64,000 nucleotides of DNA from Opitutus terrae PB90-1 (GTDB lineage Bacteria; Verrucomicrobiota; Verrucomicrobiia; Opitutales; Opitutaceae): positions 3,791,001 through 3,855,000 of the forward strand of contig NC_010571.1 of the NCBI RefSeq assembly GCF_000019965.1, given 5' to 3'. The translations under genes and the position numbers were made by a program. Shown piece after piece: positions 1-64,000 of this stretch (within the stretch, counting starts at the first letter, position 1; every line of letters begins with the position of its first letter). The notes below the pieces were generated by a model that did not search any database, was not told the DNA's origin, and saw nothing but the letters and a program-made list of their open reading frames with translations.

Positions 1-3000
1 GCCGCCATCGAACCGGCCGATCGCCGGCGCCGGAGCATAGGAATTTTGCGCCACGTAGAGATCTGCGCGGCCGTCGCCGTCGAAATCCCCCGCGACAAGT
101 CCGTTCGCCGGCGCGATCTGGGCGAGGTTGGGCCAGGGCTCGAACCGATATCGGCCATCCGGCCCGCTCAGCAACACACCGCTGCGCAGCTCCGTCGCCG
201 CGAACCGGGTCGCGCTCGCGAGCCGGTCTTCACCGAGAATTTCCGGCAGCGTCGCGCGCGCATAGTCGTTATTCGCGCGATAACGCCGGAACACCGCGGG
301 AATCGCGGCGCCCAGGTCCGTGCGGCTGCGTCGCGGATACAGGCGGCCGTTCTCGTCGTACGCTTCCACGATCTCCGGTGAACCGCGACCGGCGAAATCG
401 CCGGTAAACAGAAGCGCGGGATGACCGGCATCCGCGCGATACGGCGTGTTCAATCCGAGATTGCCGACCGCGTAGTCGGGCCGGCCGTCGCCGTTGAAAT
501 CCGCCGTCGCGATCGCGCGCCACCAGCCGGTGCCCGCGGCGGCGAATCCGAGCTGCTCGGTCCAGTCGGAAAAGGTCCGGCCGGCTTCATTGTGAAAACA
601 CTTCACCGCGCCCCATTCGAGCGCGACCAGCAGGTCGGGCCAGCCGTCGGCGTCGACGTCGCTCCAGAGTGCGGCCGTCACCATGCCCACCGCGCGCAGG
701 TTCGGCGCGACGGAGTCGGTCACGTCTTCAAACCGGCTACCGCGGTTGGCGAGCAGTGCGCTCGGCGGCGTCGCCGGGTACAACCCCGGTGAAACACGAC
801 CACCGACGAACACATCGAGCCGACCGTCGCGATCGAAGTCGGCGGTGCAAGCCGCGCCGGCGCTGATCGCGAATTCCGGCAATGTGCCCGCGGGCGCGGG
901 CGCAAAGCGGCCATGACCGTCGTTCAGGAAGAGTCGTGACTGATATTCCGGCGCACCCGCGGGCGCGCTCGTGCCGCCGGCGGTGACGAGCAGGTCGTCG
1001 TCGCCGTCAGCGTCGGCGTCGAACAGGAGCAGCGGACCGTCGTTGACCGCCGGTGGTTCAGTGAGTGCGGGTGATTCGACACGCGTCCACGTGCCCGACG
1101 CGTCAGGCCGCAGAATCTTCAGCGGCTCGCGCGTCGTGCCGCCGAGACACACGCTGTCGCGTCCGCTGCCATCCAGATCGCCCACGGCGAGTGCGGGGCC
1201 GCGACGGTTCAGTCCGAACGGCAGCAGCCGCTGGTCGAGGAATTCGTCGTAAGGTTCCTCGGGCGCCGCCCACGAGAGACCGACGGTGGTGCTAATCTCA
1301 TGAAATTGTGGGATGGGTGTAGCCGGGCTCGATGAGCCCGGTCCATCATTCGTCAGCGAGGTGGCTGGCTGGCCGGGGTCAGCGACCCCGGCTACACCTG
1401 CGCCAGGCTCCGTGATCGTCAGCCGCTGGTCTGCGACCACGTTTTCGAACACCTGCACCGCGCCGCTCGGCCAGTGCACCGTCAGCCGGCGTATCGCGGT
1501 TTCTTCGCCGAGCCCGAAATGCGCGATGGGCTCGCTGCTCGACATGAACCCGCGCGCCAGCGTGAGCGCCCGGACCTGCACGCCGGCGTCGGTCTCGAGC
1601 GTAAGCGTGGCGCCGATTCCGAATCGGTTGCTCCGCGTGCCGCGCAACACGCAGATCACGCGATGACCGTTGTCGCTGTCGTTGCGCAGCAGCGTGGCGC
1701 CCGCCTGATAGTTCGCGTAGAAGAGATCGAGATCGCCGTCGCCATCGAGATCGCCGAGCGCCGATCCGAAGCTGACCCCGACGTGATCCAGCCCCCACGC
1801 GGCCGAAACGTTTTCGAACCGCAGCTCGCCGAGATTCCGGAAAACGTAGTTCGATTCCGCCAGCACCGGACTGCCGCGCGTGATCTGACCCGCGATCGCG
1901 ATGCTCGCCGCCGAGCTGCGGCGCGCGATCAGGTCCTGGTTGTGGATCTCCCGATACATGCCGTTCGTCACGTGGAGGTCGACGCGGCCGTCGTTATCCA
2001 AATCTTCCCAACGCGGCGACCAGGTCCAGTCGGTGGCGGCGACGCCGGCGAGTTGTGCGGCCTCGAGGCAGCGGCCAGTCCCGGTGTTCAAGGCGAGCGT
2101 GCTGAAGGGAAACTGCCGGATTTCCGTCGCGCCATCCTCTGGCACGCGCATCCGGGCGCGCGATTCCGCCATCGTGCGCTGGTCCTTCACGTGATTCGTC
2201 GCGGCCATGTCGGTGACCAGCAAGTCGAGCCGGCCGTCGTTGTCCGCGTCGCCGAGATCCGAGCCCATGGAGGAGTAGGGCACGGTCGGCATCACGCGGG
2301 TGATCACATCGGTGAACGTGCCGTCGCGGTTGTTGCGAAACAGCGCATCCGGCACGGCAAAATCGTTCGCCACGTAGAGATCGGGCCAGCCGTCGGCGTC
2401 GTAGTCCCACCACACGGCCGAGTTGCCGTGCGTGGGGCCGGGGGCGACGCCGGCGTGCGGGGTGACGTCGGTAAAGCCCACGCGTGCGGGATCGCCGTTG
2501 TTGTGGAAAAGGTAGTCGCGCTGGCCTTCGGGCTTCGCCACCGCATCGAGCACGTTGGTCTGGATGAACACGTCGAGCCAGCCGTCGCGGTCGTAGTCCG
2601 CAAACGTCGCCATCACGGTGGCATCCTTCACGTCGAGTCCATACGCGCGCGCCTGTTCCTTGAAGGTGCCGTCGCCCTGGTTGACGTAGAGCAGGTTGGG
2701 CGCGTTGAACCGGCAGACGTAGAGATCCAGCCGGCCGTCGTTGTTCACGTCGGCGAATGTCGCGCCTTGCTTCCAGATCCGCGCGTCGGCGCCGGTGTCC
2801 GCGACGCCGGCCTTTTCGGTGACGTCCTCGAATTTCCAGCCGCCGAGATTGCGAAAGAGCCGGCAGCTTTCGGTTTTGCTGACGGCAAACAAGTCGGGTC
2901 GACCATCGCCGTCGTAGTCGCCGATCGCGACGCCCGTGCCGATGCCGCCGAGATCGAACTCGCGCGCGCGTCGTCCCCACATCTCGGGATCGTCATATTT

Positions 3001-3213
3001 GTTCTCCGTGCGCACACCGCTGTCGTCGGGTGCGACCGTGATGAACATCGTCGGACCCCGCGGGCCGGAGCGCGGCGCAAGGGGCTGCGACTCGAGACCG
3101 GTGGCGCCGGCACCGCCGTGGGCGATTGAGGTTCCGAGCGCGAGCAGCGTGAAAACCAGCAGGGCTCTCGTTCGTCCAATGCCAGGGTGGAGCCGAGTCC
3201 CGGAACGGGACAC
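1..3213 (-). CDS. Secreted VCBS/FG-GAP repeat protein with UnbV/ASPIC domain (CRTAC1-like), 3' end outside window
   Basis: One reading frame stays open from the left window edge to at least 3213 (at least 1071 residues), so the C-terminus is missing. A hydrophobic signal segment (ALLVFTLLALGTSIAHG) lies near residues 17-33. The FG-GAP/VCBS Asp-rich calcium motifs recur, for example GDYDGDGRPDLF near residue 100 and GDFDGDGRADLY near residue 1045. The UnbV/ASPIC domain (NRFGIGA, SSSEPIAHFGLGEE, VHWPSGAVQVFENV) sits near residues 520-600 and a second VCBS block follows it. The family is extracellular and probably binds ligands or surfaces; no enzymatic role is known. The GTG at 3213 is my choice because it leaves a short leader. 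The frame is also open upstream to an ATG at 3321, through repeat-derived sequence. A dispersed palindromic repeat is translated in frame at about residues 606-631. Long ORFs on the opposite strand here are codon-bias shadows. Confidence 0.85.
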   Translation of the reverse strand, partial: MSRSGTRLHPGIGRTRALLVFTLLALGTSIAHGGAGATGLESQPLAPRSGPRGPTMFITVAPDDSGVRTENKYDDPEMWGRRAREFDLGGIGTGVAIGDYDGDGRPDLFAVSKTESCRLFRNLGGWKFEDVTEKAGVADTGADARIWKQGATFADVNNDGRLDLYVCRFNAPNLLYVNQGDGTFKEQARAYGLDVKDATVMATFADYDRDGWLDVFIQTNVLDAVAKPEGQRDYLFHNNGDPARVGFTDVTPHAGVAPGPTHGNSAVWWDYDADGWPDLYVANDFAVPDALFRNNRDGTFTDVITRVMPTVPYSSMGSDLGDADNDGRLDLLVTDMAATNHVKDQRTMAESRARMRVPEDGATEIRQFPFSTLALNTGTGRCLEAAQLAGVAATDWTWSPRWEDLDNDGRVDLHVTNGMYREIHNQDLIARRSSAASIAIAGQITRGSPVLAESNYVFRNLGELRFENVSAAWGLDHVGVSFGSALGDLDGDGDLDLFYANYQAGATLLRNDSDNGHRVICVLRGTRSNRFGIGATLTLETDAGVQVRALTLARGFMSSSEPIAHFGLGEETAIRRLTVHWPSGAVQVFENVVADQRLTITEPGAGVAGVADPGQPATSLTNDGPGSSSPATPIPQFHEISTTVGLSWAAPEEPYDEFLDQRLLPFGLNRRGPALAVGDLDGSGRDSVCLGGTTREPLKILRPDASGTWTRVESPALTEPPAVNDGPLLLFDADADGDDDLLVTAGGTSAPAGAPEYQSRLFLNDGHGRFAPAPAGTLPEFAISAGAACTADFDRDGRLDVFVGGRVSPGLYPATPPSALLANRGSRFEDVTDSVAPNLRAVGMVTAALWSDVDADGWPDLLVALEWGAVKCFHNEAGRTFSDWTEQLGFAAAGTGWWRAIATADFNGDGRPDYAVGNLGLNTPYRADAGHPALLFTGDFAGRGSPEIVEAYDENGRLYPRRSRTDLGAAIPAVFRRYRANNDYARATLPEILGEDRLASATRFAATELRSGVLLSGPDGRYRFEPWPNLAQIAPANGLVAGDFDGDGRADLYVAQNSYAPAPAIGRFDGG
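1318..1396. repeat. REP-like TGTAGCCGGG palindrome inside a coding region
   Basis: The 79-bp unit begins tgtagccgggctcgatgag and ends gaccccggctaca, so its ends form an inverted repeat, with two internal hairpins (gggctcgatgagccc and ggggtcagcgacccc). The same class lies between genes at 3342-3391, 15119-15145 and 62801-62826. Here it is read in frame by the large VCBS gene, in the linker after the UnbV domain, adding about 26 residues rich in G, P, S and T. Confidence 0.85.
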
Positions 3214-3288
3214 AGAGAACAGCGAGGTGAGCACAAAGAGCACAGAGCTGACGCCGCGGCCGCGAGCTTCAGAAGGGCGGGTCGTGGA

Positions 3289-3457
3289 GACGCGACGCCC
3301 TCGTCGCGTCTGGTCGTCCATGGCCAAGCACGATCCTTCCTTGTAGCCGGCCTCGTTGAGGCCGGCGCCGGGGTCAACGACCCCGGCTACATCGAACGGT
3401 ATCGGTTCGGTGGGAGCGACGACGCCCTCGTCGCCGGAAGGACGCGACGAGGGCGTC
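3289..3457. repeat. Cluster of three intergenic palindromes
   Basis: This gap between two minus-strand genes holds no gene of its own, apart from the possible longer N-terminus of the first VCBS protein. It contains gacgcgacgccctcgtcg type hairpins at 3289-3310 and 3421-3457, and a tgtagccggc...ccccggctaca element at 3342-3391 with two hairpins. The CCCTCGTCGC class recurs at 11305-11356 and the TGTAGCCGG class elsewhere in the window. No transposase is nearby. They resemble REP/BIME-type elements. Confidence 0.8.
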
Positions 3458-3517
3458 GCGTCTCCAGTGAAGTCAGAAGACCTGCTCACGTTCGTTCGCG
3501 TCCGATGGTGACTAATC

Positions 3518-6500
3518 TCACGGCACGGGCTGCGGTTTCCCGGCGGGATGGGGAACGATCTCGTCCACCCAGCGAGTGTTGTAGTCCTTGATCCACGCGT
3601 CATCGAGGTGCGCGGGCCGCGCTTCCTTCCCGTAGGTTTGGTCGTCCATGCCGCTGTAAGGAAACGGCTCGAGCCGCCACCCTTGCTCGACGTGGAAGTC
3701 GGCGTCCTTGTCCCAACCAACCACGTGCAGGAAAAAGTCGCGCGTCATCCCGGGGGCGAGCGGCGGCAGCTGCGCGGCGTCGAACGACAGCGCGAGTTCG
3801 TCGCCCGCGGCGAGGAGTGCCAGCCGATCGTCGCGCCGCGCGACAAGTTCGTCCACGGCACCGTAACGCGTGAACCAGCCGCCGGGCGTGCGATCCCACG
3901 GCGGCACGCTCGAGACCTCGTCGTAGAGGGGCGTGAGCGGCAGCGACGGCGGCAGATCCGCGAATCGACCGTAGCCGTGCCAGCGCAGGTCGGTGCGCGT
4001 TGCGTTGAGGTGCTGCTCGCGGGTGTCGATGGTGCCGGCATCTTCGCAGAGCGAGGCAGCGTCCCAGTAGATTTCATAGGCAGTGGAGAGCCGCAGTCGG
4101 CGCGCGCCGGTGGGCAGCTTGCCGGCGAGATCGACCAGAATCGTTTTCGTTTTGCCCGCGGGCGTACCGACGACAACGTCCACCTTCTGCCACGCGCCGT
4201 CGGCGAGTTCCACCTCGAGGCCGGGAAACGGAAACGGCAGCGTCGGGTCAATCGAGCCCGAGATGTTCGCCATCCCGCCGCCGAACCGAATCCAGCCGGT
4301 GAGCGCCAACACCAGCGGCCGCTCGGCCGCCAACACTCCAAAGTCGAGGGTGACGGCGTACGGCTCCGCGAGTCCGCGGAGTTGCGGCCGGCGCAACTGC
4401 ACCGGCGAAACCATCACGTGGTCGATTCGTGCCAACGCCGCAGTCACGTCGAGATTGTCGCTGCGCGTCGCCTGGTGCGGAGCCGAGAGCGGACGCAGCA
4501 CCCGCAATGCGTGCTGCGGGAACGGCGGACCGGGCAGCATCTTGCTGGTTGGGTGCACCACGGTGCCGATCGGATGGTCGACGGCGATCAAGTGCGCCTC
4601 GTCGAGATAGAGCGCCTCGCGCAATTCCTCGGTGATTCGGATTTCGTAGGCGCCGTCGCGCGGGACGAAGGCCGTCTCGTTACCGAGCGCGAGCAACTCC
4701 TCGGGATCGGCCGCGACGAACCGTTTTTCGCTCATCGGCAAGCCGAGCGGGGCGGCGCCGAGGATATCGGTGACAAATTCGAAACGCGCGCCGCGCCAGA
4801 CGTAGAGATACGGGCATGAGCCGCTTGGCAGCGTCGGCTCGGCCACGGTGTGAACCTCGCGCGTGATCGGCACGTCGACCTGCGAGGTGGTGAGATCGAA
4901 CCAGCGGATCTTCAGCGCATCGAGCTGCCGATGCTGACCGACGCCAAGCTCCAATGGATTCTGCCGGACCGTGCGACGCGTGCGCCAGTTGCCGGCGGTG
5001 ACTTCGACGCGCACGCCGAGCGCGCTCGTGTTCGAGCGCTGACCGGCGAGCCGCAGCTTGAGCTGCAAGTTTTGATTGCCGCCGTCGTTGCGCCAAAAGC
5101 GCAGCCCCGCTTCGGATCCGGTCACGAAATCCGTGTCGCCGTCGGTGTCGAAATCCGCGGCGACGATTTCCTCGATCGGCCCGGCGGCGGTGAGTCCCAG
5201 CGCGGCGGTGACGTCGCGGAAGCCGGCGTTGCCGGCATTGCGCCAGATCCGAAGGCCCTGCGCGCCGCACGCGATCAAGTCGATCCAGCCATCGTTGTCG
5301 TAGTCGACGGGCAGCAGCTGCGCGACCGCGAACCCATTCAGCGGCAGCGTGCGGTTTTGGTGCGGCTCGCGCCCGACGAACTCGATCGCGTCGGCAGTCG
5401 CGAGGCATGCTTCGGCGCGGAGGTCGTTGTCGAAATCCGTTGTCGCGATCACCGCGCCGGTCGGCCACGTGCGGGTCAGCTCGGTCGGGGTGAACGCCGC
5501 CGCACGCTGCTTGGCAAAAAAAACCGGCGCGCTGCTGGTGCGTGCAACAAACACACCAGGCCGTCCTTCGTTGGCCCAGTCTTCGGTCAGCACGTGCGTG
5601 GCGCCCGGAACGTCTGCGGGCAGACCGGAGTCGGACCAGTTCGCGTCGAAGGCCAGGTTGCCGAGGTTGCGCCGGACGCCGAGCCCGGAACCATCCGGCT
5701 TCACCACGAGCAGGTCGAGGTTACCGGTGAAATCGAGATCGGCGAGCAGTCCGCCGCGGGCCCGGAGACCTTCGAGTCCGGCGGCGCGCGTCGCGTCACG
5801 GACGCGGCCCTGGGCGTAAAACTTGAAGACGCGCGAATCCTGCTCGCCGAGCACGACCACGTCGTCGAGTCCGTCGTTGTCGAGATCGCCGGTGAGCGCG
5901 GTGCGATAGCCGCCGTCGGCCGGCACGCGCAGCGGTCGGCCCAGCGGAGCGAACTTGCCGGCGCGGTTGTCGAGCAGAACGAACCCGCTGGTCTGGTCCT
6001 GCACGAAAAGGCTCGGCCGGCCATCGTGGCCGTAGTCGACGATCGCCAGTGGTCCGCGATGACTCGCTGCCAGCTCACCGAAGACGGCGACGGTGTCGTC
6101 GGCGAAACGCACGGCGATGCCGTCGTGTTCGGGTTGGGCGAGGACGAACGGCGCGAGCGGCTGCGTGTGTTTGCAGCGCTCGAGCGCGGCGACGGTGATG
6201 GAGGCTGCCGAGAGTCCCGCGAGGATTTGCTGGTGCTGCTGGAGCTCGCGCGTGGCGTCTTCGGCGCGACCAACGCGACGATAGAGCTGGCTGAGTTGAT
6301 AATGAGCCGAGGGATGGGCGGGCTCGGCGCGGACGACGCTCTCGAACAGGCTGATCGCATCGGGCAAGTGGCCGAGTTCCCGCTGGGCCATGCCCATCTG
6401 AAAATCGAGCGCGGGAATGCCGGGTTCAATCTTCCATGACTGTTGAAACGCCTCGGCAGCGGGCTCGGGCTGGTTCTGGCGGAGCAGGGCGCAGCCGAGC

Positions 6501-6832
6501 AGGTAGTAGGCGGCAGCGTTGTTGCGATCGAGGTCGAGCACCTGGCGGCAGGCCGCGGCGGCGTCCATGGGTCGCTCCGCGAGCAGGTAGGCGTTGGCGA
6601 GGTTGAGCCGGACATCGGTGCTTTGCGGCGAGAGCGGCAGGGCCCGGGTGTAAACATCGATCGCCCCGGCGGCGTCGCCGTTCTCGAGCAGTCCGTTGCC
6701 GCGCGTCATTAGCTGCATGAACTCGGCGGACGTCGCGTGGGACGAGCGCGAAGCCGGCGAAAACCACAGGAGGGCCGCGGCAATCACGAGGATCAAAACG
6801 GCACCGCTGATCCAGATCAGGCGCTTGGACAT
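3518..6832 (-). CDS. TPR plus VCBS/UnbV giant envelope protein
   Basis: The 1104-residue protein has an N-terminal membrane anchor or uncleaved signal (LIWISGAVLILVIAAALLWF, residues 4-23). Four to five tetratricopeptide repeats follow at about residues 40-210 (for example NAAAYYLLGCALLRQNQPEP). VCBS repeats at about 250-600 contain DLDNDGLDDVVVLG, DFDNDLRAEACLA and DFDTDGDTDFVTG, and a weak UnbV/ASPIC segment lies near 610-670. The 430-residue C-terminal region starts at YLYVWRGARFEFVTDILGAA. I recognise it as recurring in TPR/CRTAC1 fusions but cannot assign a function. It is probably exposed outside the inner membrane and may scaffold protein assemblies through its TPRs. It sits directly behind the other VCBS gene on the same strand with a 304-bp repeat-filled gap, so co-transcription is uncertain. 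Confidence 0.85.
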   Translation of the reverse strand: MSKRLIWISGAVLILVIAAALLWFSPASRSSHATSAEFMQLMTRGNGLLENGDAAGAIDVYTRALPLSPQSTDVRLNLANAYLLAERPMDAAAACRQVLDLDRNNAAAYYLLGCALLRQNQPEPAAEAFQQSWKIEPGIPALDFQMGMAQRELGHLPDAISLFESVVRAEPAHPSAHYQLSQLYRRVGRAEDATRELQQHQQILAGLSAASITVAALERCKHTQPLAPFVLAQPEHDGIAVRFADDTVAVFGELAASHRGPLAIVDYGHDGRPSLFVQDQTSGFVLLDNRAGKFAPLGRPLRVPADGGYRTALTGDLDNDGLDDVVVLGEQDSRVFKFYAQGRVRDATRAAGLEGLRARGGLLADLDFTGNLDLLVVKPDGSGLGVRRNLGNLAFDANWSDSGLPADVPGATHVLTEDWANEGRPGVFVARTSSAPVFFAKQRAAAFTPTELTRTWPTGAVIATTDFDNDLRAEACLATADAIEFVGREPHQNRTLPLNGFAVAQLLPVDYDNDGWIDLIACGAQGLRIWRNAGNAGFRDVTAALGLTAAGPIEEIVAADFDTDGDTDFVTGSEAGLRFWRNDGGNQNLQLKLRLAGQRSNTSALGVRVEVTAGNWRTRRTVRQNPLELGVGQHRQLDALKIRWFDLTTSQVDVPITREVHTVAEPTLPSGSCPYLYVWRGARFEFVTDILGAAPLGLPMSEKRFVAADPEELLALGNETAFVPRDGAYEIRITEELREALYLDEAHLIAVDHPIGTVVHPTSKMLPGPPFPQHALRVLRPLSAPHQATRSDNLDVTAALARIDHVMVSPVQLRRPQLRGLAEPYAVTLDFGVLAAERPLVLALTGWIRFGGGMANISGSIDPTLPFPFPGLEVELADGAWQKVDVVVGTPAGKTKTILVDLAGKLPTGARRLRLSTAYEIYWDAASLCEDAGTIDTREQHLNATRTDLRWHGYGRFADLPPSLPLTPLYDEVSSVPPWDRTPGGWFTRYGAVDELVARRDDRLALLAAGDELALSFDAAQLPPLAPGMTRDFFLHVVGWDKDADFHVEQGWRLEPFPYSGMDDQTYGKEARPAHLDDAWIKDYNTRWVDEIVPHPAGKPQPVP

Positions 6833-6845
6833 GGCGTGTTGCTAA

Positions 6846-6917
6846 CAGCTGAGAGCGGAGAGTCTAGTGAAGAGAGGTGTGGGCGAAGTCGAGAGTTGAG
6901 GGTTGAGAGATGAGAGG
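6846..6917 (+). repeat. Purine-rich GAGTTGAGAG repeat, copy 1
   Basis: This almost pure A/G stretch on the plus strand is built from gagctgagag, gagttgaggg and gagatgagag units. It lies just upstream of the TPR/VCBS gene start. Three further copies occur at 30758-30825, 33158-33227 and 50884-50908, all on the same strand. Confidence 0.8.
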
Positions 6918-7303
6918 ACGGGATCGAGCGGCGCGCTACTGCGGGAGCGGGGCCACTCGTGGTTGCGCCGCGGGGCGTCCGATCGCGGTGCTCAGCCGCT
7001 GGTGCACCGGCCAATTTCGATCTCGGTGGCGAAGCACGGCGGCACGGATTGGAGGCAGGGGCATGCGCGAGCATCCGGCCCGGGGGGAACGGATCGCAGC
7101 GGAGCATTGGCGAGAGGGAGCCACCGCACACGAAAAGGGGCCAAGTGTCAGCCCGGCGGGGCGAGCCACGGGGATCTCTCCCGGCACAGCAATGGCCCGG
7201 CGACCACAGGCGCGTGGCCGCCCCAAACTGCGCGGCAATGCGCGGCTTGGCGTCGTCCCGCGAGGTTGGGCGGCTTGGTTCGAGGCGCGGACCTGGCCGG
7301 ATT
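6918..7303. other. Non-coding gap
   Basis: About 390 bp separate two minus-strand genes. Overlapping ORFs exist in several frames but none has a recognisable domain, a plausible ribosome-binding site or consistent codon use. I see no RNA gene or clear promoter. Confidence 0.5.
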
Positions 7304-9418
7304 TTACTCCGGCCGGGTGTAGGTCTCGAACGTCGGCGCGGCGGCGGCCATCTTGAGGAACACGTCGAGCGGCACCACCTCGAACGCGGGCCCGAGTTGA
7401 TCGAGCACCGACTTCACCCGGCTGATGTCGCTCCACTGCCGCACGTGCATGAGCAGGAAATACGGCCGGTCCCGATTGATCGCGGCGAGTTCGAGCAAGT
7501 CGGCGACGACCTCGCGCTCCGCTTTGCCCTCGGCCAGATAGTAATCATAGGACACCAGCGCGCGACCCTCCTTGCGCATGAAGGTGTAGGCCGGGGCATA
7601 GCCATTGATGAACCCGATCGCCTCCGGCATTTCCTTCAGGTAAATGTCGATCAGCGACTGCGGCAGGTCGGGATTCCCCTCGACCGACGCGCCCTCGGAA
7701 TAGTCCATGAATTCGTGGATGTTCAGATCGAGCGTTTTCATTTGCTCGCGCGATTTGGCGATCGCGGCCGGCAGCGCGTCGCGGGGAATCGCCTTGGCGT
7801 ACATGTAGCCGGGGCCCGAAAGTCCACCGATGAAGAGGTCGTTCGGCGTGGCCTGATCGTAGAACATCTCGAGCACCGAAGGTGACATCCACAGCCAGTT
7901 CATCGTCACTTGCCACGCATACGGAATCGTGCCGCGCCCGGGCCGCGTCCACGCGCCGATGCCGAGCGAGTCGGTCTGCACCGCGGCGAGGTAGACTTTC
8001 TTTTGGGGCGTGACGGTCGCGTTCGGTTGCACGTTGTGGCGGTTCCGGAAGGTGTAGCCCGGCGTGAGCGGCACCTGGGTGTTGAAGCTCGTGTTGGGCA
8101 ACGTGTGCAGGCCGTCCACGCGGACGACGTGCGATGACGCCAGCTTCACGTGATCGCGCTCCTTATCCTTGCCGTAGGAGTGCCAGCCGAAGCACATCGC
8201 CATCCGGTTCATCTCGGAGAGGAGCTTGTCCGCGAGCTGGTACTCTTCGGCCCATTTGGGGTTGTTCGCGTCGGTCGAGAGATCGGTGAAGAAGCAGCGG
8301 TGGTACATCCCGAAATCGGCCACGCCCGGTCGCATCCGCCGGCCGCCATCGCCGCCCATCCAGCAGATGTAGTCCTTGCTGCAGCGCTTCCAGTACTGGT
8401 CGTAGGCCCACTGGTAGATTTGCACATCGCTCTGGCCGGTGAACTGCCCGCGGAAATCCGCGACCGGCTTGAGCCCGAGCTCCTGCATCAGCGGAATCAG
8501 TTCCTCCGACACCACGATCGCGTCCTCGAGCCCCGCGACCGTGAACGAAACGATCAACGAGGTGCGCACGGCTTTGTCCCATACCACATAGCTGTGCACC
8601 TGGTCCTTGAAAGTGGTCAGCGCCTGACGCAGCGAGGTGAGCTGCTTGAACGAGAACTGTTTTTTCTGCTGGTAGAATTCCTTGATCTGACCGGTGAAAC
8701 GATAGTCCCACTCCGGACCGTAGACGAAGTAGAGCAGCGGCCCGTGGCGGTTGACGACGCCCTGGAGTGTGATCAACGCGGCTTGCGTGGGCAGGTCGCC
8801 GTCAATGTCCCAGTTGTCGGTCATCTTCATGGAATAGGCGTCACGGTAGCCGGCGCGCTTGAAGCGATACACGAGCGGGTCGTCGGCGGGGCGGGTGGGG
8901 CGTTGCACCAGCCAGGTGAGCACCGTGCCGTCGGTGTTCAGCGACAGTGACGCGCTGCCATCCAAGACGCGCCGGCCTTGCTGGGCGTGGATCGGTAGCT
9001 TGTCCTGCAGGAGGAGTTCCGCGAAGGGAGCGCCCTTCCAGTGTGCGACGATCTCGCGCGTGGCGCCGACGTCGCGCCGCACACCCATGAAAACATTCCC
9101 GCCAAAAAACTTGTGGGTGACCGGCACCGAGTTGACCGCGCCGCCCAGCCGTAGATCGAGCGGCTCGTCCACCGAGCGCTGCGCGCCCCAATGCACGATC
9201 AGGTGCACGCGGTCCGGCGAGACGGACTTGAAGTCGAGCGACACAGTGTCGAACACGTCGACCGTGCTGCTTTGCTCCGGGATCATCACCCAGCTGCCTT
9301 CCCAGCTTGGGGCGGTGAATTCCGCGCGAGCCGCGGCGGCGGTGAAGAGCAGGCTCCAGCCGATCAGGCAGAGCGATCCGGGGAAACGAAAGCGGCGAAC
9401 GAGTGAGAACAGGGACAT
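7304..9418 (-). CDS. Secreted GxGYxYP-domain protein, putative glycoside hydrolase
   Basis: The 704-residue secreted protein starts at the ATG at 9418, which gives a good Sec signal peptide (SLCLIGWSLLFTAAAARA). A TTG 90 bp upstream would add a non-signal extension. The C-terminal half carries GLSGPGYMYAKAIP, a match to the GxGYxYP motif that names its family, and the N-terminal half matches the paired domain (ALITLQGVVNRHGPLLYFVY). The family is associated with polysaccharide-degrading bacteria and is predicted to be hydrolytic, but its reaction is not established to my knowledge. The motif here reads GPGYMYA rather than ending in YP. It is a single gene, convergent with nothing on its 3' side. 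Confidence 0.82.
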   Translation of the reverse strand: MSLFSLVRRFRFPGSLCLIGWSLLFTAAAARAEFTAPSWEGSWVMIPEQSSTVDVFDTVSLDFKSVSPDRVHLIVHWGAQRSVDEPLDLRLGGAVNSVPVTHKFFGGNVFMGVRRDVGATREIVAHWKGAPFAELLLQDKLPIHAQQGRRVLDGSASLSLNTDGTVLTWLVQRPTRPADDPLVYRFKRAGYRDAYSMKMTDNWDIDGDLPTQAALITLQGVVNRHGPLLYFVYGPEWDYRFTGQIKEFYQQKKQFSFKQLTSLRQALTTFKDQVHSYVVWDKAVRTSLIVSFTVAGLEDAIVVSEELIPLMQELGLKPVADFRGQFTGQSDVQIYQWAYDQYWKRCSKDYICWMGGDGGRRMRPGVADFGMYHRCFFTDLSTDANNPKWAEEYQLADKLLSEMNRMAMCFGWHSYGKDKERDHVKLASSHVVRVDGLHTLPNTSFNTQVPLTPGYTFRNRHNVQPNATVTPQKKVYLAAVQTDSLGIGAWTRPGRGTIPYAWQVTMNWLWMSPSVLEMFYDQATPNDLFIGGLSGPGYMYAKAIPRDALPAAIAKSREQMKTLDLNIHEFMDYSEGASVEGNPDLPQSLIDIYLKEMPEAIGFINGYAPAYTFMRKEGRALVSYDYYLAEGKAEREVVADLLELAAINRDRPYFLLMHVRQWSDISRVKSVLDQLGPAFEVVPLDVFLKMAAAAPTFETYTRPE

Positions 9419-9829
9419 GAGGGGGACTGGGTTGGCGTTGGCTTCATCCACGATGAAGACGACATTAGACTTGGCCTCACCCCAGCAGCAGTTTCGGCGA
9501 TCGGGCAACCCTCATCGGCCGCGGGGAAATTTCATTAGCTTTCATTAATACGATCAGGAGCTGGGCGGCGCGGAGTAGCACGGGCATCCTGCCCGGAAGA
9601 AGGCTCGGGCTTGTTGCTGGTCTGCTGCTCGCCGACGACTGCTGTTCACGGCGCCGCCGGCGCGCTGGCGAGCCGAAGCGCCCTCCACGGGCGGACGCTC
9701 CGTGCCACATCGACGCGCGCGTTTCGCGTTGCTTCCCGCCCGGCGAACGGTTGGCGTGCGGACCCAATTCGCGCCGGCGCCGGCTATCCGGCGCTCAGCT
9801 CGGATCCTCCGCTTTCCACTCCTCACCCC
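9419..9829. other. Divergent intergenic region with a short palindrome
   Basis: This gap separates the GxGYxYP gene (minus) from the asparagine-synthase-like gene (plus), so promoters for both must lie here, but I cannot pick convincing -35/-10 boxes. Near 9578-9598 is gcacgggcatcctgcccgg, a hairpin of the GCACGGGC class that also occurs at 44584 and 58208. The ORF that extends the plus-strand gene upstream has Arg/Ala-rich random-looking sequence and is not believed. Confidence 0.5.
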
Positions 9830-11149
9830 ATGGACGACTATATCGAACGGCTCGTGGATCTCATCGATCCTGCCTCACATCGCCTGCACAATATGACCAT
9901 CGAAGCGGCGCGCGAGCGGATCCTCAACGGCTCGCCCGAGTCGGTGCGCGAAATCGACGGTTCGTTCGCGATCGTCGCGCGCGAGGGCAAGCGCGTGCGG
10001 ATGGCGCGCTCGCTCGACCGGCCGATGCGCTACTTCCTCGCCAAACGCCGCGAGGGTCCGGCGCTGATCGTCGCCGATCGGATCGACGCGATCCACGAGC
10101 AGTTGAAACGCGAAGGACTCGACCGGCAATTTCACCCGAGCTACACGCGAATGGTCCCGGCGCACTACGTGATCGAGCTGCAGCTCATCGGCTGCCCGGA
10201 TCCCGATCCCACCTACACGCGGTATTTCACGCCGGAGCGCAACGCGCTGCCGGCCGACCTCGACGCGATTGGCCGGGCCTACATCGGCGCGCTGGCCGAC
10301 GAGGTTGCGAAATGGCTCCGCAGCATGCCCGAGCACGAGCCGATTGGCGTGTGCTTCTCGGGCGGCGTCGATAGCGGCGCCGTGTTCGTGACCGTCTACG
10401 AAGTGATGCGGAAGCTCGGGATGAATCCCGCGCGACTGAAGGCATTCACGCTCGACTTCGGCGACGGGCCGGATGTCCGGCAGGCGCGGGAGTTTTTGGA
10501 GCGACTCGGGCTCGGACTGTTCCTGGAGACGATTGAGGCGGATCCGGCTTCGCTGAACGTCGCGGACACGCTGCGGGTCCTGGAGGATTACAAGCCGCTC
10601 GATGTCGAATGCGCTTCGATGGTGCTGGCGTTGTGCCGCGGCATCCGCGCGCGTTATCCGGAGTGGCGGCTGCTCGTCGATGGCGACGGTGGCGACGAGA
10701 ATCTGAAGGACTATCCGATCGAGGAGAATCCGGAGCTCACGATCCGCAGTGTCGTCAACAATCTCATGCTCTACCACGAAGGCTGGGGCGTCGGTCGGAT
10801 CAAACACTCGCTGACTTACAGCGGCGGGCTGAGCCGCAGCTACGCGCGGACCTATGCGCCGGCGCGGCAGTGCGGGTTCGAAGACTTCAGTCCGTTTACG
10901 AGGCCGGCCGTGATCGCGGTGGCCGAAGGCATTCCCTTCGCCACGCTGAGCGAGATGTCGGTGGACCGACTCTACTCGTTGAAAGGCGAGGTCGCGCGGC
11001 GCGGGATCAAGGTACATTTCGGCATCGACCTGCCGGTGTTCGAAAAGCGGCGGTTCCAGCACGGCGCGATTCCGGTGCAGCAGCTGCGCGAGCGGCTCAA
11101 CACTCGCGAAGCCGATTACCGGCGACAGTATCACGCGCTGTACCAATAG
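9830..11149 (+). CDS. Asparagine-synthase-like ATP-dependent amidotransferase without glutaminase cysteine
   Basis: The 439-residue protein has the PP-loop ATP pyrophosphatase motif SGGVDSG at residues 177-183 and GDGGDENLKDY near residue 285, the position of the AsnB loop GEGADELFGGY. The first 110 residues look like a degenerate Ntn glutaminase domain (IDGSFAIVA, MARSLDRPMRYF). However, the residue after Met is Asp, not the catalytic Cys, so it cannot hydrolyse glutamine in the AsnB way. It should activate a carboxylate as an acyl-adenylate and transfer ammonia or another amine. The ATG at 9830 begins MDDYIERL, and the sequence upstream of it is random-looking. A radical SAM gene follows 230 bp downstream on the same strand. 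The substrate is unknown. Confidence 0.8.
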   Translation: MDDYIERLVDLIDPASHRLHNMTIEAARERILNGSPESVREIDGSFAIVAREGKRVRMARSLDRPMRYFLAKRREGPALIVADRIDAIHEQLKREGLDRQFHPSYTRMVPAHYVIELQLIGCPDPDPTYTRYFTPERNALPADLDAIGRAYIGALADEVAKWLRSMPEHEPIGVCFSGGVDSGAVFVTVYEVMRKLGMNPARLKAFTLDFGDGPDVRQAREFLERLGLGLFLETIEADPASLNVADTLRVLEDYKPLDVECASMVLALCRGIRARYPEWRLLVDGDGGDENLKDYPIEENPELTIRSVVNNLMLYHEGWGVGRIKHSLTYSGGLSRSYARTYAPARQCGFEDFSPFTRPAVIAVAEGIPFATLSEMSVDRLYSLKGEVARRGIKVHFGIDLPVFEKRRFQHGAIPVQQLRERLNTREADYRRQYHALYQ

Positions 11150-11167
11150 CACGGCGGCCGGAGGCCT

Positions 11168-11356
11168 TGTTCACCACGGATTTCACGGATGACCACGGAT
11201 TCGGTGGCCCCTGTCCGCACCCATCGGTGCAATCTGTGTTTCGTTCCGGTGCGATGATCGTGCACGCGCAACTTGCATCGTCCCGCCAGCGGTCGGCTGG
11301 AGCCGCGGCGCCCTCGTCGCGGTCTTTGACTGAGACGCGACGAGGGCGTCGCGTCC
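11168..11356. repeat. ACGGAT-type repeat plus CCCTCGTCGC palindrome
   Basis: At 11171-11199 the unit ccacggatttcacggatgac is part of an ACGGAT tandem-like motif, followed by catcggtgcaatctgtg. At 11305-11356 the arms gcgccctcgtcgcg and cgcgacgagggcgtcgc form an inverted repeat of the class also found at 3289-3457. Together they fill the gap between the synthase-like and radical SAM genes, so the two may have separate promoters. Confidence 0.7.
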
Positions 11357-11379
11357 CCATCAAACCACCGGGCTAAAGC

Positions 11380-12348
11380 ATGGCATCCGTTGTTCCCTCG
11401 GAAGATCGCACCGCCTGGATTCTCGCGCAGCGACCGGCGCGAACGCGGACGCCGGATCCGAACGCGCCGCACGGAGTTTTTCTGGAGCGCGAGCGGCTCG
11501 CGTCCGGTGAGGTCGTCGATACCGGCGTCGTGCTGCTGACGAACCGCGAGTGTCCGTGGAAGTGCCTGATGTGCGATCTGTGGAAGGACACCACGCGCGA
11601 GACCGTGCCGGCGGGCGCGATCCCGCGGCAGCTCGACGCGGCGCTGCAGACGTGGACCCAAGCGGGAAAACGACCCGCACAGGTGAAACTCTACAACAGC
11701 GGCAGCTTCTTCGACGTGGCCGCGATTCCGCCGATCGACTACGCGCCGGTGGCGCGCCGGCTCGCGTTTGCGCGGCACGTGGTGGTGGAGTCGCATCCGC
11801 TGCTGATCGGCGATCGCGCGGTGCTTTTCCGGGATTTGCTGGACGGCTCGCTCGAGGTGGCGATGGGACTCGAAACGGCGCATCCGGAGGTGCTGGGAAA
11901 GCTGAACAAGAAATTCGACCTGGCGCAGTTCGCGCGGGCGGCGGAGTTTCTGGCGAACCATCAGATCGCGCTGCGCGTTTTCCTGCTCGTGAATCCGCCG
12001 TTCCTGAGCGGCGCCGAGGCGGCAGAGTGGGTGGTGAAATCGGCGGAGTTTGCGTTCGGGTGTGGCGCGAGCGCGGTGACGCTGATCCCGACCCGCGACG
12101 GCAACGGCGCGATCGAGCGGTTGCGCGAGTCGGGCGAGTTCGTGCCGCCCACACTCGCCGAGTTGGAGTCGGCCCATCGTGCGGCGCTGGCGATCGGGCG
12201 CGGCCGCGTGTTCGTCGACACGTGGGCGCTGGAGCCGTTCTCCACGTGTCCGCACTGCTTCGCCGCCCGCTGCGGCCGACTGGAACGGCTGAACCTCACG
12301 CAATCCGACGAGCCGGCGGTGAGCTGCGATTGCTGCGGCGCGAGTTGA
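11380..12348 (+). CDS. Radical SAM protein, RaSEA/Elp3-like
   Basis: The 322-residue protein carries the radical SAM [4Fe-4S] motif CPWKCLMC (Cys58, Cys62, Cys65; CxxxCxxC). Downstream KLYNSGSFFD and GLETAHPEVLGKLNKKFD resemble the barrel motifs of the Elp3/RaSEA branch, which includes the archaeosine-forming radical SAM enzyme. The last 60 residues are Cys-rich (STCPHC, ARCGRL, CDCCGAS) and could bind zinc or a second Fe-S cluster. It lies downstream of an ATP-dependent amide-forming protein, which suggests a shared pathway. The resemblance to RaSEA is by motif only and the reaction is unassigned. Confidence 0.8.
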   Translation: MASVVPSEDRTAWILAQRPARTRTPDPNAPHGVFLERERLASGEVVDTGVVLLTNRECPWKCLMCDLWKDTTRETVPAGAIPRQLDAALQTWTQAGKRPAQVKLYNSGSFFDVAAIPPIDYAPVARRLAFARHVVVESHPLLIGDRAVLFRDLLDGSLEVAMGLETAHPEVLGKLNKKFDLAQFARAAEFLANHQIALRVFLLVNPPFLSGAEAAEWVVKSAEFAFGCGASAVTLIPTRDGNGAIERLRESGEFVPPTLAELESAHRAALAIGRGRVFVDTWALEPFSTCPHCFAARCGRLERLNLTQSDEPAVSCDCCGAS

Positions 12349-12551
12349 ATTGCCGTGAGCGCGGCGGGACCTCGGATCCGACAGCCAGAGTCGCCGACCA
12401 CGCTGCGACGGCGTCTCTTCCGCATCAACAAGGACGCTGCACTCATCGGGGCCCTCCCATCGTTGACACGAACCGGTCGACTCCGCCGGATCAGCCAGTT
12501 ACGAAGTCTTTTGTTTCAACGATTGGTTCAACACTGCTGTTTGGCAAAAAG

Positions 12552-12644
12552 ATGAGACCCGTTGTATTGATCGTGCTCTTGGCCTCACTGATCGGTTGTG
12601 CGAATCCACCATCAAGAGACTTCAGCGGACCATATTGGGGCTAG
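12552..12644 (+). CDS. Thirty-residue putative lipoprotein
   Basis: The ATG at 12552 follows gcaaaaag and encodes a 30-residue peptide. It has Arg2, a hydrophobic stretch (PVVLIVLLASLIG) and a lipobox LIGC with the acceptor cysteine at position 15, then a 15-residue hydrophilic tail ending GPYWG. This is the layout of a very small outer-membrane or inner-membrane lipoprotein such as entericidin-like peptides, although no sequence match to those is seen. Its only support is the lipobox and start context. Confidence 0.45.
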   Translation: MRPVVLIVLLASLIGCANPPSRDFSGPYWG

Positions 12645-12739
12645 GGACGCACGAGCCGTGCCGCCGCCTCCAGTGGCCCGGCGTTAACATTCGGCAAAAA
12701 ACTTCGCGTGCGACTGTCCTCAGATCCAAACAAAGAGCC

Positions 12740-13081
12740 ATGGCCAAGTATCTCATTTCCTTTCCTAGCGCAGCGATGGTCGTTCCCGACGGCGAACGGG
12801 AGGCGGTGGGCCGCGATGCTCGTGCCGTGATCGATGAGGCGAAAGCTGCCGGCGTTTATGTCTTCGCCGGCGGAATCGATGAAGCCGTGCTGTCCGCACG
12901 TGTTGCGGCTGACGGCACCGTGACCGAAGGTGGCTACCCGTGGGCGCCGCCACTCAACGGCGGCTTCACCGTGCTCGAACTGCCCTCGCGCGCTGCAGCT
13001 GTCGTGTGGGCCGCACGCCTCGCGAAGGCCTGCCGCTGCAGTCAGGAGCTACGCGTCTTCGGGTTTGATCCCACTTCCTAG
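12740..13081 (+). CDS. YCII-related domain protein
   Basis: The 113-residue soluble protein starts at the ATG at 12740, preceded by aaagag as ribosome-binding site. MAKYLISFPSAAMVV, the internal GVYVFAGGIDEA, the GGYPWAPPLNGGFTVLEL segment and the terminal helix (AAAVVWAARLAKACRC) match the small ferredoxin-like YCII/DGPF fold. These proteins often accompany sigma factors or act as small enzymes. No sigma factor gene is adjacent here, so its role is open. Confidence 0.7.
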   Translation: MAKYLISFPSAAMVVPDGEREAVGRDARAVIDEAKAAGVYVFAGGIDEAVLSARVAADGTVTEGGYPWAPPLNGGFTVLELPSRAAAVVWAARLAKACRCSQELRVFGFDPTS

Positions 13082-13385
13082 TCGGCGCTGAAAGTGCGAT
13101 CTCTAGCTGCCCCGCGAAAGCTGAACCACCACCGCGCAACGTGGGCAGCCGTTCGACGTCGGGCGATTCTCCCGGAGCCGGTTTAGGGTTTGGTCGAGCG
13201 CGAAAGGGGAGTGCTTAGGCGACCGGATGGAACGGCACTGGGACGGTCGCGCCCCGGATTCAATTATCTGAGCGGAAAGGAGCGTGACCGCCGGCGGGGA
13301 CGGGGCTGAGATCCTTTAACCCAAGCTGCCGTCCGGTCTGTCTGCGGATTCGAACAGCCGCGGTGGCTTGGCAACCCTGCCGCCG
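13082..13385. other. Non-coding gap before the DUF5597 glycosidase
   Basis: Just over 300 bp with no ORF showing a domain. No terminator-like hairpin with a T-tract, RNA gene or dispersed repeat is evident. Confidence 0.5.
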
Positions 13386-15101
13386 ATGACTCTGTCCAAA
13401 CTCCCGATTCCCGTCACGCCCAGCGGTTCATTTGCGCCGGGCCGCGCGCGATGCCGTTGGCTCCCACGTTGGGGTGCGTTCAAAGGGATCGCACTCGCCG
13501 GACTCGTGCTCGCGAGTGTCGGCGTGGTCGCCGCGGCGCAGAACGTGATTCCGCGTCTGGAAAAACGCGGCGAGGTTACGCAGCTCGTCGTGGACGGCGC
13601 GCCGTTCCTGATCCTTGGCGGCGAGCTGCTCAACAACTCGGCCACGAGTCTCGATTACCTCGCGCCGATCTGGCCCCGGCTGCGGGAAACGCATCTCAAC
13701 ACCGCGCTCGTGGCGGTCTCGTGGGCTCAGCTTGAGCCGCAGGAGGGCACGTTTGATTTTTCCCTGGTCGATGGCGTGATCCAGCAGGCCCGGGCGCACG
13801 ACATGCGGCTCGTTCTGCTCTGGTTCGGCAGCTGGAAAAATACGTGGTCCAGCTACGCGCCCGACTGGGTGAAGCGGGATTTCGAACGCTTTCCACGCGT
13901 CCAGCTGCGCAATGGCTCCGGCACCGAGCGGCTCACGCCGCTCAGCGAAGCCAGCCAACAGGCCGACGCGCGCGCGTTCGCGGCGTTCATGCGTCGCGTG
14001 AAGCAGCTCGATGCCGAACGGCACACGGTGCTGATGGTACAGGTGGAAAACGAAGTCGGCGTGATTCCCGATGCCCGCGACCATTCTCCGGTGGCCAATA
14101 CCGCTTATGCTGCGGCGGTGCCGGACGCGTTGATGAGCTATCTGGCCGGCCATCGTGAGACGCTCGCCCCGGAGCTGCGGGCCAAGTGGCTGGCGGCGGG
14201 TTTCAAAACGAGCGGCAGTTGGGAGGAGGTGTTCGGACCGGGTTTGGAAACCGAGGATCTTTTCATGGCGTGGCACTACGCCCGCTACATCGGCAAAGTG
14301 GCGGAAGCCGGCAAAGCCGAGTATCCGCTGCCGATGTTCACCAACGCCGCACTGATTCGGCCCAGCTACGCGCCGGGCCAATACAACAGCGGCGGGCCGC
14401 TGCCGCATTCGCTCGACCTCTGGCGGGCGGGCGGGCCGCAGCTGGATTTCCTGGCGCCGGACATCTACTTCGAATTCAAAACGTGGGCCGACAAATTCAG
14501 TCGCAGCGGCAATCCGCTGTTCATCCCAGAAACGCATGGCGGGGCCGTCGGCGCGGCGAATGTCTTTTATGCGATCGGCGCGTGCGCGGCGATCGGGTTT
14601 TGTCCCTTTGGCATTGATCGCGGGCCTGGGCCGGATCTCGAGCTAGCCAAAAGCTACAGCGTGATCGCGCAACTCGCGCCGCTGATTTTGGCGCATCAGC
14701 CCGAGGGCCGGGTCGCCGGTGTCGTGCTCGGCGAGCTCACGCCGTCGCAACAAATTCAGCTCGGCGACTACACGCTCGCCGTCGGCCGGAGCAATCCGCG
14801 TGCGGTGCCGGCGGGAACGCCACCGCCGGACGCAGATCCGGTGGATCCGCGGGGCCTGTTCATCGCGACAGGTCTGGACGAATTCTACCTCGCGGGCGGC
14901 GGGCTCACGATCACCTTTATGCCGAAGAAGCCCGGTCCGCCGCTTGTGGGCCTCGCCACGGTCGAAGAGGGGAAGTTTGTCGACGGCCGGTGGGTGCCGG
15001 GTCGGCGGCTCGCAGGGGATGATACAGGCCAAGGGAACAGCATCTCGCTGCGTGGCCTCGATCGCGGTATTCAGCGCGTCACCGTCTACCGCTATCGCTA
15101 A
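13386..15101 (+). CDS. Secreted GH42/GH35-like glycosidase with DUF5597 domain
   Basis: The 571-residue protein has a basic N-terminus and a signal or anchor segment (FKGIALAGLVLASVGVVAAA, residues 33-52). A TIM-barrel glycosidase domain follows. VQVENEVG carries the probable acid/base Glu and IPETHGG the probable nucleophile Glu, as in clan GH-A beta-galactosidases. The C-terminal part (from about VAGVVLGELTPSQQ) matches the DUF5597 beta-domain. The likely substrate is a beta-galactoside or related plant glycan, acting outside the cytoplasm. The ATG at 13386 is preferred over a TTG 18 bp upstream. The gene stands alone and is followed by a TGTAGCCGGG-class repeat. Confidence 0.82.
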   Translation: MTLSKLPIPVTPSGSFAPGRARCRWLPRWGAFKGIALAGLVLASVGVVAAAQNVIPRLEKRGEVTQLVVDGAPFLILGGELLNNSATSLDYLAPIWPRLRETHLNTALVAVSWAQLEPQEGTFDFSLVDGVIQQARAHDMRLVLLWFGSWKNTWSSYAPDWVKRDFERFPRVQLRNGSGTERLTPLSEASQQADARAFAAFMRRVKQLDAERHTVLMVQVENEVGVIPDARDHSPVANTAYAAAVPDALMSYLAGHRETLAPELRAKWLAAGFKTSGSWEEVFGPGLETEDLFMAWHYARYIGKVAEAGKAEYPLPMFTNAALIRPSYAPGQYNSGGPLPHSLDLWRAGGPQLDFLAPDIYFEFKTWADKFSRSGNPLFIPETHGGAVGAANVFYAIGACAAIGFCPFGIDRGPGPDLELAKSYSVIAQLAPLILAHQPEGRVAGVVLGELTPSQQIQLGDYTLAVGRSNPRAVPAGTPPPDADPVDPRGLFIATGLDEFYLAGGGLTITFMPKKPGPPLVGLATVEEGKFVDGRWVPGRRLAGDDTGQGNSISLRGLDRGIQRVTVYRYR

Positions 15102-15118
15102 ACACGACGAAACACCGG

Positions 15119-15145
15119 TGCCGGGGCTCACCGAGCCCGGCTACA
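15119..15145. repeat. TGTAGCCGGG-class palindrome (half unit)
   Basis: The hairpin ccggggctcaccgagcccgg is followed by ctaca just 3' of the glycosidase gene. It belongs to the class at 1318, 3342 and 62801. There is no T-tract, so it is not an obvious intrinsic terminator. Confidence 0.7.
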
Positions 15146-15278
15146 ACGATCGGAGACCATGCGACAGTGCTGCGACGGGCGCTGCAATACACCCTTGAAT
15201 CGGCTCGACCCAACCCGGCGGAAGGCAGTGGCTGGTCCTGCAGTTTTCAATTCAGCCGTCCAACCAGCAGGAGACGTC

Positions 15279-15689
15279 ATGCCGCTCGACATCAAACGCG
15301 TTGAATCCTTCCAGTTCACGGTGGCGAATCAGGTCCGCGACGGAGCCCGGTTGCTCTCGCAGTTCGCCGCCGCAGGCGTCGACTTGCACGCGTTCAAGGC
15401 CGTGCCGGCGGCGGCCGGCGCGCGGTTCACGCTGCTCGCGGCCGACAGCCCGACGCTCGCGGCTGCGGCGCGAGCGGCGGGAGTGACATTGGACGGACCG
15501 CGTCCGGCGGTGTTGATCAAAGGCGGAGAGGAACCGGGCGCGCTGTCAGGCATTTATCGAAAACTGGCCGCGGCGGAGATTGATGTTCCGGAGGCGAGTG
15601 GAATCGCCGGCGTGAACGGCGGCTATGGCGTGGTGCTTTACCTCAAGCCGGAGAACTGCGCCCGCGCCATCGCGGCATTGAGCCAATGA
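15279..15689 (+). CDS. Small ACT-domain-like protein
   Basis: The 136-residue soluble protein starts at an ATG preceded by aggag. Two similar halves are visible. The first (VESFQFTVANQVRDGARLLSQ, VDLHAFKAVP, ARFTLLAAD) and the second (AVLIKGGEEPGALSGIYRKL, AEIDVPEASGI, YGVVLYLKPEN) each follow a beta-alpha-beta ACT layout. Paired ACT domains usually bind amino acids or small ligands and regulate an attached or partner enzyme. No enzyme domain is fused and no biosynthetic partner is adjacent, so the ligand is unknown. Confidence 0.7.
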   Translation: MPLDIKRVESFQFTVANQVRDGARLLSQFAAAGVDLHAFKAVPAAAGARFTLLAADSPTLAAAARAAGVTLDGPRPAVLIKGGEEPGALSGIYRKLAAAEIDVPEASGIAGVNGGYGVVLYLKPENCARAIAALSQ

Positions 15690-15810
15690 CCGTCTCACCC
15701 GATGGAGCCATACCAATAGACGTGACGCCGCACGGGTAGGGCGGGTCCGATGGAACGACCGGAGGTGCTCCCGGCGCGAGCGGAGTCCGCGCCCAATCTG
15801 ACCGCTGCAG

Positions 15811-15839
15811 CTTCTTTCCGTCGTCCTCAATAATTCATC
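15811..15839. repeat. 29-bp dispersed sequence, copy A
   Basis: The stretch starting cttctttccgtcgtcctcaa and ending taattcatc matches 26 of 29 bases at 34558-34586, where it forms the 3' end of a hydrolase gene. It is not palindromic and has no obvious function. Confidence 0.6.
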
Positions 15840-15902
15840 GTTTGCCGCGTTGATGACAGCCGAGAGTGAAACAACGGTCACGGCTGCGAGTCGCATGCTC
15901 GC

Positions 15903-16181
15903 ATGAAATCGACCCGGGTCGTCGTGCTTTGGCGCGGAGGGCTGCATCTTCGGCCCGCCACCACGCTCGTCCGCACCGCGAAGCGCTACAGCTCTTTGGT
16001 GTGGCTGCGTTGTGGCGGACGGATCGCGGATTTGCGCAGCATTCTGAGCGTGCTCGCGTTGTGCGCGTCGATGGGATCGGTCGTGGAGATCGACGTGGAC
16101 GGCCCGGACGAGGGAGACGCCCTCCAGGCGATCGAGGCTGTCTTCGCGAGCAACGCCGACCGGCAGAGTCAATCGGACTAG
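15903..16181 (+). CDS. HPr-like phosphocarrier protein
   Basis: The 92-residue protein has the HPr fold signature GLHLRPA with His15 at the canonical phosphorylation position, and Ser46 in RSILSV, the site used by HPr kinase in other bacteria. DGPDEGDALQAIEA is the typical C-terminal helix. It probably accepts phosphate from enzyme I and takes part in PTS-type signalling rather than sugar import, because no EII gene is present in the window. The start at 15903 gives MKSTRVVVLW. The stop codon overlaps the first bases of an inverted-repeat element at 16180. Confidence 0.8.
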   Translation: MKSTRVVVLWRGGLHLRPATTLVRTAKRYSSLVWLRCGGRIADLRSILSVLALCASMGSVVEIDVDGPDEGDALQAIEAVFASNADRQSQSD

Positions 16182-16309
16182 CCCGGATATTTCATGAAAT
16201 ATCCGCCCTCCGGGCCGAGCTGTCGGGGCTAGCCGCGACAAAGTCGCTCCGCCGCAAGCGGACGGAAATTTCGGACTGAGCATCACTCCTGTTCATAAAT
16301 TTCCGGGCT
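16180..16309. mobile_element. 130-bp MITE-like element
   Basis: The ends are imperfect inverted repeats: agcccggatatttcatgaa at the left and ttcataaatttccgggct at the right (the reverse complement of the right end begins agcccggaaattt). The interior contains further short palindromes (cgctccgccgcaagcgga) but no ORF. Size and ends suit a miniature inverted-repeat element moved by a transposase in trans. The left end supplies two bases of the HPr-like gene's TAG stop. Confidence 0.6.
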
Positions 16310-16340
16310 AGCTGCGAGCATTGCGTCCGACGCGACGCAG

Positions 16341-16808
16341 TCAGCTGCGACAGTCCACCACATCGTTCTGCGCGCGGACCAGACCGCGCAGACAGCAACA
16401 CGCGCCGGCGCAAGTGTTGTCGCGGGGGGTAGGCGCGGACCAGGTGGGCGCGGCGGCGGCAAACTGCCCAGCTTCGCACCCGTTGGCGCCCGGCCTCAGC
16501 GTGCCGGTGAGCCAAGCCTGGACCAGCGTGAGCGGAACTTCGGGCCGAACACCCGCGACGACCTTGAGGCCGCCGGCGGCCAGTCGTTGGAGCGCCCCCT
16601 CGGAAATGGCGCCGGCGAGGAACACCGTCACGCCCCGGGCCCCGAGCCAGTTTCCCCAACCGCACGGCAGCCGGACGGGTGGCTTGGTCACGTCGAACCG
16701 CACGATCCGGCGCCCGGCGGTATCGAGGGTGAACAAGCCGACCTTCGCCGCCGCACCGAAGTGCACGGAGAACTCGTTGGCTGCAGTGAGTGGAACAGCA
16801 ATCGTCAC
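16341..16808 (-). CDS. NifX/NifB-type dinitrogenase cofactor-domain protein
   Basis: The 155-residue protein begins TIAVPLTAANEFSVHFGAA, the hallmark of the dinitrogenase iron-molybdenum cofactor biosynthesis (NifX-like) domain that holds FeS or FeMo-co precursors. GAISEGALQRLAAGGLKVV continues the fold. The last 35 residues add a Cys cluster (TCAGACCC, and a final Cys). The start is a GTG. No nif genes are nearby, so it is more likely a general Fe-S or metal-cluster carrier than a nitrogen-fixation protein. Confidence 0.72.
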   Translation of the reverse strand: MTIAVPLTAANEFSVHFGAAAKVGLFTLDTAGRRIVRFDVTKPPVRLPCGWGNWLGARGVTVFLAGAISEGALQRLAAGGLKVVAGVRPEVPLTLVQAWLTGTLRPGANGCEAGQFAAAAPTWSAPTPRDNTCAGACCCLRGLVRAQNDVVDCRS

Positions 16809-17073
16809 GAAGAAGAAAAGAGTCGGTTAACCGGCGCAGGATCGTCTGGGCGGCTGCGAGCAGAGTCTAGGGGCGCCATCACGCCGGGCACAAGGCCCTT
16901 CGACGGGTTCGTTGCCACACGTCTGAAAGGGCAGCAGATGGACGAACATCCTGACGAAGCCGGCGACGACTGGATCGCGATGCCAGCGAGCGAGTTGGCC
17001 GCTGCATCGCGGTACCGCACCGCTGGAATGACGGATGTTGGCCGGGCTCCTGATGTCCGGGCACCGGGCGCAG

Positions 17074-17970
17074 CTATTGCCTGGCCTGAAGGTTCTGCGG
17101 ATCGAAGACGACGGACGAACGCTCGAACTTCGCGACGCGGCCCGAGGCGAAAGCGTGCGGATAAGCCTCGTCGGCGATCGTGCCTGCAAGGATGCCTTTC
17201 ACGCAGGTGATCTTCTCTGCGAGCACGCCCCGGTCGAACGGCTCGTTGTGGCCGGGCATGATCGTGGTGAACTCATCGGCGCGCGCGGCGATTTTCTCCA
17301 AACTCGCCAGGTAAGCTTCGAGCGGCAGACAATTGCGGAGCTGTAGCCAGACGAGCCGGTTGATGTGGTCACCAGCAAAGAGCAGTTTCTGCGCGCGATC
17401 GAGCAGCACGATTTCCCCCGGGGTGTGTCCGGGCGTGGTGATGACTTCGAGCTGACGCCCGCCGAGGTCGATGATCTCGCCGTCCTTGACGGGCTTCAAT
17501 GCGAGCGGCCTGGCGTTGGCGCCATAATCGAACCGCTCCGCGGCCGGCAGCTTGGGATCCGGTTTGCTCTCACGTCGAACCGAGTCGGCCGTGCGCTCGA
17601 TGCCGGCGAAGTCCGCGGGATCCGCCAGCACCGTGCCGAACTGCAGGTCGGCGCCGCTATGGTCGAGATGCCCGTGCGTGTTGATCACCGTCAGCGGCAG
17701 CGACGTGAGCGACTGCACATACTGGCGAAGATTCGCCTGGCCGTAGCCGGTGTCGATCAGCAGCGCGCGATCGCGACCGATCACGAGGTAAACGTTTACC
17801 GTGCCATGGTCGACGATCCGCCACGTAGCGGGCGCGACCTCGCTGGCGGTGAACCACTCGGATTTCATCGGGGCCACACCGTCGGTCGGCGTCGCCGCAA
17901 AGGCACTGGCCGGGCCGGCCATCAGCCCGAGCGCGAAGAAACAGCAAAGAATGCGCATTCGAAAATCCAT
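17074..17970 (-). CDS. Exported metallo-beta-lactamase-fold hydrolase
   Basis: The 298-residue protein starts at the ATG at 17970, which gives a signal peptide (RILCCFFALGLMAGPASAFA). The metal-binding motif THGHLDHSG (HxHxDH), a later His in TTPGHTPGE, an Asp in LFAGDHINR and a His in IMPGHNEPF complete the binuclear zinc site. Such proteins include B3-like lactamases, lactonases and thiolesterases; the sequence alone does not choose between them. It is divergent from the PIG-L gene, with only 105 bp between starts that must hold both promoters. Confidence 0.78.
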   Translation of the reverse strand: MDFRMRILCCFFALGLMAGPASAFAATPTDGVAPMKSEWFTASEVAPATWRIVDHGTVNVYLVIGRDRALLIDTGYGQANLRQYVQSLTSLPLTVINTHGHLDHSGADLQFGTVLADPADFAGIERTADSVRRESKPDPKLPAAERFDYGANARPLALKPVKDGEIIDLGGRQLEVITTPGHTPGEIVLLDRAQKLLFAGDHINRLVWLQLRNCLPLEAYLASLEKIAARADEFTTIMPGHNEPFDRGVLAEKITCVKGILAGTIADEAYPHAFASGRVAKFERSSVVFDPQNLQARQ

Positions 17971-18075
17971 GACCGCTGAGGGGCGGGCCGTCAAACCTGC
18001 GGACACCGGTGTCTGGCCTGCGATGCGGGCGGAATCGGACGTGACGCGACCGACGCTGGCTGCCAAGGTGGGGGT

Positions 18076-18828
18076 ATGAGCACGACGACGCGGCGGGAGT
18101 TTCTGCGAGCGGGCGCGGTTTCGCTGGCGACGGTGCCGCTGAGTGCATTGGCGAAAAATCCGGCACCGACGGCGCAGCCGTTGCGGATCGTGGCGGTCGG
18201 CGCGCATCCGGATGATCCGGAGAGCGGCTGCGGCGGCACGTTAAAGAAATTCAGCGCGGCGGGGCACAACGTGACGGTGCTGTACCTGACCCGGGGCGAA
18301 GCCGGGATCGCGGGCCAAACCGCGGCGCAGGCGGCAGCGACACGCACGGCCGAAGCGGAAAGCGCCTGCGGATTGCTCGGGGCGCACGCGAGATTTTTTG
18401 GCCAGATCGATGGTGTGACCGTGTTCGATCAAGCGGCGGTCGCGCGGATGACGCAGGCGCTCACCGACCTGCAACCTGATTTGGTGCTGGCGCACTGGCC
18501 CATCGACTCGCACCCCGATCACCAGGTCGCGGCTACGCTCGTGATCCAGGCGCGATTGCGGGCGGCGCCGCCGTTCGAGTTGTTCTTCTTTGAAGTCTGC
18601 GCGGGCCAACAAACGATGACCTTCCGACCCACCGACTACGTGGACATCACCGACATGCAGGAGGTGAAACGCGCCGCGGTGTTCTGCCATGCGAGCCAGA
18701 ATCCGGCCGAGATTTATGCGGAAGGTGGCCACACGCTCATGGAGCAGTTCCGCGGCGCGGAGTGCGGGGTGCGGGCGGCGGAGGCGTTCGTGCGGTTCAC
18801 GGCGCGCGGGACGACAGGCTTGGTGTGA
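18076..18828 (+). CDS. TAT-exported PIG-L/LmbE deacetylase
   Basis: The 250-residue protein has a twin-arginine signal (TTTRREFLRAGAVSLATV). The zinc motif AHPDDPE is at residues 43-49 and the distal metal ligand lies in SHPDHQ, both diagnostic of N-acetylglucosaminyl-type de-N-acetylases. It probably removes acetyl groups from an amino-sugar conjugate outside the cytoplasm. The ATG at 18076 is preceded by gggggt. It is divergent from the metallo-beta-lactamase-fold gene. Confidence 0.83.
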   Translation: MSTTTRREFLRAGAVSLATVPLSALAKNPAPTAQPLRIVAVGAHPDDPESGCGGTLKKFSAAGHNVTVLYLTRGEAGIAGQTAAQAAATRTAEAESACGLLGAHARFFGQIDGVTVFDQAAVARMTQALTDLQPDLVLAHWPIDSHPDHQVAATLVIQARLRAAPPFELFFFEVCAGQQTMTFRPTDYVDITDMQEVKRAAVFCHASQNPAEIYAEGGHTLMEQFRGAECGVRAAEAFVRFTARGTTGLV

Positions 18829-18939
18829 GTGTTCTTCAGGTCGGCTTCACCGGCGAGGGCAACAAACGCGCCGGCGTGGCCAAGATCTGCACGAGGGGCG
18901 TCGAGCGGCGCAGGTGTAGTGTGATTGAAAGGTAATCCT

Positions 18940-19266
18940 ATGAAAACATCCTCACATTACTCTCGTCCGGCCGCGCTTCTTGTTGCTTTCGCACTCGCCT
19001 CCAGTGCCACGGCTTCGGTCCTGGCCACGGCAGCTGAGAGCAGATCTGAGTCGATCTGCTCCGACAGTCGTACGGTGACCAAGGTCGAGCAGCGGCCGAG
19101 CCTGCCCAACGGCAAAGGCACGCCCAACATCGTGAAGGTGACGAAACGCGTCTGCACCTCCTGTGCCGCACCGGCAACCGCGGCGAAGTCTTCGCTGCCC
19201 AACGGCCGCGGCGCGCTCGTCGCGACCGTCTCGCCGGGGCAGCACGAATGCGGTGATTGCAGGTAA
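18940..19266 (+). CDS. Small exported protein with two SLPNG repeats and paired cysteines
   Basis: The 108-residue protein starts at an ATG and has a Sec signal (PAALLVAFALASSATASVLA). The mature part holds two related blocks, PSLPNGKG...VCTSC and SSLPNGRG...ECGDC, each ending in a CxxC pair, plus a single Cys in SICSDS. I do not recognise the family. The CxxC pairs suggest metal binding or disulfides, and the position before a metal-efflux operon fits a metal-related role, but that is inference. Confidence 0.6.
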   Translation: MKTSSHYSRPAALLVAFALASSATASVLATAAESRSESICSDSRTVTKVEQRPSLPNGKGTPNIVKVTKRVCTSCAAPATAAKSSLPNGRGALVATVSPGQHECGDCR

Positions 19267-19488
19267 GGCACGGCACGTCAGCTGACGGCAAGGGAATCGT
19301 GACGGAATTCCCGTGCGGTGTCGGATTGCCGCGGCGAGGTGGCCGAGCAATTCGTCCGGCTCTGATCGCGGCGGCAGCGAAAGAGGGTCGGCTTGCCGTG
19401 AAGTTCGTAGCGAAGCGCGGGACGCGATCTTCGGGGTCCGACTCCTGAAACCATCCGGGGTGACGGCGCCCCACGGAGGAGGCTCGGG

Positions 19489-19884
19489 TTAACCGACCGG
19501 CTCGAGCAGTTGCCCGCCGCCAGCCACGGTGCGAATCGTCGGGACCAATTCGCGGAAGCATTCGTCTTTGCGCAGGAACGCCGCCGCCCCACAGGAGGCC
19601 GCGACGTGGGCCACTGCCTCGCTCTCGTGGGCCGTAACCATCACGACCTTCACCGACGGCAGCCCGGCCCCGATCAGGCGCGTCGCCGCGGCCCCATCCA
19701 GGCACGGCATTTCCAGGTCCATCACGACCACGTCGGGTCGGGTCTCCTCGGCCAGTTCGGTAGCCATGACGCCGTTGTCGGCTTCTGCGACGATGGCCAA
19801 GTCTTCCGAGAGTTCGAGCAGCGCTTTGATTCCCGCCCGCATCACCTCGTGGTCGTCGACGACCATCACGCGAATTGTCTTCAT
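19489..19884 (-). CDS. Stand-alone response-regulator receiver domain
   Basis: The 131-residue protein is a complete NarL-type receiver. It has the acidic pair in VVDDHE, the phospho-acceptor Asp in VVVMDLEMP, Thr in VMVTAHES and Lys in FLRKDE. It stops right after the receiver (GGGQLLEPVG), where NarL/FixJ proteins normally continue into a LuxR helix-turn-helix. I see no helix-turn-helix in the 220 bp beyond the stop, so it is either a genuine single-domain regulator or an old truncation. No histidine kinase lies nearby. The ATG at 19884 was chosen over a TTG one codon upstream. Confidence 0.8.
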   Translation of the reverse strand: MKTIRVMVVDDHEVMRAGIKALLELSEDLAIVAEADNGVMATELAEETRPDVVVMDLEMPCLDGAAATRLIGAGLPSVKVVMVTAHESEAVAHVAASCGAAAFLRKDECFRELVPTIRTVAGGGQLLEPVG

Positions 19885-20125
19885 CAATTAAGATGCCTCG
19901 ACCGCGCCACGCCGCTATCGGGCGGGTTCCGCACCGGCTGCGCGGGGAATCGCTCCCGGAACGGCGGGCCGTTCAGCGTCGGCGGGCCCGGCGGTGGATT
20001 CCCGGTGGAACACGACGCGGCGGACGAGCAGGACGGTACACGGGCCCGGCGCGGCGACCCGATGGGCCGACCCTGGCGCGAGATTGACAACTTCCACCAC
20101 TGCGACGAATTGGTGCGCGCCGAAC

Positions 20126-20515
20126 ATGTCTCGACGCCTGCATCGCCTGATCGCGCTGTGCCTGGTCCTCGTATGGGGACCGGCCACGATGTGCTGCGCG
20201 ATGGAGGCCGCCGGATGGTCGGCCTTTTGTTCGGACGCGGACTGTCATTCCGACGATGTCGACCGAGCGCCGGCGGATGGCTGCAACGAAGTGGAAGCGG
20301 GCAACTACCAGAACGTTTTGCCGACGATCAAGCCCGCCCCGGCCACGCTGGTGGTGTGCGACTGTTTCCTCGGCGGGAGCGATCTGGATTCGCCCCCTGA
20401 TGACGGCGTCGTGTGCACCGGGACCTTCGACCGACCGCGAGACTGGCTGGTGAGCTGGCAGTTTGTGCGCCGGGCGGCTGCGCCCGCGCATGCTCCGGAT
20501 TCGTTGAACGCCTGA
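20126..20515 (+). CDS. Secreted Cys-rich protein heading the metal-efflux operon
   Basis: The 129-residue protein has a signal peptide (LHRLIALCLVLVWGPATMCC) and a Cys-rich mature region (FCSDADCHSDD, DGCNEVE, VVCDCFLGG, VVCTGTF). The family is not recognised. It lies 84 bp upstream of the CzcC-like gene on the same strand. A Cys/Asp/His-rich periplasmic protein at the head of an RND operon would suit a metal buffer or sensor, but nothing proves it. Confidence 0.6.
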   Translation: MSRRLHRLIALCLVLVWGPATMCCAMEAAGWSAFCSDADCHSDDVDRAPADGCNEVEAGNYQNVLPTIKPAPATLVVCDCFLGGSDLDSPPDDGVVCTGTFDRPRDWLVSWQFVRRAAAPAHAPDSLNA

Positions 20516-20599
20516 GCGGTCCCTGCGCGGACCGCAGAGTGGGCCCGGGCGCGGTGCGCGTTGCCGGGCGTCGGCTGAATGTTGCGTTCACGAATTCCC

Positions 20600-21901
20600 A
20601 TGAACCTTGCTGTCTTTTCATCTCGTCGTTTCAAACTTCCCCTCGTCCTGCCGCTGCTGCTGCAACTCGCGTCGTGCGCCGTGGCGACGGCCGCGGCGCC
20701 GGCCCCTATCACGGTCGACGCGCTCGTCGCCGAGATCGCGGCGAGCAATCCGGAGCTGCGTTTTTACGAAGCGGAAGTGCAGTCGGCGAAGGCCGCCGCG
20801 CGTGGTTCGGGTGCGCTCGCCGATCCCGACCTTACGGTGGAACTCGGTCGCAAGCGGGTGCGCGAGGCCACCGGGGTGCTGGCGGGCGAGGGCGCGGCGT
20901 GGTCGGTGAGCGTCACCCAGACGTTCGAATGGCCCGGACGGCTGGCGTTGCGAAAAGCGATCGCCGGCCGCGAGGTCGAGCTCGCGGAACTCGGATTGCA
21001 GCGGTTCCGCGCGGCGTTGGACGCCCGTGCGCGGGTGCTCGCCCACGGGCTGCATGCGGCGAACACGAAAGTCGGGGCCGTGCGCGAGGTCGCGGACCGA
21101 TTCGCCGCGTTGAAAGAAACGTTTCTCGCGCGCGAACCGGCCGGCATCGCGCCGCAGTTGGAAACGCGCGTGATCGAAGCCAACGAACTCACGCTGCAGC
21201 GCCGGGCCAGCGATGCCGAACTTGAGTTGCAGGCAGCGCTGCTCGAGCTGAATCAGCTGCGCGGCGCCGCCGCGGGTACGCCGCTGATGGTCACGGCACC
21301 TCCGCTGGAGTTCGGTGAGGCGCCGGAAGCCGATGTGCTCCTCGCCGCCGCGCGGGAGAACAATTTCGAATTCCGGATGCGTCGCGCCGAGTTGGAACAG
21401 CAGGATTTCGAGGTGCGGCTGGCGCGGCACGAGCGCTATCCCGCGATCAGCGTGAGCCCGTTCTATTCGACGGAGCGCGCCGGCGAGCGCGAGACGATGC
21501 TGGGCGTCGGAGTGAGCGTGCCGCTCCCGGTCGGTGGGCGCACGCGGAGTGCCGTGGGGCTCGCGGAAGCGCGGCGCCGGCAGGCGGAGGCGGCGGCGCT
21601 CGTGGCCGAGCGGGAGCTGGAGCGCGCGGTGCTGACGGCGGCGCAGACGTTCGCGGTGAAAACGGCGGAAGCGCGGCGCTGGCCGCCGGAGGCCCTGCGG
21701 CATTTTCGCGAAGCGGCGGAGCTGGCCGACCGGCACTACCGCCTCGGGGCCGTGCCGATTTCGACCTACGTCGAATTGCAGGCCAGCTATCTCGAAGCGG
21801 TGGAGGCGTTGCTCGACACGCAGCGCGAAGCGCTCGCAGCCGGGCTGAAGCTGCGCGAACTGGCCGGGCTGGACGCGCCGATCCGGGAGGTGGCGCAATG
21901 A
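20600..21901 (+). CDS. czcC: Outer-membrane efflux factor, CzcC/TolC family
   Basis: The 433-residue protein starts at the ATG at 20600, which gives a signal peptide (LPLVLPLLLQLASCAVATAAA). The two alpha-helical repeats of the TolC family are visible (residues 50-230 with EAEVQSAKAAARGSGALADP, and 250-420 with RRAELEQQDFEVRLARHERYP). It should form the trimeric exit duct for the CzcA pump. Its last four bases (ATGA) overlap the start of the adaptor gene, which implies translational coupling. Confidence 0.82.
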   Translation: MNLAVFSSRRFKLPLVLPLLLQLASCAVATAAAPAPITVDALVAEIAASNPELRFYEAEVQSAKAAARGSGALADPDLTVELGRKRVREATGVLAGEGAAWSVSVTQTFEWPGRLALRKAIAGREVELAELGLQRFRAALDARARVLAHGLHAANTKVGAVREVADRFAALKETFLAREPAGIAPQLETRVIEANELTLQRRASDAELELQAALLELNQLRGAAAGTPLMVTAPPLEFGEAPEADVLLAAARENNFEFRMRRAELEQQDFEVRLARHERYPAISVSPFYSTERAGERETMLGVGVSVPLPVGGRTRSAVGLAEARRRQAEAAALVAERELERAVLTAAQTFAVKTAEARRWPPEALRHFREAAELADRHYRLGAVPISTYVELQASYLEAVEALLDTQREALAAGLKLRELAGLDAPIREVAQ

Positions 21902-22638
21902 GTCCGGGTCGAGCGATCGTCTTCGCCGGCGGGCTCGCGCTCGCGGTCGGCCACGCCGGCTGCAGCCCGGAGTCCGCGTCGCCGGGCGCCGAGTCGACAG
22001 AAGCTCACGCCGAACATGGGCACGACCATGAGCACGGCGCCGCCGATGGCCATGAATACGCCGCAGGCGATGCGCCGGCGCGATTCGTCGCGGGCCACGG
22101 ACTGCAGCTGGCGGAGCCGACAGCGCGGGCGCTGGGTGTCCAGAGCGAGGTCGCCAGCCGGCGGACGTTGACGCCGCGGTTTGAGCTTACGGCCACGGTG
22201 TTCGACCCCGGCCCGCCCGCGCAGGCTTCGGCCTTGGTTCCGGCCGAGCTCGCACAGGCCGTCAGCCGGCACGCGCCGAGCGGGGTCTCCGTGCTCGCGG
22301 TACGCGAGGACGCGAGCGCGGGCCGGACCGAGGTGGTCCTGGCTTTGTCCAACCCACGACCGCTCGGCGCCGTGATCGCGTTGACGGTGGAAGGCGCCGC
22401 GCGGCCCGCGCTGGCGGTTCCAGCGGCGGCGACTTTGCGCACGGCCACGGGTACGTTCCTGTTTGTGGTTGAAGACGATTTCCTCGTGCGGCGCGCGGTC
22501 GAAACCGGCGCGAGCGACGGTGAATGGGTCGAGGTGGTGCGCGGGCTGGATGCCGGCGCGCGCGTCGTCACCTCCGCCGTGGAGGAGCTTTGGTTGACGG
22601 AACTCCGGCTGACGAAGGGCGGCGGGCACAGTCACTGA
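21898..22638 (+). CDS. Unusually short CzcB-like periplasmic adaptor
   Basis: The protein has 246 residues, whereas metal RND adaptors usually have 350-520. The N-terminus has a hydrophobic segment and a Cys (HAGCS, residue 22) that could be lipidated. A His/Glu-rich stretch follows (HAEHGHDHEHGAADGHEY), as in CzcB-type metal binders. The strand after GHGLQLAEPTARALGVQSE and the barrel and membrane-proximal parts (ALAVPAAATLRTATGTFLFV, VETGASDGEWVEVV, VVTSAVEELWLTELRL) are kept. The lipoyl and coiled-coil hairpin segment that normally touches the outer-membrane duct appears to be missing. It ends GGGHSH. Confidence 0.75.
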   Translation: MSPGRAIVFAGGLALAVGHAGCSPESASPGAESTEAHAEHGHDHEHGAADGHEYAAGDAPARFVAGHGLQLAEPTARALGVQSEVASRRTLTPRFELTATVFDPGPPAQASALVPAELAQAVSRHAPSGVSVLAVREDASAGRTEVVLALSNPRPLGAVIALTVEGAARPALAVPAAATLRTATGTFLFVVEDDFLVRRAVETGASDGEWVEVVRGLDAGARVVTSAVEELWLTELRLTKGGGHSH

Positions 22639-22653
22639 CCGGAGAGCATCACG

Positions 22654-25600
22654 ATGATCGACCGCATTCTTGAATTTGCGCTGCGCCAGCGGGTGTTTGT
22701 CCTCCTCGGCGCGCTGTTGCTGGTGGTGGTGGGGAGCTGGGCCGCGCTGCGGCTGCCGATCGACGTGACGCCCGACATCACGCCGGTGCAGGTGCAGATC
22801 AACACCGAGGTGAAAGGACTCGCTCCGGAGGAGATCGAGAACCTCGTGACGTTTCCGATCGAGATGCAGATGAGCGGGGTGCCGGGAATGACCGAGCTGC
22901 GCTCGCTGTCGAAGACGGGGCTTTCGCAGGTGACGCTGGTCTTCGAGGACGGCGTCGACGTTTATCGCGTGCGGCAGTTGGTCAGCGAGCGGCTGGCCGG
23001 CGCGGCGAAGGAATTGCCCGCGGGGCTGACGCCGATGCTCGCGCCGATCACGTCGGGGCTGAGCGACATCTTTTATTACGTGGTCGACTACGCCGAGAAC
23101 GCGCCGGACAAGCCGGCGACGCGCGCTGAGCAGTTGCGCGAGCTGCAGCTGATCCACGATTTCGTGATCAAGCCGCAGCTGCGCACCGTGCGTGGCGTCG
23201 TGGAGGTGAATGCCTCCGGCGGCTACGAGAAGCAGATCATCGTGCAGCCCCGGCCGGACGCGCTGCTGGCGGCCGGCGTCACGTTTCATGAACTGGCGGA
23301 AATCGTCGGGGAGAACGTTGAGAACGCTGGCGGCGGCGCCGTCCAGATCGGTGGCGAACAGCTTTCCATTCGCGCTGACAGCCGGGTGCGATCGACCGAG
23401 GAAATCAGCCGTCTGCCGCTGAAGTTTCGCGGCGCCGGCATCGCACCGCTGCTGGTCAGCGACGTGGCTGACGTGGTCGTTGGCAGCAGCCTGCGCACCG
23501 GCACGGCCACGCACAACGGCCGCGAGGCACTGCTCGGCGCGGCGTTGATGCTCACTGGCGAGAATGCGCGACTGGTCGCGCGGCGCGTGGCGGACAAGCT
23601 CGCGGAAATCCAGCCGCGGCTGCCGGCGGGCGTGACGCTCACAACCGTTTACGACCGGACGGATCTCGTAGACCGGACGATCCGCACGGTGCGGAAGAAT
23701 CTCTTCGAAGGAGCGATCCTGGTCATCGCGGTGTTGCTGGGCTTGCTGGGCAACTGGCGCGCGGCGTTGATCGTGTCGCTGGCGATTCCGCTGTCATTCC
23801 TCTTTGCAATCACGGGCATGGTGCGCTTCGGCGTATCGGGCAACCTGATGAGCCTGGGCGCGGTGGACTTCGGGCTGATCATCGACGGCGCGGTGGTGAT
23901 GGTGGAGAACATCGTGCGGCGGATCGGGGCGCGGCAGCACGCGGTGGGGCGCGACCTCACGCGCGAGGAACGCCTGCACACCGTACTGGCGGCGGCGAAA
24001 GAGGTGGGCCGACCGACGTTCTTTGGCGTGGCCATCATCACGCTCGTTTACGTGCCGATCCTTTCGCTGACCGGCATCGAGGGAAAGATGTTCGAGCCGA
24101 TGGCGCTGACGGTGATTTTCGCGCTCATCGGCGCGCTGATCCTGACGCTGACACTGATGCCGGTGCTGTGCTCGTTCGGACTGCGCGGTCGCGTGGCGGA
24201 GGGCGACGGCTGGCTGGTGCGCGCGTTGAAGCGGCTTTACGTGCCGGTGCTGGCGCGCGCGTTGCGGTGGCGCTGGGCCGTGGTCGGCGGCGGGCTGGCG
24301 CTGTGCGGGCTGGCGGCCGCGTTGTTCGGCCGGCTCGGCGCGGAGTTCGTGCCGCAGCTCGACGAAGGCTCGTTCGCGACGTTCATGATTCGCACCAACA
24401 GCATCGGACTCGAGGCGTCGCTCGCGATGCAGGAGCGCGGCGAACGGCTGCTGCGCGAGAAATTCCCGCTGGTGACGCACACGTTTTCGCGGATCGGGAC
24501 GGCGGAAGTGGCGACGGACCCGATGGGCGTGAACGTCGCCGACACCTACATCTTTTACCGGCCGTTCGCTGAGTGGCCGCGGGATGAACACGGCGATGGG
24601 CCGACGAAGGACGAGGTGGCAGACGCGATGGCGGAGATACTGGGCACGCACCTGCCGGGCGAAGCACATCTGTTTTCGCAGCCGATCGAGATGCGGTTCA
24701 ACGAAATCCTGGAAGGCACGCGCGCGGACATCGCGGTGAAGGTGTTCGGCGACGATTTCGAGCGGATCGAAGCGATTGCCAGCGAGGTGCGCGAGATCCT
24801 GGAGCAGGTGCCGGGAGCGGCGGATGTGGAGTTCGACGCGCTCGGCAAGGCGCCGCTGCTCGAGATCAGGCTGAACCGCGAGGCGATGACCCGCTACAAC
24901 GTGCACGCCGCCGAGGTGAACGCGACCGTGGCCACGGCACTGGCGGGCGAGGAGGTGGGCACGATCGTGGACGGCAACCGCCGTTATCCGATTCTGGTGC
25001 GGCTGCCGGAGCGGCTGCGGTCGGCGCTGGAGGAGCTGAAGCATCTGCCGCTCCGCTTGGCGCACGCCGACGGGGTGATCACGCTGGGCGACGTGGCGGA
25101 ATTCGTCGTGACCGAGAAGGTCAACGCGATCGCGCGCGAATCCGGCCAGCGGCGCGCGGCAATCATGGTGAACCTCCGCGGCCGTGACGTGGAAAGTTTC
25201 GTGCACGAGGCGCAGGCACGCGTGCGTGCACAGGTCGAGCTGCCGGCGGGCTACGCGATCGAGTTCGGCGGGCAGTTCAAGAATCTGCAGGAGGCGCGGG
25301 GCCGGCTGGCGATCATCGTGCCGCTCGCGCTGGCGGTGATCTTCCTGCTGATCTTCGCCGCGTTCGGCAGCCTGCGGCAGGCGCTGGTGGTGTACACGGG
25401 CATTCCGCTCGCGATCACCGGCGGCGTGGTCGCGCTGGCGCTGCGCGGATTGCCGTTCTCGATTTCCGCCGGGATCGGGTTCATCGCGCTCAGCGGCGTC
25501 GCCGTGCTCAACGGGTTGATGCTCGTGAGCACGTTCAACCAACTTCGCGAGGAAGGCTGGAATGTGGCGGAGGCGGTGCGCGAAGGCGCGCTGACGCGCT

Positions 25601-25818
25601 TGCGGCCGGTGCTGATGACGGCGCTGGTGGCCTCGCTCGGATTTCTGCCAATGGCGTTGTCGAACGGCGCCGGGGCCGAGGTGCAACGCCCGCTGGCCAC
25701 GGTGGTCATCGGCGGAATCGTCACATCGACGTTCCTGACGCTGGTGATGCTGCCGGTGCTCTACGAGTGGAGCGAGGCGCGGCTGGCGCGGCGCCGGGCG
25801 GAGGGAAAGACTTTATGA
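22654..25818 (+). CDS. czcA: CzcA-type heavy-metal RND transporter
   Basis: The 1054-residue inner-membrane proton antiporter has the RND layout: TM1 (VFVLLGALLLVVVGSWAAL), a first periplasmic loop, a TM2-6 block, TM7, a second loop and TM8-12. TM4 carries DFGLIIDGAVVMVEN, whose Asp/Asp/Glu pattern is typical of the divalent-cation (Zn/Co/Cd/Ni) HME branch, not the CusA copper/silver branch. It should pump metal from the periplasm or cytoplasm through the CzcC-like duct with the short adaptor. It starts 16 bp after the adaptor stop and overlaps the following lipoprotein gene by 4 bp. Confidence 0.88.
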   Translation: MIDRILEFALRQRVFVLLGALLLVVVGSWAALRLPIDVTPDITPVQVQINTEVKGLAPEEIENLVTFPIEMQMSGVPGMTELRSLSKTGLSQVTLVFEDGVDVYRVRQLVSERLAGAAKELPAGLTPMLAPITSGLSDIFYYVVDYAENAPDKPATRAEQLRELQLIHDFVIKPQLRTVRGVVEVNASGGYEKQIIVQPRPDALLAAGVTFHELAEIVGENVENAGGGAVQIGGEQLSIRADSRVRSTEEISRLPLKFRGAGIAPLLVSDVADVVVGSSLRTGTATHNGREALLGAALMLTGENARLVARRVADKLAEIQPRLPAGVTLTTVYDRTDLVDRTIRTVRKNLFEGAILVIAVLLGLLGNWRAALIVSLAIPLSFLFAITGMVRFGVSGNLMSLGAVDFGLIIDGAVVMVENIVRRIGARQHAVGRDLTREERLHTVLAAAKEVGRPTFFGVAIITLVYVPILSLTGIEGKMFEPMALTVIFALIGALILTLTLMPVLCSFGLRGRVAEGDGWLVRALKRLYVPVLARALRWRWAVVGGGLALCGLAAALFGRLGAEFVPQLDEGSFATFMIRTNSIGLEASLAMQERGERLLREKFPLVTHTFSRIGTAEVATDPMGVNVADTYIFYRPFAEWPRDEHGDGPTKDEVADAMAEILGTHLPGEAHLFSQPIEMRFNEILEGTRADIAVKVFGDDFERIEAIASEVREILEQVPGAADVEFDALGKAPLLEIRLNREAMTRYNVHAAEVNATVATALAGEEVGTIVDGNRRYPILVRLPERLRSALEELKHLPLRLAHADGVITLGDVAEFVVTEKVNAIARESGQRRAAIMVNLRGRDVESFVHEAQARVRAQVELPAGYAIEFGGQFKNLQEARGRLAIIVPLALAVIFLLIFAAFGSLRQALVVYTGIPLAITGGVVALALRGLPFSISAGIGFIALSGVAVLNGLMLVSTFNQLREEGWNVAEAVREGALTRLRPVLMTALVASLGFLPMALSNGAGAEVQRPLATVVIGGIVTSTFLTLVMLPVLYEWSEARLARRRAEGKTL

Positions 25819-26213
25819 GAACGATGGCTGGTTTGCTGATCCTGCTGCTCGGCGGTTGTGCGACGGCGGTGCGTCCTCCTCCCGAGGTGGCGCACATTCA
25901 ACTCACGAAGGAGGCCTCGCCGCGCCTGGACGTCCACACGATCCAACTCGGCCGCGATGAGCGCGGCGTGTATGTCGCCGGGTCGGTGCATCGCCGCTGG
26001 GGAACCGATATTGCGGACGCGGTGCACCTCGACGTGACGGTGTATGGACGCGACGGGGCCGTGCTCGGGTCGGAGTCGGCGCGGTTCGAGACCGTGCCGG
26101 TTCGTCGCGGACATGCCGCGGTCGGCGTGTCGCAGTATCGCGTGTATGTGAGCGTCGATCCGCAGGAGATTCGACGCATTGACGTGCGCGCGGACGAACA
26201 GCCGCATGCGTGA
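25815..26213 (+). CDS. Putative lipoprotein at the end of the czc-like operon
   Basis: The 132-residue protein begins in the ATGA overlap with czcA and has a lipobox (LLGGC, Cys near residue 16). The rest is a single beta-rich domain (VYVAGSVHRRWG, HLDVTVYGRDGAVLGSES, RYRVYVSVDPQE-like strands) with many His and Asp. Residues such as SVHRRWGTDIADAVHLDV resemble small immunoglobulin-like domains of envelope lipoproteins. The coupling to czcA implies a function in or beside the pump. Confidence 0.7.
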   Translation: MRTMAGLLILLLGGCATAVRPPPEVAHIQLTKEASPRLDVHTIQLGRDERGVYVAGSVHRRWGTDIADAVHLDVTVYGRDGAVLGSESARFETVPVRRGHAAVGVSQYRVYVSVDPQEIRRIDVRADEQPHA

Positions 26214-26275
26214 TCCCCGTTGAAGTTCGCGCATCGCGGCTTGGCGTCGGGGGCGGAATTCGTTTCGGTGAAGCC

Positions 26276-27286
26276 ATGACCATTCTCGTCACGGGCGCCG
26301 CAGGCTACATCGGTTCGCACACCTTGGTGGCGTTGCTCGAATCCGGGCACCAGCCCGTCGCGCTGGACAACTACGCCAACAGCAAACCCGAGGCGCTGCG
26401 CCGCGTCAGCGAGATCACGGGCAAGACCTTTCCGATCTACGAAGGCGACGCGTGCGACCGCGGCGCGCTCGAGCGGATTTTTCGCGAGCAGCGGATCGAC
26501 GCGGCCATTCATTTCGCGGGGCTGAAGGCGGTCGGCGAGTCGGTGCGAATCCCGCTGCGTTACTACGAGAACAACCTGATCTCGACGCTCGCGTTGCTGC
26601 AGACGATGGCGGCGCACGAGTGCTTCCGGTTGGTGTTCAGCTCGTCCGCGACGGTTTACGGGGATCCGAAGATCCTGCCAATCCCGGAAAACGCGCCGCT
26701 CTCCGCCACCAATCCCTACGGTCGGACGAAGCTGTTCATCGAGGAAATCCTGCGCGACCTGGCGGTGTCGGACGGTCGGTGGAAGATCGCGCTGTTGCGC
26801 TACTTCAACCCAGTGGGCGCGCATCCCTCCGGCCGGATTGGCGAGGATCCGAAGGGAGTTCCGAACAACCTGTTCCCGTTCATTGCGCAAGTGGCGACCG
26901 GCCGGCTGCCCGAGCTCAAGGTGTTCGGCGGCGACTACCCAACGCCTGACGGCACGGGCGTGCGCGACTACCTGCACGTTTGCGATCTCGCCGAAGGGCA
27001 CGTGCGCGCGGTGGAGAAGCTCGACACGTTCAACGGCGCCGAGGCGCTGAACCTGGGTACCGGGCAGGGCACGAGCGTGCTCGAGGCGGTGCGCGCGTTC
27101 GAGTCCGCAGCCGGACGCCCGCTGCCGCATCGGATTGTGGCGCGCCGGTCGGGCGACGTGGCGGCGTGTTACGCGGACCCGGCGGCGGCGCACGCGCGGC
27201 TCGGCTGGAAGGCGACGCGGACGCTCGCCGACATGATGAAGGATCTCTGGCGCTGGCAGTCGAACAACCCGAACGGACTCGAGTAA
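26276..27286 (+). CDS. galE: UDP-glucose 4-epimerase
   Basis: The 336-residue extended short-chain dehydrogenase/reductase starts at the ATG at 26276. The NAD-binding GAAGYIGS is at residues 8-15, the Ser of the active site lies in SSSATVYG, and the catalytic Tyr/Lys pair is in YGRTK. RYFNPVGAHPSG and RDYLHV are GalE-typical. It interconverts UDP-glucose and UDP-galactose in the cytoplasm for galactose use and polysaccharide precursors. It stands next to a fucosidase gene, separated by hairpin repeats. Confidence 0.92.
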   Translation: MTILVTGAAGYIGSHTLVALLESGHQPVALDNYANSKPEALRRVSEITGKTFPIYEGDACDRGALERIFREQRIDAAIHFAGLKAVGESVRIPLRYYENNLISTLALLQTMAAHECFRLVFSSSATVYGDPKILPIPENAPLSATNPYGRTKLFIEEILRDLAVSDGRWKIALLRYFNPVGAHPSGRIGEDPKGVPNNLFPFIAQVATGRLPELKVFGGDYPTPDGTGVRDYLHVCDLAEGHVRAVEKLDTFNGAEALNLGTGQGTSVLEAVRAFESAAGRPLPHRIVARRSGDVAACYADPAAAHARLGWKATRTLADMMKDLWRWQSNNPNGLE

Positions 27287-27321
27287 GGCGCGCGCGTTTG
27301 CGCGAGGTGATCGACGCGGTC

Positions 27322-27372
27322 GCACGGCAAAGCCGTGCGGCGACGGGGAAAGCGCGTTGAGGGCAACGCGCT
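27322..27372. repeat. Two adjacent hairpins between galE and the fucosidase
   Basis: gcacggcaaagccgtgc (27322-27338) and agcgcgttgagggcaacgcg (starting 27351) are perfect or near-perfect short inverted repeats. Neither is followed by a T-tract. They could attenuate readthrough from galE or be another repeat class. Confidence 0.6.
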
Positions 27373-27445
27373 CCGCCTGGCACCGCGAATCGGGATTGAA
27401 CGCCGCGCGAGACGGCGCCATCGGTGTCGCAACCCCGTACCCCTG

Positions 27446-28918
27446 ATGAAAACCCTGGCTTGTGCTCTGTTGCTGTGCGTCTCCTGGTCCGCGTTCGCGG
27501 GTGCGCCGACGACTTATCAGCCGACTTGGGAATCGCTCGATCAGCGACCGATGCCGGCGTGGTATCGGGAGGCGAAGTTCGGCGTGTTCATTCACTGGGG
27601 CGTTTATTCGGTGCCCGCGTGGGGCCAGCACGGCGAATATGCCGAGTGGTATTGGGAGCGCGTCAAGAGCCCGAAGCCCGAGCACGCCGCGTGGGCCGAG
27701 TTTCACCGCCAGAACTACGGCCCGCGCTTCGACTACATGGATTTCGCGCCGCGATTCACCGCGGAGTTGTTTGATGCGAAACAATGGGCCGACCTGTTCG
27801 CGCGCGCCGGCGTACGCTATGTCGTGCCGACGTCGAAGCATCACGACGGGTTTGCGCTCTGGCCGAGCGCGGAGGCGAGCCGCACGTGGGGACGGCCGTG
27901 GAATGCGGCGGAGATCGGACCGAAGCGGGACCTGTTGCGCGAGCTCGCGGACGCGACGCGTGAGCGCGGGCTGAAGTTCGGATTCTACTATTCGCTCTAC
28001 GAGTGGTTCAATCCGCTGTGGCTCAAGGAGCGGCCGCGATACGTGACGCAGCACATGATCCCGCAGTTCAAGGACGTGGTGACGCGCTACCAGCCCGCGA
28101 TCATTTTCAGCGATGGCGAATGGGAGATGACCGCGAAGGAATGGCGGAGTGAGGAGCTGCTGGCGTGGCTGTTCAACGAATCGGCGGTGAAGGACGAGGT
28201 CGTCGTGAATGATCGCTGGGGCAGCGACACGCGGCACCGGCACGGCGGCTACTGGACGACGGAGTATGCGGCCGGGTTGAGCGATGGCTCGCATGCGTGG
28301 GAGGAGAGTCGCGGCATGGCGTTTTCCTACGGGCTGAACCGGGCCGAGCGCGTCGATGACTACAAGACCGGACGCGAGTTCATCCTCATTCTGGCGGATC
28401 TCGTGAGCCGGGGTGGCAACCTGCTGCTCGACATCGGGCCGGCGGCCGATGGCACGATCCCGCCGCTGATGGAGCAGCGATTGCTCGAGATCGGCGATTG
28501 GCTGCGGGTGAACGGCGAGGCGATCTACGGCACGCGGCCGGCGGCGCGATCGTATCAATGGACCGCCGGTGAGCGGCCGAAACAGGAGTATGGCGAATAT
28601 CGCGTGGCCTACTCGTTGCTCGAGCAGGTCGGGCAGGCGCCGCGCGACGGGCAGGCCGTGAAACAGGTTTTCTTCACGCAGAAACCGGACGCGTTGTATG
28701 CGATCACGGCGGGCTGGCCCGGCCGTGAACTCGTGTTGCGCGGCGTGCGCGTGCCGGAAAGCCCGGTCGTCACGCTCCTCGGTGTGCCGGGACGGTTGCC
28801 GGCGAAGGTGATGAACGGCACGCTGGTGATCACCGCGCCGCGGTTGGAACCGGACGCGGCGCCGTGCCGGCACGCGTTTGCGTTCAAGATCGCCGGCGGT
28901 GAGGTGTTGCCGGAGTAG
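27446..28918 (+). CDS. Secreted GH29 alpha-L-fucosidase
   Basis: The 490-residue protein has a signal peptide (KTLACALLLCVSWSAFA). The GH29 barrel shows FGVFIHWGVYSVPAW, TSKHHDGFALW and IIFSDGEWEM, the last holding the nucleophile-type Asp of the family. RGGNLLLDIGPAADG is also characteristic. It hydrolyses alpha-L-fucosyl residues from glycans outside the cytoplasm. The ATG at 27446 was chosen because the longer ORF adds an Arg-rich non-signal extension. Confidence 0.9.
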   Translation: MKTLACALLLCVSWSAFAGAPTTYQPTWESLDQRPMPAWYREAKFGVFIHWGVYSVPAWGQHGEYAEWYWERVKSPKPEHAAWAEFHRQNYGPRFDYMDFAPRFTAELFDAKQWADLFARAGVRYVVPTSKHHDGFALWPSAEASRTWGRPWNAAEIGPKRDLLRELADATRERGLKFGFYYSLYEWFNPLWLKERPRYVTQHMIPQFKDVVTRYQPAIIFSDGEWEMTAKEWRSEELLAWLFNESAVKDEVVVNDRWGSDTRHRHGGYWTTEYAAGLSDGSHAWEESRGMAFSYGLNRAERVDDYKTGREFILILADLVSRGGNLLLDIGPAADGTIPPLMEQRLLEIGDWLRVNGEAIYGTRPAARSYQWTAGERPKQEYGEYRVAYSLLEQVGQAPRDGQAVKQVFFTQKPDALYAITAGWPGRELVLRGVRVPESPVVTLLGVPGRLPAKVMNGTLVITAPRLEPDAAPCRHAFAFKIAGGEVLPE

Positions 28919-29063
28919 CAGGCGAGACCTGCCCTCACGTCAGTGTCGGACACCTCGGTGAGGTGGCGATGGTTGTCGGGCGCGAAAAATTGCCGGGTCA
29001 CCGGCCCTGCAGCGAGTCTTTGAGCCGCTTTGAATCAGACGGATAGATAGGACATCGTTTCGG

Positions 29064-29127
29064 GTAGGGCGGGGACCGTTGGGCCCGCCGCTTGCCCTTC
29101 GCGGCGTGCCCGGCGGTCGCGCCCTAC
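29064..29127. repeat. GTAGGGC...GCCCTAC inverted-repeat element
   Basis: A 64-bp unit begins gtagggcgggg and ends cgcgccctac, with internal cgggcccgccg-like palindromes. A similar unit is at 50982-51055. It lies between the converging fucosidase and DUF6448 genes. Confidence 0.7.
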
Positions 29128-29167
29128 CAACGCGACCCAACCATGACACTTCTTAGGAAGATTCGCT

Positions 29168-29758
29168 TCAGTGCGCGTGGGCGGTGTGCGCCTCGGAGGG
29201 CTTCGCCTCGGCGAGGCGCGCGATGGCCTCGACAAAGTGGGTGTAGTCGACGTAGGCGGCGACGTAGGCGCGGCCGGCCTCGACGTTGTGCGCGGCATGC
29301 GCCCGGAGTGCGCGCGTCGCGGCGCCCTTGTGGGCGATCTGCTCCTTCAGGCGCGCCGCCAACTGGGCGGCGAGCGCATCGATCTCACCCGTTTCGAGCG
29401 CCTGATCCGACTCCTGCTCGATCGACGCCTCCGGGGTGGCCTTCAGGCCGGTGAACGGAGCGCCCTCGCCGGCGCGATGCACGCGCACGAGCGTGGAAAA
29501 GAAGAACTCGTCGGCGAGGGAGGCGGCCTCGGCGGAAGTGCCGCGGACCTTGAGCGTACGTTCGAACACGCTGCGGATCTCCGCTTCGTCCGCGGGACGA
29601 ATCCATTTCAACACCGGGGTGATGTCCTTCGCCTCGAGCGCTTGACGGGCCTCGATAATCACGGGGCCGGAAAGCGTGTCGCAGTGAGCGGAGGCGGTGG
29701 GGGCGCCGACGAGCAGGCCGGCGAGACTAAGCAGGGTAAAGGAGAGTTTGTTTTTCAT
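29168..29758 (-). CDS. DUF6448 family exported protein
   Basis: The 196-residue protein starts at the ATG at 29758 with signal peptide LLSLAGLLVGAPTASA. The mature N-terminus HCDTLSGPVI is the signature of the DUF6448 family. The body is alpha-helical (EARQALEAKDITPVLKWI, EFFFSTLVRVHRAGEGAPF), and a His-rich tail (HTAHAH) closes it. The His at both ends suggest metal binding. Function is not established to my knowledge. It is convergent with the fucosidase gene. Confidence 0.75.
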   Translation of the reverse strand: MKNKLSFTLLSLAGLLVGAPTASAHCDTLSGPVIIEARQALEAKDITPVLKWIRPADEAEIRSVFERTLKVRGTSAEAASLADEFFFSTLVRVHRAGEGAPFTGLKATPEASIEQESDQALETGEIDALAAQLAARLKEQIAHKGAATRALRAHAAHNVEAGRAYVAAYVDYTHFVEAIARLAEAKPSEAHTAHAH

Positions 29759-30017
29759 ATTCGTCTTGGTTGAGCGGCCGCACCGCATGCGCGGGGGCAT
29801 CAGCCTGACAGTAGTCTGCGCGCGTGTGTCCCGCTTTGATAAAGGTCAAGCTTACGCGGGATCGGCGAAAAACGAGCGCGCGCGAGAGACGGCGCGGGCA
29901 AGAGGCCCGCGCGAGCGTCCATCGAGCGCACAAGGGCGGATGGAAGCGTGACGACAGCGGGCGGCGCTCCCAAGGGAGGAACGGCAGGCTGCGGTCGGGG
30001 GCCGCACTCCCACCGGA

Positions 30018-30743
30018 TCAGCGGCCGGCGGGAATGCCGCGCCGGCGCGCTTCCTCGATGATCGTTTCCGTCGCGGTCGCTCCGATCCGGGTGACGCCGA
30101 GCGCGCGCACTTTGAGTAGATCGTCGAGCGTGCGCACGCCCCCCGCGGCCTTGATCTGGATCGACGGCGGACAATGCGCGCGCATGAGCTTGAGATTCGC
30201 CTCCGTCGCACCGCGGTAATTGTAGTCGCCGTTCGGCTGCTTCACGAAGCCGTAGCCGGTGGACGTCTTCACGAATGCCACGCCTAACTTCGTGCAGGTC
30301 TCGCACAGGGTGATGATCTGGGCGGACTGCAGGAAATCGGTTTCGAAGATCACCTTGAGGATAGCGCCGCGGCCGAGGCAGGCTTCGTTGACCTGGCGGA
30401 TGTCGTCCTCGACGTAGTCCCAGTTGCCGCCGAGCACGCGGCCGGCGTTGGCCACCATGTCGATTTCCTTCGCGCCTTCGCGGATCGCGAGCAGCGTCTC
30501 GGCGACCTTGATCGCGGTGTGGCTGTTGCCGTGAGGAAACCCGATCACCGAGCAGACGAGAACATCCGAGCCCTGGAGCAACTCGGCGGCGCGCGGGACG
30601 TAGTAAGGTTTCACGCAGACGGTGGCGACGTCGTAGCGCCGGGCTAGCGCACAGCCGGCATCGAGCTGCGCATCCGTCATGGTCGGGTGCAGCAGCGAGT
30701 GATCGATCATCTTCGCGATCGCGTGGAGGGTAAGGTCGGGCAT
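30018..30743 (-). CDS. deoC: Deoxyribose-phosphate aldolase
   Basis: The 241-residue protein begins near MIDHSLLHPTMTD. The Schiff-base Lys lies in FVKTSTGYG, the second active-site Lys in IKAAGGVRT, and the catalytic Asp in EIDMVANAG. It splits 2-deoxyribose 5-phosphate into glyceraldehyde 3-phosphate and acetaldehyde in deoxynucleoside breakdown. The family length of 220-260 residues is respected. It lies about 100 bp downstream of no other gene on its strand except the oxidoreductase gene at 30846, with a purine repeat between. Confidence 0.92.
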   Translation of the reverse strand: MPDLTLHAIAKMIDHSLLHPTMTDAQLDAGCALARRYDVATVCVKPYYVPRAAELLQGSDVLVCSVIGFPHGNSHTAIKVAETLLAIREGAKEIDMVANAGRVLGGNWDYVEDDIRQVNEACLGRGAILKVIFETDFLQSAQIITLCETCTKLGVAFVKTSTGYGFVKQPNGDYNYRGATEANLKLMRAHCPPSIQIKAAGGVRTLDDLLKVRALGVTRIGATATETIIEEARRRGIPAGR

Positions 30744-30757
30744 GGGGAGAGGAAGGC

Positions 30758-30825
30758 GAGAGCTGAGAGTCCAGAGCTGAGCGCGGGAAGGGAAAGTTGA
30801 GAGTTGAGGGATGAGAGTTGAGAGG
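30758..30825 (+). repeat. Purine-rich GAGTTGAGAG repeat, copy 2
   Basis: Units gagagctgagagt, cagagctgag and a 29-base run identical to copy 3 (starting gttgagagttgagggatgag) fill most of the gap between deoC and the upstream oxidoreductase gene. Confidence 0.85.
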
Positions 30826-30845
30826 CCGAGCGCGGTGATCCGAGG

Positions 30846-32132
30846 TCAGGCGGGCTGGCGTTCCTCGGAGCCGGGCATGGGCACGACGTTTTCGGCGGGG
30901 GCGACAACCTCGCCCTGTTCGAACTGCTCGGCCGAGGGGCTGAGCCGCAGGTCGTAGTAAGCCGCGCCGGGGTTGGTGAGGTCGGACCAGCGAACCATCT
31001 GCCCGGTGTAGGCCGAGATGCGGCCCATGATTGCGGTGAGCGTCGAGTCGGCGACGTGGCGCGTGTCATTGAGGGGCCGCTCCGCGACGATGCTGCGCAG
31101 GAGCTCGACGTGTTCCTGCACCATGCCGTTCGGATGCGTGGTGAACTCCTGAAATTCGACCGGCGTTTTCGCGAACGTCTCGAGCTTGCCGTCGGCGTGC
31201 ACCGTGCCCTCGGTGCCGATGAAGCTTTCGCCGACGCGGTTGTAGCAGCCGTTGATCTGTCGGCAGGAGCTGTGAATGTGGCAACCCTGGCCGTAGTCGA
31301 AATCGACGCTGAAGAAATCGTATTGGTTGCCGGTCTTGCGGCGGACGCGCCCGCCGAAGCCGATCGCGGCGACCGGGGTGTCGCCGATGAACCAGTTCGC
31401 GACGTCGAGGTTGTGGAAATGCTGCTCGACGATGTGGTCGCCGGACATTTCGAGGAAGTTGACCCAGTTGCGCGCGAGATAATGCGCGTCGCTCTCGCCC
31501 TCGCGGCGCTCCTTGAACCAGAGCTGCGGCTGGTTCCACATCACCGTGCCGCCGGTAATCCGGCCGATCGCGCCGGCGTGAACCGCGTGGGCGTTGCGCA
31601 GGTAATTGGCCATGTAGTGCCGCTGCGCGCCGGCGACGACGGAGAGACCCTTCGTGCGCGCGCTCTCGCCGGCGGCAAGAATGCGCCGCGCGCCCGGCGG
31701 ATCGACCGCGACGGGTTTTTCAATGAAGCAGTGCTTGCCCGCGGCGATGGCGGCCTCGAAGTGCACCGGCCGGAAGTTCGGCGGCGTCGCGAGGAACACG
31801 AGGTCGATCGGTTGTTCGAGCACCTGGCGATAGGCGTCGAATCCGACGAACCGCCGCTCCGGCGGCACGCCGAACTTTTCGCCGACCACGGTGGTATTAT
31901 CGCTGAAAACGTCCGCGAGTGCAAAAATCTCGAGCTCGACGCCGGCGAGCGGCGCGGCCTCGAGGGCGTTGGCGAGCGCGCCGCGCCCGCGGCCGCCGCA
32001 ACCGACGAGGCCGATCTTCAGTTTGCGTCCGCTGGGGGCAGGCTGACCGAACAACGGCCGCGCCTGCAGGGCGGCACCGGCGATGGCCACGGTTTTGAGA
32101 AAGCTACGACGCGAGAGGGGTTGAGCGTTCAT
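30846..32132 (-). CDS. TAT-exported Gfo/Idh/MocA oxidoreductase
   Basis: The 428-residue protein starts at the ATG at 32132 with a twin-arginine signal (LSRRSFLKTVAIAGAALQA). The Rossmann motif GLVGCGGRGRG at about residues 41-51 and the family motif HCFIEKPVAVD identify a Gfo/Idh/MocA dehydrogenase. The C-terminal half has GDHIVEQHFHNLDVANWF, typical of the secreted planctomycete/verrucomicrobial subfamily. These act on sugars or cyclitols with bound NAD(P). It is divergent from an isomerase-like gene that is also TAT-exported, and the two probably act on one substrate. Confidence 0.85.
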   Translation of the reverse strand: MNAQPLSRRSFLKTVAIAGAALQARPLFGQPAPSGRKLKIGLVGCGGRGRGALANALEAAPLAGVELEIFALADVFSDNTTVVGEKFGVPPERRFVGFDAYRQVLEQPIDLVFLATPPNFRPVHFEAAIAAGKHCFIEKPVAVDPPGARRILAAGESARTKGLSVVAGAQRHYMANYLRNAHAVHAGAIGRITGGTVMWNQPQLWFKERREGESDAHYLARNWVNFLEMSGDHIVEQHFHNLDVANWFIGDTPVAAIGFGGRVRRKTGNQYDFFSVDFDYGQGCHIHSSCRQINGCYNRVGESFIGTEGTVHADGKLETFAKTPVEFQEFTTHPNGMVQEHVELLRSIVAERPLNDTRHVADSTLTAIMGRISAYTGQMVRWSDLTNPGAAYYDLRLSPSAEQFEQGEVVAPAENVVPMPGSEERQPA

Positions 32133-32260
32133 GGGGAGGAATGACTTGGGGTTGAGTGCTGGCCGCAGCCTCGCGGTTTTTGCGGCGCGGCGCGAGTTGG
32201 ATCTGGCGCGGTACGTCCGGAAGCGTAGCGTCGGGGAACGCCGCACGTGACTTGCCGACG

Positions 32261-33148
32261 ATGAACCCCACCGCGTCCTTCACCCGTCGCCAGATCCTGA
32301 AAACCCTCGGCACCGTGACGCTGCTCGCGACGTCGGGCCTGAGCGGTCCCGCACGCGCAGCCGAAGCAGAGGGCGCTCCCGCGGCGGGCCGCAAGGGCCG
32401 GATCAAGCAGGGCATCACGCGCGGTTGTCTGCGCGGGATTGCGTCGCTCGACGAAATGGCGGCGATCTGTGCCGAGCTCGGGATCGCCGGCATCGATTTC
32501 GTGGCGCCGAAAGATTTTCCGGTGCTGCAGAAACATGGGTTGATTTGTCCGTGCGTGCACAGCGGGAAATTGACGGAAGGCCTGAACAATCCCGCGCATC
32601 ACGCGGCCAGCCTGGCGAGCTTGCGGCAGGCGATCGACGATGCGGCGGCGGCGGGGTACCCGAACGTGCTTTGTTTTTCGGGCAATCGCGCCGGTATCGA
32701 CGACGAGACGGGGCTGCGCGCCTGCACGCGGGCTCTGGAGCAGGTGATCGGGCTCGCCGAGCAGAAGGGTGTGACGATCTGCATGGAGCTGTTGAACAGC
32801 AAACGAGACCATCGCGACTACCAGTGCGACCGGACGGCGTGGGGCGTGGAGCTCTGCAAGCGCGTCAACTCGCCGCGGTTCAAGCTGCTCTACGACATCT
32901 ACCACATGCAGATCATGGAAGGCGATGTGATCTCCACGTTTCGGACGAACGTGCGTTACATTGGCCACGTGCACACGGCCGGGGTGCCGGGTCGCAACGA
33001 GATCGACGAGACGCAGGAGCTCTACTATCCGGCGATCATACGCGCGATCGCGGAGAGCGGCTACGCGGGGTACGTCTCGCACGAATATGGGCCGAAGCGG
33101 AATCCGGTGGAGTCGCTGCGGAGAGCGGTGGAGTTGTGCGACGTGTGA
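32261..33148 (+). CDS. TAT-exported hydroxypyruvate-isomerase-like TIM barrel
   Basis: The 295-residue protein has a twin-arginine signal (SFTRRQILKTLGTVTLLAT). The xylose-isomerase-like barrel shows metal ligands in CMELLNSK, LYDIYHMQIMEGD, GHVHTAGVPGRNEID and SHEYGPK, matching the hydroxypyruvate isomerase/sugar-phosphate isomerase group. The start at 32261 was chosen for the TAT signal. It is divergent from the Gfo/Idh/MocA gene with a 128-bp shared upstream region. Confidence 0.83.
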   Translation: MNPTASFTRRQILKTLGTVTLLATSGLSGPARAAEAEGAPAAGRKGRIKQGITRGCLRGIASLDEMAAICAELGIAGIDFVAPKDFPVLQKHGLICPCVHSGKLTEGLNNPAHHAASLASLRQAIDDAAAAGYPNVLCFSGNRAGIDDETGLRACTRALEQVIGLAEQKGVTICMELLNSKRDHRDYQCDRTAWGVELCKRVNSPRFKLLYDIYHMQIMEGDVISTFRTNVRYIGHVHTAGVPGRNEIDETQELYYPAIIRAIAESGYAGYVSHEYGPKRNPVESLRRAVELCDV

Positions 33149-33157
33149 GGTGGAGTC

Positions 33158-33227
33158 GAGAGCTGAGAGCTGAGAGTCTAGAGCGGGAGAGAGGAAGTTG
33201 AGAGTTGAGGGATGAGAGTTGAGAGAG
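33158..33227 (+). repeat. Purine-rich GAGTTGAGAG repeat, copy 3
   Basis: Begins gagagctgagagctgagagt and continues through gcgggagagaggaa to the same 29-base run as copy 2. It starts a few bases after the isomerase-like stop codon and lies between converging genes. Confidence 0.85.
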
Positions 33228-33261
33228 GCAATCCTCCGGGGCGGACCGGCCAAGGTAGCGT

Positions 33262-34440
33262 TTACCGAGTCCGAAGCGTCGCGACGCCGAGGTGGCGCAT
33301 GAGGCGCTGCTTCACGGCGGGCGGCTTGACCTGCGGCACGCCGAGGTTGGGCAGGGTGCCGATCTTCGTGCGGAAATGTACGAGCGTCGGACCGCGGTTC
33401 ACGTCATGCGCTGCGAGCAGTTGGCGCAGTTCCTCGAGCGAATCGGTGCCGAATGCCTGCGCGTAGCCGCACGCTTGGGCGATGGCACCGAACGAAACGC
33501 CGCGGCTCACCGTGGCCTGGCCGCCGGTGGAGTCGTGCGCTTCATTGTCGATGAGGAGATGAAAAAAGTTTCGCGGCGCGAATGCGCCGATCGACGCGAA
33601 ATTGCCCAGTCGCATCAGCGCGGCGCCATCGCCGTCGAGCATCCAGATCCGGCGCGACGGATGGTAGAGCGCCAGACCGAGCGCGAACGCGCTGGCGCTG
33701 CCCATCGAGCCGACAACGTAGAGGTGGTTGTCGGCGTCGGCGATCGAGCTGAGCTCGCGCGTGGTGTAGCCGGTGGTGGTGATCACCACGTCGTCCGGCT
33801 GCTTGGCGGCGAGCAGCGCCTGCAGCGTTTCGGCGCGCGTCGCGCGCGTTTCGTAGCGTCGGCTGAGAGTTTCCCGAAAGGACAACGTGCGGGCGCCGAT
33901 GGGATCGCTCGGGCGGTTGATGCGCAGGGGAGTGCGTTCGACGGCGCCCCAGGGCATGACGATGGCAAACGGCAGCGAGCGTTCGCGCAGATGGGTGAGT
34001 GCGCGATCGAGCAGCGGTGCGATTTCGGCGGCCGTTTTGGGAAACGGTGCCCAGGGAATCTGCAACGCCTCGAGCAGCGGAATCGTGACCTCGCCCATGA
34101 ACTGGTGCTGCGGCTCGTCGGGGACGCCGCCGGGCTGCGCGCGATGCGTGATGATGAGCAACGCAGGAATCTGGAAGGGAACGTTGAGCGAGGTGAGCGC
34201 GTTGACGGCGTTGCCGAGTCCGGAGTTTTGGAACATCACCACCGTGGTCGCTCCGGTGGCCACGTGCACGCCGGCGGCGAGCGCCACGGCATCGCCTTCG
34301 TTGGTTGCGTCGCGGAAAGTCAGCGCCGGGTCGTTGATGACCGCGTTCATGAACGGCTTCATGTAGGAGCACGGTGTGCCGGTGAAGAACCGGACGTCGC
34401 GCTCGCGACAGGCGTCAAGGAAAAGCTGGGCGGCGATCAT
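33262..34440 (-). CDS. Phosphonopyruvate decarboxylase
   Basis: The 392-residue thiamine-diphosphate enzyme has FFTGTPCSY and TNEGDAVALAAG in the Pyr domain. The TPP-binding GDGAALMRLGN followed by DNEAHDSTGGQ lies in the PP domain; the last motif is typical of phosphonopyruvate/sulfopyruvate decarboxylases. It converts 3-phosphonopyruvate to phosphonoacetaldehyde, the pulling step of phosphonate biosynthesis. The PEP mutase that normally neighbours it is not in the window. It is convergent with the isomerase-like gene. Confidence 0.85.
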   Translation of the reverse strand: MIAAQLFLDACRERDVRFFTGTPCSYMKPFMNAVINDPALTFRDATNEGDAVALAAGVHVATGATTVVMFQNSGLGNAVNALTSLNVPFQIPALLIITHRAQPGGVPDEPQHQFMGEVTIPLLEALQIPWAPFPKTAAEIAPLLDRALTHLRERSLPFAIVMPWGAVERTPLRINRPSDPIGARTLSFRETLSRRYETRATRAETLQALLAAKQPDDVVITTTGYTTRELSSIADADNHLYVVGSMGSASAFALGLALYHPSRRIWMLDGDGAALMRLGNFASIGAFAPRNFFHLLIDNEAHDSTGGQATVSRGVSFGAIAQACGYAQAFGTDSLEELRQLLAAHDVNRGPTLVHFRTKIGTLPNLGVPQVKPPAVKQRLMRHLGVATLRTR

Positions 34441-34557
34441 GCGTGGCGCGTAATCAACGGCGGAGACGCCGGGTGCGTCAAATCAAGGACACGGCCGGCG
34501 CGAGGACCGAAGGTACTCGCGGCGCGGAGCAATCCGCACCCTACCTGATTCTCGTAA

Positions 34558-34586
34558 CTTCTTTCCGTGATCCTCAATAATTCGTC
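34558..34586. repeat. 29-bp dispersed sequence, copy B
   Basis: Starts cttctttccgtgatcctcaa and ends taattcgtc; it matches copy A at 15811-15839 at 26 of 29 positions. Here it overlaps the stop codon and last codons of the hydrolase gene read on the minus strand. Confidence 0.6.
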
Positions 34587-36907
34587 AGCAGGAATCGCTC
34601 GATGGCGTCCCCGACGAGCAGGTCGGTGTGCTCGTAGCTGGCGGGAGCCAGCCGGGCAAAGCCGGCGAGCGGACCAGCCAGCTCGACCGGGAAAGCCACC
34701 CGATACCCGATCGTCGGATCCAGTCGTTTCAGCGCGTCGGCGTCGGCGCCGTGCAGAACCAGGGGCGCGTTCGGTGTGGCGAGTTTTTCTGCCAGCTGCG
34801 CCAGCTCGGTTCCCGTGAGCGTGAACGCGCCGATCGGCATGTAGAAGGATCCCGCGGCGACATCACTGAGCCGCGTGACGCCGGGCACCACCGCAGGCTC
34901 GTTCGGCGCGGGCGGGCGGTAAGCGAGCCCGAAGTCGGCGCCAGCGGTGCGCCGGACGGCTTGGGCGATGGCGGGGAAAAGCTGGCCCACAGATTTCAGC
35001 GACTCGGGTATGACCGGCGAGGTTTCGCGGTCGCGTTGCCAACTCCAACGTGCGTCGAAGCTGCGCGCGGCGACGAGGGTGGAGTGGGTGAGTTCGGCCA
35101 CGACCAGATCGATGGCCGACGGCGCCACAGCCAAGCCGGGGCCACCACCGATCATCCGAGTAATGACGGATCCGGCGGCGTAAGCCGCGGGGTCGTTCGA
35201 CGCCACCCAGAAAACCAGCCGCTGCGGCGCGAGCGGGTTGTAGTGCACGAGCCCGAGCGCGTAATGTTCGCCGCGGAAGTTGACGCCGTCGCTGCACGCG
35301 ATCGCGCCGCCCGCGAACCGCACCGGCAGTTTCGGCGCGAGCCGCTCGACCACCGCGTTTTGGGCGGCCGTGCCGATGAGTACGAGATGGCAGCGGGCGA
35401 TATCCGCGTCGGTCACCGAGGTGTCCGGCTTGGTGTTGAGTCGGCCGTAGGTGTTGTGGGGGTGCGGGACGTTGTCGGCCCCGAGCTCGCCGGAATCGTC
35501 GAGCCAGATTGGATTCGGGCTCTTGCTTGCCGCGTCCGCAGCGGTGCGCATTGCTGTGCGTTCGGCGTCGGTGCCGCGCGTGCCGTAGACGATGAGGAGC
35601 GGTTCGCCGTTGTAGAGCAGCGATGCGCTGCCGGGCGTGTGCAGCCGATAGGGCAGCGAAGGCGCGGCGGTCTCGAAACCCCAGCCCGAGTCACCGCGGA
35701 CGAGCGTCACCGTTTCGGGCAAGGGCGCGGGGTGCGTGGCCACGATGCCGCCGTTGACGCTGACCTGCAGCGGTTGCGCGCGCTCGAAGGGTGACTCCGC
35801 GAGCCGGAGCCGGAATCGCGCGATGTTGGTCAGGGTGGCGTAGAGGGTGTTGGCCGAACCGGCGGAAAGGACGAAGCGGGCGGGCTTGGGCGCGTTGCCC
35901 CATTCGACGATCTCGCCCCACCAGCTGCGCATCGCGTCGCCGTCGAGCGCGGTGTAGTCGAGGTGGCGAATCGTGCGGGAGTCGGGGCGCACCTGCTGGC
36001 GGACCCACGTTTCGCCGCGGGCGTTGCCGTCGGCGAAATCCCACGCGGCGTGGCCGAGGCCGTTGGTTTCGTCGAGGATCGCCTGGCCGCCGAGCTCGCG
36101 GAGCCGGGCCAGCGGACCACGTTGGTGCAGCACGGATACAACCGGATCGTCGGCGCTGTGCGTGGCGTAGATCGGGAACGTGAGCAGATTGGCCGTCGGA
36201 ACGAAGCTCGCATAACCGCACGTCGGCCGGCCCGAGGCCCAGCGATGGGGATAGCGCGAGCCCAGCCGGTACGTGCCGCCGCCGCCCATGCTGCCGCCGT
36301 TGAGATGAATCCGGTTGGGATCGATCGACCAGTGCGTCTGCACGTAATCAATCACGTGCAGCACGTCGGCCTCGGAAAGCGCGCGATAGCCGCCGGCGCG
36401 GGAGCGGCCCAGCACGGCGATGTCGAAGATGCCGGCGCGCGAGGTCATGCCGGTGGAGTGCTCGAGGTGATTGCCGCTGTAGCCGTGCATGTAGACCGAA
36501 AGCTGGGCGGGTTTTTGCGGGTCGTAATCGGTCGGGATGGCGATCTTGAACGGCTGGCCCGAGCCGTCGGCGGGCGACTCGTAGGCCCATTCCTGGACGC
36601 CTCGCAGCGTACCAAGCAGCTGTGGGTTGGCGGTGATCCGTTGTACCCAGTCGGCGAGCCGGGCGATCTTCGTCTGCGCGGACTCGCTGTTGGCTCCGTG
36701 TCGCGTGACGGCGAACTCGGCCTCGTAGCGGAGGAATCTGATCCAGCCGCGGTAGTCGGCGAGATCGGCGCGGGTAAGCGCCGCATCCGCGCTGGCCGCG
36801 GCGGTGGCGAGATCGGGCGACGCGGGGGTCGCAGCGAGAGCGGGCATTCCAAGCAATGCCGCGCAGACCAGACTTGGCACCAGATGGCGGAGAGAGCGCA
36901 GGATCAT
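34574..36907 (-). CDS. Secreted alpha/beta-hydrolase (prolyl-oligopeptidase/esterase-like)
   Basis: The 777-residue protein has a signal peptide (LVPSLVCAALLGMPALAA). The nucleophile Ser lies in LNGGSMGGGGTYRLG (GxSxGG) near residue 210. A probable catalytic Asp is in THSADDPVV and a His in NGLGHAAWDF. The N-terminal 100 residues are helical. The C-terminal 350 residues look like two extra domains: a VRGDSGWGFE beta part and a Rossmann-like part with LIGTAAQNAVVERL. This resembles the large exported esterases/peptidases of Planctomycetes-Verrucomicrobia; the substrate is not clear. It ends inside a 29-bp dispersed repeat. Confidence 0.75.
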   Translation of the reverse strand: MILRSLRHLVPSLVCAALLGMPALAATPASPDLATAAASADAALTRADLADYRGWIRFLRYEAEFAVTRHGANSESAQTKIARLADWVQRITANPQLLGTLRGVQEWAYESPADGSGQPFKIAIPTDYDPQKPAQLSVYMHGYSGNHLEHSTGMTSRAGIFDIAVLGRSRAGGYRALSEADVLHVIDYVQTHWSIDPNRIHLNGGSMGGGGTYRLGSRYPHRWASGRPTCGYASFVPTANLLTFPIYATHSADDPVVSVLHQRGPLARLRELGGQAILDETNGLGHAAWDFADGNARGETWVRQQVRPDSRTIRHLDYTALDGDAMRSWWGEIVEWGNAPKPARFVLSAGSANTLYATLTNIARFRLRLAESPFERAQPLQVSVNGGIVATHPAPLPETVTLVRGDSGWGFETAAPSLPYRLHTPGSASLLYNGEPLLIVYGTRGTDAERTAMRTAADAASKSPNPIWLDDSGELGADNVPHPHNTYGRLNTKPDTSVTDADIARCHLVLIGTAAQNAVVERLAPKLPVRFAGGAIACSDGVNFRGEHYALGLVHYNPLAPQRLVFWVASNDPAAYAAGSVITRMIGGGPGLAVAPSAIDLVVAELTHSTLVAARSFDARWSWQRDRETSPVIPESLKSVGQLFPAIAQAVRRTAGADFGLAYRPPAPNEPAVVPGVTRLSDVAAGSFYMPIGAFTLTGTELAQLAEKLATPNAPLVLHGADADALKRLDPTIGYRVAFPVELAGPLAGFARLAPASYEHTDLLVGDAIERFLLTNY

Positions 36908-37249
36908 GACAGCAGGGGTGTTGATGTCGGCGAACGGCCGACGAGACGAGGTGCAAAACCGCTACGGGCGAAACTCCCCGTCGTGAAGACAAATCTGGAG
37001 GAGAGAGCGTGAGCGGAACGCCGCCGCCAGAGAAATCCTGCCAGCACCCGGCGGTGCGTCCGAGGGCGGCGGCGCTCACAGAACAAAGATCCGCAATCGG
37101 AAAGAAGCACGAGGATCAAGGCACCAAGCCTCCAGGTCGAACCGGCGGGCAAGATGCCCGCGCTCCCGCGCAAGCAGAATTCGACCGGAGGCTGAACCTA
37201 CGGCCTTCTAATCTGTTTCGGATTTCGTGCGTCGGATTTGCCCGGCGAG
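36908..37249. other. Non-coding gap upstream of the secreted hydrolase
   Basis: It should hold the promoter of the secreted hydrolase. Near 37141-37168 is a ccggcgggcaagatgcccgc palindrome. No RNA gene or ORF with a domain is visible. The broken radC ends at 37250. Confidence 0.5.
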
Positions 37250-37429
37250 CTACAGCAGGCCGGCTTCGCGGAAGCTGTAGAAGCCGCGGCCGAGGGGATC
37301 GGCGGAGGGCCGGCCGACGACTACGTGATCGAGCAGGTCGATATCGATCGCGCGTGCCGCCTCGCGGAGCTGGCGGGTGAGCTGCACGTCGGCGGCGCTC
37401 GGCGCGGGATCGCCGCTGGGGTGGTTGTG
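37250..37429 (-). pseudogene. radC: radC 3' fragment
   Basis: The minus strand encodes, without an own start, the JAMM-domain C-terminus of RadC: (HN)[12 protein letters not shown], then [20 protein letters not shown] and YSFREAGLL, followed by a TAG at 37250-37252. It is the exact continuation of the radC 5' part at 42534-43085. Joined at the HN codons the two give a 241-residue RadC of normal length. The split lies within the zinc-binding motif [14 protein letters not shown]. Confidence 0.92.
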
Positions 37430-37514
37430 TTATGTGACGAGCCGAGCTATGTGGAGTGCGCTACCGTTTTTCTGAGGCACTTTACTCTGCGCGACAGCAC
37501 AATCGCTGCACATA
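37430..37514. repeat. Left terminal inverted repeat of the RIT element
   Basis: The outer 30 bp (starting ttatgtgacgagccgagcta) are identical to the inverted right end. After a 25-bp divergent spacer, ctctgcgcg is conserved; after 8 more bp atcgctgcacata is conserved. Identical spacing with divergent spacers points to three recombinase-binding blocks. The flanking radC sequence ends ggttgtg. Confidence 0.9.
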
Positions 37515-37527
37515 ACTCGGCCGGCGA

Positions 37528-38016
37528 TCAGGCAAGACCGGCGCGCTCTGCGGTGGCGGCCTTGACGGCAGCTTTCACGTTGCCGAGGCAGCAGGAGCCT
37601 TGGGGATTGCGAATCTCACAAGCGCAAAAATCAGCCTTCATCTCCGCCGCGATGCGTTCGATCACGGTGGATTTTCCTGTGGCGGCAAGTTCGTCACGGA
37701 TCATCGCGGGCGTGAAGCCGAAGCAATAACACACCGGTGCCTGCGCGGGATCTTTTTGAGTGACCGGACGGCGAACGTCGCCCGTTGTGAGAACTGAACC
37801 ACCGGCGCTGAAATAGACGACCGGGCAGTCGGGTGTGGGGCAGAAGTGAAATCCCCCGGCATTTACGGCCGGCAAAAACTGGGACTTAACTTGGTGCTTG
37901 AGCGTGAGCGTCGAGACCGGGCGACCGGCGTGCCCGCAGCGCGGGCAGGACGGCTTGGCAGCCGACTCCTTCTCGGACGAGCACTCGTCACCTTTCGTTA
38001 AGCAACAATCGGACAC
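37528..38016 (-). CDS. CopZ-type Fe-S/zinc metallochaperone, stand-alone N-terminal domain
   Basis: The 162-residue protein starts at a GTG 6 bp after the merTP stop. It contains CPRCGHAGRP, FCPTPDCPVVYF, VCYCFGFT, FCACEIRNPQGSCC and LGNVKAAV. This cysteine pattern is that of the zinc plus [2Fe-2S] N-terminal domain of Archaeoglobus CopZ, here without the HMA copper-chaperone domain. The extra N-terminal SDCCLTKGDEC adds a vicinal Cys pair suited to soft metals. It is co-directional with merTP, so it probably handles Hg(II) or a related thiophilic metal in the cytoplasm. Confidence 0.78.
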   Translation of the reverse strand: MSDCCLTKGDECSSEKESAAKPSCPRCGHAGRPVSTLTLKHQVKSQFLPAVNAGGFHFCPTPDCPVVYFSAGGSVLTTGDVRRPVTQKDPAQAPVCYCFGFTPAMIRDELAATGKSTVIERIAAEMKADFCACEIRNPQGSCCLGNVKAAVKAATAERAGLA

Positions 38017-38021
38017 GGTGA

Positions 38022-38612
38022 TCAGTTGGCCGGCTCGGCCTTGAAGCCCGTGGCGTCGATCTTGGCGATCACCGTCGTCGCAGAAATCACGGCGGGATCG
38101 TAAACGACCTCGGCCTCTTTCGTTGCATAGCGGACGACCGCCGTGCGGATACCGGGAACCCGCTGCAGGGTGCCGGCAATGCCGACCGCGCACGCAGCGC
38201 AGTCCATGGAGGGGATACGCACGCGCAGCACGCGGCCATCCGCCGGTGCGGAGGTTGCGACCGAAGAGCGGCCGAAGGTGGTTTGCGCAAGCTGCGGAAA
38301 CATCGCGACCGCGCCGACGATTACTGTGCTGAAGATCAGAACGCCCAGGGTCCAACGACTTGCTCGCGGCGTTGCGCAGGTGCCGTCCGCGCAGGCGATA
38401 CGTCGGGCACGCAAGGTCAACACCCACGCGAGAGCGAGGAGCGCAGCGGTGACGCCGAGAAAAGCCGGCCGCCAACGCTCAAACCAGCCTGCGGCGACAA
38501 AACTACCCGCGCCCGCGACGGCCGCCACCAGCGGTCCGATGCAGCAAAGCGAGGCCGCCACGGCGGACAAAAATCCGCCTGTCAGAATCCACGATTGCTT
38601 CACCGGCTGCAT
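38022..38612 (-). CDS. MerT-MerP fusion mercuric ion transporter
   Basis: The 196-residue protein has a MerT part with three predicted membrane helices. Its Cys pair C23-C24 is in helix 1 (ASLCCIGPLV), and C74 and C79 are in the cytoplasmic loop (CADGTC). After a linker comes an HMA domain with MDCAAC (C138, C141), equivalent to MerP. Such MerTP fusions take up Hg(II) and hand it to cytoplasmic thiols. The gene is divergent from merR across a 48-bp operator region, and its ATG lies at about the expected transcription start, so the mRNA may be leaderless. Confidence 0.87.
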   Translation of the reverse strand: MQPVKQSWILTGGFLSAVAASLCCIGPLVAAVAGAGSFVAAGWFERWRPAFLGVTAALLALAWVLTLRARRIACADGTCATPRASRWTLGVLIFSTVIVGAVAMFPQLAQTTFGRSSVATSAPADGRVLRVRIPSMDCAACAVGIAGTLQRVPGIRTAVVRYATKEAEVVYDPAVISATTVIAKIDATGFKAEPAN

Positions 38613-38618
38613 CGGCCC

Positions 38619-38650
38619 AGCTTACACCCTGTAGTATGGTATAAGGTCAA
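38619..38650 (-). promoter_or_regulatory. MerR-type promoter-operator for merTP
   Basis: Read on the minus strand there is a -35 box TTGACC (38645-38650) and a -10-like box TAAGCT (38619-38624), separated by 20 bp (19 bp if GTAAGC is taken as -10). This over-long spacer is the hallmark of MerR-controlled promoters. The spacer contains the imperfect dyad ACCcTGTAgtATGGT, where MerR should bind and untwist the DNA. merR starts 11 bp beyond the -35 box, so it also autoregulates from here. Confidence 0.75.
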
Positions 38651-38660
38651 CCGCCATGTC

Positions 38661-39065
38661 ATGACGATCGGAGAACTCGCCAAGGCCGCCGGGGTAAATG
38701 TCCAGACCGTCCGCTACTACGAGCGAATGGAACTGCTGCCGGCGACCCATCGCTGGCCGGGATCGGGCTACCGGGACTTTGACGATGACGCCCTGAGCCG
38801 GTTGCGGTTTATCCGTTCGGCAAAAGACCTCGGGTTCACCCTGCGCGAGATCAAGGAGCTCATGGAAATGCAGTTTTCGCCGGGTGAGTCGTGTGCCGAA
38901 GTGAAGCGTCTCTTGGAGGATAAGCAGCAAGAGCTTGATCGGCGCATGCTGGAGATGCGCCGGTTGCACCGCGCCTTGGGAAAACTCATCACGGCGTGCC
39001 GGCGGCGATCCACGAAAACGACGTGTCCGGCCCTCTGGGCCATCGCGTTCAAGGCGCGCGGTTAG
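38661..39065 (+). CDS. merR: MerR mercury-responsive regulator
   Basis: The 134-residue protein has an N-terminal winged helix-turn-helix (MTIGELAKAAGVNVQTVRYY) and a coiled-coil dimer helix. The Hg-binding cysteines are C78, C113 and C122. Their spacing of 35 and 9 matches Cys82, Cys117 and Cys126 of the classical Tn501 MerR, which is the basis for calling mercury rather than another metal. The ATG at 38661 was chosen because the helix-turn-helix begins there. It converges on the last recombinase gene with a 4-bp overlap of the stop codons. Confidence 0.88.
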   Translation: MTIGELAKAAGVNVQTVRYYERMELLPATHRWPGSGYRDFDDDALSRLRFIRSAKDLGFTLREIKELMEMQFSPGESCAEVKRLLEDKQQELDRRMLEMRRLHRALGKLITACRRRSTKTTCPALWAIAFKARG

Positions 39066-40072
39066 AGGCTGGACAGCCAGGCGAGCACGTCGGTGTTGGC
39101 GCGCCATGACGACGGGTGCTTCGGCTTCGGGAGAATCTTCTCGGCGGAGGCGAGAGCCTTGCGCTTCATCTCAAGATCGATCTCGACGTAGGTGTTGGTG
39201 GTCTCGATCGATGCATGCCCGAGCCAGGAACGGATCATCGCGAGGTCGACGTTCGATTGCAGCAAATGCATCGCCGTCGTGTGGCGCCACGTGTGCGGAG
39301 TGATCCGCCGCGCGAGCAAGGTCGGGCAGCGCTGGGCCGCCTCACTGATGCGGTGACTGACAATGTAGCGAACGCCGAAGCGCGTCAGCCGGTTGCCGTC
39401 GATGTTGAGAAACAGCGGCACGGCGTCGGTGAACTTGATCGAACGAGGCTGGAGATAACTCTTCAGCGCGGCGACCGTCTCGGGCCACAACGGGCAGGTG
39501 CGCTCCTTGCGGCCCTTGCCGAAGATGAGCACGTTCGACGGTCGAGTGAAACGCACGTGCCGCACGTCGAGGTCAACCAACTCCTGCGCGCGCATGCCGG
39601 TGTTGTAGAGCATCCGTAAGAGTGCGTCGTCGCGCTGACCGAACAGCGTCCGGGAATCGATCTGACGAAATATCTCCTGCACCTCATCCTTCTCCAGAAA
39701 CTGCGCGACGCGATGCGGTCGCCGTTTGAACGGCACCGCGATGATCGTGTGGGCGTGGGTCAGGTGCCGGGGATCAACGATCGCGAGGTAGCGGAAGAAA
39801 GAATGGATCGCGGCCAGCCGAAGATTGCGGGTGACGATCCCGTTGCGCCGGTCCGCTTCGAGATGGCGAAGAAAGCCGTGCACCAACTCCGCGGTGAGAT
39901 CGGCCAGGGTGAGCTCGGTCACGCGCTTGCCCGAGTCGTCGGAAGCGAACTTGAGGAGGAGCTTGAAGGTGTCGCGATACGACAGAACCGTGTGGCCACT
40001 CAGTCCGCGCTGGGACACGAGATGCTGATCGAAAAACCCGCGGATCAGAGATGGAAGGTCGGGGGCTGACAT
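39062..40072 (-). CDS. Tyrosine recombinase, third of the RIT trio
   Basis: The 336-residue protein has an N-terminal SAM-like core-binding domain (about residues 1-105) and a C-terminal catalytic domain. The catalytic residues are Arg161 (NTGMRAQEL), His260-x-x-Arg263 (HTWRH), His286 (LGHASIE) and the nucleophile Tyr295 (TNTYVEID). All are present, so it should be active. Its start lies 28 bp inside the previous recombinase gene, the coupling typical of RIT elements. Confidence 0.9.
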   Translation of the reverse strand: MSAPDLPSLIRGFFDQHLVSQRGLSGHTVLSYRDTFKLLLKFASDDSGKRVTELTLADLTAELVHGFLRHLEADRRNGIVTRNLRLAAIHSFFRYLAIVDPRHLTHAHTIIAVPFKRRPHRVAQFLEKDEVQEIFRQIDSRTLFGQRDDALLRMLYNTGMRAQELVDLDVRHVRFTRPSNVLIFGKGRKERTCPLWPETVAALKSYLQPRSIKFTDAVPLFLNIDGNRLTRFGVRYIVSHRISEAAQRCPTLLARRITPHTWRHTTAMHLLQSNVDLAMIRSWLGHASIETTNTYVEIDLEMKRKALASAEKILPKPKHPSSWRANTDVLAWLSSL

Positions 40073-41037
40073 AAGAGACGGGCCGATGGCACCGCGAAGT
40101 GCTCATGAAAACGCTGGCCCACCGACTCCATCAGCTCGGCGGTGGCGTGCAGATAGATCTCGGTCCCGGTCACCGTGCTGTGCCCGAGGTAAGTGGACAG
40201 GAGGGGCAGCTTCGCGAAGAGATTATCGCCGCTCTTGTGCCACGCCATCAGCCGCGACACCGCAAAGGAATGCCGCAAGTCGTGGATGCGCGGCCCGCGC
40301 TGGCCGGGCGGGCCGCGCAGCCCCAACCGACGCAACACTTGAAGAAACACCGTCGTGAAGCTCGGCACGTGATAGCGTCCACCGAGGGATGACGGGAAAA
40401 ATGGCGCGGTCGGCTCCTGCGAGAATCTGGCCGCGCGGCGCTGGGCCACGTAGGCCGCGAGCTGCTTGGTGGTGCACGGTGCCAGCGGCACGTAGCGAGT
40501 CTTGCCGAACTTGGTTTGGCGAATGAGCAGAAGACGGCGTGACAGATCGACGTCAGCGAGATTGAGCTTCACCGCCTCGCCAACGCGCAGGCCGGTGGCG
40601 TAGAGGAACCCGACGAGGGTTGCGAACACCACGGGACGCAGCGGGTCCGGAGAACGTTCGGCCGGCGGTGCCGCCGCCATGATCCGGCGGACCTCGGCCA
40701 CCGTGTAGATGTGCGGCATCGGCCGATTGCGCCGCGGCAAAAACATCCGGTGCACGATGCACGTGCGAGGATCGAAATGGCTTTGATAGAGGCAGAACTG
40801 ACGGAGGATCGACATCCGGTTGATCCGGGTTCCCGGAGCCAAGTGCTCGGTGCTCTTGAAATAACGCTCGGTGACCTCACGCGTGATTGTATCGCCGGGC
40901 TGCAGCTCACCGATAAGAAACCGGTCGAGGTAACGCAGCACCTTGAGGAGAACAGGACCGCGGCCCGATGCGGCCCGCGTCTCCCAGAAGGACTGAAGCC
41001 GGAACGCGAGCGCGCTGCGAAAACAACACGTGGCCAT
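40045..41037 (-). CDS. Tyrosine recombinase, second of the RIT trio
   Basis: The 330-residue protein has Arg151 (ATGLRVGEA), His252-x-x-Arg255 (HDLRHSF), His286 (LGHSTVT) and Tyr295 (TEIYLH), a complete catalytic set. The ATG lies 3 bp after the first recombinase's stop codon, and its 3' end overlaps the third gene by 28 bp. It acts with the other two on the terminal repeats; which recombinase cleaves which strand is not known. Confidence 0.9.
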   Translation of the reverse strand: MATCCFRSALAFRLQSFWETRAASGRGPVLLKVLRYLDRFLIGELQPGDTITREVTERYFKSTEHLAPGTRINRMSILRQFCLYQSHFDPRTCIVHRMFLPRRNRPMPHIYTVAEVRRIMAAAPPAERSPDPLRPVVFATLVGFLYATGLRVGEAVKLNLADVDLSRRLLLIRQTKFGKTRYVPLAPCTTKQLAAYVAQRRAARFSQEPTAPFFPSSLGGRYHVPSFTTVFLQVLRRLGLRGPPGQRGPRIHDLRHSFAVSRLMAWHKSGDNLFAKLPLLSTYLGHSTVTGTEIYLHATAELMESVGQRFHEHFAVPSARLLCQPPTFHL

Positions 41038-41040
41038 GGT

Positions 41041-42339
41041 TCACCTCGCCGGCCACGGCATCGCCACCTGCCGCAGTGTCTTCAAGTCAGCCTTGGCGTA
41101 GATGTAGGTGGTGTCGATGTAACGATGCCCCAGGGCATCGGCGATGGCCTTGATCGGTTGATCGTGCTCCAACGCGCGGATCGCCCACGAATGCCGTAAC
41201 GAGTGCGCGCCGCGTCCGGGCTGATGAACGCCGGCCTTGTGCAGGTAGTGCTTCACCACGGTGGAGATCGCCATGCTGCTCAGCGATCCGTGCGGCGCCT
41301 TGGTGCTGAGGAACACCTCGCGATGAGGCGTGCGCGGGTCGCGGTGACGGAGCCACTCGATGATCGCGTCCCCGACCGCATCGAGGAGCGGAACGATCAC
41401 TTCCTTGCCGCCTTTTTGCGCGCGAAAGCGGATCTTGGCCTGCCGCCAGTCGAGATCCTCCATCACGAGTTTTGCAGCGGAGATCGCACGGATGCCATAC
41501 GCCATCAGCAACAGAATGATCGCGTAGTCGCGTGCGCCATTAGGCTTCGTCTTGTCGATCGCAGCCAGCACGCGTTCGAGCGCCGAATCCTCGATGCCCC
41601 TGGGGAGCGAAGCGTGCCGATAGTGCCGCTGTCGCGGGACCAACTCGGAGAAGTCCGCCTGAGTGTGGCCGTGATCCGCGCAGTAGCGGAGGAAAGAGCG
41701 AAGGCTCGATGACAACGAGCGCACGTTGTCTTTGCTGTCCTTCATGTGCCGCTTGAGCTGCGCCTCCACCTGCTCGGCGCTGATGGTCTTGAGGCGCGGC
41801 CGTTGCACGTCGTGCTTCAGGAACTCGAGGAACGCGGTGGTGTGCGCGAGGTGGCGCTTCACCGTCACTGGCGCCACGGCGCGCTCGTCGCGTAGATGGA
41901 CGATATAAGGATCGAGGATCCAACTGTAGGGCGTCACGACCTGCACCGGCTTGGGCGGAGTGATAACCTTGAGCGCCTCCAGATAGAAAAACAGATGGCG
42001 CAAGTGCGCTCGCGCGTTGTCGCGCGGCGAATAGCGGGCGCTGGTGGTGCGGACCCCGCGGAGATAGTCGTCCAAGAAAGGCTCGACCAACTCGGCGGAA
42101 ATAGCCGAGGCCTTGGTGATGCCACGCTCCGTCACGTAGACGTTGAACATGCAGCAAGTGCCGAGAATGCCGCAGCCGTGGTGGATCGAATACCCGTTCT
42201 TCTTCAGCGTCAGAGCCAAACCGTCGAAGTAATCGCCCAGCGCGCCACGCCGAAAGTCAGCCAGCGTCCGTCGCTCGCAGTAAAAGTGCTCCAGGCCGCC
42301 ATCCGTCGAGCGATCCAAAGAATAGTAGGGCTTGCGCAT
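41041..42339 (-). CDS. Tyrosine recombinase, first and longest of the RIT trio
   Basis: The 432-residue protein starts at the ATG at 42339; a TTG at 42399 would add 20 residues. The N-terminal 80 residues carry a Cys-rich patch (HHGCGILGTCC) not found in the other two. Catalytic residues are Arg in YGIRAIS, HSLRH, LGHRYID and the Tyr of TTYIYAK. The usual Glu after the first Arg (RxxEL) is replaced in RAISAAKL, a small deviation. Confidence 0.87.
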   Translation of the reverse strand: MRKPYYSLDRSTDGGLEHFYCERRTLADFRRGALGDYFDGLALTLKKNGYSIHHGCGILGTCCMFNVYVTERGITKASAISAELVEPFLDDYLRGVRTTSARYSPRDNARAHLRHLFFYLEALKVITPPKPVQVVTPYSWILDPYIVHLRDERAVAPVTVKRHLAHTTAFLEFLKHDVQRPRLKTISAEQVEAQLKRHMKDSKDNVRSLSSSLRSFLRYCADHGHTQADFSELVPRQRHYRHASLPRGIEDSALERVLAAIDKTKPNGARDYAIILLLMAYGIRAISAAKLVMEDLDWRQAKIRFRAQKGGKEVIVPLLDAVGDAIIEWLRHRDPRTPHREVFLSTKAPHGSLSSMAISTVVKHYLHKAGVHQPGRGAHSLRHSWAIRALEHDQPIKAIADALGHRYIDTTYIYAKADLKTLRQVAMPWPAR

Positions 42340-42422
42340 CCCACACGTAATCCACTGCGCACGCCACGTGAAGAAAGCCGCCCCGACACTGGCGCGCAAA
42401 AACCGCGGGAAACTGATTTAGC

Positions 42423-42507
42423 TATGTGCAGCGATCCAGCCTACGCGCAGAGCGAACCCCGAGTGAAAGGACCGCATGCACTCCACATAGCTCGGCTCGT
42501 CACATAA
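42423..42507. repeat. Right terminal inverted repeat of the RIT element
   Basis: The inverse of 37430-37514: identical outer 30 bp, then conserved cgcgcagag and tatgtgcagcgat at exactly the same spacing as on the left. It lies upstream of the first recombinase gene and may overlap its promoter. Confidence 0.9.
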
Positions 42508-43085
42508 CACAACCTATGTGCTGCAGCACATAGGTTGTGCGCGCAGATCACGGCGCTGGCGGATTCGCGGATCGCTTCGCGAAAAACCTCGCGCGGATGT
42601 GCGAGGGCGGCCGTGGCGGTGCCGGAGGTAACCTCAACGCGGCGCAGCAACCGGTTCTTGCGATTGAGGCAGAGCACCCAGAACTTTTCCACCTGCAGCC
42701 CGCGCGCGAGGGGAAAAAGGTGGTCGGCGACGAGATCCGCACGGTTCAGGACGGGGGATTCCTCGCTCTTTTGAATGAGGACGCGTTTCGCGATCTCCAC
42801 GACGGTGACCAACTGCAGGGCCTTCACGCGACCGATTCCTTTGAGCCGGCGGAAGTCGGATTCCTTCCACGCGATGAGGCCGGCCAGCGAACCGGCTTCG
42901 GCGATCAGCCGCGTGGCGAGCGTGAGGACGTCCTGGCCGTGCGTGCCGCTGCGCAGCAGCATCGCGAGCAGCTCGGTGTCGCTCAGGGCGGTGGGGCCGA
43001 ATTGCTCGAGCCGTTCCTGGGGCCGGTCGCCGACGGCCATCTCTCGCAGGCGATTGGGGCTGGGATATTCCGCCGCGCAGGACAC
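42441..43085 (-). pseudogene. radC: radC 5' part fused to element sequence
   Basis: The native part is 42534-43085 (184 residues). It has a helix-hairpin-helix-like N-terminus (RLKGIGRVKALQLV), the radC family start [15 protein letters not shown], and the JAMM domain up to ESASAVICAHN. From there the frame runs into the 32-bp palindrome and inverted repeat and stops after 31 foreign residues. The zinc ligands after the first His are lost, so it is not expected to work. It starts at a GTG at 43085. Confidence 0.9.
42508..42539. repeat. Perfect 32-bp palindrome at the right junction of the RIT element
   Basis: The centre is tatgtgctgcagcacata, flanked by cacaacc on the left and ggttgtg on the right, self-complementary over all 32 bases. 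The ggttgtg arm is radC target sequence, also present once at the left junction (37423-37429), where no palindrome exists. Confidence 0.95.
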
Positions 43086-43132
43086 ACGATTGTTTTGGAC
43101 AGCTTTGGGTCCGGTGCCAACTTCACAATGCC

Positions 43133-43876
43133 ATGAATCCGCTGCGGGTTGTCGTCTGGGGAGAAAACGTGCACGAGCATACGAGTGCGAAGGTGAACGC
43201 GGTCTATCCGCGCGGCATGCATCACGCCATCGCCGAAGGGCTGCGCGATCTGCTGCCCTCGGCGGCGATCACCACGGCGACGCTGCAGGAGCCGGAGCAC
43301 GGGCTCACGGAGGAACGGCTGGCGGCGACGGATGTGCTGACCTGGTGGGGCCACGTGGCGCACGATCAGGTGAAGGACGCGATCGTCGACCGCGTGCAGA
43401 AACGCGTGCTCGAGGGCATGGGGCTGATCGTGCTGCATTCCGCGCACTTCTCCAAAATCTTCAAGCGGCTCATGGGCACGAGTTGCTCGCTGACGTGGCG
43501 CGAGGCGGACGAGCGCGAACGGTTGTGGGTGTGCAACCCGGGTCATCCCATCGCGCGCGGCATCGACCGCAGCTTCGAGCTACCGGCCGAGGAGATGTAT
43601 GGCGAGCCGTTTGGGGTGCCGGCGCCGGAGGAGCAGGTGTTCATCTCGTGGTTCGAAGGCGGCGAGGTGTTTCGGAGCGGCTGCTGCTGGAGGCGGGGCA
43701 ACGGCCGGATCTTTTACTTTCAACCGGGTCACGAGACCTACCCGACGTATCACGATCGCAACGTCCGGCGCGTGATCGCCAATGCGGTCGAGTGGGCACG
43801 GCCGCAAGGCACGTGGGTCGACGCGGTGGTAAACGCGAAGGTGCCCGTCGAGCCGATTCGGGCGAGGAAGCACTAG
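43133..43876 (+). CDS. ThuA-like protein
   Basis: The 247-residue protein belongs to the ThuA (trehalose utilisation) class I glutamine-amidotransferase-like fold: [39 protein letters not shown] and [15 protein letters not shown]. It may help convert sugar derivatives such as ketotrehalose in other bacteria, but the biochemical role is poorly known. It is divergent from radC, 47 bp away, so its promoter overlaps the radC start. Confidence 0.85.
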
Positions 43877-43887
43877 GCGAGGGAAGG

Positions 43888-43936
43888 GGTCCCATAGGTC
43901 TTATAGGACCAATGGGACCAATGGGGCCAATAGACC
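43888..43936 (+). repeat. 9-bp tandem repeat
   Basis: Five to six diverged 9-base units follow each other: ggtcccata, ggtcttata, ggaccaatg, ggaccaatg, gggccaata, gacc. If translated, some frames give Gly-Pro-Met/Ile triplets (GPMGPMGPI), but no gene reads it. It lies just 3' of the ThuA-like gene. Confidence 0.75.
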
Positions 43937-43961
43937 GAGCGCGGACGAGGCGGAGCGCGGT

Positions 43962-44474
43962 CTACGCCGCGGTAACGGCTCGCGCGAGGGCGCCCGCAGG
44001 CTTCGCGGACTCCTCGGCGGCGATCGCGAGAATGTAGTCCTGGAAATCGGGATCTTCACCCTGCAGCAGGGCCGGCAGCTGTTCGCGGAAGTCCCGGCGG
44101 TGGCACCAGTCGCGCATGTAGTCGACCCACGTCTGCCACAGGCGCGCCGCCTGGCGCGACATCTTTTCCTCGTAGACGAGAATGTAGGCGCGTTCGAAGA
44201 TCGAGATCAGCACCTCGAAGAGGAGGTTGCGGCGTTCGATCTGCTCGGCGGTGAAGGGTGCTTCCGGAATCGGCTGCGTCATCAACCGAAGATCCGCGTT
44301 GTCCAGCACCAGCCGGAGAAATTTCGAATAGTCGTCGGACAGCCGCAGGTAGACCTCCTCGTCGTCGTTTTGTCGCTCTTTGCGTTGTTCCGCGATGAAA
44401 ACGACGATGGCGAGCGGGAGACCGACGATGGTGACCACGTAACTCAAGGCCTCGAGCCATTCGAGCGGCGTCAT
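43962..44474 (-). CDS. Hypothetical membrane-anchored helical protein
   Basis: The 170-residue protein has one N-terminal membrane segment (ALSYVVTIVGLPLAIVVFIA, residues 9-28), a short basic/acidic hinge (EQRKERQNDDEE) and a mostly helical soluble part with many aromatic residues (ERAYILVYEEKMSRQAARLW, WVDYMRDWCHRRDF). No catalytic motif is visible. The family is not recognised, though similar one-helix proteins are common. It has its own start ATG and lies convergent to the ThuA-like gene. Confidence 0.6.
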   Translation of the reverse strand: MTPLEWLEALSYVVTIVGLPLAIVVFIAEQRKERQNDDEEVYLRLSDDYSKFLRLVLDNADLRLMTQPIPEAPFTAEQIERRNLLFEVLISIFERAYILVYEEKMSRQAARLWQTWVDYMRDWCHRRDFREQLPALLQGEDPDFQDYILAIAAEESAKPAGALARAVTAA

Positions 44475-44583
44475 ACCGCTAGTGAATCGCCGGCGAGATC
44501 GAGGTCAACCAGCCGAAAATTCGGATCCGGACCTCGGACCGCGCGGCAAGGGCGCTTGCGACGCCCGCACTCCCGATAGAACC

Positions 44584-44604
44584 GCACGGGCGGGACGCCC
44601 GTGC
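44584..44604. repeat. GCACGGGC hairpin after the isomerase gene
   Basis: gcacgggc and gcccgtgc are separated by gggac in a perfect 8-bp stem directly downstream of the peptidylprolyl isomerase stop. There is no T-tract. It is the same class as the copies near 9578 and 58208. Confidence 0.7.
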
Positions 44605-44608
44605 CACG

Positions 44609-45595
44609 TCAGTAGTGCTTCACGTAGCCGTTGCGGCGGAGTCGCTCCAGCCAGTGTTCCTGGCTGTTGCGCGACATCTGCTGGACGAGCACGCGCTCGA
44701 TTTCGTCGCGGACCTCGTCGATCGGCTGAATGCCGGCGTATTTGCGGTCCTCCGCGAAGAGGATGAAACAGCCCTCGGGGAGAATGATGGGATCGCTGAC
44801 CTCGCCCTTTTTGAGCGAGAAGAGCGGTTCGCTGAACTCCGGCTTGAGATCGGAGCGCTTCTGCCAGCCCCAGTCGCCGCCCTTGGCGCGACGGGAGTCC
44901 TGGCTGTATTCGCGGGCCAGATCCTCGAATTTTTCGCCCGCCTTGATCCGGGCCATCACCAGGTTGGCCTTGGCGCGCAGGTCTTCGTCGGTTTCGCCGT
45001 TGGCGCGCGAGAACTGGATCAGCCGCAGGTGGACGCCATCCTCCTGATAAAACCGGTCCTTGTTCTCGTTGTAGAACGTCTCGATACGGACGGGGCTGAC
45101 GATGCTCTGCGACTTCCGCTGCTCCTGCCGCATGTACTGGTAGATGATGTCCTCCTCGACCTCGCGGCGATACTCGCGGAGCGTGGTGCCGCGCGAGTGG
45201 AGATAGGCGAGGAATTTTGAGCGGTCGTTGTCGAACTGCTCGCTCAGAATGTCGGCCAGCCGGTTGTCGATGAAGCTGTCGGGAATGTGCTTCTTCTCGT
45301 CCTTGCGGAATTCCTTCACGATCAGGACGCGGTCGATGAGGCTCTGGATGACGTCGTCCTGGAGTTGCTCGAGCTTTTCGTTGAACTCGCGCTCGTTGCG
45401 CGCCTCGCGCTGCAACTGCGCGATCAGCGGCGCGATCTCGCGGCGAACGTCGTCGACCGTGATGACCTTGTCCTCGACGATGGCGGCAATGCCGTTGGCA
45501 AATCGGAGGTTGAGGTTATCTCCGGCCTCCTGAGCGGCGAGAGGGACAGCCAGGAGCAGCGAAAGCAGGGCGAAACGAAAACGGCCGATCATCAT
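44609..45595 (-). CDS. Periplasmic SurA/PpiC-like peptidylprolyl isomerase
   Basis: The 328-residue protein has a signal peptide (FALLSLLLAVPLAAQ). A SurA-N-type chaperone domain (RFANGIAAIVEDKVITVDDV) and a parvulin domain (HLRLIQFSRANG, FEDLAREYSQDSRRAKGGDW, GEVSDPIILPEG) follow. It should help outer-membrane proteins fold. Its ATG overlaps the mfd stop as ATGA (45592-45595), so it is translationally coupled to mfd. A hairpin lies just after its stop. Confidence 0.87.
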   Translation of the reverse strand: MMIGRFRFALLSLLLAVPLAAQEAGDNLNLRFANGIAAIVEDKVITVDDVRREIAPLIAQLQREARNEREFNEKLEQLQDDVIQSLIDRVLIVKEFRKDEKKHIPDSFIDNRLADILSEQFDNDRSKFLAYLHSRGTTLREYRREVEEDIIYQYMRQEQRKSQSIVSPVRIETFYNENKDRFYQEDGVHLRLIQFSRANGETDEDLRAKANLVMARIKAGEKFEDLAREYSQDSRRAKGGDWGWQKRSDLKPEFSEPLFSLKKGEVSDPIILPEGCFILFAEDRKYAGIQPIDEVRDEIERVLVQQMSRNSQEHWLERLRRNGYVKHY

Positions 45596-48500
45596 GTCGA
45601 GGGCGGGCTGGGCAGATTGTGCAGAAACGCGATAATTTCCTTCAACCGTAGGAGGGGTGTGGAGGCGGTCAACCTTGGAAACCGGGTGCCGACCTGCACC
45701 CAGTCGTCGCGGCGGCCGCTGTTGCGCAGACACTTCAGGCGGTTGGCCTCGGTTTCGACGGAAAGGATATTTGTTTGTTCCGCCAAGATGCGTATTTGCG
45801 TGGTGAGCAACAACGCCCGCACGTCGGGGCCGATTTTCCCGAAACGGTCCTGCAAGGCGGCTTCGATCTCCTTCAACTTGGCCGGCGAGTCGGCCATCGC
45901 GAGCTTGCGATAGAAATCGATCCGCAAGCGCGTTTCCGGGATGTAAGCGGCAGGCAATCGGGCCTGAATCTTTGGCAATTCGGCGACTTGGGCGTCCTCA
46001 GCGTCCCGGAGCGCCGTGTAGCCGTCCTGGTGACGGCCGCGGGCGGAGGACGGTAAGGCGGCGATTCCGCTCGCCGCCGGAGCGGTTGCAGGGGCGTCTT
46101 TGGCTTTCCCGGCGGGCAACGGAGGGCCCGCCCTCCCTTCCGCTTCGCCGACGATCACGAAGTCGAGCTTCACGCTCGCGCGAATGGCGGCGGCGGTCTT
46201 TTCGCCTTTCAGCCGGGCGACGGATTGGCGGAGGAGCTGGCAATACAGCTCGAAACCGACGCCGACGATGTGGCCGCTTTGCTGGGCCCCGAGCAGATTG
46301 CCCGCGCCGCGGAGCTCGAGATCGCGCATCGCGATGCGGAAACCGGCACCGAGCTGGGTATGCTGGCGCATCGCGGTGAGCCGCTGGCGCGCGACATCGA
46401 GCAGACGCGTGTGGCGGTGGAGGAGCAGGTAGGCGTAGGCTTGATGCTTGAACCGGCCGACGCGGCCGCGGAGCTGATAGAGCTGCGACAAGCCGAACCG
46501 ATCGGCGCCCTCGATGAGGATGGTATTGCAGTTCGGGATATCGAGTCCGCTCTCGATGATCGTCGTGCAGACAAGCAGCTGGTAGCGACCGGCGACGAAC
46601 TCGGTCATCACTTCCTCGAGATCGGCCGCTTCCATCTGGCCGTGGCCCACGCCGATGGTGACGTCCGGCATCAGCTCGCGCAGCCGCGCGGCGACGAGGT
46701 TGATCGTCTCGATGCGATTGTGGAGGTAGAACACCTGGCCGCCGCGGCGGAGCTCGTGGCGGACTGCGTCGATCACCAGCTTCTCGTCGTAGGTTTTGAC
46801 GACGGTCTGGATCGGGTGGCGGTTGGTTGGCGCGGTTTCGATCACGCTGAGGTCGCGTGCGCCGGTGAGCGCGAGATAGAGCGTGCGCGGAATCGGCGTG
46901 GCGCTCATCGAGAGCACGTCGACGGTCGAGCGCATCTGCTTGAACACTTCCTTGTGCTTCACGCCGAACCGCTGCTCCTCGTCGATGATCACGAGCCCGA
47001 GATCGCGGAACTTCACGTCGTGCTGCAGCACGCGATGCGTGCCGATGAGGATGTCGACCTGCCCGGCCGCGGTGGCGGTCAGAATTTTTTTCTGATCGGC
47101 GCGCGAGCGGAACCGGCTGACCATCTCGATCGCGATCGGGTAACCGGCCATCCGTTCGCGAAACGTGTTGAGGTGTTGCTGCGCGAGGACGGTCGTCGGC
47201 ACCAGCATCGCGACCTGCCGGCCGCCCTGCACGGCCTTGAAGGCGGCGCGGATCGCGACCTCCGTTTTGCCAAAGCCGACGTCGCCGCAGATCAACCGAT
47301 CCATTGGCTGCGTGCGTTCCATGTCGGTCTTCGTTTCTTCAATGGCGCGCAGCTGATCCCGGGTTTCGGTGAACGGGAATGACGCTTCGAATTCCTTCTG
47401 CCAGGTGGTGTCCGGTGGAAACGCGAAGCCCGGCTGCGCCTCGCGTGCGGCCTGGATGCGGAGCAATTCCGCGGCGAGATCGATCGTGGCCCGCTCCGCC
47501 GCGAGCCGGGCTTTCTCCCAGCGGCCTGAGCCGATCCGGCCGAGCTGTGGCTTGGTCTTGCTGAGCCCGACGTAGCGGCTGATCAGGTGCGATTCCTGCA
47601 GCGGCACGTGCAACGTCACGTGGTCGTCGAACTCCAGCGAGATCACCTCGCGGACGCCCTGCGCGGTGTCGAGCTTGGTGAGCCCGCGGTAATGGGCGAT
47701 GCCGTGCTGCAGATGCACGACGAAGTCGCCTTCGACCAGTTCGGAGAAATCGAGCAGCTGATCGATCTGCGCGCGCTGGGCCATCGCGCGTGGATTCAGC
47801 GCGGGCCGCCGCTGACGCTGGCGACCGAAGACTTCCGTTTCGGTGACGACGACCAGACCGCGGACTTTCGGGGGGAGACTGGGCCAGGTGAGGGTGGGGG
47901 GGGTCTCCTCTGGCTTGGCTTCCGGAGGCGAAGGGTTGGCTCCGCGAAACGTGATCCGAAAACCCTCGTTGAGCGTGCCGCGGAGGAACTGCGGCTGGAT
48001 GCGTTTGAGCTTGGCGTCTTCCTGCAGGATCTCGCGGATCCGCTGCTCTTCGCCCTCCTTCGAAACGACGAGGAAAACAGCGAAGCCGGATTGCCGCCAC
48101 GCGGCGACCTGCTGCAGGAAGCGTCGCCGCGCGTCCTCTTCGACCTGCAGGCGTTCCTGCGCCACGAGCGCATCCTCTGGATAATGGCGGTGGTGCGAGA
48201 GACTTTCGGAGTCCCACGTGCTATCGTCGTCGGCGTCTTCGAGCAGCGCGGCGGCTTCATCGAGATCGCTCACGCCGAAAATGGCGGCGCATTTTCCCAG
48301 GAGGGCGTTGAGGGGATGAACCGGAGAAACGGCCGCAGACTCCAAGCCCACGGGGGGGACGCCGGTGGCACCGTCGGCCTCCCGGGCGAGCTGGCTGAGC
48401 TTTTCTTCGAGCGCGGCGGGCTCGATGAGCACCAGATGCGTTCGCGGCGAAAGGTAATCCGCGATTCCCGTTTTCGACGGATCCAGCCGGACGCGGGACG

Positions 48501-49209
48501 AGGCGGAGATTGTGATCGACTCGACGGTCGCGCCGGAGCGCTGCGTGACCGGATCGAACTCGCGGATGGCTTCGATCTCGTCACCGAAGAAGTCGAGCCG
48601 ATACGGCGTGTTGGCGGTCACCGGGTAGACGTCGATGATGCCGCCGCGGATCGCGTAGTGGCCCGGCGCTTCGCAGACCGCCTCGGAATCGTAGTCCAGT
48701 TGTTGCAGTCGCTCGAGCAAGCCTTGGAAAGATTGGGTTTGTCCGCGGCTGAGCGTGAACTCGCGGGTGGCGAACTCCTCGAGTGCGGGCACCGGCTGCA
48801 GCAGCGCGCCGGGCGTCGTGACGATCACGAGCGGCGGCAGCGCCGTGGCGCCGCCACGCCGGCGCGCTCCACCGACCTCGGAGGAGGTGGCGACGCCCAG
48901 CGAACGCGTGGCGCGGAGCTTCGAGAGGACGGTGAATCGGTCGTTGGAGGCGGCGAAGGCCTCCCGCATGTCGCCCGCGTCGGGCATCGATTCAGGGAAC
49001 ACCAGCGTCGTCTGTGCGTGCGGCAGTTGCGCGGCGCCATGGAAGAACGCCGCGTCTTCCGCGAGCCGCTCCGCGGCTTTGAGATCGGCGGCCACGACGA
49101 TCCACACCGGCGCGGGATGACGCAGCGTGAGCTCGGTCAACACCGCGCCCTGCGCTGACGGGGTGATGCCGGTGAGCTTGTGGCGCGCGCGTGTGGCAGG
49201 ATCAGCCAT
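45592..49209 (-). CDS. mfd: Transcription-repair coupling factor
   Basis: The 1205-residue protein has the UvrB-homology N-terminus ([16 protein letters not shown]), the RNA-polymerase-interacting CarD-like domain ([16 protein letters not shown]), the helicase core with Walker [12 protein letters not shown] and DEEQRFG, motif RGRVGR, and the TRCF C-terminal domain ([11 protein letters not shown]). Length is usual for Mfd (about 1150). It displaces stalled RNA polymerase and recruits UvrA. It is coupled downstream to the isomerase gene; rnc lies 190 bp upstream on the same strand. Confidence 0.95.
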
Positions 49210-49397
49210 CGAAGAGGGAAGGAGGAAACAGCGGAACGCGCGGAGCGCAACACAGGGCGCCAGCCGCCCCCGGGTTCCCGGCGGCTGCGTTTTGGGTCCG
49301 AGTTCCGCGCCGCGGAGGCGCAGTGCGGAATGCGGTTCGGGAATCGACGCTTCGGCGACGGTCCCAGGCGGGACGCGAACCGGACTCGCCCACAGGG

Positions 49398-50150
49398 TTA
49401 CTGCGCCTTCAGCGTCTCCAGCGCCACTCGCGCGGCGGCCTCTTCGGCGAGTTTTTTCGACGGTCCGCGGCCCGAGCCGAGGACGCGATCGTGGAGAAAC
49501 ACAGCCACCTCGTAGGCGCGGGCGTGATCTTCACCTTCGATGCCCGTGACCTCGTAGCGCAGCGCCTGGTTGCCGTATTCCGGTTGAATGAGTTCCTGCA
49601 ACCGGCCTTTCGGATTCTCCTCGTTGACCACGCCCGACAGCCGACTGGGCAGATCGCCGTACAGCCCGAGCACGATCCGGCGCGTGAGCGCCAGGTCGCT
49701 GTCGAGATAAAGCGCGCCCACCAAAGCTTCGAAGGCGTCTTCCAAGGCAGACGATCGCGTGCGTCCACCAGAAGCCTCCTCGCTCGAGCCGAGGAGCAGA
49801 CACCGATCGAGCTGCAACTCGCGCGCGAGCTCGACGAGAAAGGCGCCTTTGGTGAGGGCCGCGCGACGGCGGCTCAACGGTCCCTCGCGATCGCCGGGAA
49901 AAAGTTCGAAGAGCGCCTCCGTCAGGATGAGCTGCAGCACGGCGTCACCCAAAAACTCCAACCGCTGGTTGCTCTCTGCGATGTCCGGATTCTCCGGGAG
50001 ATAGGACGTGTGCGTGACCGCACGTTCGAGCAAAGCCGGATCCCGAAACGTGTAAATCAGCCGGGTCTGCAGGGCTGCGAGAGGTGAGGGAGAGTCGGAC
50101 ACGCGAAGGACAGGCGTTGCCACCAAGACTTCCGAACGCAGGGAAAACAC
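49398..50150 (-). CDS. rnc: Ribonuclease III
   Basis: The 250-residue protein has the RNase III signature NQRLEFLGDAVLQ, the second catalytic acidic motif EDAFEALVGALYLD, and a C-terminal double-stranded-RNA-binding domain (PKGRLQELIQ, GRGPSKKLAEEAAARVAL). It cuts structured RNA during rRNA and mRNA processing. The GTG at 50150 was used; an internal GTG would also suit. The gap to mfd is 188 bp. Confidence 0.93.
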   Translation of the reverse strand: MFSLRSEVLVATPVLRVSDSPSPLAALQTRLIYTFRDPALLERAVTHTSYLPENPDIAESNQRLEFLGDAVLQLILTEALFELFPGDREGPLSRRRAALTKGAFLVELARELQLDRCLLLGSSEEASGGRTRSSALEDAFEALVGALYLDSDLALTRRIVLGLYGDLPSRLSGVVNEENPKGRLQELIQPEYGNQALRYEVTGIEGEDHARAYEVAVFLHDRVLGSGRGPSKKLAEEAAARVALETLKAQ

Positions 50151-50292
50151 AAATCGAAATCGCAGCGGGGTGAAGACCTGCGGCGCACTCGCAGATCGGC
50201 GGCAGAACCGAGAATCGAGTTTATTTTTGGCCGGCCGATGTCATGTTCGAGCGCACGATGGTCCGAGAGTGCGGGCCTCGGCTTTACCCCGA

Positions 50293-50865
50293 ATGAAAAC
50301 GCTTCGTCTTGTTTCAACGATCGCGGTGCTGGCTGGTGGGCTCGCAGCGAGTGCTGCGTCGAGTTCGCTCCGCGCCGCCGAAGTGGAGACGCTGATCGAC
50401 TTCACCGACAGCCGGCGTGATCCCGACGGCACGATCTATCACGCCTACGAGTACGTCTGGGACACTTGGGACAAGCACGTACTCGATCTGCCGCGGCGCG
50501 GCACGCTGATCCAGGCGCCGAGCGGCCGGGGGACGATGGGCGAGAACAAGACGATGGTTGATTTTCGCGACGCCCACGCGCTGCACCTCCATTTCGTGAT
50601 CGGCAATCAGAACAGCGCGCAGAAACTGGTGTTCGCGCTCGAGGACAGCGACGGCACGGTGCAAGCCTGGAACATCCCGCTCGCCGGGCTGCCGGTGGGC
50701 CGCGAGGTCCGACAGCTGATCGACCCGGCGAAACCGGCCAACGAGGAGAAACCTGGCAAGAAGCCCGGGCTGAACTGGAAGAAGATCTCGACGTGGCAGC
50801 TCAAGGGCGACTGGTCGGCGCCGAACGTCGAGGTGCTGCTGTTGCGGCTGACCGCGGATAAATAA
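50293..50865 (+). CDS. Secreted beta-sandwich protein of unknown function
   Basis: The 190-residue protein has a signal peptide (TIAVLAGGLAASAASSSLRAA). Strand-rich segments (TLIDFTDSRRDPDGTIYHAY, LHLHFVIGNQNSAQKLVFAL, WQLKGDWSAPNVEVLLLRL) resemble a carbohydrate-binding or jelly-roll module. No enzyme motif is visible. The ATG at 50293 gives the signal peptide. It is divergent from rnc. Confidence 0.55.
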   Translation: MKTLRLVSTIAVLAGGLAASAASSSLRAAEVETLIDFTDSRRDPDGTIYHAYEYVWDTWDKHVLDLPRRGTLIQAPSGRGTMGENKTMVDFRDAHALHLHFVIGNQNSAQKLVFALEDSDGTVQAWNIPLAGLPVGREVRQLIDPAKPANEEKPGKKPGLNWKKISTWQLKGDWSAPNVEVLLLRLTADK

Positions 50866-50883
50866 AGCCGAGCGCGCAGAGCC

Positions 50884-51055
50884 AAGAGCTGAGAGTGAAG
50901 AGCTGAGGGCGCACCAAGGTGCGCCCCTACGGGCGAGGCGTGGCGCGAGAGGCTATCATGCGCTTTGATCGAGCAGACCAAGGTAGGGCGCTCACTCCGT
51001 GAGCGCCGCGAAGGTCAGAGGACTTCCCGGCGGGCAGCGGAATGCCCGCCCTACC
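50884..51055. repeat. Purine repeat copy 4 and two palindromes
   Basis: 50884-50908 holds a short fourth copy of the GAGCTGAGAG repeat. It runs into a perfect hairpin gggcgcaccaaggtgcgccc (50907-50926). 50982-51055 is a GGTAGGG...CCCTACC element with internal palindromes, the class seen at 29064-29127. No gene is present in this gap between converging genes. Confidence 0.75.
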
Positions 51056-51089
51056 TCAGAAACGGTTCTACGAACGTGCATGACCGTCT

Positions 51090-52508
51090 CTACACTTCAG
51101 ACGGCAGTCCGGCGGCGATGCGGCGTTGCTTGAGCTCGGCGTTCATCTCGTTCACGCGCTGATCGGTGAGCGGATAGAAGTGGAAGATCACGAGCGCGAG
51201 CACGCCGAAACCAACCGGCACGAGGCTCATCATCAGTACGAGGTTGTTTTTGACCTCGGGCGTCGGCGCCATGTCCGCGGTGAACCCGACGAACGCGAGC
51301 GCCTGGAACGCGACGAACGCGGCGAGCGCCCAGCCGACCTTCTGACTCATGGTTGAGGCCGAAAAGACGAGGCCGGTCGTACGCCGGCCGGTCTTCCACT
51401 CGCCGTAATCGGCGGTATCGGCATACATCGCCCAGAGCAGCACGGGCAGCGCGGCGCCGAACAGGCTGAACAACGCTTCCGCTACGAAAATCTGGAGCAG
51501 TTGGCCGGGCTGGAGGAAATAAAATGCTCCCGCAAAAACGATCGCGAGGACGAATCCGCCGATGAAGAGCGGACGTTTGGCCCACCGGGTGGACAAGGTG
51601 CTCGTCAGCAGCACGCCGATGACTGCGCCGACCTGGCTGAACGTGTTGAACGCCGAGAGCAGCGTCGTCATCGTGAACGAACGGCCGAGGAACGGCAGCG
51701 GCGTGTCGGGATTTCCGTCGTAGATGAAATATTTGAAGTAGTGCGCCGAGACCGAGGAGTGGATCCCGAGATGCAGGATCCAGATCAGCGTGGTCGCCGT
51801 CAGCAGCAGCCAGGCTTTATTGGTGAGGATGAGCTTGAGGTCACGGCGCACCGAGGTGTTGGCTTCGGGCATCGGTTTGATCCGCTCGCGCGTGCCGAAA
51901 ACGGTCAGCATGAAAAAGCCGATCGCGACGACTCCGTAGACGACGAACGCCAGTTGCCAGCCGCGCTGCGCGCTGCCGCCGCCGAGCGCGTCAACGATCG
52001 GCAGCAGCGTGGCCGAAACGACGAGGTTGGCGGCGAAGGCGAACATGAATTTCACCGAAACGAGTTGCGTGCGGTCCGACGCGGCGGTCGTCATCACCCC
52101 CAGCATCGAGGTGTAGGGAATGTTCACCGTCGTGTAGAGCATCATGAGCCCGTTGTAGGTGAGATAGGCCCAGACGAGTTTGCCCATCGGTCCGAGGTTC
52201 GGCGTGGTGAACGTGAGCACGCCGAAGATCGCGAACGGCACCGCGCCAAACAGGATGAAAGGGCGGAACTTGCCCCAGCGCGTCTCCGTGCGGTCGGCGA
52301 ACAGGCCGATGATCGGATCGTTGATGCCGTCCCAGATCCGGCTCACGAGCAGCATCGTGGCGAGCGCGGCGGCGGTGATGCCGAAAATGTCGGTGTAGAA
52401 AAACGGCAGGTAGACCATGAACGTCCGCCAGTAGAGGCAGGACGCGAAATCGCCGCAGCCGTAGGCGAGTTTTTCGCGGACGGGGAGCTTGAAGGTCGGG
52501 GTGCTCAT
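51090..52508 (-). CDS. GPH/MelB-family sugar-cation symporter
   Basis: The 472-residue protein has about 12 membrane segments. It has the family motifs ADRTETRWGKFRPF (loop 2-3), PYTSMLGVMT and MYADTADYGEWKTGRRTTG. Members import glycosides, pentosides or hexuronides with H+ or Na+. It is 42% or more similar by eye to its neighbour at 52653 in the same loops, so the two are tandem paralogues. It is the downstream of the pair. Confidence 0.87.
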   Translation of the reverse strand: MSTPTFKLPVREKLAYGCGDFASCLYWRTFMVYLPFFYTDIFGITAAALATMLLVSRIWDGINDPIIGLFADRTETRWGKFRPFILFGAVPFAIFGVLTFTTPNLGPMGKLVWAYLTYNGLMMLYTTVNIPYTSMLGVMTTAASDRTQLVSVKFMFAFAANLVVSATLLPIVDALGGGSAQRGWQLAFVVYGVVAIGFFMLTVFGTRERIKPMPEANTSVRRDLKLILTNKAWLLLTATTLIWILHLGIHSSVSAHYFKYFIYDGNPDTPLPFLGRSFTMTTLLSAFNTFSQVGAVIGVLLTSTLSTRWAKRPLFIGGFVLAIVFAGAFYFLQPGQLLQIFVAEALFSLFGAALPVLLWAMYADTADYGEWKTGRRTTGLVFSASTMSQKVGWALAAFVAFQALAFVGFTADMAPTPEVKNNLVLMMSLVPVGFGVLALVIFHFYPLTDQRVNEMNAELKQRRIAAGLPSEV

Positions 52509-52652
52509 GGGGTGGATTTCAGGCCGGAGGCAACCAGGCCGGGCAGGTGGAGCCCGCCCGTCGCGGTGGGCTGAAGGAGGGGCGGCGGCTTTAACCGGCC
52601 AGGACGGCGGATTCCAACCTGCGGGCTGGTTCGAGTTGGGAGAGGACGCGGA

Positions 52653-54080
52653 TTACGCCGGCGTCGATTCGCCGATCGCGTCGCGGCGGGCCTTCAACTC
52701 CGTTTCGATCTGCTGCATTTTTTTCTCGTTCAGCGGATAGAAGAGGATGAGCACGATCGCGAGGATGCCGAACGCCGCCGGGAAGATGCTCATCAGCTTC
52801 ACCAAACCGTGCAGCGATTCCGGCGTCTGGTCGACATTGGCTTGGAAACCGACGCTGGCCATGAGCCAGAGCGCGACGCCGGCGCCGATCGCCCAGCCTT
52901 GTTTTTGGGAAAAGATCGAGGCGGAGAACACGAGACCGGTCGCCCGGCGACCGCGCTTCCATTCGGCGTAGTCGGCGGTGTCGGCATACATGGCCCAGAG
53001 CAGCGCGCTGAGCGGGCCGCCGGTGAACGAGCCGATCAGGTTGATTCCAATGATGAGGAACACCTGGCTGGGTTGGAGCAGGTAGTAGGACGCGGTGCTG
53101 AGGATCGCGATGATGAACATCCCGATGAACGTCCGCTTGCGGCCGGCCAGCCGAGCGAAGAACGGAATCGCCATGACGCCGAGGAGCGAGGCGAGCTGGC
53201 CGCTGGTGTTGAAAATCGAGACGAGGCTTTCGAGATGCCATTCCTGCGTGCCGCCGATCTTCGGCAGCCACGCGGGCAGCGTCACGGTCTGGGTGCCGAC
53301 GAAATACTTGAAATAGTGCACCGTCACGCTGCTGCGCAGCGCGACGTAGAGGATGAAGGTGATCGTGGTCGCGAGCAGGATCAGCCAAGGAACGTTGGTG
53401 ATCAGATCGAGCAGGTCGCGGCCGACGGACGTCTTCTGCGCCTTCGGTGGCTGGACGCGCTCCTTCGTGTTGAAGAACGTGATCAGAAAGAAAACAATCG
53501 CCGCGACGCCGATCACCACGAACGTCATCTGCCAGCCGCGGGCGTCGTTGCCGTGACCGAAGACCTTGGCCAGTGGCAGCACCGTGGCGGACACGATCAT
53601 GCCGGCGGCGAAGGCGAAGACGAATTTGATGGAGGAAAGCGTGGTGCGCTCGTTGGGGTTGGGCGTGAGCACGCCGAGCATCGCGGTGTAGGGAATGTTG
53701 ATCGCGGTGTAGAGCAGCATCAGCCCGTTGTAGGTGATCCACGCCCAGGCGAGTTTACCCGTCGGTCCGAACTCGGGCACCGTGAACGTGAGCACGCCCA
53801 TGATGGCGAACGGCACGCAGAGCCAGAGCAGGTAAGGCCGGAACTTGCCCCAGCGCGTCTGCGTGCGGTCGGCGATCATCCCCATGACCGGATCGAAGAA
53901 CGCGTCGACGCTCCGACTCAGCGCGAGCATCGTGCCCGCCGCCGCGGCGGCGATGCCGAAGACGTCCGTGTAGAAGAACGTCAGGTAGACCATGAAGGTC
54001 TGCCAGTAGAGGACGGAGGCGAGGTCGCCGAAACCGTAAGAAAGCTTTTCTCTGAGCGGTAAGTGCGAGTCAGCAGTCAT
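52653..54080 (-). CDS. GPH/MelB-family sugar-cation symporter
   Basis: The 475-residue protein is a paralogue of the preceding transporter. It shares LREKLSYGFGDLASVLYW-like ends, ADRTQTRWGKFRPY, PYTAMLGVLTPN and MYADTADYAEWKRGRRATG. It has about 12 membrane helices. The tandem arrangement with a 144-bp gap suggests one operon. The substrate is inferred to be a sugar released by the glycosidases encoded in this genome. Confidence 0.87.
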   Translation of the reverse strand: MTADSHLPLREKLSYGFGDLASVLYWQTFMVYLTFFYTDVFGIAAAAAGTMLALSRSVDAFFDPVMGMIADRTQTRWGKFRPYLLWLCVPFAIMGVLTFTVPEFGPTGKLAWAWITYNGLMLLYTAINIPYTAMLGVLTPNPNERTTLSSIKFVFAFAAGMIVSATVLPLAKVFGHGNDARGWQMTFVVIGVAAIVFFLITFFNTKERVQPPKAQKTSVGRDLLDLITNVPWLILLATTITFILYVALRSSVTVHYFKYFVGTQTVTLPAWLPKIGGTQEWHLESLVSIFNTSGQLASLLGVMAIPFFARLAGRKRTFIGMFIIAILSTASYYLLQPSQVFLIIGINLIGSFTGGPLSALLWAMYADTADYAEWKRGRRATGLVFSASIFSQKQGWAIGAGVALWLMASVGFQANVDQTPESLHGLVKLMSIFPAAFGILAIVLILFYPLNEKKMQQIETELKARRDAIGESTPA

Positions 54081-54304
54081 AGTGAGGGTGTTGGCCGGAC
54101 AGGAGCGGCGGACGCGTGGGGGTGATGGGGACGCGGGCCAGCCGCGGGCGCGACTTCAGCGGGAAAAGCCGCGGGCGTCGAGGTGAAGTTGCCGTCCGCT
54201 GCGGCGGAAAATTGAGAACGCCAGCCGCGGAATTGAGAAAGGATGCGGCGGTGGAGGGGCGAACGGCTCCATGTGAGCGGGCGGGACGCCCGCGCTCGCA
54301 GAGC

Positions 54305-55522
54305 TCACCCGCGCTGCACCTCCAGCAGGACCGCACTGTGCAGGTGCTTCTTCAGATAACCGTAGGTCACCGTCCCGTAGCCGCCCTGGCCCCAGTCGGG
54401 ACCCCACGAATTCTTGAAAATGAAGACGACATCTTCGAGCCGATTGGTCGTGCAGCGATAACCGACGAGCGTCACCGCATGCCCGCCGTCCTCGAGTGGT
54501 TTCTGGTCGATCAGGCTGCCGGTGCGGATCGAGCGGTAGTGCGGCCACTCCACGCCGATCGGAATCGGGATCCCGGCGTTGAGCGCATGGACGATATTGT
54601 TGACGGCCGTGCCGGTGTTGCGGCCGGGAATCGGCAGCACGAACACGCGCTGATGCGTGCGCGCCTCATCCACGATAGCGGGCGCCGGGTCTTCGATCTC
54701 GGAGATGGCGCGGCCGAACCGGTTCGGCATCGACGATTGCAGCGGCACGCCGTAGGTGCGCAGCGCGAGCACCACCTCGTTCAACGAAAACCCCTCGTCG
54801 GCATTGCCGGCGGCGTCGGTGGAATTCTCCGCGCCCTCGGCGTTGGCCGCGATCGGCGTGACGACCCGCTGGACGGTCTTGCGCGTGGCCCAGCTGAGAT
54901 ACTCCTCGGAAAGTTTACTCGGTTCACCCGTCAGCTCGGCGGCTTGGAATTCGAGCGCGCTGACGATGGCGAACACGGCGCAACTCGGCCGGCGGCCCTG
55001 GCTCCTCACCGCCAGTTCCATCTGAAAATACTTCGGGCGGAGATCGACTTCCGCGTTGATCGTCGCGGGTTCGCCGAATTGCCGCAGCAGCCGCTCGAGC
55101 TTGGCGGTCACCGCACCCGTCGCGCCCGCGGCCGGCCGCGCGGTCGGTTTTGATGGCGGCGGGCTGGGCGGCGTGGCGATGGCCTGCTCGGCGGCGGCCT
55201 CCGTGGCGGGATCGTAGCCGAACTTCTGCTGCCACTCCGGCGAAAGATCACGCAGCTTGATCGACGTCATCCCGCGCGAATGCGTGATCATTACGGTGCG
55301 GGCGTTCACGGAGCGGACCTTAACGTCGCGATAGGTCGCCGCGCCGACGGTGAACGTGTCGAAGTGCGTGCCTGCCGGAATGGAGGAGGGCGCGCCCAAA
55401 GCCGGGGGCGTGGCGGCCAAGGCGAGTGCGAGGGCGAGGCAGGCGCCGCGGCCAAGCCGCGGGTGCGCAGCCCGTCGGGGACGGCGGGCTCCATCTGTTG
55501 GATCACTCGGCACGGGCTCCAT
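54305..55522 (-). CDS. Secreted papain-family (C1) cysteine protease with N-terminal GYDP module
   Basis: The 405-residue protein starts at the ATG at 55522, with a signal segment (GACLALALALAATPPALG). Residues 45-105 hold a YRDVKVRSVNARTVMITHSRG module ending FGYDP, which recurs in Verrucomicrobial envelope proteins. The C1 domain has the catalytic Cys in GRRPSCAVFAIVSALEFQ, His in DGGHAVTLVGY and Asn in FIFKNSWGPDWGQGGYG. The usual QGxCGSC oxyanion sequence is replaced by QGRRPSC. It lies convergent to nothing and has the aldolase terminator upstream. Confidence 0.83.
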   Translation of the reverse strand: MEPVPSDPTDGARRPRRAAHPRLGRGACLALALALAATPPALGAPSSIPAGTHFDTFTVGAATYRDVKVRSVNARTVMITHSRGMTSIKLRDLSPEWQQKFGYDPATEAAAEQAIATPPSPPPSKPTARPAAGATGAVTAKLERLLRQFGEPATINAEVDLRPKYFQMELAVRSQGRRPSCAVFAIVSALEFQAAELTGEPSKLSEEYLSWATRKTVQRVVTPIAANAEGAENSTDAAGNADEGFSLNEVVLALRTYGVPLQSSMPNRFGRAISEIEDPAPAIVDEARTHQRVFVLPIPGRNTGTAVNNIVHALNAGIPIPIGVEWPHYRSIRTGSLIDQKPLEDGGHAVTLVGYRCTTNRLEDVVFIFKNSWGPDWGQGGYGTVTYGYLKKHLHSAVLLEVQRG

Positions 55523-55604
55523 GCTGGCGAAAGTTTTTAAGCAGAATCGCGGTGTAATGGCAATCCGCGGGGGCAAACGGCGTGGCTGCGCGAGCGCGAG
55601 GCAC

Positions 55605-55635
55605 AAAAAAGTGCGGTCCCCGGAGGGACCGCACT
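55605..55635 (-). terminator. Intrinsic terminator of the aldolase gene
   Basis: On the minus strand agtgcggtccc and gggaccgcact form an 11-bp perfect stem with loop tccg, followed by six T. It lies 25 bp after the fructose-bisphosphate aldolase stop and is the only textbook rho-independent terminator I see in the window. Confidence 0.9.
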
Positions 55636-55660
55636 GAAAGCGAACGAGGCCGCGATGGGC

Positions 55661-56611
55661 TTACTTGCCGAGGCTCTTGCGGAGGTCGGCCAGCTGATTC
55701 TCGGAGCCCAGCAGCTTGTTGCGGCTCGCGATGAAGTTGGCGTATTCCTGCATGTAGATCTTGCCGGGCGCGCGGAAGTCGAAATCCGCCGGCTTGTCGC
55801 GGAAGAACTCGCGGTGTACGCGGGTCCAGACCAGCCGACCGTCGGTGTCGATGTTGATCTTGGTGACACCGAGCTTGGCCGCCGGGAGGTACTCGTTGAC
55901 GTCGACGCCAACCGCAGCGCCGAGCTGACCGCCGGCCGCGTTGATGCGCTTCACCTCGTCCTGCGGGACGGAGGAGGAACCGTGCATGACGAGCGGGTAG
56001 CCCGGCATGATCGCCTGGATCTTCTTGAGCACATCGAAGTGCAGGGACTGTTTGCCCTTGAACTTGTAGGCGCCGTGGCTGGTGCCGATCGCGCAAGCGA
56101 GGCAGTCCGCGCCGGTCTTCTTCACGAAATCCTGAGCTTCGGCCGGGTTGGTGAGGGTGGCATGGCCGTCTTCGACCTTCACATCCTCCTCGACGCCACC
56201 GAGGGTGCCGAGTTCGGCTTCGACCGAGATGCCCTTCTTGTGGGCGGCCTCGACGACGCGCTTCGAGATCTCGACGTTCTTGTCGTAGGGCTCGTGGGAG
56301 GCGTCGATCATCACGGAGCTGTAGAAGCCCGAGTTGATGCAATCGTAGCAGGTCTCCTCGTCACCGTGATCGAGGTGCACCGCGAAGATGGAGTCGGGGA
56401 AGATCTCGTCGCAGGCGCGAATGATCGCCTCGAGCACCTTCTTGTCGGTGTATTTGCGCGCGCCCTTTGAAATCTGGATGATGAACGGCGCCTGCGACTG
56501 GATGCACCCGCGGAACAGGCCCATCGCCTGTTCAGCGTTGTTGATATTGTAGGCACCGACGGCGTATTTGCCGTAGGCGTGTTTGAACAGTTGCGCTGTG
56601 GTAACGATCAT
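55661..56611 (-). CDS. fba: Class II fructose-bisphosphate aldolase
   Basis: The 316-residue zinc enzyme has AVHLDHGDE (zinc His and catalytic Asp), EAELGTLGG, IGTSHGAYK, MHGSSSVPQ and KINIDTDGR. It splits fructose 1,6-bisphosphate in glycolysis and runs in reverse in gluconeogenesis. Unlike most genes here it is followed by a strong intrinsic terminator. Its length is within the 300-360 range of the family. Confidence 0.94.
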   Translation of the reverse strand: MIVTTAQLFKHAYGKYAVGAYNINNAEQAMGLFRGCIQSQAPFIIQISKGARKYTDKKVLEAIIRACDEIFPDSIFAVHLDHGDEETCYDCINSGFYSSVMIDASHEPYDKNVEISKRVVEAAHKKGISVEAELGTLGGVEEDVKVEDGHATLTNPAEAQDFVKKTGADCLACAIGTSHGAYKFKGKQSLHFDVLKKIQAIMPGYPLVMHGSSSVPQDEVKRINAAGGQLGAAVGVDVNEYLPAAKLGVTKINIDTDGRLVWTRVHREFFRDKPADFDFRAPGKIYMQEYANFIASRNKLLGSENQLADLRKSLGK

Positions 56612-56975
56612 AAGCGTGCAGGTTGGACTAGACTGGTATTTAGACGAAGCCAGCGGCCTCCCGGAGCGACAAGTGAATTCTCTGCGCGTCCCGTGTTATC
56701 TTCGCGACAAAATACGCACAGAAACCATTCCCGAGGCAAAACTCGCGTCATAGCGCGGCCGCAACCTCGTCCGCAGGAGGAAGGTAGATGCGCAACCCGG
56801 CGCCGGCGCGCTGTAAGCGGGATCTCCCGATCCGCCGCGATGCGAGCGAGCAATCGGAGCGCGGCCACTTGCGACCTGCGCGGAAAGAGGTGGAGATGGC
56901 GCAGGTCGTTTAGCATGGGCTGGCTGTTCGTGCTACGGGCGGCGGGGTCGAGAGACCCCGCCCTACAAAAGGCCA
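56612..56975. other. Gap with a hairpin between aldolase and coiled-coil gene
   Basis: It should hold the aldolase promoter, which I cannot place. A perfect stem ggcggggtcgagagaccccg (starting 56941) lies next to the coiled-coil gene stop, with ccctac on the right as in the GTAGGG class. No RNA or protein gene is supported. Confidence 0.5.
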
Positions 56976-58034
56976 TCAGCCGCCCGTGGGTGGTGCCGGA
57001 GGCGGTGGTGGTGTGGCCGCGTTGCCAGTGGTCGGCGTAGCCGGGACACGGCCCGTAGAGCCGCCCTGGCGTTGATTGCGGAAAGCCGCGGCGAGATCGG
57101 CCTGCGCCTGCTGCTCCTGTTGCAGTTGCCGAAGCGCTTCGACCTGCGGCGCGGCGAGCACCCCGAGCGATTGGGTGATGGCTGTTTCGGTGACGGTGCC
57201 GCCGCGGGATCCGAACACTTGCGCGGCGGCTCCCGCCGCGCCGACGGCGCCCGCCAATCCGCTCGCGCGGCTCGTGCTGGTGGTGGTTTGGTTGGCGGCT
57301 AGAATCTGGACCAATTGCTCGGACTGCTCGGCCGTGAGCGGCGTGGTCGAATAGCTCAGCCGCTGCTCCAGCTGGTTGACCGTGGCCCGCTGCGGCAGGG
57401 TCTGCTCGTAATTCTTGTAGTCCGTAAAGCCGGTTTCGCCGAGCACCGCGCGGATGTTGCTGTCGATATCCGTGTTCGCTTCGGCGACCAGCTGATCGAC
57501 GGCGGCGCGATCGCGTCGCGGATTGAGACCCTGTTCGCGCGCGGCCATCATCACGTCCATCATCGCAGTGTTCTTTTCCACGAGCAGGTTCTTGAACTGA
57601 TCGAGCTGCGCCGGCGAGAGCCCGAGCCGCTTGAACAAGCCGGCATAGCGCGAATCCAGCGCGGCCTTGTGCTGCAGCGCCATGAGCTGTTGCACCTGCG
57701 GCTGGTCCATCACGGCGGCGAATCGGTTGAAACCGGCGCCGCGAGCGCCACCCCGCACGCTGGGCACGCCCGGTGGCTCGTCGGCGGAAGCCGCCGGCTC
57801 GGCCGCTTCATCGCGCGCCGCCGGGGCCGAGGACGACGCGGCGAGTTGCTGCTCCAGTTCGGTACGACGCTTTTCCGCGGCCCAGAGCCGCTGCTGCCAG
57901 TCGGCGCGTTCCTTGGGATCGAGCGCGGCGGCGCGGAGCTTCACGAGTTCGAGGTGTTGGCGCCAGGCCAACGCCGCGCCCCCGGCGGTCGTGAGCACCA
58001 GCGCGACAAGGAGATAGTTTTTGGCCGAATGCAC
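56976..58034 (-). CDS. Membrane-anchored coiled-coil protein of unknown function
   Basis: The 352-residue protein starts at a GTG and has a single N-terminal membrane helix (YLLVALVLTTAGGAALAW). A heptad coiled coil follows (residues 28-68, WQQRLWAAEKRRTELEQQLA), then a Pro/Ala linker. A helical body at about 100-300 contains LGLSPAQLDQFKNLLVEKN, PLTAEQSEQLVQILA and ALRQLQQEQQ, similar to repeats of Spy/CpxP-like proteins. The tail is Pro/Gly-rich. Similar anchored proteins are common in Verrucomicrobia; the role is unknown. Confidence 0.6.
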   Translation of the reverse strand: MHSAKNYLLVALVLTTAGGAALAWRQHLELVKLRAAALDPKERADWQQRLWAAEKRRTELEQQLAASSSAPAARDEAAEPAASADEPPGVPSVRGGARGAGFNRFAAVMDQPQVQQLMALQHKAALDSRYAGLFKRLGLSPAQLDQFKNLLVEKNTAMMDVMMAAREQGLNPRRDRAAVDQLVAEANTDIDSNIRAVLGETGFTDYKNYEQTLPQRATVNQLEQRLSYSTTPLTAEQSEQLVQILAANQTTTSTSRASGLAGAVGAAGAAAQVFGSRGGTVTETAITQSLGVLAAPQVEALRQLQQEQQAQADLAAAFRNQRQGGSTGRVPATPTTGNAATPPPPPAPPTGG

Positions 58035-58207
58035 GCGAGGGTGACGGTAGGCCGCGCGGGGCAGTTACTCAAGTGCGGTGCCGGAGGGTGGGACAACGGC
58101 GTCGTTGAGCGGCGATTTGCCGGGGCGAACGGCGGCGGATGCGCGTCGTGGGTGGTGTAGCGAGATGCGTGAGCGTTTCGCGAAAGCCTCACGGCTTGCG
58201 CCGGAGC

Positions 58208-58305
58208 GCGTGGCACGGGCGTCTCGCCCGTGATTCGGCAGGCGCAGAACGGGAGGGCCGTAACCGGCCCACACAGCCATCACGGCCGGGACGGCCGTGC
58301 CACGC
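58208..58305. repeat. 98-bp GCGTGGCACGG inverted-repeat element
   Basis: The ends gcgtggcacgg and ccgtgccacgc are inverted repeats, and the interior holds the hairpin gggcgtctcgccc and ggccgggacggcc-like palindromes. Class GCACGGGC, copies of which are also near 9578 and 44584. It lies 3' of topB. Confidence 0.7.
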
Positions 58306-58312
58306 CGGAACC

Positions 58313-61132
58313 TCACCGCGGCGGAAACTCGAACTCGGCCTTCGTGCGATTTTTCGAAAGCACGAGGTAAGCGTTGAAGTGCGTGTTTCGCTTCGAGACG
58401 AAGTTCTCGATCAGATTCGTGCGGCCGTTCTCGAGCAGATTGTGCAGCTCGCCGGGCGGAATCTCCTTCTGGCAGACGTGCCGTTTCATCGTGAAGACGA
58501 TCCGGTTGTCCTGATCCGGCCGGCGCACGTAATAGGAGTCGCCGGCTTCGAGAATCTCACCATTGAGCGCCTTCGTCTGACCGAGCACCTTGGCCTTGGA
58601 CAGGTCCGGCGGCGCCTTGGCCTTGCGGACGATTGGCTTGCCGTCCTTGTCGAGCTTCGGCGCACGCGGCGGAAATTCCCACGTAATCTTGGCGCCATCG
58701 CGCTTGAGATACGCGTCGAAGGGCCGGCCCTTTTTCGAGATAAACGCGGTGATCAGCTCGGTCTTGCCCTGTTCGACGAGCTGGATGGCGTGCTCCCGCG
58801 TGATCGGCTTCTGGCACATGAGCCGGCCGACGCGGAACGCCTGCTTCCAGCCTTCGCCGTCGCGCTCGCGCAGCACGTAGCTGGAGCCGACCTCGCAAAG
58901 CTGGACGCCGGTCTTCGGGTCGGTCCAGAACGGCTCGACGGTGCCGAGGTCGACCTTGTCGCCAAAATCATACTCGGTCTTCCACTTGCCCTTCTCCTCG
59001 TCCTTCACCAGCCGCAACACGGCGGAGAAACGCTTGTGCGTCTTGGCGGAAAGGAAGCCATCGAGCGGCCCGATCTTGCCGGTGGTAACCAGCTCGCGGA
59101 TCTCGGGCTCCTCCATTTTGCGGCCACCGATGACCTTGTAGACCATGAACTCGCCGTCGTGCGATTTGTAGCCGCGCAGCGTTTCGCGCAGGGGTTTATT
59201 GTCGGTGGGCGAGGGGATGTCGGTTTCGCGGGCCGCGGAGTCGTCCTCCTCGAAGTTCTTCACGCGGTCGACGATGCCTTTGGTCTGCTCGACCACTTCC
59301 TGCATGAACTCTTCGCGGGAGAATTTGCCGTGCTCGATCTGGCGCAGCTTGAACTCCCACTCGCCGGTCATCGCAGGGCTGGTTAGCGCGTCCGTGTGCA
59401 CCGCACTGAGGAACTGCAGCAGTTGCTCCGCTTTCGCGGTCGGGATCAACTCGCGCTGGCCGCGCTCCATGTATTTCTGATTGATCAGCCCGTCGATCGT
59501 GTCGGCGCGCGTGGCGGGCGTGCCGAGCCCGCGTTCCTTCATTGCTTCGGCGAGATCCTCGTCGTCGACGAGCTTGCCGGCGCCTTCCATCGCGGAGAGC
59601 AGGGTGGCCTCCGTGTAGCGCGGCGGCGGCTTGGTGGTTTCCGCGTGCAGCACGGGATCGAGCGTCTTCGCCTGCGCGGGAGCGTCGTCGCCGCGTGCGA
59701 CCGTTGCGCGATCGGCGTCGCTGAGCGCAGGCAGCGATTTCGAGCCGGGGGCATCGTCCTCGACCGTCGTGCGGCCATAGACCGCGAGCCAGCCGGGGAC
59801 GGTCAGCACCTTGCCCTCGGTCTTGAATTCGTGCCGACCTGCGACGGTGCTGATGCGCGTGGTGATATCGAACTCCGCCGGGGGGAAGAACGCCGCGACG
59901 AAACGCCGCGCGATCATGTCGAACACCTTCGCTTCCATCTCGTCGAGGTGCTTGGCCTCGTGGGCGGTGGGAATGATCGCGAAGTGGTCAGAGATCTGCG
60001 CGTTGTTGAAGATGCGGCGGTTGGGCCGGACCCAGCCCTGATCGAGCACCTGCTGTGCGTGGGGCGCGAGCGGGCCGTGCAGGTTCTTCAACGTTTCCCG
60101 CACGGTGGGAATGTAATCCTCCGGCAGCGCGCGCGAGTCAGTGCGCGGATACGTGATCATCTTGTGCCGCTCGTAGAGCGCTTGCGCGATCTGCAGGGTG
60201 CGGCGCGCAGAGAGTCCGAAGCGGTTGTTCGCCTCGCGCTGCAGCGTGGTGAGGTCGTAAAGCCGCGGCGCGATCTGCGTGCTGGCCTTCTTCTCCTCCC
60301 GCACGGCGGCGGGCGGCTGGCCCTGGCAGGCGGCGACGATCGCTTCCGCAACGGCCTGCTCCCAGATCCGGTCGACGCGATCGTGCTCGTCGGCGTCGGA
60401 CTTCTTGAAGTCCGGGCGCTGATAGGTGCCTTCGTAGCGGCCGTTGGTGACTTCGAAAGTCGCCGTGATCTGCCAATAGGCGCGAGGCTTGAAATTGCGG
60501 ATTTCGAGTTCGCGGGAGTAGACGATCGCCAGCGTCGGCGTTTGTACGCGGCCGACGGACGCCACGTTGCCGGCGCGCGAGCCGAACATGCGCTTGGTGA
60601 GCGCGCGCGTGCCGTTGATGCCGATGAGCCAGTCGCTCTCACTGCGGCAGCGCGCCGCGGCGGCGAGCCCGGCCATCTGCTCGCCGTCGCGCAGATGCGC
60701 GAACGCCTCGCGGATGCCCTCGGCGGTCATCGTCTGCATCCACGCGCGCTTCACCGGCAGCTTGCACTTGGTGAGCTGATAGAGATACGCGAAAATCAGT
60801 TCGCCCTCGCGACCGGCGTCACAGGCGTTGATGACCAGCTCGATGTCCTTTCGCGCGAGCAGCTTTTTCAGCGCGTTGAACCGGTCCTTGGATTCCTCGA
60901 TCGGTTTCAGACCAAATTTCTCGGGGATGATCGGCAGCGTCTCGAGCCGCCAGAAGCCGTATTTCTTCTTGTCGATGTCCTCCGGCATTTCCAATTCCAC
61001 CAGGTGGCCGACCGCATACGAGACGACGTACTGGTCGTTCTCGTAGTGATCGCCCTGCTTGGGAATTTTGCCGAGGGCGCGCGCCAGGTCGGCAGCGACG
61101 GACGGCTTCTCGGCGATGACAAGTGACTTCAT
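58313..61132 (-). CDS. topB: DNA topoisomerase III (type IA)
   Basis: The 939-residue protein begins KSLVIAEKPSVAADLARALG (Toprim), with DAGREGELIF. The active-site Tyr is in ITYPRTDSRALP. The core has LGTPATRADTI. The C-terminal 240 residues hold three copies of a glycine-rich repeat (for example KIGPLDGFLSAKTHKRF, TELITAFISKKGRPFDAYL, TNLIENFVSKRNTHFNAYL) in place of the zinc fingers of TopA. It decatenates DNA and relaxes negative supercoils. The ATG at 61132 was chosen over an upstream start that adds 13 residues. Confidence 0.92.
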   Translation of the reverse strand: MKSLVIAEKPSVAADLARALGKIPKQGDHYENDQYVVSYAVGHLVELEMPEDIDKKKYGFWRLETLPIIPEKFGLKPIEESKDRFNALKKLLARKDIELVINACDAGREGELIFAYLYQLTKCKLPVKRAWMQTMTAEGIREAFAHLRDGEQMAGLAAAARCRSESDWLIGINGTRALTKRMFGSRAGNVASVGRVQTPTLAIVYSRELEIRNFKPRAYWQITATFEVTNGRYEGTYQRPDFKKSDADEHDRVDRIWEQAVAEAIVAACQGQPPAAVREEKKASTQIAPRLYDLTTLQREANNRFGLSARRTLQIAQALYERHKMITYPRTDSRALPEDYIPTVRETLKNLHGPLAPHAQQVLDQGWVRPNRRIFNNAQISDHFAIIPTAHEAKHLDEMEAKVFDMIARRFVAAFFPPAEFDITTRISTVAGRHEFKTEGKVLTVPGWLAVYGRTTVEDDAPGSKSLPALSDADRATVARGDDAPAQAKTLDPVLHAETTKPPPRYTEATLLSAMEGAGKLVDDEDLAEAMKERGLGTPATRADTIDGLINQKYMERGQRELIPTAKAEQLLQFLSAVHTDALTSPAMTGEWEFKLRQIEHGKFSREEFMQEVVEQTKGIVDRVKNFEEDDSAARETDIPSPTDNKPLRETLRGYKSHDGEFMVYKVIGGRKMEEPEIRELVTTGKIGPLDGFLSAKTHKRFSAVLRLVKDEEKGKWKTEYDFGDKVDLGTVEPFWTDPKTGVQLCEVGSSYVLRERDGEGWKQAFRVGRLMCQKPITREHAIQLVEQGKTELITAFISKKGRPFDAYLKRDGAKITWEFPPRAPKLDKDGKPIVRKAKAPPDLSKAKVLGQTKALNGEILEAGDSYYVRRPDQDNRIVFTMKRHVCQKEIPPGELHNLLENGRTNLIENFVSKRNTHFNAYLVLSKNRTKAEFEFPPR

Positions 61133-61391
61133 GAGCCGCGAGCCGTTAGGCGCCGCGCCCGGCGATTTCAAGGTTTTGTTTTGCGCGGCGCGGAGAGCGA
61201 GGCGCGTCTGGTGACGAAAAAGCGGCCCGGGAAAATCAGGGTTCGCCGAAGTTGCGGCTGCGTTGGCCCACCCGCCTCGTCCGGGTGATTCCCCGAGGGG
61301 CGCTCCGGCATTTGACCCTCTGTCGCAGCCTGCGGCGGTCAGCTAGGTTGCGCGGTCCGGCTGAGTCTCCGCTCCGCCTCCTCCGCTGCGC

Positions 61392-62765
61392 ATGAAAATC
61401 GTCATTTTCGGACTCACCCTCAGCTCGTCATGGGGCAACGGACACGCGACGCTATGGCGTGGGTTGGGCCGGGCGCTGGCGCAACGCGGCCACCAGCTGG
61501 TGTTCTTCGAACGCGACGTGCCTCACTACGCCGCGCATCGTGACCTGGTGAAATGGACGGATGGCGAGCTGGTGCTCTACACCGATCTCGAGCACGTGCG
61601 GTACGTGGCTCGCCGGCATCTGCGCGAAGCGGACGTGGCGATGGTGACCTCCGATTGCCCCGACGCTCGCGCGGCCACGGAGCTGCTGCTCGAATCCTCC
61701 GTGCCGCAGCGGGTGTTTTACGACTTGGATACGCCGGTCACGCTGGAATACATGTCGGCCGGCCACGAGGTCGCCTACATCGGCCCTCGCGGATTGGCGG
61801 ATTTCGATCTTGTGCTCAGCTACACCGGCGGGCGGGCGCTGGACGCGCTGCAGGAGCGGCTCGGGGCGAGACGGGTGGCGACGCTTTATGGCAGCGTGGA
61901 TCCCGATATGCACCGGCCCGTGCCGGTGGATGAACGGTTTCGTTCGGACCTGTCGTATCTCGGCACGTATGCGGACGACCGGCAGGAGACGCTCGAACGG
62001 CTTTTCGTTCAACCGGCGCGACGGCTGCCGCAGCGGCGGTTCATGATTGGAGGGGCGCAATATCCCGATCATTTCCCGTGGACGGCGAACATGGCGTTCT
62101 TCCGCCACCTCGAGCCGGCCCAGCATCCGGTGTTTTTCTCCTCGTCGCGGCTGACCCTCAACGTCACTCGCCGCGCCATGCGCGCGATGGGCTACTGCCC
62201 CTCGGGACGGTTGTTCGAGGCGGCGGCTTGTGGCGCGCCGATTCTTACGGACGCTTGGGAAGGGCTGCGGTTGTTCTTCGAGCCCGGCGAGGAGATTCTC
62301 GTCGCTGCCAGTACGGAGGATGCGATCGGCGCGATGGATCGGTCGGATGCGGAGCTGGCGCAGATCGCGCGGCGCGCACGGGAGCGAGTCTTCGATGAGC
62401 ACACCGCGGCGCATCGCGCGCGTCACCTCGAACTCGTGTTGGAATGCACCGCGCGCGCGCCGGAAGAGGCGCGGCTCGCGGCGGCGCGAGCCGAGGGGCT
62501 GCTCGAACCGGTCGGGACGGACGCCCCCGCGGAGTTCGAGCCGGCGGGGCATTTTGCGACGCAGCCGGAAAATCTCGATGTGATGCGCACGCCGGCCGAG
62601 CTGACCGACCGGCCTCGGCGCGACCGCAGTGAACCGTCCGGCGCGCCGCGCCGCACGATTACCGCCAGGCATCCCGCCGTTGAACGAGCAGGAGAGGGGC
62701 ATGGACAGCTCGCCCCGGGCGACGAAGGACGCTGGACACGATTCCGCGCGACGCGCCGTATTTGA
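61392..62765 (+). CDS. CgeB/DUF3880-type glycosyltransferase
   Basis: The 457-residue protein begins KIVIFGLTLSSSWGNGHATLWRGLGRAL, a GT-B fold N-terminal domain. It continues with YTDLEHVRYVARRHL and the nucleotide-sugar-binding GRLFEAAACGAPILTD followed by EGLRLFFEPGEEILVA, typical of the CgeB/spore-maturation glycosyltransferase group. It probably builds a surface glycan in the cytoplasm. The last 60 residues (from PAELTDRPRRDRSEP) are Arg/Pro-rich and look unlike a conserved domain. It is divergent from topB. Confidence 0.8.
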   Translation: MKIVIFGLTLSSSWGNGHATLWRGLGRALAQRGHQLVFFERDVPHYAAHRDLVKWTDGELVLYTDLEHVRYVARRHLREADVAMVTSDCPDARAATELLLESSVPQRVFYDLDTPVTLEYMSAGHEVAYIGPRGLADFDLVLSYTGGRALDALQERLGARRVATLYGSVDPDMHRPVPVDERFRSDLSYLGTYADDRQETLERLFVQPARRLPQRRFMIGGAQYPDHFPWTANMAFFRHLEPAQHPVFFSSSRLTLNVTRRAMRAMGYCPSGRLFEAAACGAPILTDAWEGLRLFFEPGEEILVAASTEDAIGAMDRSDAELAQIARRARERVFDEHTAAHRARHLELVLECTARAPEEARLAAARAEGLLEPVGTDAPAEFEPAGHFATQPENLDVMRTPAELTDRPRRDRSEPSGAPRRTITARHPAVERAGEGHGQLAPGDEGRWTRFRATRRI

Positions 62766-62800
62766 GCGTTGAGCGAACGCTCGTCGAAGCCAGCCCCACT

Positions 62801-62826
62801 GGCCGGGGGTGGCGCCCCCGGCTACA
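62801..62826. repeat. TGTAGCCGGG-class palindrome
   Basis: The hairpin ggccgggggtggcgcccccg continues to gctaca. It lies between the converging glycosyltransferase and aminotransferase genes and belongs to the class at 1318, 3342 and 15119. Confidence 0.75.
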
Positions 62827-62841
62827 GAACAGCACGGCAAA

Positions 62842-63930
62842 TCAGCTCGCGAGCTTCGGCGTCTCGGCGAAAGCGGCGTCGAAGGACTTCAGCATCGCGG
62901 CGATCGTCTCGTCGGTCTCATCGCCCATGTTGGAGATCCGGAAGGTCTTTCCCTTCAGCTTGCCGTAGCCGCCATCGATCACGAGGTGGTGCTTCGATTT
63001 CAGCGTCTTGTTCAACGCGGCGAGATCGATGTTCAGCGTGTTCGCGAAGCAGTTGAGCGTGACCGAGCCGTAGCCCTCCTTCGGGAACAGCTTGAAGCCT
63101 TTGGCCGCCATGTGGTCGCGGACCATCTTGTTTAGCCGGGCGTGCCGCGCGTAGCGGTTCTCGACCCCCTCGGCCTTGATGTCTTCGAGCTTCGACTTGA
63201 GCGCGTAGATGTGCGCGATCGAGGGCGTGCTCGGCGTCATGCCTTTTTCGTGATTCGTCTGGAACTCGACGAAATCGAAATAGTAGCCGCGGCCGGGCTG
63301 TGACGCGGCGCGGTCGAGCGCGCGTTTCGAGACCGAGAACAGCGCCAGCCCCGGCGGCATCGCGAGCGCCTTCTGCGAGCCGGTGATGAGCACGTCGATG
63401 CCGAGCTCGTCCTTTTTAATCGGCACTCCGCTGAACGAGCTGACGGTGTCGACGATCGAGATCACGTCCGGGAACTGGCGGATCACGGCCATCAGCGCCG
63501 GCAGATCGCTCATGCAGCCGCACGAGGTTTCGTTGTGGATGAGCGTGATCGCGTCGTAGGCGCCGGTCGCGAGTTCGCGCCGCACCGCCTCGGGATCGAC
63601 CGGTTGGCCCCAATCGAACTTCAGCGCGCCGGCGGCGAAGCCGCAGCGCTGCGCGACGTCGTTCCACTTGTCCGAGAACGCGCCGTTCATGCAGTTCAGC
63701 ACCTTCTTGCGCGTGACGTTTCGGACGGCGCCTTCCATGACGCCCCACGCGCTGCTGGTCGAGAGGTAGACCGGATCCTTGGTGTAGAACAGAGCCTGCA
63801 ACTCCGGTTGGATGGACTGATAGAGCGCAACGAAGTCCGTGCTGCGATGCCCGATCATGGGCTGCGACATGGCGCGGAGGGTCTTCTCCGAGACGGCGAT
63901 GGGGCCGGGGATGAAAAGTTTGTAGCTCAT
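62842..63930 (-). CDS. Class V pyridoxal-phosphate aminotransferase
   Basis: The 362-residue protein starts at the ATG at 63930. YKLFIPGPIAVSEKTLRAMS and QPMIGHRSTDF open the class V fold, the PLP Asp lies in SIVDTVSSFSG and the Schiff-base Lys in TGSQKALAMPPGLAL. This is the serine-glyoxylate/alanine-glyoxylate or phosphoserine aminotransferase-like branch. The sequence does not settle the substrate: 2-aminoethylphosphonate transaminases also belong here, but the phosphonate gene in this window is 28 kb away. Confidence 0.83.
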   Translation of the reverse strand: MSYKLFIPGPIAVSEKTLRAMSQPMIGHRSTDFVALYQSIQPELQALFYTKDPVYLSTSSAWGVMEGAVRNVTRKKVLNCMNGAFSDKWNDVAQRCGFAAGALKFDWGQPVDPEAVRRELATGAYDAITLIHNETSCGCMSDLPALMAVIRQFPDVISIVDTVSSFSGVPIKKDELGIDVLITGSQKALAMPPGLALFSVSKRALDRAASQPGRGYYFDFVEFQTNHEKGMTPSTPSIAHIYALKSKLEDIKAEGVENRYARHARLNKMVRDHMAAKGFKLFPKEGYGSVTLNCFANTLNIDLAALNKTLKSKHHLVIDGGYGKLKGKTFRISNMGDETDETIAAMLKSFDAAFAETPKLAS

Positions 63931-64000
63931 AGATTTTTCGTCGCGCAAAAACCTGAAACAGGTCTTGGCAGCAGGAGGAGTTCGGATTTGGCAGGGCCGG

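Follow-up and report, generated by a model that had tools for sequence, protein, structure and literature searches.

The locus studied here raises the question of whether two neighbouring genes of Opitutus terrae PB90-1, one related to asparagine synthetases and the other to radical SAM proteins, belong to a single system, and what that system might do. Both are located on the plus strand of the 64,000-nucleotide stretch that was analysed (the window): gene A at positions 9830-11149 and gene B at positions 11380-12348. An earlier note on this DNA had described them as an ammonia-dependent asparagine-synthase-like protein beside a RaSEA-like radical SAM protein, possibly forming a two-gene pathway for a modified base, cofactor or peptide. 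The two open reading frames were indeed found there, A beside B.

Gene A encodes an asparagine-synthetase-like ATP pyrophosphatase of 439 amino acids with a truncated Ntn domain. Residues 165-301 of the query, which started at codon 2, matched the Pfam family Asn_synthase (PF00733) with an E value of 2.7e-13 and 50.8 bits, above the cut-off of 21, and the score against TIGR01536 was 50.7 bits, below the cut-off of 267.1. When aligned with E. coli AsnB, the protein begins opposite AsnB residue 85 and so lacks Cys2 together with the beginning of the Ntn domain, but it keeps the DGDGGDE loop and the ATP-binding loop SGGVDSG (residues 177-183, positions 10358-10378, plus strand). This agrees with the earlier description of an ATP pyrophosphatase whose degenerate Ntn domain lacks Cys2. 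Since A has no glutaminase, the ammonia dependence proposed in the note is plausible, but an amine could equally well serve as nucleophile for a protein of this sequence.

Conservation was assessed in 26 aligned A proteins, with G387 (runs of N) and G389 (in which A was not sought) omitted; the rows of the window, G140, G388 and G391, from which the A profile was built, match by construction. Identity was at least 55% in every pair. Residues S177, G178, G179, D181, S182 and G183 were invariant in all 26 proteins, as were K406 (positions 11045-11047, plus strand), which lies opposite the Lys of AsnB WRQKEQF, and the 12 residues of DGDGGDENLKDY (residues 284-295, positions 10679-10714, plus strand). 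This last stretch contains E290 and Y295, which, matched by spacing, may be the equivalent of the Glu-Tyr dyad of AS-like enzymes. According to the part of PMC13060819 that was consulted, the dyad is conserved in five AS-like enzymes and its importance in PesC is supported by mutation. The predicted structure of gene A was of too low quality (pLDDT 48.3) for a fold search, so the reading of the active site rests on the sequence alignment. Because the AS-like domain and the Glu-Tyr pair are common to A and PesC, A might be a nitrile synthetase that would first turn a carboxylate into its amide and then, at the cost of a second ATP, remove water from it, as PesC does and as has been proposed for the synthesis of preQ0. 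The same residues, however, are found in simple amidating enzymes and therefore do not discriminate in favour of this activity, which we regard as highly improbable.

Gene B encodes a RaSEA-like radical SAM protein of 322 amino acids. Its radical SAM [4Fe-4S] motif CxxxCxxC, present as CPWKCLMC at residues 58-65 (positions 11551-11574, plus strand), was found in all 28 aligned B proteins, seven of which (the window, G140 and G387-G391) match by construction because the B profile was built from them. The KLYNSGSFFD stretch to which the note had drawn attention (residues 103-112, positions 11686-11715, plus strand) was confirmed, with K103, L104, Y105, N106, F110 and D112 invariant in 28/28. The Cys-rich tail, also named there, exists in the window (C290, C293, C298, C316, C318 and C319; positions 12247-12336, plus strand), but 16 of the 28 proteins retain its two Cys pairs (CxxC, then CxxC or CxC) and the other 12 have lost them, and it was rejected as a defining part of B for this reason. 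RaSEA (TIGR01210) was the top NCBIfam match of gene B with 100.4 bits, a score that did not reach the cut-off of 212.15, and seven B relatives, with 62.8 to 115.8 bits, were all below it as well. Judged by these scores, the resemblance to RaSEA is real but distant. The structure model of B (pLDDT 91.1) has a radical SAM fold and, among the matches listed in the fold search, Elp3 (Z 14.2-16.2) was tied with HydE, NifB, queuine lyase and others, so that the fold gives no clue to the substrate. Gene B is also shorter than the listed Elp3 chains (322 versus 388-538 amino acids) and no GNAT domain was reported in it by Pfam. When PDB sequences were searched, the B profile yielded nothing better than an E value of 0.46, and the single B sequence gave no match.

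In the window, A and B are separated by a 230-nt spacer (positions 11150-11379, plus strand) with two hairpins, whose CGCGACGAGGGCGTCGCG element recurs at positions 3291-3460; in the relative G140 the gap is about 5 nt (several gene starts, and hence gap lengths, were set by hand). The two genes were immediate neighbours in 20 of the 27 genomes in which both were located, with overlapping reading frames in several of the genomes, and they were unlinked in several carriers. Where linked, the usual order was A-B on one strand, followed by a third gene, C.

Among 392 genomes from the phylum that includes the Planctomyces MAG L015, A and a strong B match were detected in one identical set of 22, and 370 showed neither; that both searches covered the same 392 genomes was deduced from identical totals and handles (those of the non-matching genomes being partly listed), only 5 and 4 candidates per genome were scored, so that misses are possible, and weak B matches in G522 and G594 (about 2e-18, no A) were left out of the carrier count. 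The order of G391, which is that of the Pedosphaera MAG L016, had A in 57 of 136 genomes, and 40 of these 57 A loci were fetched. B was found in 54 of the 57 A carriers versus 1 of the 23 A-lacking genomes tested (out of 79). The exceptions, one genome with B but not A and three with A but not B, may be due to incomplete assemblies. Within the window's own phylum, no more than 2 of 387 genomes gave either an A match at 1e-30 or a strong match for B; nine further B matches fell between 1.6e-6 and 9e-4. Since none of the carriers from the order of G391 bears a handle from this 387-genome draw, that order apparently falls elsewhere in the grouping used. Correlations of tree distances (r 0.76 to 0.89) were uncorrected for species descent and were not counted as proof.

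These distributions make a chance association of A and B very unlikely. The 230-nt spacer and the unlinked carriers would be in keeping with two genes that lie together by accident and have unrelated jobs, but the shared carriers in both groups and the overlapping reading frames leave that explanation a virtually negligible probability. It is strongly supported that A and B form one system, since they are adjacent in several lineages and co-occur almost perfectly even when unlinked. The neighbourhood and co-occurrence checks proposed in the earlier note thus came out in its favour, and neither a lack of adjacency in related genomes nor known, unrelated functions of the two genes were found.

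The system is usually larger than the pair envisaged at first: the set generally comprises three genes. Gene C, which resembles the flavin-dependent phenol halogenase PltM, was detected at E values of 1e-110 or lower in 25 of 28 carriers and in none of 79 sampled non-carriers (3/79 at 1e-30), among which up to 19 candidates per genome were scored, so that misses are possible. It lies directly after B in 13 of the 28 carriers. At the thresholds used, no C was found in the genome of the window or in G140, and C is therefore not essential to the function of A and B there. The C profile was built from G388-G391, whose rows match by construction. Against PDB sequences, PltM was the closest match of this profile (E 7.6e-68); PltM and tetracycline 7-halogenase (E 6.6e-66) both aligned with it over about 410 residues. 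In the 24 aligned C proteins (G387 omitted, runs of N), the halogenase-type Lys of the GxKxGF stretch, a residue with a catalytic role in halogenases that aligns with that of PltM, was kept in 24/24. A GWxWxx(R or P)F pattern was found in 21 of them, with Arg in all 21, and was not found in the other three; the Ile-Pro of PltM GWLWVIPF, a stretch known as the WxWxIP motif, is replaced by x-Arg in C (GWxWxxRF). Since C lacks this Ile-Pro, halogenation is not secure. Three C proteins also matched QhpG (62.0-80.6 bits), which pairs with the radical SAM protein QhpD in peptide and protein maturation.

This last match bears on the possibility that the set matures a ribosomal peptide or a protein, with A amidating or cyclising the peptide and B and C modifying its side chains. 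As precedents, lasso cyclases and PesC act on peptides, and AS-like enzymes are described as doing so in the consulted text of PMC13060819. However, short ORFs lying no more than 600 nt from A, B or C were not widely shared: in the 37 stretches compared, none occurred in more than two loci outside a group of nine related genomes, those outside it being common only to L012 and L014, and to L067 and L070. Nor was a recurrent peptidase, transporter or recognition domain seen in the neighbourhood clusters, although a precursor might be encoded elsewhere in the genome. Peptide maturation, suggested here by analogy, is thus quite unlikely.

The same clustering, which considered families present in at least 4 loci with a median length of at least 110 amino acids in one run and 130 in another, revealed no fourth gene common to several lineages in the examined loci. 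DUF1501 proteins occurred near A, B or C in 15 loci at scattered positions, a protein that we read as NfeD-like in 5 loci and a protein of about 1,676 amino acids in 4. Housekeeping synteny, with LigA and a GDP-mannose dehydratase-like protein among its members, was seen in the group of nine related genomes, and the remaining recurrent families were shadow ORFs.

A role in defence and an origin from phages or plasmids were also considered and rejected. PADLOC, a search for defence systems, gave no match for A and B of the window or for C of L013; no A or B relative was confirmed in viral contigs, scanned with a few short peptide patterns; and in a plasmid collection tblastn with A gave no match, B being represented there only by two distant Streptomyces proteins.

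A modified base had been among the products suggested in the earlier note, and a bacterial tRNA modification of the archaeosine or queuosine kind would be compatible with the similarity of B to RaSEA and Elp3. QueC was found over its cut-off in 25 of 28 carriers, and TGT in 6 of 7 carriers tested. Nevertheless, QueC was equally common in non-carriers (20/23), so that a link to archaeosine or queuosine is not favoured. QueC over the cut-off was absent from G388, G389 and G391, and TGT from G388, which the incompleteness of these MAGs may explain. Furthermore, the median pI of A and B was 5.44, and in A and B of the window no domain for RNA binding was reported by Pfam. The suggestion of a modified tRNA base found no support in these data, and we consider it very unlikely.

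The interpretation that we prefer, to which we would give even chances, is that A and B catalyse consecutive steps of one uncharacterised pathway and that most carriers add a third step through C. A, itself unable to hydrolyse glutamine, would bind ATP and adenylate a carboxylate, which would be attacked by free ammonia or an amine to give an amide. Either after or before this step, B, as a RaSEA/Elp3-like radical SAM enzyme, would generate a 5'-deoxyadenosyl radical and rearrange or cleave the molecule on which A acts, and the PltM-like flavin enzyme C would halogenate or hydroxylate an aromatic ring. We infer each of these reactions, and the single molecule that A, B and C would share; the co-inheritance of the three genes is no proof that they act on one molecule. 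Given that no fourth gene shared across lineages was found in the loci examined, and that the genes stay in the same genomes without being linked, the pathway probably starts from an ordinary cell metabolite and not from the product of a dedicated cluster.

One rival reading is modelled on archaeosine formation. In the portion of PMC11298593 consulted, ArcS, a homologue of ArcTGT, attaches lysine to preQ0, and the resulting preQ0-Lys is turned into archaeosine by RaSEA. By analogy with this transfer of one nitrogen from lysine to preQ0, A might join an amino acid, e.g. lysine, to a carboxylate, and B might cut the N-C bond to leave a primary amide. That B is a relative of RaSEA and that A lacks a glutaminase would fit such a sequence of ligation and cleavage, but B stays below the RaSEA cut-off and A is similar to asparagine synthetase only, which makes the parallel with ArcS a functional one; on balance this route is unlikely. 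The parallel drawn in the earlier note was a loose one, and the same portion of PMC11298593 does not describe ArcS as an ATP enzyme that forms amides. In a bolder version, which we hold to be rather improbable, A-B would be a bacterial counterpart of ArcS-RaSEA in logic and not in descent: the ATP-dependent ligase would join an amino acid to a carboxylate, and the radical SAM lyase would strip off its carbon skeleton leaving the amide. The product, once C had halogenated the ring, would serve Verrucomicrobia and Planctomycetes as a new cofactor or signalling molecule within the cell. If B does cleave an N-C bond, the chemistry of archaeosine would have a wider use in bacteria.

In two groups of environmental bacteria, three enzyme families whose relatives have been studied well are thus passed on together. 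The strong conservation of A and the small number of genes mean that deletion of one gene, or expression of the three in a laboratory host, would be a direct way to the product. None of the papers found describes the A/B/C set; comparison was made with systems known for each component. A shares the SGGxDS ATP loop and, by spacing, the putative Glu-Tyr dyad with AsnB, AsnO, TsrC, PesC and beta-lactam synthetase; it differs from AsnB in the absence of about the first 84 AsnB residues, and from AsnB and the AS-like enzymes in long stretches peculiar to A that are invariant or almost so, around QFHPSYTRMVPAH and KDYPI..N.ELTIRSV. C is like PltM and tetracycline 7-halogenase in its long alignment and retained Lys, but departs from PltM in its x-Arg and was not found in the window's genome. 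The ammosamide system, in the part of PMC12715798 consulted, combines a halogenase with an asparagine-synthetase-like amidase, and no A-B pair was seen in it. RaSEA-like proteins also occur outside archaea on the Streptomyces plasmids pFRL5 and pFRL3, with 32.0% and 30.8% identity to B, respectively, over 75% of B and, for pFRL5, 173.4 bits to RaSEA. The neighbours of the Streptomyces protein differ, however, being a P450, a serine hydroxymethyltransferase, a glycosyltransferase and a carbamoyltransferase, with no asparagine synthase annotated in the 24.7 kb shown. Finally, the set resembles ArcS/RaSEA of Euryarchaea in combining a RaSEA-family radical SAM protein with a partner that would make a new nitrogen bond, and differs from it in the score of B (100.4 bits against the RaSEA cut-off of 212.15), in the partner, which is an asparagine-synthetase-like ATP enzyme instead of ArcS, and in the PltM-like flavoprotein that usually accompanies A and B.

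Genes A and B lie consecutively on the + strand of the window, gene A (9830-11149) encoding an asparagine-synthetase-like protein and gene B (11380-12348) a radical SAM protein. The earlier note had placed the two side by side and described the A protein as devoid of Cys2, and both observations were confirmed. In an alignment with E. coli AsnB, A begins at AsnB residue 85. The start of the glutaminase domain is thus missing, and the catalytic Cys2 with it, but both the ATP loop (SGGVDSG) and the DGDGGDE loop remain. The protein matches PF00733 (Pfam, E 2.7e-13) and scores 50.7 bits with the NCBIfam model TIGR01536, against a cut-off of 267.1. A is a member of the asparagine synthetase superfamily, not a glutamine-hydrolysing asparagine synthetase. 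Among 26 aligned A proteins (pairwise identity 55-99% over trimmed columns), 141 of 439 positions are invariant, including E290 and Y295. A 2026 preprint (PMC13060819) describes a Glu363-Tyr368 dyad, probed by mutation in PesC, which is conserved across five enzymes of the AS-like type: PesC, TsrC, ScdTA, AsnO and, apparently, E. coli AS. Mapped by their equal spacing, E290 and Y295 of A may be the counterpart of this dyad. The structure predicted for A was poor (pLDDT 48.3, from a model built with three sequences), and no conclusion rests on it.

The B protein contains the radical SAM motif CPWKCLMC alongside the stretch KLYNSGSFFD, which had already been read in it. Its proposed likeness to RaSEA proved genuine though remote: RaSEA is the top NCBIfam match, but the score of 100.4 bits falls under the cut-off of 212.15. 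B is a relative of RaSEA that falls outside the family as curated. Alignment of 28 B proteins gave 44 invariant positions out of 322, with pairwise identities of 34-95% (trimmed columns). The Cys tail is probably structural rather than catalytic, since it is kept in 16 of these proteins and lost in 12. The predicted structure of B was good (pLDDT 91.1), with the radical SAM barrel present. The two best Foldseek matches of the model were Elp3 subunits (10-13% identity), followed closely by further radical SAM enzymes, and the 50 VIA-align matches listed (Z 14.1-16.4) include HydE, Elp3, NifB, queuine lyase, biotin synthase, RlmN and others. The B proteins of two metagenome-assembled genomes (MAGs), encoded at 6001-7080 of locus L013 and 297-1562 of locus L014, carry an extra stretch of ~35-50 residues before KLYN(S/N)GSFFD that is missing in the other five proteins aligned; the L014 protein has a second insert ahead of LEVAMGLE.

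The suggestion that A and B form a system proved correct, and even understated. In the phylum of G390 (which contains locus L015 and is a MAG titled Planctomyces), a B profile searched at 1e-15 matched 24 of 392 genomes; the matches were strong in 22 (E 2.9e-77 or better) and weak in the other two, G522 and G594. The A profile matched exactly the 22 strong-B genomes and no others, both searches covering the same draw as judged from identical totals and handles. In the order of G391 (which contains locus L016 and is titled Pedosphaera), A was found in 57 of 136 genomes, and B in 54 of these 57 versus 1 of 23 tested genomes without A. Within the window's phylum, A was detected at 1e-30 in 2 of 387 genomes, the window's own and G140 of the same family; strong B matches were confined to the same two, and weak ones appeared in nine further genomes. 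The pair is therefore common in one of the groups and patchily distributed in some others.

Gene order was compared in the 27 genomes with both genes located (G000, the window's genome, G140, G387, G388, G390, G391 and 21 others from the 392-genome B search). In 20 of them A directly adjoins B on the same strand, the called gaps ranging from -38 to +230 nt. In three (G388, G764 and G698) they lie 850-2,393 nt apart on the same strand, in one (G390) several kb apart on opposite strands, and in three (G478, G607 and G756) on different contigs. At 40 A loci fetched from the order of G391, B is directly downstream in 19, farther within the stretch in 3 and outside it in 18; for 17 of these 18 it is elsewhere in the genome, and in G843, from the same order, no B was found elsewhere in the genome.

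A third gene, C, encodes a flavoprotein of ~500 aa. It is directly 3' of B in 13 of the 28 genomes carrying the A/B set (carriers) and elsewhere in the genome in 12 more. At the 13 adjoining loci, the reading frames of B and C as called share 4 nt in five cases and 3-14 nt in another five. All 25 C matches in carriers had E values of 4.7e-114 or better. Among 79 sampled non-carriers from the same 392-genome draw as the B search, the C profile gave three matches at 1e-30 (best 5.9e-81) and none at 1e-110. In the profile search of the 28 carriers at 1e-60, C was not found in G000, G140 and G756, and a single-query search of G000 and G140 gave no match even at 1e-3. Because C is absent from the window's genome, A and B can serve there without it. 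The nearest PDB sequences to the C profile are the halogenase PltM (E 7.6e-68) and a tetracycline 7-halogenase (E 6.6e-66). The Lys aligned with that of PltM is retained in 24 of 24 C proteins. The PltM sequence GWLWVIPF reads GWxWxxRF in 21 and the pattern was not found in three. In these 24 proteins 42 of 525 positions are invariant, with pairwise identities of 30-94% (trimmed columns).

Neighbouring ORFs were clustered in two locus sets, one of 28 B loci and 16 further loci at which A or C lies unlinked, the other of 40 A loci from the order of G391 plus four earlier loci, and no fourth gene common to several lineages was found around A, B or C in either. DUF1501 proteins recur at 15 loci in scattered positions, an NfeD-like protein at 5 loci and a ~1,676-aa protein at 4; nine related genomes forming one group also have their housekeeping flanks in common. 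Outside this group, short ORFs within 600 nt of any of the three genes were never shared by more than two loci. In the window, divergent genes upstream of A on the minus strand encode a GxGYxYP putative glycoside hydrolase (7304-9508) and a TPR and FG-GAP repeat protein (3518-6832). A small HPr-like protein (PF00381, E 2.3e-22) is encoded at 15903-16181, near a dinitrogenase FeMo-cofactor family match on the minus strand (16341-16808, E 4.6e-7). The A-B spacer (11150-11379) contains two hairpins (fold z-score -2.78). An 18-base element, CGCGACGAGGGCGTCGCG, looks like a dispersed palindromic repeat, since it occurs as inverted pairs both in this spacer and at 3291-3460 and has 7 near matches in the window versus 2.05 expected.

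The analysis establishes the set of genes, the motifs they carry and their joint inheritance. As its synthetase half is intact and its glutaminase half is not, A would adenylate a carboxylate and then form an amide with ammonia or an amine. B would act on that compound by radical chemistry, and C may halogenate or oxidise a ring. A role in tRNA modification linked to 7-deazaguanine was considered and found unsupported, QueC scoring over its cut-off in 25 of 28 carriers versus 20 of 23 non-carriers. The three carriers missing it are G388, G389 and G391, and TGT is present in G389 and G391 and missing in G388; these three genomes being MAGs, such absences are weak evidence.

The evidence supports well the view that A and B, with or without C, are an uncharacterised gene set assembled from known enzyme families. 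No description of the A/B/C combination was found in the open-access literature searched. Relatives of RaSEA are also known beyond the archaea and in different contexts, since the Streptomyces plasmids pFRL5 (L084) and pFRL3 (L085) encode a RaSEA-like radical SAM protein whose gene shares a run with a P450, serine hydroxymethyltransferase (SHMT), glycosyltransferase 9, a carbamoyltransferase and heptose genes; the pFRL5 protein scores 173.4 bits to RaSEA, against the cut-off of 212.15. To our knowledge, archaeosine synthesis is the closest precedent for coupling a nitrogen-bond-forming step to an enzyme of the RaSEA type. The parallel drawn with it in the earlier note holds to that extent, as a loose analogy for the A/B set. 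PMC11298593 describes ArcS as attaching lysine to preQ0 and RaSEA as completing the product, with both enzymes in a complex. In the boldest reading that we retain, A might by analogy ligate an amino acid that B removes by cleavage.
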